Source: Saccoglossus kowalevskii (taxonomy: Eukaryota > Hemichordata > Enteropneusta > Harrimaniidae). From it: 22,497 nt of DNA. Position 1 is the first letter of the stretch; each line of letters starts with the position of its first letter. Both the position numbers and the translations under genes were made by a program. Location of the stretch: contig NW_003158724.1 of the NCBI RefSeq assembly GCF_000003605.2, positions 1,477,083-1,499,579 of the forward strand. The letters run 5' to 3'. This document shows positions 1-22,497 of the stretch, piece by piece. A model generated the notes under the pieces. That model saw only the letters and a program-made list of their open reading frames with translations. It did not search any database and was not told where the DNA came from.

Positions 1-125
1 CAGCCACCAACAGAAAACAACACAAACAACACAGCCACCAACAGAAAACAACACAGCCACCAACAGAAAACAACACAGCCACCGCCAGAAAACAACACAG
101 CCACCAACAGAAAACAACACAGCCA
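1..125. repeat. 22-bp minisatellite
   Basis: A tandem array of about five and a half copies of a 22-base unit reading roughly CAGCCACCAACAGAAAACAA plus CA. The first junction carries a nine-base insertion (CAAACAACA) and one copy has GCC in place of AAC. It starts at the window edge, so its true length is unknown. It lies upstream of the first visible GLRX3 exon and is most likely intronic. There is no splice signal or homology to suggest that it is translated. Confidence 0.9.
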
Positions 126-231
126 GCATCAGAATCCTAGACAGTATAGAATTGAAAAGTCACAATGGTTAAGTATGCATCTACGAGCCTGATGATTAGT
201 TGTCCTAAACTGATTTAGTTGTCACTTTTAG

Positions 232-1733
232 GATTGAAAAAGTTTTCCAATTGGCCGACTTATCCTCAGCTGTATATTGATGGAGAGCTCATTGGGGGAC
301 TGGATATCATCAAAGAAATGAAAGAGAACGGTGAAGCTGGAATCTGTGCTCCCCAAAGCCACCAGTCTAGAAGATAGGTATGTTTCATATTTAATCGTAG
401 TTATGATTCATGTGTGAATTTTATTGTGCAGAACTTCTCACTCAGTTCAAGTCAATCAGTTCGAAGTTTGTTTATTCAATTTCAGATTAAAGGCTTTGAT
501 AAATCAGGCTCCTGTAATGCTTTTCATGAAAGGAAACTCAGAGACACCCAAATGTGGCTTCAGTAATACTATGGTTGGAATATTGAAAGATAGCGGGTAA
601 GTGCTCTCAACCTCCTACCAACTCTCAGTCTTGCATGGTTAGGCATGGGTATGTTACTCCATCAGTGAAGACTAATGTGTTCATGCAGATCAAATAATTT
701 ATGCATTAAATGTGAAATTGATAGGAAGATATTTGTCTCAGATATGAGATTCAAATGTATGCTTTCTGTGACAAATATACATTTGCAAGTACAAGAAAGT
801 CACAAGATGCAGCAGTGAAACTTTGCAAATAACATTTTAGCCAATTGAATGCCCGGACTCTTTCTGCCAAAACTGGTGTCCATTTAACACAATTTTCTTC
901 TTTTTTGTTAATTTTGGACCAAATCAAAATAATTCACATTGCATATATATGCAAATTATGCAAATATATTTTGTGAATTGTGTCAAAAGTTGACTTGGCA
1001 TTCAAAGGGTTTAAGAAATTGAAAAGAATTTTAGAAAAAAATAAATTACATATTGACTCCATGCTCAATTTCTGTTAGTCACTTACTGAAATAACAAACG
1101 TACACAATCAAATAATGCAAATGTTGTCAAATGCTGCAAAATAATGATTTATTACATTTTGGTTTTCAGTATAAAATTTGAAACTTTTGACATTTTACAA
1201 AATGAAGAGGTTCGCCAAGGCTTAAAGAAATATTCCAATTGGCCAACGTATCCACAGCTGTATGTAAAAGGTGAATTGATTGGAGGATTAGACATTATCA
1301 AAGTAAGTTAACGTTTATCATATTTGGTAGTTTTGTTGAGCTAGCTTTCTTTAAAATGCCCATGCCTATTTTGAGAATAAAGTACATGCTCATTAAAGGC
1401 TGTATTATTCACAAATCGAAAATGAAATTATTAACTTATGCCATCATTTGTATCAATCGCCTTCAACAAACAAATATAACAAGTGATATTTCTCTTTTTA
1501 TGCATATGTATTTGAACTTTGTCTATTATTTCAAACTCCAAGAAGAGATTGCTTTCTGAATTTTTAACATTTTCACACTTTTCACGAAATGATGTTATGG
1601 TACAATATTTGTGTAGTTTTAGAAAAGCTGAGACTAAGTTTCTTGAAAACACTTGGTTACAGTTTGTTATTTGTTTACTTTTTAGGAACTCAAAGACACA
1701 GGAGAATTAGAAAATGTTCTACAGGGTTCTTAG
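232..1733 (+). CDS. GLRX3: Glutaredoxin-3 (PICOT), C-terminal exons, 5' partial
   Basis: Four coding exons are visible: 232-377, 486-596, 1170-1302 and 1686-1733 (stop TAG 1731-1733), each with AG acceptor and GT donor. Exon 1 encodes the C-terminal half of one glutaredoxin domain ([25 protein letters not shown]). Exons 2-4 encode the last domain: VMLFMKGN, the active-site motif [38 protein letters not shown] and a short tail ending in LQGS. CGFS is the monothiol glutaredoxin signature that binds a bridging [2Fe-2S] cluster with glutathione. GLRX3 is a cytosolic/nuclear protein that works with BOLA2 in iron-sulfur trafficking. The thioredoxin-like N-terminus is off the window. Exon phases agree except in exon 1, which is one base too long: read straight, it reaches TAG (375-377) at its own donor, whereas the homologous SLEDR|LK frame is needed to join exon 2. 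I read this as an extra C in the run at 351-354, from an assembly error or a real frameshift. A weak in-frame donor at 365 is an alternative. Confidence 0.93.
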
Positions 1734-2006
1734 ATATGTTTGCCTTTTTCTATCAAGCTTACTGACCCTGCCTCTGATTTATAATTATTTGCAATGTATC
1801 CAACAACTTGACTTTGCACTTGCTTCTCATCTTTCAGCTAGACTCAAAACACTTATTATAACATAACTTGGCTTGAATCAAGTCATGTATCACCTAACTT
1901 GACTTGAATGACATAACTCTTGAAACTGAATTCAAAAGCAGTATGTGTGCAAGTGGCAGAAAGTATGGTCAGCTCTCATGAAGCAGTTTTAGTATGGTCC
2001 TCTCAA

Positions 2007-2230
2007 AATAAAAAAAGACTCATTTTGATGTGAAAATCTTTTCTGGCTTTTCACATTCTCATTAAAACAAATCTGAGATCTGATTTACTTATTATAAGTC
2101 AACCACAAAGTAAATAAAATATTAAATTTGGGGACTATTTTAAGCATATTCATATAACTAAAGTATAATACTATGTTTGCTCTATTAGCAGTATTTGCAC
2201 CTATGTAAATAACGTGTTAGAATAAATAAA
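2007..2230 (+). terminator. Candidate GLRX3 poly(A) signals
   Basis: AATAAA hexamers on the plus strand lie at 2007-2012, 2113-2118 and 2221-2226 (with an overlapping copy at 2225-2230), roughly 270-490 bases after the GLRX3 stop. Another lies at 3474-3479. Nothing in the sequence singles out the one used, and such hexamers are frequent by chance in DNA this AT-rich. Confidence 0.35.
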
Positions 2231-2321
2231 TTTAGTGTGAGTTAAGTGCATCTAAAATGTGACCAACATTTTTGTCTAACATGCCTTTAATATTAAAGAT
2301 GCACTCTGCTAATATAGCAAA
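2176..2321. repeat. Nested inverted repeat (foldback)
   Basis: TTTGCTCTATTAGCAG at 2176-2191 is matched by CTGCTAATATAGCAAA at 2306-2321 (15 of 16 complementary). Inside it GTGCATCT (2246-2253) pairs with AGATGCAC (2297-2304). The two stems are properly nested, giving a hairpin-like unit of about 146 bases, as in a small MITE. No target-site duplication was clear. Confidence 0.5.
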
Positions 2322-2380
2322 TGTGGTAATTATTTGATTATATTTGCATATTTTTCAAGATTTTGCATGCTGGATGATCC

Positions 2381-2408
2381 ATTTAGATGTATTATTTCAC
2401 ATCTAAAT
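2381..2408. repeat. Perfect 10-bp stem hairpin
   Basis: ATTTAGATGT (2381-2390) is followed after eight bases by its exact reverse complement ACATCTAAAT (2399-2408). It sits shortly after the larger foldback at 2176-2321 and could be part of the same decayed element. Confidence 0.5.
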
Positions 2409-4334
2409 TGGTAATGCAGTTGACATACTGTAGTAAATTAAATAGTGTGAAAACTGTCATTAACTGGTATTTACATATACACAGAAATATATCATAACAG
2501 AGCCTTAATTCAAAAATATGTCATTCTCCTTATTTGCGTTAAATATCAATAATGTGCCGTAGATGATATAACTGTTGTAAATTAGGACAATCGTACACCA
2601 CCTTTGGCTTTGGCCACTCCATACCTTGTTTATATGCGAGTCTTTGTGTAATGAACACTTTCACCCAGCAGATCTAGACGTAACTATTTCAGATTCAGTT
2701 TTTTTGTTTTTCATTACTTATACTCAGTTTCAATGAGACAAACAAGTTTGAATTAGACACTGGAATTTGTTGATAAAAAGTGTGGCAATTTGTACATGTA
2801 CCAGTAATTAACAAAAAGTTAGTTATCAAAAGAGGATAACTTTGTAATCATAGCAATGTCATAGATTGTGTTAGGATACCAGTTTAGGTGTAAATGAGAA
2901 TTGAGTACACTCAGTCATTGTATCGTAAGGATGGATATGGCAAATTAATTTTGCTAAGTTATGATTGGTCATTTGGGGTAACCAACTAAATTTTTAAATT
3001 ACAAATATTAGCTGTATATATTTTGATCAATTTTCAAATGAAAATAGACACAAGTAATAGGGCTCACAACTGTATGAGCAAATCTGTCATTATTTCCATG
3101 AAACAAGCTTTTTATTTAATATATTTCATTTTTATGATGGAATTTTTTGCAAAAAAAAGTCCAGAATTTGTAGTGCTTCTATACTTTCCACATTTGTACC
3201 AGTTAGCCATGTCCATCCTTCAGTTGCAAATTGTGTTTGGAACGTAAAAATTTCATAAAAGAACATATCTACCAGTGTGCTGGTTAGACCAATCAGAGTA
3301 GTTGTTGCAAATAATTCCTTGACAGTATGGTATTTATGATTGGCCTATTTATTCTGCCAATAGCTAATCAGAGCAGGTGATATAGATGAGCCCTCCTCCC
3401 TCCTTGTGTTCAGTGATTGGTTTATTTATCCTATTAGTTTTTACATACAATTGTTCAACAAATAGTTGTACCAAATAAAGTAATACCACTCGTGGTCATT
3501 GACTGTTAATTTATATAAATCCACTATTTTGTTTTACCTCATTTATATTCGCATGTTGATTTTCTGGAGAGATTGTACAGCAATGACAGTTTTCAACATC
3601 AAGTATACGGAGCCTATCAAAATTACAACTAACATCAGAAACTTGTTTTCAATGTTACATGACTTACCGTATTAACCTCGCTTGTGGGAAGTTTCATCTT
3701 AAAGGATGAAAGGGCACCCTTCATACTTGTGTGGCATTTTTTTTTATTTGATGAATCGTTAGTCGAAAATATTGCTCAAATGCAACTGTATACAGTTACT
3801 AATATTTCATACTCCCATCAACTCGTACATAATGTTAGTCAAAACATGTTTTTGTATCTTGCAAATTAAAAATAGTTTAGCTTGGCATGAAATCTACTTT
3901 TGGACAAGGTGATTGCAACCACATCTTGTATGGGTTATCTACATCCATACGCACCAGTTATTTCACAGATACATATTGTTTGAAATTCTCTAGTTTTTGA
4001 AAAATTAATGAACTAAAATGCAAAACCATATGTGACAACAATCCACCATGTCACGTTTATAGAAAGTTTCATGGAAGATCATTCATTATACAAGTCCCCA
4101 CTTTGTTCACCAACTTTCCTCATTCACACAATGCCTTTCTCATTGCATTGTATACTGAATATAAATAGGCCTTGTAGGTTTCAGTAGTTGCCTTTTAAAT
4201 TTGAAAATGGAGATTAACATACCTGTGGTACAAAAGCAATTATGTATCTGCAGGAATTGAGAAAAAAGTTATCATTTATACGCACTCTTCACTGAACAAG
4301 ACAATCAAAGAACTGAAAAAATAGGCAAGACTAT

Positions 4335-4340
4335 TTTATT
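4335..4340 (-). terminator. Distal candidate poly(A) signal of the minus-strand RNF139-like gene
   Basis: TTTATT on the plus strand reads AATAAA on the minus strand, about 1.24 kb beyond the minus-strand stop codon. It is the first canonical AATAAA I found in that 3' direction. If it is used, the 3' UTR spans about 4336-5577. Confidence 0.35.
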
Positions 4341-4377
4341 TTTAAATCAAGTAAATCATTTTATAAATAAAATGACA

Positions 4378-4393
4378 CCACTAGAGGGCGCCA
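4378..4393 (+). promoter_or_regulatory. CTCF-like motif, forward
   Basis: CCACTAGAGGGCGCCA closely follows the bilaterian CTCF core pattern (CCASYAGRKGGC-like). It lies beside the candidate distal poly(A) site, on the outer side of the paralogue pair. This is a motif match only. Confidence 0.3.
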
Positions 4394-5475
4394 AACAGCA
4401 TGCCTTGCCTGTTTCCAGATGACCAAGGACCATCTGAATTGCTCTTTTGTTGCTTACCAATAAGGAAAATAAATTTGATTTTGGATAGCAGAAATAAACC
4501 AGACCTAAAAACATGAAATTTATTGTATGAATTTAATTTATATCTCATCTCAGAGAATTGTTTATTACGTGGCATGCCAACCAATGCTTTAAATAGTGAT
4601 TTCCAGCGTGGACGTTAGATAGAGATAAGCACCCGATGAGTAAATGAACGTTGACCTCAGTCCCACGCGACAGTTAGTTGTTGACTTCCATACATACGAC
4701 AACAAGATCACACTATCAATGTACAGCAGTGTGACAATCTAATTTAACCAGATTACCTGATTTGCATAAATCACTTCCAAAGTCCACAGACTAAATTGTC
4801 TGTCTCTATACAATAAAGTTAACCTATTGTTGCTGATATTAGATCTTAATAATAAGGGGTCCATACATGTACTGGCAAGTTTTGGCTATCTCAATATTCA
4901 TGTGGAATCTCGCACACATTAGAGTTCTTATCTAGTAAAACCACAACAGCATGGAATAAAGAGGACACACTTCCCATAATTGTGTGATAAAATGGCAAGG
5001 ACAGGGATGTACACATTATTGGGCAAGAGATGGACTAGCCCATCACTTTACTCAAACATGTCCATCATAGTAGAGTCCTTAGTTTCAACAATAACAATCT
5101 AATTGAATATGCACAGAATACTTCATATATTACCGGTATTAAGAACAGAATCAAACTTGTTTAGCATGACGCTTGTAATTCAGGTATGTGTAGACAAGAA
5201 ACCAGCATTAAAAATCATGTTCATAGTTAATTTTCTACATAAAAATGTCCTGAATTCCTTGAAGTGAAAAATCCATGGTGGGTGTGTCATTCAGACAATG
5301 CGTCCAAATCTGTGAAAACATGGAATATTTTTGATTGATACACATATGTAAAGACTTGATCAGGCAGATTCATCTCAAGGCTTTATGTATTATTGATGGA
5401 TCAACAAGAATGAGTTTTGACTATTTGCAGCGCATAGTATTGGCAATTTACTAGCTTTCATATTATGTGAAATCC

Positions 5476-5481
5476 TTTAAT
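5476..5481 (-). terminator. Proximal ATTAAA poly(A) candidate
   Basis: TTTAAT on the plus strand reads ATTAAA, the commonest variant hexamer, on the minus strand about 100 bases past the stop codon of the RNF139-like gene. It would give a short 3' UTR. Choice between this and the signal at 4335-4340 needs transcript data. Confidence 0.3.
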
Positions 5482-5577
5482 TTGTTGGTCATGTTTATGC
5501 AGTACAAGAAAAAATATACAGTAAAATGTTACTTTTAGATATGTCTTTCAATATTCTGATATGCAATAATAAAAAAC

Positions 5578-8500
5578 TCAGCGTTCACCATGGTTACCAA
5601 CAACATCATCCACATTTCTAACCACATCTTCAAAGTGCAAGTTTTCGGCATTGTATAAATTTTCTTCTCCAGGAGTAGTTTCATTGAGTTGCACCCCAAC
5701 AATAGGTCGGTGGCAAAGAGGGCATTTATTTTGCACATAGAGCCATTTTCGCAAACACAATGGATGGAAATAATGGCCGCATGGAGTGACTCTTGCATTT
5801 AACAATTCCTCAAAACATATTGCACAAACATCATTATGTTGATCTAGTTGCTCCTGGGTTGCCAGTGGCAACGAACTGACTCTCCTCATTGCATCTCTGC
5901 GTGACAGGAAACTTGTCCATCCCATTTGTGCCCGCTGCCAGACGTTGAAATAACAATGAACAATGATAACAGCTGCTCCAATCATACTGTACTCGCTATA
6001 AAATGATTCCATCCCACCGTACAACAAAACAGAAATTGCGACTAAAAATTCTAAAATCCTGCAAAATCCCTTAATGGCGTACACAATGTCATCTAAATTC
6101 TCCCAGGGTTCTCGGCGATGACTGTCAATCATAAAAAGCGCATATGTCACAGTTGAAGCGAGTACTTGAATGGACGTGAGTATACAGCTTGAAACGATTA
6201 TGAGTAACCAGAACTCGGGGTCAAAGAACGTACACACCAAGTACGTCATGTACAATGGAAACACAAACAAGAAAACACACATAGTGAGCACGCGTAAATG
6301 GCGGATTGGATTGCGGTTATGTGCGGCTGTCAGTGACATCAATATCGGATCAGTGATTTCATGCATAGATTGTACAGTTGAGGCGAAAACCACAAAAAGT
6401 ACAATACTAAGGAGAAAAATTCTCTGTACGCGTTTCATTTCCAGCAATCCCGTCTGCAGCGACAATAGCAGCAATGTGATGCCTTCAGTCCAGCCCCTAT
6501 GTAGCATGTTATGATTTACGAATCCTTCTATCCCCTGCAAGTACACTTTACACATCGTCAGTATGAAATACGCCACATATGACACAGTATAACACAAACC
6601 CACCAAGCTCCAGGGGGTGTCACAGCAATCAGCAATGGCAGCAAGTAAGACAATCACCCAGTTTTCATTAAATATGGGATGACTTTTGTTCGAGAAGTAC
6701 GAGTAAAGCTGGATGCAGAACAAAATGAGCCAGAAAATGAGATAAACAATGGGGACAAACAAACGGCTATACATGGCAAGAACGACACTGACGAACCCAT
6801 AGATTTCCATGTACTCCTGTAGTGTATGGTATCCTGCCATAGCAAGGTCATATGGAATAAAAATATACTTGATCATAAAGAAAGTTAGTTGTAGAGTTGT
6901 GAAAGCCATAGCAAACGTGTGAACAGTGCGTAGCTCCGAAAGTGGGATGATTGAAGCCGCTCTCAAGATAAGCGGTAGTAGATATGCTGTGAACGTCCAG
7001 TACTTCTCACAACTCATTAACTGGGTGCAGGATAAAATGATACAGAGTTGAGCCATAGTGAACTTGATCCATCTCTGTGAGCAGTCTACATCAGTAAAGA
7101 TGAAACCATGGTAACCTGACTCCAATTCCATTTGAATGTAATTATTGGAGAGATAATGAGCACCAATCAGAAGTACACCAGTAAACATGTATGCATATAG
7201 ATTTAATAATTGTTGGAATGATAAAATCTGAGCCATGAAAGCTGACAAGTAACCTGAAACAAAACATAAAAATGTAGCCAATTAGCTTATTTTAGATTAT
7301 AGTGGAAACCAAAATCAGAGAAAGTCAATGTTTTTACCATTTTTTATATGAATATTGAAATAACGAACATAATTAGCATACATGTATCAATGCTTATTGA
7401 AAATTCAAGTCTGGCAGCGTCACCATCCTTAAAAAGGACGAGAGAACACAAAAGGTTTAGAAAGAGTTTTGTGCTGAATGTAGAAAAAATTGAAGGCGTA
7501 ACATTATGGGTTTTTATTGAAGATAACATGTATAATTATACATATGTCACCATATATAACGCCATAAGTTGCAGCGTGCCATAATTTTGCGGTATTTTAC
7601 AAGGTATTTTCATCCTACCATATAAGGAAATGCGAATTCTAAATATGGAACGATTACGCGCATAAACATCCTTTAATAATAAAAACAAACATGGCTGTCA
7701 CCAGGGTTTGGCCGGACTCCACACAAAGAAGTCCACTGATTCTGTTCTAAACTTTTTGGATTTCGACATTCCCATGATGTATCCTTAGAAGGGTAAGATG
7801 TATAATGATAAGGTTATTATGAGGATACATGTACCTCAAAGTATGCAAGTAGGCCATTGCATCAACCTCCGCTGCGCGTCTGCCAATACTCCCTCTGTAC
7901 TGTTTTCGTGCATACACTGTACTTTGAGATACAGATATCCTCATAATAACCTTATGTTATCATACACCTAGCCCTGTAACATATGGCTCAATCAGATCAT
8001 AAGAAAGACCATGAACACTCTTGAACATTTATAAAATCTAGCAATTGTATTCAAGCAGTCACGTTATAAATATCTTCAAAATAATAATAAGCTTGAGAGT
8101 ACAGCTGACTGTACTGTATCAATACTATTGATAACTAATGCAATTTCAGGGAACAAGTATGGCTGCCAGTTGGCCATTTTGAATCTGATCTAAAACAAAA
8201 ATGGAGACCTTGTATACCATCACAAATACATTTGTATCAGTTCATGTACATGAACCTCTTAGAAAATGCTACAGACAGCAAAAACACAGAATTTGTCAAG
8301 AAGCACTAGTTCTATAACATTTTATGAAGATATAAAGGGGATGTTGTTAATAATTCACAGTCATATCTGTAGTCGTACTGCTCATGAAATTACCGGAGTA
8401 GTGTGAATCAAAAATGTATTTTGACATTGACCTCAGCAGCCATTAATGATTAAAAGATGATGGTCATCGTGCAGAGCATGTTCAATTTATTCTACAAGCA

Positions 8501-11102
8501 GTGTACACATCTTAATATGGGACCCATATCAAACAAAACACATTTAATCAAATAATAATTAAAATATGAACAATATCGTTAACAGAACTGTTGTACATGA
8601 CATAACTGTATGACAACAAATACATGACAGTATTACAATGTATTAATAGCTCTATGTATAATGATACAGATACAACTGTAAACAAGTTATACCATCAGTT
8701 TTCACCAGGTTTATTTTTATAAACACCTGGTCACAAGAAAATCTACATATAGCCATTGTAATAGAAATTTTACCTGTATAAAGTACAGGCATAGTACCAC
8801 ATCAGACTGGGTGATGATGATCATAGGGCCAAAAAGGTTATTGCTTTTTAATAATTACTGCCTATATACTGGTACCTAATACTCGGTCACTATCAGGAAC
8901 TCTGTTACCTAAGGGTTTACATGTACCTGCCAGGACTTCTGTGTGACTTACTCTAGACTGTGAACCTTGCCCTACTCCATGTTTGCTACATCTCTACATT
9001 GCATTTACAACCCTTGCGTATACATGAATAAACATGAGGCCTGGACACCTCCTCATAAACAAAATGCGATAACCTAGGGACAGTGAGCAGTTATGTTGCC
9101 ACATGTACATGTATAAAACGACATGGTACAAAGAATTGTTGTACTTGATACTGACACTATTGCTTTATACTGTGCAAAAAAATCCAAATTTTGATATTAC
9201 TATGTAAAATCACAATCAATACAAAATGGGCCTGCTATCTTAAAAAAGACTACAACAATGGCATTATACATTTTGAAATATTTACTAAGTTCGTGTTACA
9301 GAATCTTGGCATGTGCCGAAAATTTCAATCATTTGTATTTGCTGAAGGATTACAGCGTATACGTTTCGACTGAGCTCATGCCGAAATCACGCCCTCATTC
9401 GTTGATTTGTACATCGACCTAAACACGACAGATGATACACAAACAATGATAAAAATAATTACTTTATTGAAATCATATGTATTTGGTATTTATTATAAGT
9501 CATCACGGACATGAATGGAAAAGAAGAATTTGCAGAACAGTTAATTTTTCACATCGATGTAGAATTGCAAGAAGAATATATATTACATGAATATAAGTAG
9601 TCGACAACGTTCGGCATTCATTTCATTCATTGCTACTGCATCCAACCATATCTAGCAGCATTGCCATGTCATACATGTACTAGTATGAATCAGTATATGT
9701 TATCTTAAATTCACTGCCAAGGGAATGATTTTGATTCATACCAAGCATTCAAGTAGTAAATGTCAGCACATGTTGAATTTCAGTCCCATTTGTAATGTTA
9801 ACGCCACTATTGTAAATTGCAAATTTGTAGGGCATGGCCTAATGATACTTGTTTGTGCTGTGTAAACCATTTTTATAATACAGTGTAATGTAGCAACATA
9901 GATTAAATTGACACATGAACATTGTAATTCACGTGATATGTTAAACTAAAATTTTTTTAGGATTTTGTTGAGGTTATTGCCTCATTAGAAAATAGAAAAT
10001 TTAAACACGACAGAGCCATTTCTGCTTAGACATGTTATCAAATACTTAAATAATGCTTTTACTAAAAGACTAGCACTAACTAGTAGTTAAGTTGATGTTT
10101 ATATACACCATATCAAAAAAAAAAAACTTTATTATTTACAAACCGAAAAAAAGAATTGTAACTTCTTTACGGTTATAATAAAGGTTATTATTATTATTAT
10201 TATGTGTAACTTAATACAAGCTCTGCAAATACTAATAAGCATTGGGCACAAAAAAACACACAAACCATTTCTTTCAGACATTTATTGCATTAGTAATGAT
10301 CTCACGATTCACTCGACTTCAAATGGATCTTATTAATCGCATAAGGCACCAGTTATATACCTGAATTTTATAAATGTTTGTTTACCAGTACCAGTACATC
10401 GCAGTCACTCTACTAGAGTGACTGTGAGTACATGTAATATATACTCTGCAAAACAAACCCATTCAATTTACCTTTATAAACATGCATAAATTTTGTAAAT
10501 TCAAACTGAAACAATTGAATAACATTTGAATGTTTCCAAATGATGTTGCACAATACGCTTGTTGATTGGCTGGTTGGATTTCACAACATGAACCATTAAC
10601 ATTTATGAACATGAAGGAAATAGGTTTGTAATGTTGAGAGTGATTTATTAATTTTCATTACAATTTTTATTTAATTTTTGTTTTTCTTCCAATTTTTTTC
10701 CTGTAAACTTTATATTACAATTTTAACAAGAATAAATACATTTTATAGATGGAAGAAACATTATGATGAAGTTTGTTTTGAGATTAAACTGTCAATGTGA
10801 CGTCACAAATGTTATTCATTCGTTCACATGACAGACAATATCTCTAAGGTTACGAGGAATACGGACCCATCATGTAATACCAATGCAATTATATAATTTC
10901 AGTGACAGTACATACCAAGAATTTTCATAACTGTTGCCACGTAGCTGATATCGATGAAGGTCCATTTCACAACTTCCGCCTCCGCCTGCAACACGTCGAC
11001 AAGATCAACACGATACAGTATTTCCAACAAGAAGACAGCCGGGACCCTCACCAGAGCATTCGCCCATCGTTTCAGGCGGTCCTGGACCCGATCCTGCTCC
11101 AT
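5578..11102 (-). CDS. TRC8/RNF139-like polytopic membrane RING-H2 E3 ubiquitin ligase (diverged paralogue)
   Basis: Two coding exons on the minus strand, 11102-10916 and 7253-5578, are joined by a GTATGT donor and a TTTCAG acceptor across a 3.66-kb phase-1 intron that splits a Gly codon. The product is 620 residues. The start at 11102 is fixed by an in-frame TGA one codon upstream (TGA GCA ATG). Many hydrophobic segments fill residues 20-500, followed by a RING-H2 finger at about 539-576: C-x2-C-x11-C-x-H-x2-H-x2-C-x10-C-x2-C (CAIC, TPCGHYFHPLC, CPLC). All eight zinc ligands are present. RNF139/TRC8 and its relative RNF145 are ER-membrane E3 ligases with a sterol-sensing-like region that act in ER-associated degradation and sterol control; the ARVTPCGHYFH and LRKWLYVQ text fits RNF139 better. 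Odd points: the block that is SGCDSTLTVLGMS in the plus-strand copy reads ADCCDTPWSLVGLC here, and the post-RING tail is only about 44 residues. This suggests a fast-evolving duplicate with intact catalytic potential. Confidence 0.93.
7798..7968. mobile_element. Foldback MITE-like element
   Basis: The arm ATAAGGTTATTATGAGGATA at 7808-7827 has its exact 20-base reverse complement at 7936-7955. Similarity extends on both sides: GATGTATAATG against the complement of CATACACC outside, and CTCAAAGTA-TGCA against the complement of TGCATACACTGTACTTTGAG inside. The whole unit is about 170 bases with a roughly 60-base GC-richer loop. Structure and size fit a MITE or foldback element. No coding capacity; target duplication not resolved. 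Confidence 0.7.
10127..10203. repeat. Bulged hairpin followed by TTA microsatellite
   Basis: CTTTATTAT (10127-10135) pairs with ATAATAAAG (10175-10183), and immediately inside AACCG (10141-10145) pairs with CGGTT (10170-10174). An A run precedes it (about 10115-10126) and a short TTA repeat follows (about 10186-10203). The combination resembles the end of a small retroposed or foldback element, but I cannot name a family. Confidence 0.45.
10402..10424. repeat. 23-bp perfect palindrome
   Basis: CAGTCACTCTA, one central C, then TAGAGTGACTG: two exact 11-base arms around a single base. It lies about 490 bases inside the intron of the minus-strand gene, counted from its exon 1. It could be a dimeric factor-binding site or a cruciform-prone sequence; no function is shown. 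Confidence 0.6.
10797..10806. promoter_or_regulatory. Full-consensus CRE palindrome
   Basis: GTGACGTCAC contains the perfect palindromic CRE/ATF site TGACGTCA (10798-10805). It lies about 110 bases downstream of the minus-strand exon 1 donor, where proximal intronic elements often sit. CREB/ATF-family binding is the expected reading; occupancy is inference. Confidence 0.5.
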
Positions 11103-11105
11103 TGC

Positions 11106-11153
11106 TCAATATGTATCTTCAAATCTCGTACTCACAAAACCAGAGACAGACAT
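11106..11153 (-). other. uORF before the minus-strand RNF139-like start
   Basis: A 15-codon frame (ATG at 11153-11151) ends at TGA 11108-11106, one codon before and in frame with the main ATG. If transcribed, it could restrain initiation at 11102. It also shows that the main coding region cannot begin further upstream without stop readthrough. Confidence 0.4.
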
Positions 11154-11602
11154 GACTTGGTTGAATCAATATCCCATCCAACACCCCCAGAAGATTGGCA
11201 GATGGCAAAGTTTGTTGACCTCGTGACGTTACCAATCTCGTAGTCATCACATAGAATTGAGGGATAAGAAGACTAAGGAGGATTTACATTTTGATGTAAA
11301 CGACGAAAAACAGCAACAAATAATTACGGGAAAGGCAATATACCGCAAATAGGGTTTACACAAATTTACTAGTTAGGTTAACACATTGAATTTAACGTTG
11401 ATGGCGTGTATATCCTCGTTCACAAGATTTATGTTGAGAAATTTATGTTTTAGGGATTGTTCAAGAGACAACTTTGATAATTTATAATGACTTAGTTCAC
11501 ATCAAATACTACTAGGTAAAAATAATATTCGTAGTTGACTGATGGTGTGGCAGATCATATTGAGTACAATTTGTGGACCTCAAACATGGACGAGCCAGTA
11601 AC

Positions 11603-11611
11603 CCGGAAGTG
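11603..11611 (+). promoter_or_regulatory. ETS-family site CCGGAAGTG
   Basis: An exact match to the GABPA/ELK-type core that is common in TATA-less metazoan promoters, about 110 bases upstream of the plus-strand RNF139 start codon. It suggests transcription starts nearby. If so, the uORF at 11614-11634 might fall within the leader while the ATG at 11586 might not. Confidence 0.45.
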
Positions 11612-11613
11612 CA

Positions 11614-11634
11614 ATGGCGAAAGACAGTCGGTGA
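11614..11634 (+). other. Short uORF before RNF139
   Basis: ATGGCG begins a six-codon frame that closes at TGA 11632-11634, 86 bases before the RNF139 ATG. An overlapping 20-codon frame in another phase runs 11586-11648 and is in the main RNF139 frame with a stop. Relevance depends on the unmapped transcription start. Confidence 0.35.
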
Positions 11635-11720
11635 AATTTTCTTTCTGAAGTAACATTTTCATACTGTCGCGTAATTTTTGGATATTTTCTCGAGAAATCG
11701 AGTTGTCAGTGTCAAACAGC

Positions 11721-14700
11721 ATGCAGGGAATTCATGGAATAGCTCACCAACCTGCCCAGAGTTATATAAAATTGAAAGTCCTCGCTATTTTAGACGTTGT
11801 TTTACGTGTACCATCAGTTTTTATGGTCGATGCACTGTTGAATTATCAAATTCCTCTACCATGGCATACCCGGCCTGTTTTGGCAGTAATTTTAAGTATT
11901 ATAGGTAAGTATTTCGTGTTTCATAACAGCGTTACGACAGCGAATTATCCTCGCTTCCAATCATTTCACAGTCATGCCTGCCACTCGCACATCACTCTCA
12001 CAAATCAGAGTGCTAAACATAACTCTAACTTCAGATTAAAGCTGCAAGCAGCGTCACAGGGGCCCAAGCTATCAGACGAATTATGTAATTAAAGTGATCA
12101 ATGAATTGCCATTAAAGTACTTTGAATGATTTGTACAATGAGGTTGACGTGCCGATGGTTCCTTCTTTTTACCTGGTTTGGTTATCGAGATATTGTTTTT
12201 AGAATATGCAAGAAGCCATGTGCTCATGCATATATTAATTAGTTCACCTGACCATATATGTTCATCTGTTATTTTATTCAAATCTCTTGTTTAATGTCAT
12301 CATAATTCAGCGAATTGCCATTAAAGTACTTTGAATGATTTGTACAATGAGGTTGACATGCTGATGCTTCCTTCTATTTACCTGGTTCGGTTATTGAGAT
12401 ACGGTTTTTAGAATATACAAGGAGCCATGTGCTCATGCATATCAATGAGGTTACATAATCATAAATGATATTCTCTTATATGAGTTAATTTTTTTGGTTG
12501 ATGTCTTCATTATGGCACTGGTTGCATGTCTTGTTCTGCAACAGTGTTTCAGATATGACAATTATGCATATTAATGAGTTCTGTTATCTGTTATTTTAGC
12601 CAAATCTCTTGTTTAACATCATCATAATAACACCGGTTTCATCTTCCTATCTGCAACAGTGCTTGAGATATAACAGTTATGCATATTAATGAGTCCACCT
12701 GACCATATATGGTCATCTGTTATTTTATTCAAATCTCTTGTTTAACGTCATCATAATTCAGCAGGTTTCATCTTCCTAACTACAACAGTGCTCAAGATAT
12801 AGCAGTTATGCATATTAATGAGGTTAGAAGCCCCCACCCCATGGGCGTGTAGCCACACGACCTAGCCATGTGACATTCAGGGAAAAGAATGTGACTTTGA
12901 GTAGAATTGACATACACAATTTCAGCCAAATCTGACCAATACAACACATGTAATTGCAGAAGTTTCATTTTCACAAAATCCAAGATGGCGGCCAAACCAC
13001 GTGACATATCGAAAATATATTATTTTTCTCATATGTAGCAATGTTCAGGCATGTTATATTCAAAACCAGCAGTTACTTGGTTGAATCACCTCTGAAAAAC
13101 AAATGTCCAAACTTTTTGTCAATTTTGCCTAAAATCCAAGATGGCGGCCAAACCATGTGATTGATCTGAAATCTTTTTAAAGTTTCTGAAAGAGTTTGAT
13201 ATAGAGATGCCATTCAGCAATATTGAACGTAATCCCTCAAGTGTGGCATGAGTAAAAAACTACTTCCTGTTTAGAAGAAACCCAAAATGGTGGCCAAACC
13301 ATGTGACCAATCATAACAATTTTTTCAAACGTAAGTGAGCTTCATATATAGAAGCAAAATACTACATATGAGAACATTCTGCTTGGTGGTTCTGATTTTT
13401 AAGTGTTTTTTGCCGTTTTTAGGATAAAACAAAATGGCGGGAAAAGTCACATGACCGCTAAAGTTTTTATTGCTGATATCTATTACACATGAGTTGTACT
13501 ATATACCATAAAAAAGACGCCTAAACCCTCAGAAAGTGGTTAAACAGCCACTTCCGGTTTTATTTCAATCCAATATGGCTGGCAAACTAATTGACCAATC
13601 GAAATTCTGAAAGCATGTTGCACCAGTTCACATTAGGGACTATCAGTATAGAGCATTATCAGACCATTCTGTTCAGCGGTTTTCTCAAACGGCTTGACAA
13701 AAAAGTTACGGAAAAAAGAAAGAAGAAAAAACCGGACGATAAGAATAGGGGCCACGCCCTACAGGCTTGGGCCCCTAAATATATTGTACACATACCCAGT
13801 ACTTGTAGTGATTTTAATGGCATACACGTAGCTCCCTCTGTCACTTTCGTTACTGTGTTCAGCGTTTGTGTGGAATAGGGATCCGTAGTAATCTTTTGAA
13901 AAATACAGTTTTCATGATACATACCAAACCATTTCTTGATAAATAAACTTCATAATGACCTTAATACCGGATTCGGCTGATACCCCGCCCATCCTAAACC
14001 CCACCCATGGGCGATGTTTCAAATAGTGGGCGATGTTTTGGTCCACACATTGCTTGACTGAACCAACAAACATTTTTACAGACCCCAATTTTCCCGTCCG
14101 ACATCTTGTATCGAGCGCGCTATTTCAAATATGACGCTAAAATAATTCACTGTGAAGCCGAAAAGCATTAAAAACTTCAATAAAACCAATGCTTTATACG
14201 AATTGTTGTTGCGTATTATTACACTCGAATAAAGCCTACGCTTGAAAAGAATGTTATTTACGAAGTTTAAAATATCCAAGCCTTCCTAGTTCGAGCCTCT
14301 TGGTTGTTATCAGTAATGTTTAATCTTTGTCTGTATCGCATTCCAGACAAAATGTCGGTAAACAAGAAATGGGTGAACTAAAATGTCTCCTGCGTTTCAC
14401 ATGCGACATGATTATTAAAAAAACACGCAGAGTTAAGCGGTTATGTACGTTCTATAAAGCTAACCTTGTACACATAATCTTGTACTGACGTGTTTTTTTC
14501 TCCAAAAAAGACGTTCTCTTTCAGTTAACCCCCAGTTAGCTCTTCGCGTTCATGGTATTTGTGAGAGTTAAAAGATTTTTTGAACACATGACAAGTAACT
14601 ATATTGATTTACGTACGTTACGTCATGTACGTTCTATAAAGCTAACCTTGTACACATAATCTTGTACTGACGTGTTTTTTCTCCAAAAAAGACGTTCTCT

Positions 14701-17700
14701 TTCAGTTAACCCCCAGTTAGCTCTTCGCGTTCATGGTAGTTGTGAGAGTTAAAAGATTTTTTGAACACATGACAAGTAACTATATTGATTTACGTACGTT
14801 ACGTCATGTACGTTCTATAAAGCTAACCTTGTACACATAATCTTGTACTGACGTGTTTTTTCTCCCAAAAAGACGTTCTCTTTCAGTTAACCCCCAGTTA
14901 GCTCTTCGCGTTCATGGTATTTGTGAGAGTTGAAAGATTTTTTGAACGCATGACAAGTAACAATATTGATTTGCGTCAAGCTGGGTGGCCCGAATTTAAA
15001 TATCAGTGCGTGAACTCAAACGCGTGGTTATTAGAGTTCAGTCGAAATGTACGTGAATATAGCGATCGAAGTGCGCCAATGTTTATGTTTGCGTAATTAT
15101 AACGAATGCAAGGCATTATCAAGTCGGTATTATTGAAATATTCACAGACCCAATACCCCGGGTCAGTGCCCTAACAATAGTAAAAATTAACTTGAGTTTG
15201 CGTAATTATCATGAAAGCAATACATTTAATACAAAGTTGAAATATTCAGAGCTGGTACAATATTGTAAACAAATTTGCGTAATTAGAAAAGCAGTGCACT
15301 CAGTAAACGACGTTGATATATTCAAAGCCAGTACAGAATTGCATACAAGTTGCGTAATTACAGTACCTTCGGATTATAATAAAAATTTTACTAGATCGAC
15401 GCGCGGACCGCAAAAGAAAAAGGTTGCTAAGGTAACGCACCAGTTCAGCGCGTGACTTGGGGTCAAACTTCGGTCAACACACACTTAATCACCGCATCAC
15501 CGCGCAGCAAGTTTCGCAAAGAAGTACTTCAAGTTCATTTGCGCCCCAAAATTATGTCGCTAATCACTCAGTTGTCGCAGCGTGTGTTGTGTCATGTCCA
15601 TGATGCACCCCGTTTCGACTTTGACTTGCTTTTCCTTCTTAGTGCATGTTCTTGTTCACGTAAAATGCGACCTCTCACCAATGTATTAAAACACTTTGAA
15701 TTTATACTTTGCATGATTATATTTGGTCAACGCGAAACATTATTTTTCTAGACCATTTCTATCAACGCAGGGTTATTTTTCCAGACAAGATGGGCCTCGT
15801 AATATCTGCCAAAAGATCGGTCCACATTTTTCTAAAAAAAAAATCGATACCTCCATAAGATCGCCCAGGGCGGGGTATCAGCCGAATCCGGTAATTTGAA
15901 AAAAAAAACCTACACTTAGATTGCCTAAACATAAAGAAAATGCCCCAAAAGTTTAAATTTGCGAACTAGTAAATGTGTTCAGGAGAGCCATTTTCAGCTC
16001 TCCAGTCATTTTCAAATAACAAGATACGAGTATGAACAACTTGAATATGTCAGATATTTTGATTTGTGATTTAACTAGCAGTCATGTTAGTTTTATAAGG
16101 GAGGTAAGTAAATGGTGTGAAATATTTTTTTTTCAAATTAATAAAATTTTGCTCATTAAGGAAAGGTAAGGAATCCTCATCGTAAATGGTGAGCAAACTT
16201 TCTTCTTGACGGGCCCCACTTTGAACTAAATGAGGGTAGAAAAGTCAGCTACTATTTTAAAAAATCATGAGTTGGAAATGCATATAGTGCTATATTGAAA
16301 AATAAAAAGTGTAAACAAAAAGTTCTGGATACTTTCAGACATAGAAAGATTTCCCTAGATTTTCACAATTTACATCAATTACTAGTATCCTTACCTGATT
16401 TAAGGTTTACTCAGCAAATTCTGCTCACCACTTATCCAATCTCAATTTTTAAAAATTTCTTGAATGTGCCTTGACAGATTTCAAATGTATAAAAAAGATT
16501 TAACATGACTCAAAATATAATACTTGTAACTATGTTTCCTTTCTTTTCTCCAACAGGTTTAGTACTTGCATCTGTGGCATTCTTTTTATCAATCAGAGTT
16601 TTATTAAAATTTTATGGTGCCGTCATTGCAATATCAATCCTGGGCACGTCATCCTGGTGGAATCAGGTTTTCATCGGCCAGTTCAATGAAGCCATTGAAG
16701 AAAGTCAATCTGTGAGGGACTTTATAGAAAGCTCTGACTTTCAAATGTATCTGTTTGTGCAACTTGCCTATGCAACTGTTTTCACTGTGACGATACGAAC
16801 ACAGCATTTTCTCATAACAGAGGTGATGGTGTTTACCGCATTCTTATTTCCCATGATAGTAAGACTTAATCTACCTCTAGACTTGGAAGAAACTAATACT
16901 TCGCAGTATGCAGTATATACATTTTCGCAGTATTTTGCGGTTGCTGCACCAATGTTGGCATTAGTAGCAACTGTCGCAATGAAAATATCATGGATATACT
17001 ATACTACAAAATATTCACTGATGCTCGTGAAACACATCATTCGTAATTATGGACTGCAAATTTTCTTAGAGGATCAGTGGCAGAGATTACATGTGCCAAC
17101 TGTCTTACGCGTCTTTTGGCTGAGCAGATTTGCTTTGCAGTGTGTATTTCTCACCATTATGGTGATGTCTCAGGAAGAGGATAAGTTTGACTTGTTGAAT
17201 GCTGGAAAAGTATGGCAAATATTCACCAATCTTATGATCAGTGGTTGCGATTCCACTCTCACAGTGCTTGGGATGAGTGCTGTTGTTTCTTCAATCACAC
17301 ACCATGTTGGGATATTCATACAGAGCATAATTGGCAGCAACGTTGATGAGGAAAAACATATGGGAACTGTGTCAGCGATTCTCTTCTTCATCCTGGCACT
17401 GCAGACTGGTTTGTCTGGTTTAGCACCGGAACAGCGTCTTACTCGACTGTATCGTAATTTCTGTCTTCTTCTAACAGCAATCATGCATTTTGTACACAAT
17501 ATGGTGAACCCAGTCCTCATGTCTCTGAGTGCGTCCCACAACTTGTCGGTGTATAGACATTTAAGGGTGGTGTCTGTTTGCCTAATACTTCTGGTTGTTG
17601 CACCATGGTTGATGATTCATCTTTGGAGTAATTACCATATCAGTACATGGTTGCTGGCTGTCAGTGCATTCTGCGTGGAAGTCTGCATTAAAGTCATAAT

Positions 17701-18376
17701 CTCTCTAATGGTATACTCTTTATTCATCATTGATGCTTATCGAAACACATTTTGGGAAGGCCTTGATGACTATGTTTATTATATAAAGGCATTTGGTAAC
17801 AGTGTGGAATTTTTATTTGGAATATTTCTTTTCGGAAATGGTGCCTGGATAATGGTGTTTGAATCGGGAGGCACCATTCGTGCTGTTATGATGTGCATAC
17901 ACGCTTATTTCAATATTTGGCAACAAGCAAAGTCTGGCTGGAAGATTTTTATGAACCGACGCACTGCGGTGAAAAAGATTAATTCTTTACCTGAAGCCAC
18001 ACTGGACCAGCTGAGTGATCGCAATGATGTCTGTGCAATTTGCTACCAGGACCTAATAACTGCGAGAATTACACCTTGCAATCATTTTTTTCATAGCCTA
18101 TGTCTACGAAAGTGGCTTTATGTACAGGACAATTGCCCTCTCTGTCATTCTGATATTTACCAAACTGAAAAACCAGATGATGCACCCCCTGAAGGTGATG
18201 TAAATAATGCTAATGATGATCAAATGCCTGACAATGAAAACTTGCACCATAGACATGTACATTTGCCAGAGGGCGCTGTTGTTCCTGATCCTTCAAATCC
18301 TTCACCAATAAATTCTAATGATCAGGAAAATAATGTACCCCGTAGTTCACAAAATGATCATGAACATTTAGACTGA
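11721..18376 (+). CDS. RNF139: E3 ubiquitin-protein ligase RNF139 (TRC8)
   Basis: Two coding exons, 11721-11904 and 16557-18376, are joined by donor G|GTAAGT and acceptor CCAACAG, again phase 1 inside a Gly codon. The product is 667 residues, near the vertebrate length. ATG 11721 is the first in-frame ATG after the upstream stop at 11646-11648. Family blocks in order: LRVPSVFMVDALL near residues 28-40; multiple membrane spans to about 510; LRVFWLSRF; ISGCDSTLTVLGMSAVVSS; FFILALQTGLSGL; NPVLMSLSASHN; GLDDYVYYIKAFGN; MNRRTAVKKINSLPEA; RING-H2 at about 554-591 (CAIC, TPCNHFFHSLC, CPLC) with all zinc ligands; then an Asn/Asp-rich polar tail of about 76 residues. TRC8 is an ER-membrane E3 ligase with a sterol-sensing-like region; it acts in degradation of ER clients and in sterol-pathway control. 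The conserved core marks this as the orthologue and the minus-strand neighbour as the derived copy. The intron is largely mobile-element sequence. Confidence 0.96.
12103..12440. repeat. Two-copy tandem repeat, ~209-bp period
   Basis: GAATTGCCATTAAAGTACTT recurs at 12103 and 12312. Similarity continues through TTTGTACAATGAGGTTGAC, CTTCCTTCT, TTTACCTGGTT, TTTTTAGAATAT and GAGCCATGTGCTCATGCATAT-like sequence with scattered substitutions. The copies are diverged and therefore not recent. Both lie inside the element at about 12033-13779. Confidence 0.8.
12480..12832. repeat. Diverged ~128-bp tandem array
   Basis: A unit carrying CTGTTATTTTA, CAAATCTCTTGTTTAA, CATCATAAT, GGTTTCATCTTCCTA, CAACAGTGCT and AGTTATGCATATTAATGAG recurs from about 12587 and 12714. 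A more diverged copy precedes it (about 12484-12580) and a partial match lies at about 12264-12310 in the neighbouring array. Each unit ends in the same TATGCATATTAATGAG block. Confidence 0.75.
12970..13600. repeat. Five-copy ~145-bp array iterating an AAGATGGCGGCCAAACC module
   Basis: The module recurs at about 12980 (CCAAGATGGCGGCCAAACC then ACGTGAC), 13136, 13282 (AAAATGGTGGCCAAACC ATGTGACC), 13429 (AAAATGGCGGGAAAAG TCACATGACC) and 13570 (CAATATGGCTGGCAAAC). The spacing is about 141-156 bases. Copies 3 and 5 are also preceded by ACTTCC(T/G)GTTT. The ATGGCGGC core resembles a YY1 site, CACGTGAC is an E-box and ACTTCCGG is ETS-like, so each unit looks like a miniature promoter-type motif cluster. 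This may be coincidental. Confidence 0.75.
14443..14981. repeat. Three-copy 181/182-bp tandem satellite
   Basis: Copies begin at 14443, 14625 and 14806 with ATGTACGTTCTATAAAGC. The first two copies differ at a T homopolymer and a few substitutions, and the third diverges only near its end. High identity among copies implies recent unequal exchange or slippage, younger than the arrays in the neighbouring element. The unit is rich in ACGT tetranucleotides (TTTACGTACGTTACGTCATG). The array is internal to the transposon at 13966-15892. Confidence 0.92.
15088..15362. repeat. Degenerate array marked by TTGCGTAATTA
   Basis: TTGCGTAATTA recurs at about 15088, 15198, 15274 and 15349, the last three spaced about 75-76 bases and sharing nearby (G)ATATTCA-type and GTACA-type words. 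A modest open reading frame crosses it on the plus strand, but it looks like repeat translation rather than a gene. Internal to the transposon at 13966-15892. Confidence 0.6.
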
Positions 18377-18443
18377 TAAAAGACTATTTTGATTAAAAAT
18401 TAAATATTTTTTTTACTCCTTATTGATGGTTGTAAATGTTTTA

Positions 18444-18449
18444 AATAAA
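18444..18449 (+). terminator. Proximal RNF139 poly(A) signal
   Basis: AATAAA lies 68 bases after the RNF139 stop and is followed about 50 bases later by a GT-rich tract (TGTGTGTGTG near 18500), the expected arrangement for cleavage. Further AATAAA copies at 18794-18799, 19199-19204 and 19542-19547 allow longer 3' UTRs. Confidence 0.6.
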
Positions 18450-20337
18450 TGTTGTACCCAAGATACAAGTCTTGTGGCTTGATTTTGAAGCAGTGGATTC
18501 TGTGTGTGTGGAACTAGTTAATTTACAATATGGGCATCATAATTTAATGTTCTCCCAGGATAATAACATAGCACGTTGGCTAATTTGCTTACATTAGAAT
18601 ATCTTAATTACCTCTATTTCATAATAATTAAGCTCTTATTTATCAACAAATGTAGAATAGGCAGGGTTCCTATTCTAAAATGCTATGGGGAGACCCCCCA
18701 GACTTGAGATAATATAACCCGGTATAGATTACATGTTACTGATAGGCAGATAATGTTGCCTTGATATTGTTGGCCATGCGGTTGTTCACTCAAAATAAAT
18801 GTTGTCTTGGTAACATCACATGTCTATTGTGCTGTATGCAATCAGATCAAATCTTGCAATTGGTCAACCATAAACTGAACAAATCCAAAGTCTTGTGTTA
18901 TTTATTGAAACATTTCTCTGCATCAGGTCTATTTTGAAATTACAAACTGCATAGGAGAACCTTCCCTGCTGCCTGGACTTGTGCACATATTTTAGCATTT
19001 TACATGCAATAGTGGCAATATATGTAAGAATTGGTCTTGTATGTAAAACCAATTGATTCAGTATCGAGTCAACAGTGTGTAGACTTTTTTCTTTACTGTT
19101 GATATGTTTTGAGAGAAAAAAATGCAACAAATGACATTGTAGCAGCAGTTTCCATAAATTAAAAATGTCAATTTTGTAATACACCAATTGTCAACACCAA
19201 TAAAAATTGCACGAGTCAACCCATGTTTATATATATATATATTTTTAAACCCACTTGTTTTCATCTGAAATCCAAACTAAATAATTGGATTGGGTTTTGT
19301 AGGCACCTCGTTCATTCTACTAAGTGATCACACATCAGACAACCTGCGAGTATTTGCCATGATCTGCAGTACTGGGTATCTTTCAATCCACTAGCAAATC
19401 TCTGATAATGTCTTGTACAATGTATAAGCTAAACAATTGTATGTACAATGTATTTACTTCTATGATGTTAATTTATAATATACATGTATATGGCTTTGAT
19501 GACTTCAATGTTATGACATTTCTGTTTGTATATTTTTCATAAATAAACTGGAGATAAAAGGTGATTTCGGAATACTGAATATTTGGATGTGCTTGATGTA
19601 AACATACCCCCCCCCCTAGAGCCATGGCCAAATAAATAAATCTTGGCTTGCGAAGATGGCAGTGTCCAGTAGTTTCATATTCATAGTCATTCTCAATGCA
19701 GTTCTTTGTAATGGTATTTGTTTTACCATTTACAACTATCAGTCCCCGTCAGACATAGTCTGAAAAGGAATCTTTATGTTTTGGGTTTCAAACAGTCTGA
19801 CATTTGCCAGACAGATTTTGGTCAATGTAGGTACAAATTGAGTTATAGTGGCATGCACATCCATTTATTTTTTGTTTAATTAATCGACTGATACCAAAAA
19901 TCAATATTTGTAACAATTTCACTAATGTTGGGACTACTGATGCATGTCAATTCAAAATAAGGTTGTTTTACAAATAAACTTTTTTTTTAAGGTACCGGTA
20001 TATAGGCAATGCATAACATCACTTCTGTTACTTGATTTCAGTGACATTTAACCTGACTAATGACCATTGTAAGTTCTCTGGCATGCCTGGGCTCATTTTA
20101 TTCAAAATTTATTTTGGTACATTATTGGTTATACCAATGCTCTTTTTTTTTTTTGTGATTTGATTTGGTGACCACATTTTGATTTTCACATATTAATTAT
20201 TTCTCAGACATGCTTTGACCGAATTTGTTCAAAGTAGGTACAAAGGCAAGACAATGTTATGCATATGCAAATTCGTTTTTCATGTCATGACGAACTGGTT
20301 TGATTTCTGAAATTGATCAGGTAATACTTGACATGAT

Positions 20338-20374
20338 AGTAGTAATTGCCATTATAATAATCACAATTACTACT
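20338..20374. repeat. 11-bp perfect stem hairpin
   Basis: AGTAGTAATTG (20338-20348) is followed after a 15-base AT-rich loop by its exact reverse complement CAATTACTACT (20364-20374). It is isolated; a role as RNA hairpin or element relic is undetermined. Confidence 0.55.
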
Positions 20375-20779
20375 GGGAACACACGATACAGACAACTGTT
20401 TTTTTTTAATAATTCCAGCTTTATTAACAATTATGAACATTCATCATAAAAAAATAGATTGTAAAATCTGATCAAAAAGTTTAATACAAATACTAATGTG
20501 ATTGCCTGAAAAAAAACTTGTGTAAGTAAGTGGTGTCTATTGTGTAAATTGTGCAATCATTCAAGGATGATAGTGATCAAGCCATGTTTGATCCCATAGT
20601 GATGCATACAGCACATGTAAAATACTTTGTTCACACGAAAAATTGAACATGCACTTCATGAAAATCATGATTAATGGTATGCAAACATTACATTCTTAAA
20701 ATTGTTAGATATGTTCATTAATATAAGTGTAGTGTAATACTTCTACTTATGGAATGCTTTTGAATCTTTGTGTTAAAGA

Positions 20780-21005
20780 GGGATGCATCTAACAAACACT
20801 TTTGAAACGTTCCCTGTGGCTAGCTTTTCGAGTATTCTGAATATATAGAAAAATATTTGTACTTGTATCCAACACATTGCAGGATGACCGCCACACTGTA
20901 AACTATGGGATAATCATTTTTTTATTTCATTTATTTGATGGAACGTTTCAAGGATTTGTAGTTCTTCAGAGCTTTTTAGTTCAGTATGTGAGTTAAATGC
21001 ATCAA
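20780..21005. repeat. Spaced inverted repeat (decayed foldback)
   Basis: TTGAAACGTTCC at 20802-20813 is exactly inverted as GGAACGTTTCAA at 20940-20951. Outside these, GGATGCATCTAAC on the left corresponds to the complement of GTTAAATGCATC on the right at greater spacing. This suggests a diverged foldback element with an indel in one arm. Confidence 0.45.
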
Positions 21006-21771
21006 TCTTGAAAAAAATTGACATTAAGTTCATTGACCTTTACAGAGCATTTCACACGATGCCTACAGTGTATTTGTGTAAATTGAGAAAGATAAGATAT
21101 CGCTGAAACAAACAAATTTATTTTTTCCCAAGTGGAGAAAAAAAATCATATAATTTTGTTTAGGGTGATGATTTGTTTTCATTCATTGGTATCATCAGCT
21201 TTTTTGTTATTTATACATAGGTCTTTGACAAGCCTAGATGTATTCCACTGTAGGAAACTACATTTACAATGTATTAAGAAAATGTTTAATATTTAAGTAC
21301 CATATACATGCTGTATAAAATACAGTTATTGTTATATACATTTTAAACATTAAACTGGTATTTTATGCGAAATGAAAAATGGACATATGTGCCATTATAT
21401 GCATCAACAATAAACAGAAAGCAATTTGCTTTGCACAATATAGTATGCAATTTACAAAAACAGCTGTTTAAAAAGAATCCTATTTTAGCAAACAATCTTG
21501 TTAATTACAAATATTCGTTTTCCACTTCTGTAACTGCAAATGACAATTTTAAATCATGTTGATGCAATATATGAATCGCTCAAACTCTAGAAACTAGTAA
21601 ATTCACTACACAAAATAATACCGGGGTATTTTCAATTATGCAAATTTGGCAAGTTTTGAATTCATAGAAATCTTATATAGTACAATGTAAAAAAAAAAAA
21701 TATATAACAATATATTCTGTAATATTCACATGGTAAAGTTGGATTGTGTGAACGACTGACATGCAACTAAC

Positions 21772-21788
21772 TAGCGCCCTCTACTGCC
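21772..21788 (-). promoter_or_regulatory. CTCF-like motif, reverse
   Basis: TAGCGCCCTCTACTGCC reads GGCAGTAGAGGGCGCTA on the minus strand, a good match to the CTCF core. It faces the forward motif at 4378-4393 across the paralogue pair. This is a motif match only. Confidence 0.3.
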
Positions 21789-22497
21789 AGATGGTGTCAA
21801 TTCTCTCTTCTATGCTTTTGCTCAGGCCTTTCGGACAGTTGCCTCCGGCACAACAATCCCAAATATTAATCAGCCTTTAATTTCTATTAAATTGTTTCCT
21901 ACACAGGAGATACAATATATAGGTTGGAATGGGAATTTCCTACACAAGAAATTTAATCTGCGCATGCCTAAACAGATCAATGCCATATGGCAGCCACATT
22001 ATCTCCCGTTTTTTTTTCGTTTCAAATAAAAAAAAAAAAAAAAGTGTGGCTTTTGGAACTGATGTGTGTACCAACCAGAAACAAACGATTTGTTTGGCCT
22101 TAACACCCCCTAATTATACAAAACATGTCCCACTGATTATTCAGAATGTTTTTTCTGCCAATATATACACAATAAGCCATAACTAAGACACGCCTTCGAT
22201 ACAGCTCCACATCAGTACTCCATTGTAACCCATATATATGTATAGTAATTAACAAAAAAACAAAACAAAATTCAAACTGACACATGTGATAAAAATCTGA
22301 TTATATAATATATGAATAAAACAATTCCCAATATAAAATTTACATTTTACCTAAATATAAAACTTATTTATACATGATATACATATAGAATATTTGAAAG
22401 AAAAAAAAAAACTAAATTTATTTTGAATATTTAGATCTTGCCAAAAATCTGCAAAGCAATTCAACTTTTATATATTTTTATTTCATAAAACTGAGAT

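Follow-up and report, generated by a model that had tools for sequence, protein, structure and literature searches.

Two genes of one membrane-ligase family that lie head to head and have an intron in common raise the question of whether they are a recent local duplication or an old pair that has stayed together. We addressed this question for a stretch of Saccoglossus kowalevskii DNA (C4771:1477083-1499579, 22,497 bp; hereafter the window), of which positions 5578..18376 hold two complete two-exon genes of the TRC8 family, divergent and mirror-imaged. The gene models were derived from open reading frames, splice sites and matches to the protein family (Table 1). GT donors and AG acceptors are present in both introns, and the predicted products are 667 aa long for the gene on the plus strand (plus gene) and 620 aa long for the gene on the minus strand (minus gene). 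Each intron interrupts a Gly codon in phase 1, and these two glycines occupy a single alignment column. An earlier note on this DNA had described two full-length genes of the same family diverging from 618 bp, each with two coding exons and a phase-1 intron splitting the aligned Gly codon; the coordinates and start codons were confirmed by our models, and the intron position by the alignment. The same note held that an intron-containing gene had been duplicated and not retroposed, and this stands: retroposition as the origin of the second copy is ruled out because both genes keep the intron.

Table 1. Features of the two divergent genes, with positions counted from the first base of the window
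Feature	Position	Strand	Remarks
Plus gene (predicted RNF139 orthologue), coding exon 1	11721..11904	+	start codon 11721; donor G|GTAAGT
Plus gene (predicted RNF139 orthologue), coding exon 2	16557..18376	+	most of TRC8_N, RING-H2, stop
RNF139 intron, phase 1	11905..16556	+	contains a 2.9-copy 181-bp tandem array and further repeats
Minus gene (predicted RNF145 orthologue), coding exon 1	11102..10916	-	start codon 11102; donor G|GTATGT
Minus gene (predicted RNF145 orthologue), coding exon 2	7253..5578	-	most of TRC8_N, RING-H2, stop
RNF145 intron, phase 1	7254..10915	-	alignment column is that of the RNF139 intron
Inter-start-codon interval, 618 bp	11103..11720	.	putative shared promoter

The family membership of both products is clear from their domains. 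Pfam TRC8_N (PF13705) matches the plus protein at 3e-157 (524.9 bits) and the minus protein at 9.4e-129 (430.9 bits), compared to a cut-off of 27 bits, and each protein carries a C-terminal RING of the C3H2C3 (RING-H2) pattern with all eight metal ligands intact, located at residues 554-591 in the plus protein and 539-576 in the minus protein. The two proteins are identical at 186 of 619 aligned positions (30%; 30.4% in the comparison with the human sequences below), with an E value of 4e-82, and their similarity is beyond chance.

The earlier note took both genes to be RNF139 paralogues. We compared the two proteins with provisional human RNF139 and RNF145 references, which are not database-derived, were entered once the window proteins were known, and are partly verified. 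The references are 664 and 663 residues long, with a mutual identity of 26.5%, YLYF at 81 and Cys at 537. The mutual identity agrees with the 27% given for human RNF145 and TRC8 (PMC6292692), YLYF is a published motif of RNF145, and Cys537 of the RNF145 reference agrees with the C537A mutant of mouse-derived RNF145 (PMC5322959, PMC5656429). Of four RNF139 oligos given in PMC8349318, three encode peptides identical to the RNF139 reference, and the peptide of the fourth agrees with it at five of six residues; the references contain at least one wrong residue. Against them, the plus protein is identical to RNF139 at 298 of 637 positions (46.8%) and the minus protein to RNF145 at 262 of 615 (42.6%), each window protein having the TRC8_N domain and RING-H2 in common with its human counterpart, and the cross pairs reach 28.4% (plus with RNF145) and 25.7% (minus with RNF139). 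Among the informative columns of the four sequences, 66 join plus with RNF139 and minus with RNF145, compared to 4 and 9 for the alternatives. An LG+G4 quartet built with the same provisional references places this pairing 207 log units above either alternative; its internal branch measures 1.28 substitutions per site and its tips 0.38-0.74, and FastTree gives the pairing a support of 1.000; the tree holds four sequences only, and its AU test used 1000 replicates, too few according to the program.

Because the identities, the informative columns and the quartet likelihood all pair them in this way, the plus gene is, on the sequences compared, the RNF139 orthologue and the minus gene the RNF145 orthologue. 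The phylogeny suggested as a check by the earlier note, run here as a quartet with the provisional references, gave the outcome that the note had named as its refutation, with the minus protein beside RNF145. Its description of the sequence was right, its family assignment was wrong for one gene, and its interpretation is partly supported. The suggestion of a lineage-specific pair is likewise not supported, because the two window genes have different human partners, which points to a duplication that predates the split of the Saccoglossus and vertebrate lineages. Two traits reported for mammalian RNF145 are missing from the minus protein. YLYF, which is linked to INSIG binding (PMC6292692), is aligned with YAYM in the minus protein, and in place of the reported C-terminal extension relative to RNF139 the minus protein has a tail of 44 aa after the RING, where the plus protein has 76 aa. 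Neither YLYF nor the extension was taken as a criterion for RNF145 descent.

We consider it probable, with good confidence, that the plus gene is a one-to-one orthologue of RNF139/TRC8 and the minus gene a one-to-one orthologue of RNF145, and that their adjacency is a remnant of the ancient inverted duplication that produced them. A single two-exon gene for an ER-membrane E3 would have been copied in inverted orientation before the Saccoglossus and vertebrate lineages parted. The Saccoglossus lineage would have kept the neighbours together, with the identical phase-1 intron in both and an adjacency that presumably dates to the duplication, and the vertebrate lineage would have separated the pair, probably with intron gain in RNF145. 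An in-place ancient inverted duplication is the simplest history because the copies are adjacent, mirror-imaged and have the intron in common. In human, RNF139 is located at 8q24.13, on one clone with TRMT12, TATDN1, NDUFB9 and MTSS1 and not beside RNF145, and comprises two exons, the second being cited for the protein-coding region (PMC2727492), while RNF145 is located at 5q33.3 and has 16 exons (PMC7966793). The two coding exons of the plus gene are thus similar to the two exons of human RNF139, in contrast to the minus gene, whose two coding exons compare with 16 in human RNF145.

Whether the two genes are also regulated together is a separate matter. From the layout, one short divergent promoter common to both genes is plausible and would probably drive both. 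The pair resembles head-to-head pairs with bidirectional promoters in being divergent and less than 1 kb apart, although the 1-kb usage is for start sites (PMC7817982) and the distance here is taken from start codons, and the partners at this locus differ in being paralogues. That the genes are adjacent and ancient but have separate promoters without co-regulation is somewhat unlikely in our judgement, and this arrangement would be compatible with the descent proposed above. It is favoured by the weak motif evidence in the interval. We tried 17 patterns, and most counts are within chance: TGACGT occurs at 11224 (as many in 145 of 500 dinucleotide shuffles) and there are two CCAAT-type sites, one at 11232 (233 of 500). 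Two low counts provide modest evidence, namely the ETS-type CCGGAAGT at 11603 (as many in 5 of 500 shuffles) and ATGGCG at 11401 and 11614 (2 of 500). The motif scan found no DR4 (LXR-type) or SRE site in 11103-11720, and a search of the interval for relics of inverted symmetry gave short matches only, the longest among the matches listed being a 12-base self-palindrome.

Against separate promoters, the start codons are only 618 bp apart, and the interval keeps its CpGs (observed/expected 0.95), while values of 0.07-0.62 were obtained for 27 of the 37 blocks of 600 bp into which the window was divided; yet similar levels are reached by a block in the RNF145 exon and by parts of both introns. 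Of the 10 higher blocks, five fall in the RNF139 intron with its repeats and one in the RNF145 intron; the first exons with the interval account for two, RNF145 coding exon 2 for one, and another straddles the start of this coding exon. A CpG island was rejected as promoter evidence, as the value of the interval stands out only when compared with the depleted parts of the window, where 25 of 213 segments reach it, and is ordinary over the window plus 200 kb of flanks, where the median is 0.93 and 635 of 1334 overlapping N-free segments reach it. The combination of CpG-poor transcribed DNA and an undepleted gap between the first exons would fit gene-body methylation and an unmethylated promoter. 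More tentatively, the head-to-head order of RNF145 and RNF139 could be ancestral in deuterostomes or bilaterians, with mirror-image, lipid-responsive ER ligases on one promoter, held together by shared regulation, until vertebrates broke the linkage and freed RNF145 for LXR control and INSIG binding.

The ancient inverted duplication has to be weighed against other origins of the adjacency. A TRC8_N profile search of the whole Saccoglossus genome (572,110,611 bases in 4830 contigs, four candidates scored) gave two matches, both of them this pair; the count is a lower bound, as long N runs on the scaffold could hide a further copy, and within that bound no third match was found. It is improbable that an ancient RNF139 and an ancient RNF145 were made neighbours again by a secondary rearrangement in this lineage, as might be supposed from the separation of the human genes and from a comparison limited to this genome and the human loci, since the chance that one given pair among ~20,000 genes becomes divergent neighbours is estimated at ~1e-5 to 1e-4, and each gene is the other's only relative found in the genome. 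Lower-bound searches for three families of human neighbours, with TRMT12 and NDUFB9 left out, placed TatD (four matches) on contigs C934 and C4178, IMD (three) on C1761 and EBF (six) on C4443, with no match of these families on the window scaffold C4771; the scaffolds are too short for such searches to exclude linkage. TatD and IMD stand for neighbours of human RNF139, and EBF for EBF1, a neighbour of RNF145 in the human genome. In the literature searched, of which coverage was partial with subscription papers mostly outside it, we found no paper on a head-to-head pairing of RNF145 and RNF139.

An assembly artefact, in which two loci were wrongly joined, is very improbable. The surroundings would allow for it, with an N share of ~40% in the 200 kb around the window (80,369 of 200,000 bases) and N runs of 8506 and 12236 bases, possible assembly gaps, directly at the window's two edges. 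However, the window itself contains 0 N, so the two genes are not joined across a gap, and both are complete with intact splice sites; misassembly, which the earlier note had named as a possible objection, is therefore not indicated. Finally, a recent, lineage-specific inverted duplication yielding two RNF139 genes, for which the common family, the head-to-head order and the identical intron position might speak, is hardly credible and is rejected on the identity levels and the quartet, given that the 30% identity is barely above the 27% between human RNF139 and RNF145 (PMC6292692), that each copy is nearer a different human protein with the likelihood 207 units worse otherwise, and that the genome would then seem to be without RNF145, no third TRC8_N match having been found.

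We return to the reading of the two genes as ancient RNF139 and RNF145 orthologues to consider their function. Mammalian RNF139 and RNF145 are ligases of the ER with ties to the control of sterols and fatty acids, and they are studied as two related enzymes with distinct parts in controlling cholesterol and membrane lipids. RNF145 has been linked to HMGCR (PMC6292692), as well as to SCAP and ADIPOR2, the E2 UBE2J2 works with both ligases in mammals, and it is contested whether TRC8 takes part in HMGCR turnover (PMC6292692). The window proteins likely have the same basic ligase activity as their mammalian counterparts, because both RING and membrane domain are retained, and would probably act in lipid and sterol homeostasis as E3 ubiquitin ligases of the ER membrane. 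A profile search of the same genome gave four INSIG matches, on contig C5.

The RINGs of both window proteins also match those of HRD1 (synoviolin) and gp78 (AMFR) at the sequence level, although these two belong to families other than TRC8. For HRD1 the membrane part before the RING matches as well (8kes, 2e-22 with the plus protein and 2.7e-14 with the minus protein). In phmmer, the membrane helices and RING of the plus protein scored 83 bits against this HRD1 chain and 47 bits against a RING-only HRD1 chain, and the minus protein scored 56 and 42 bits, respectively; the kinship of the window proteins with HRD1 may extend past the RING. No chain named RNF139 or RNF145 was among the 37 and 51 matches of the two window proteins. 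In prokaryote contigs, 32 pattern matches to the minus protein included no relative, and viral contigs searched with each protein gave no pattern match; none was expected in either.

The pair is the old RNF139/RNF145 set that is also present in humans, there on two chromosomes, and not a new duplicate. This corrects a tempting error, as similarity and adjacency do not imply a recent duplication here. An RNF145-RNF139 pair that has stayed head to head is of modest interest for the history of the gene family, and its worth hinges on presence in other phyla. A genome with both genes still flanking one short interval would show how RNF139 and RNF145 arose and with what initial regulation, and would offer a simple test of their former co-expression.

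Several minor features of the locus, its surroundings and the genome were recorded. The mitochondrial cox1 frame of the assembly is free of AGA and AGG codons and contains one AAA codon and 10 ATA codons, several of these ATA codons at positions usually occupied by Ile; in view of the known mitochondrial codes, this usage suggests an enteropneust hemichordate. In the RNF139 intron, the 181-bp tandem unit is repeated at 14443-14976 (2.9 copies, 97% alike), and 12098-13611 contains degenerate repeats of several sizes, among them four 54-nt copies around a motif like CCAAGATGGCGGCCAAACCATGTGA, of which three are 67-80% alike to the first; these repeats may be an old mobile element. Between 13801 and 15600, also intronic, CpG observed/expected rises up to 1.47, compared to 0.07-0.62 in the 27 depleted blocks. 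At the left edge of the window, a 22-nt unit repeated five times in tandem (24-134) stands just before a glutaredoxin-like exon, which belongs to the 3' part of a gene on the plus strand (234-1733). Pfam Glutaredoxin matches were found in two of the three exon pieces scanned, and the gene is presumably glutaredoxin-3. With the splice sites chosen by visual inspection, the frame of its first exon runs uncleanly into the next exon, indicating a splice misjudgement or a sequence error. Seven flanking ORFs of the scaffold were scanned, and four are without a match; L029:463-1941 has a below-cut-off match to the KH-like domain of DTX3L, L033:2981-4003 is a rhodopsin-type receptor, and L036:4103-5233 is a second receptor-like ORF, just under the cut-off.
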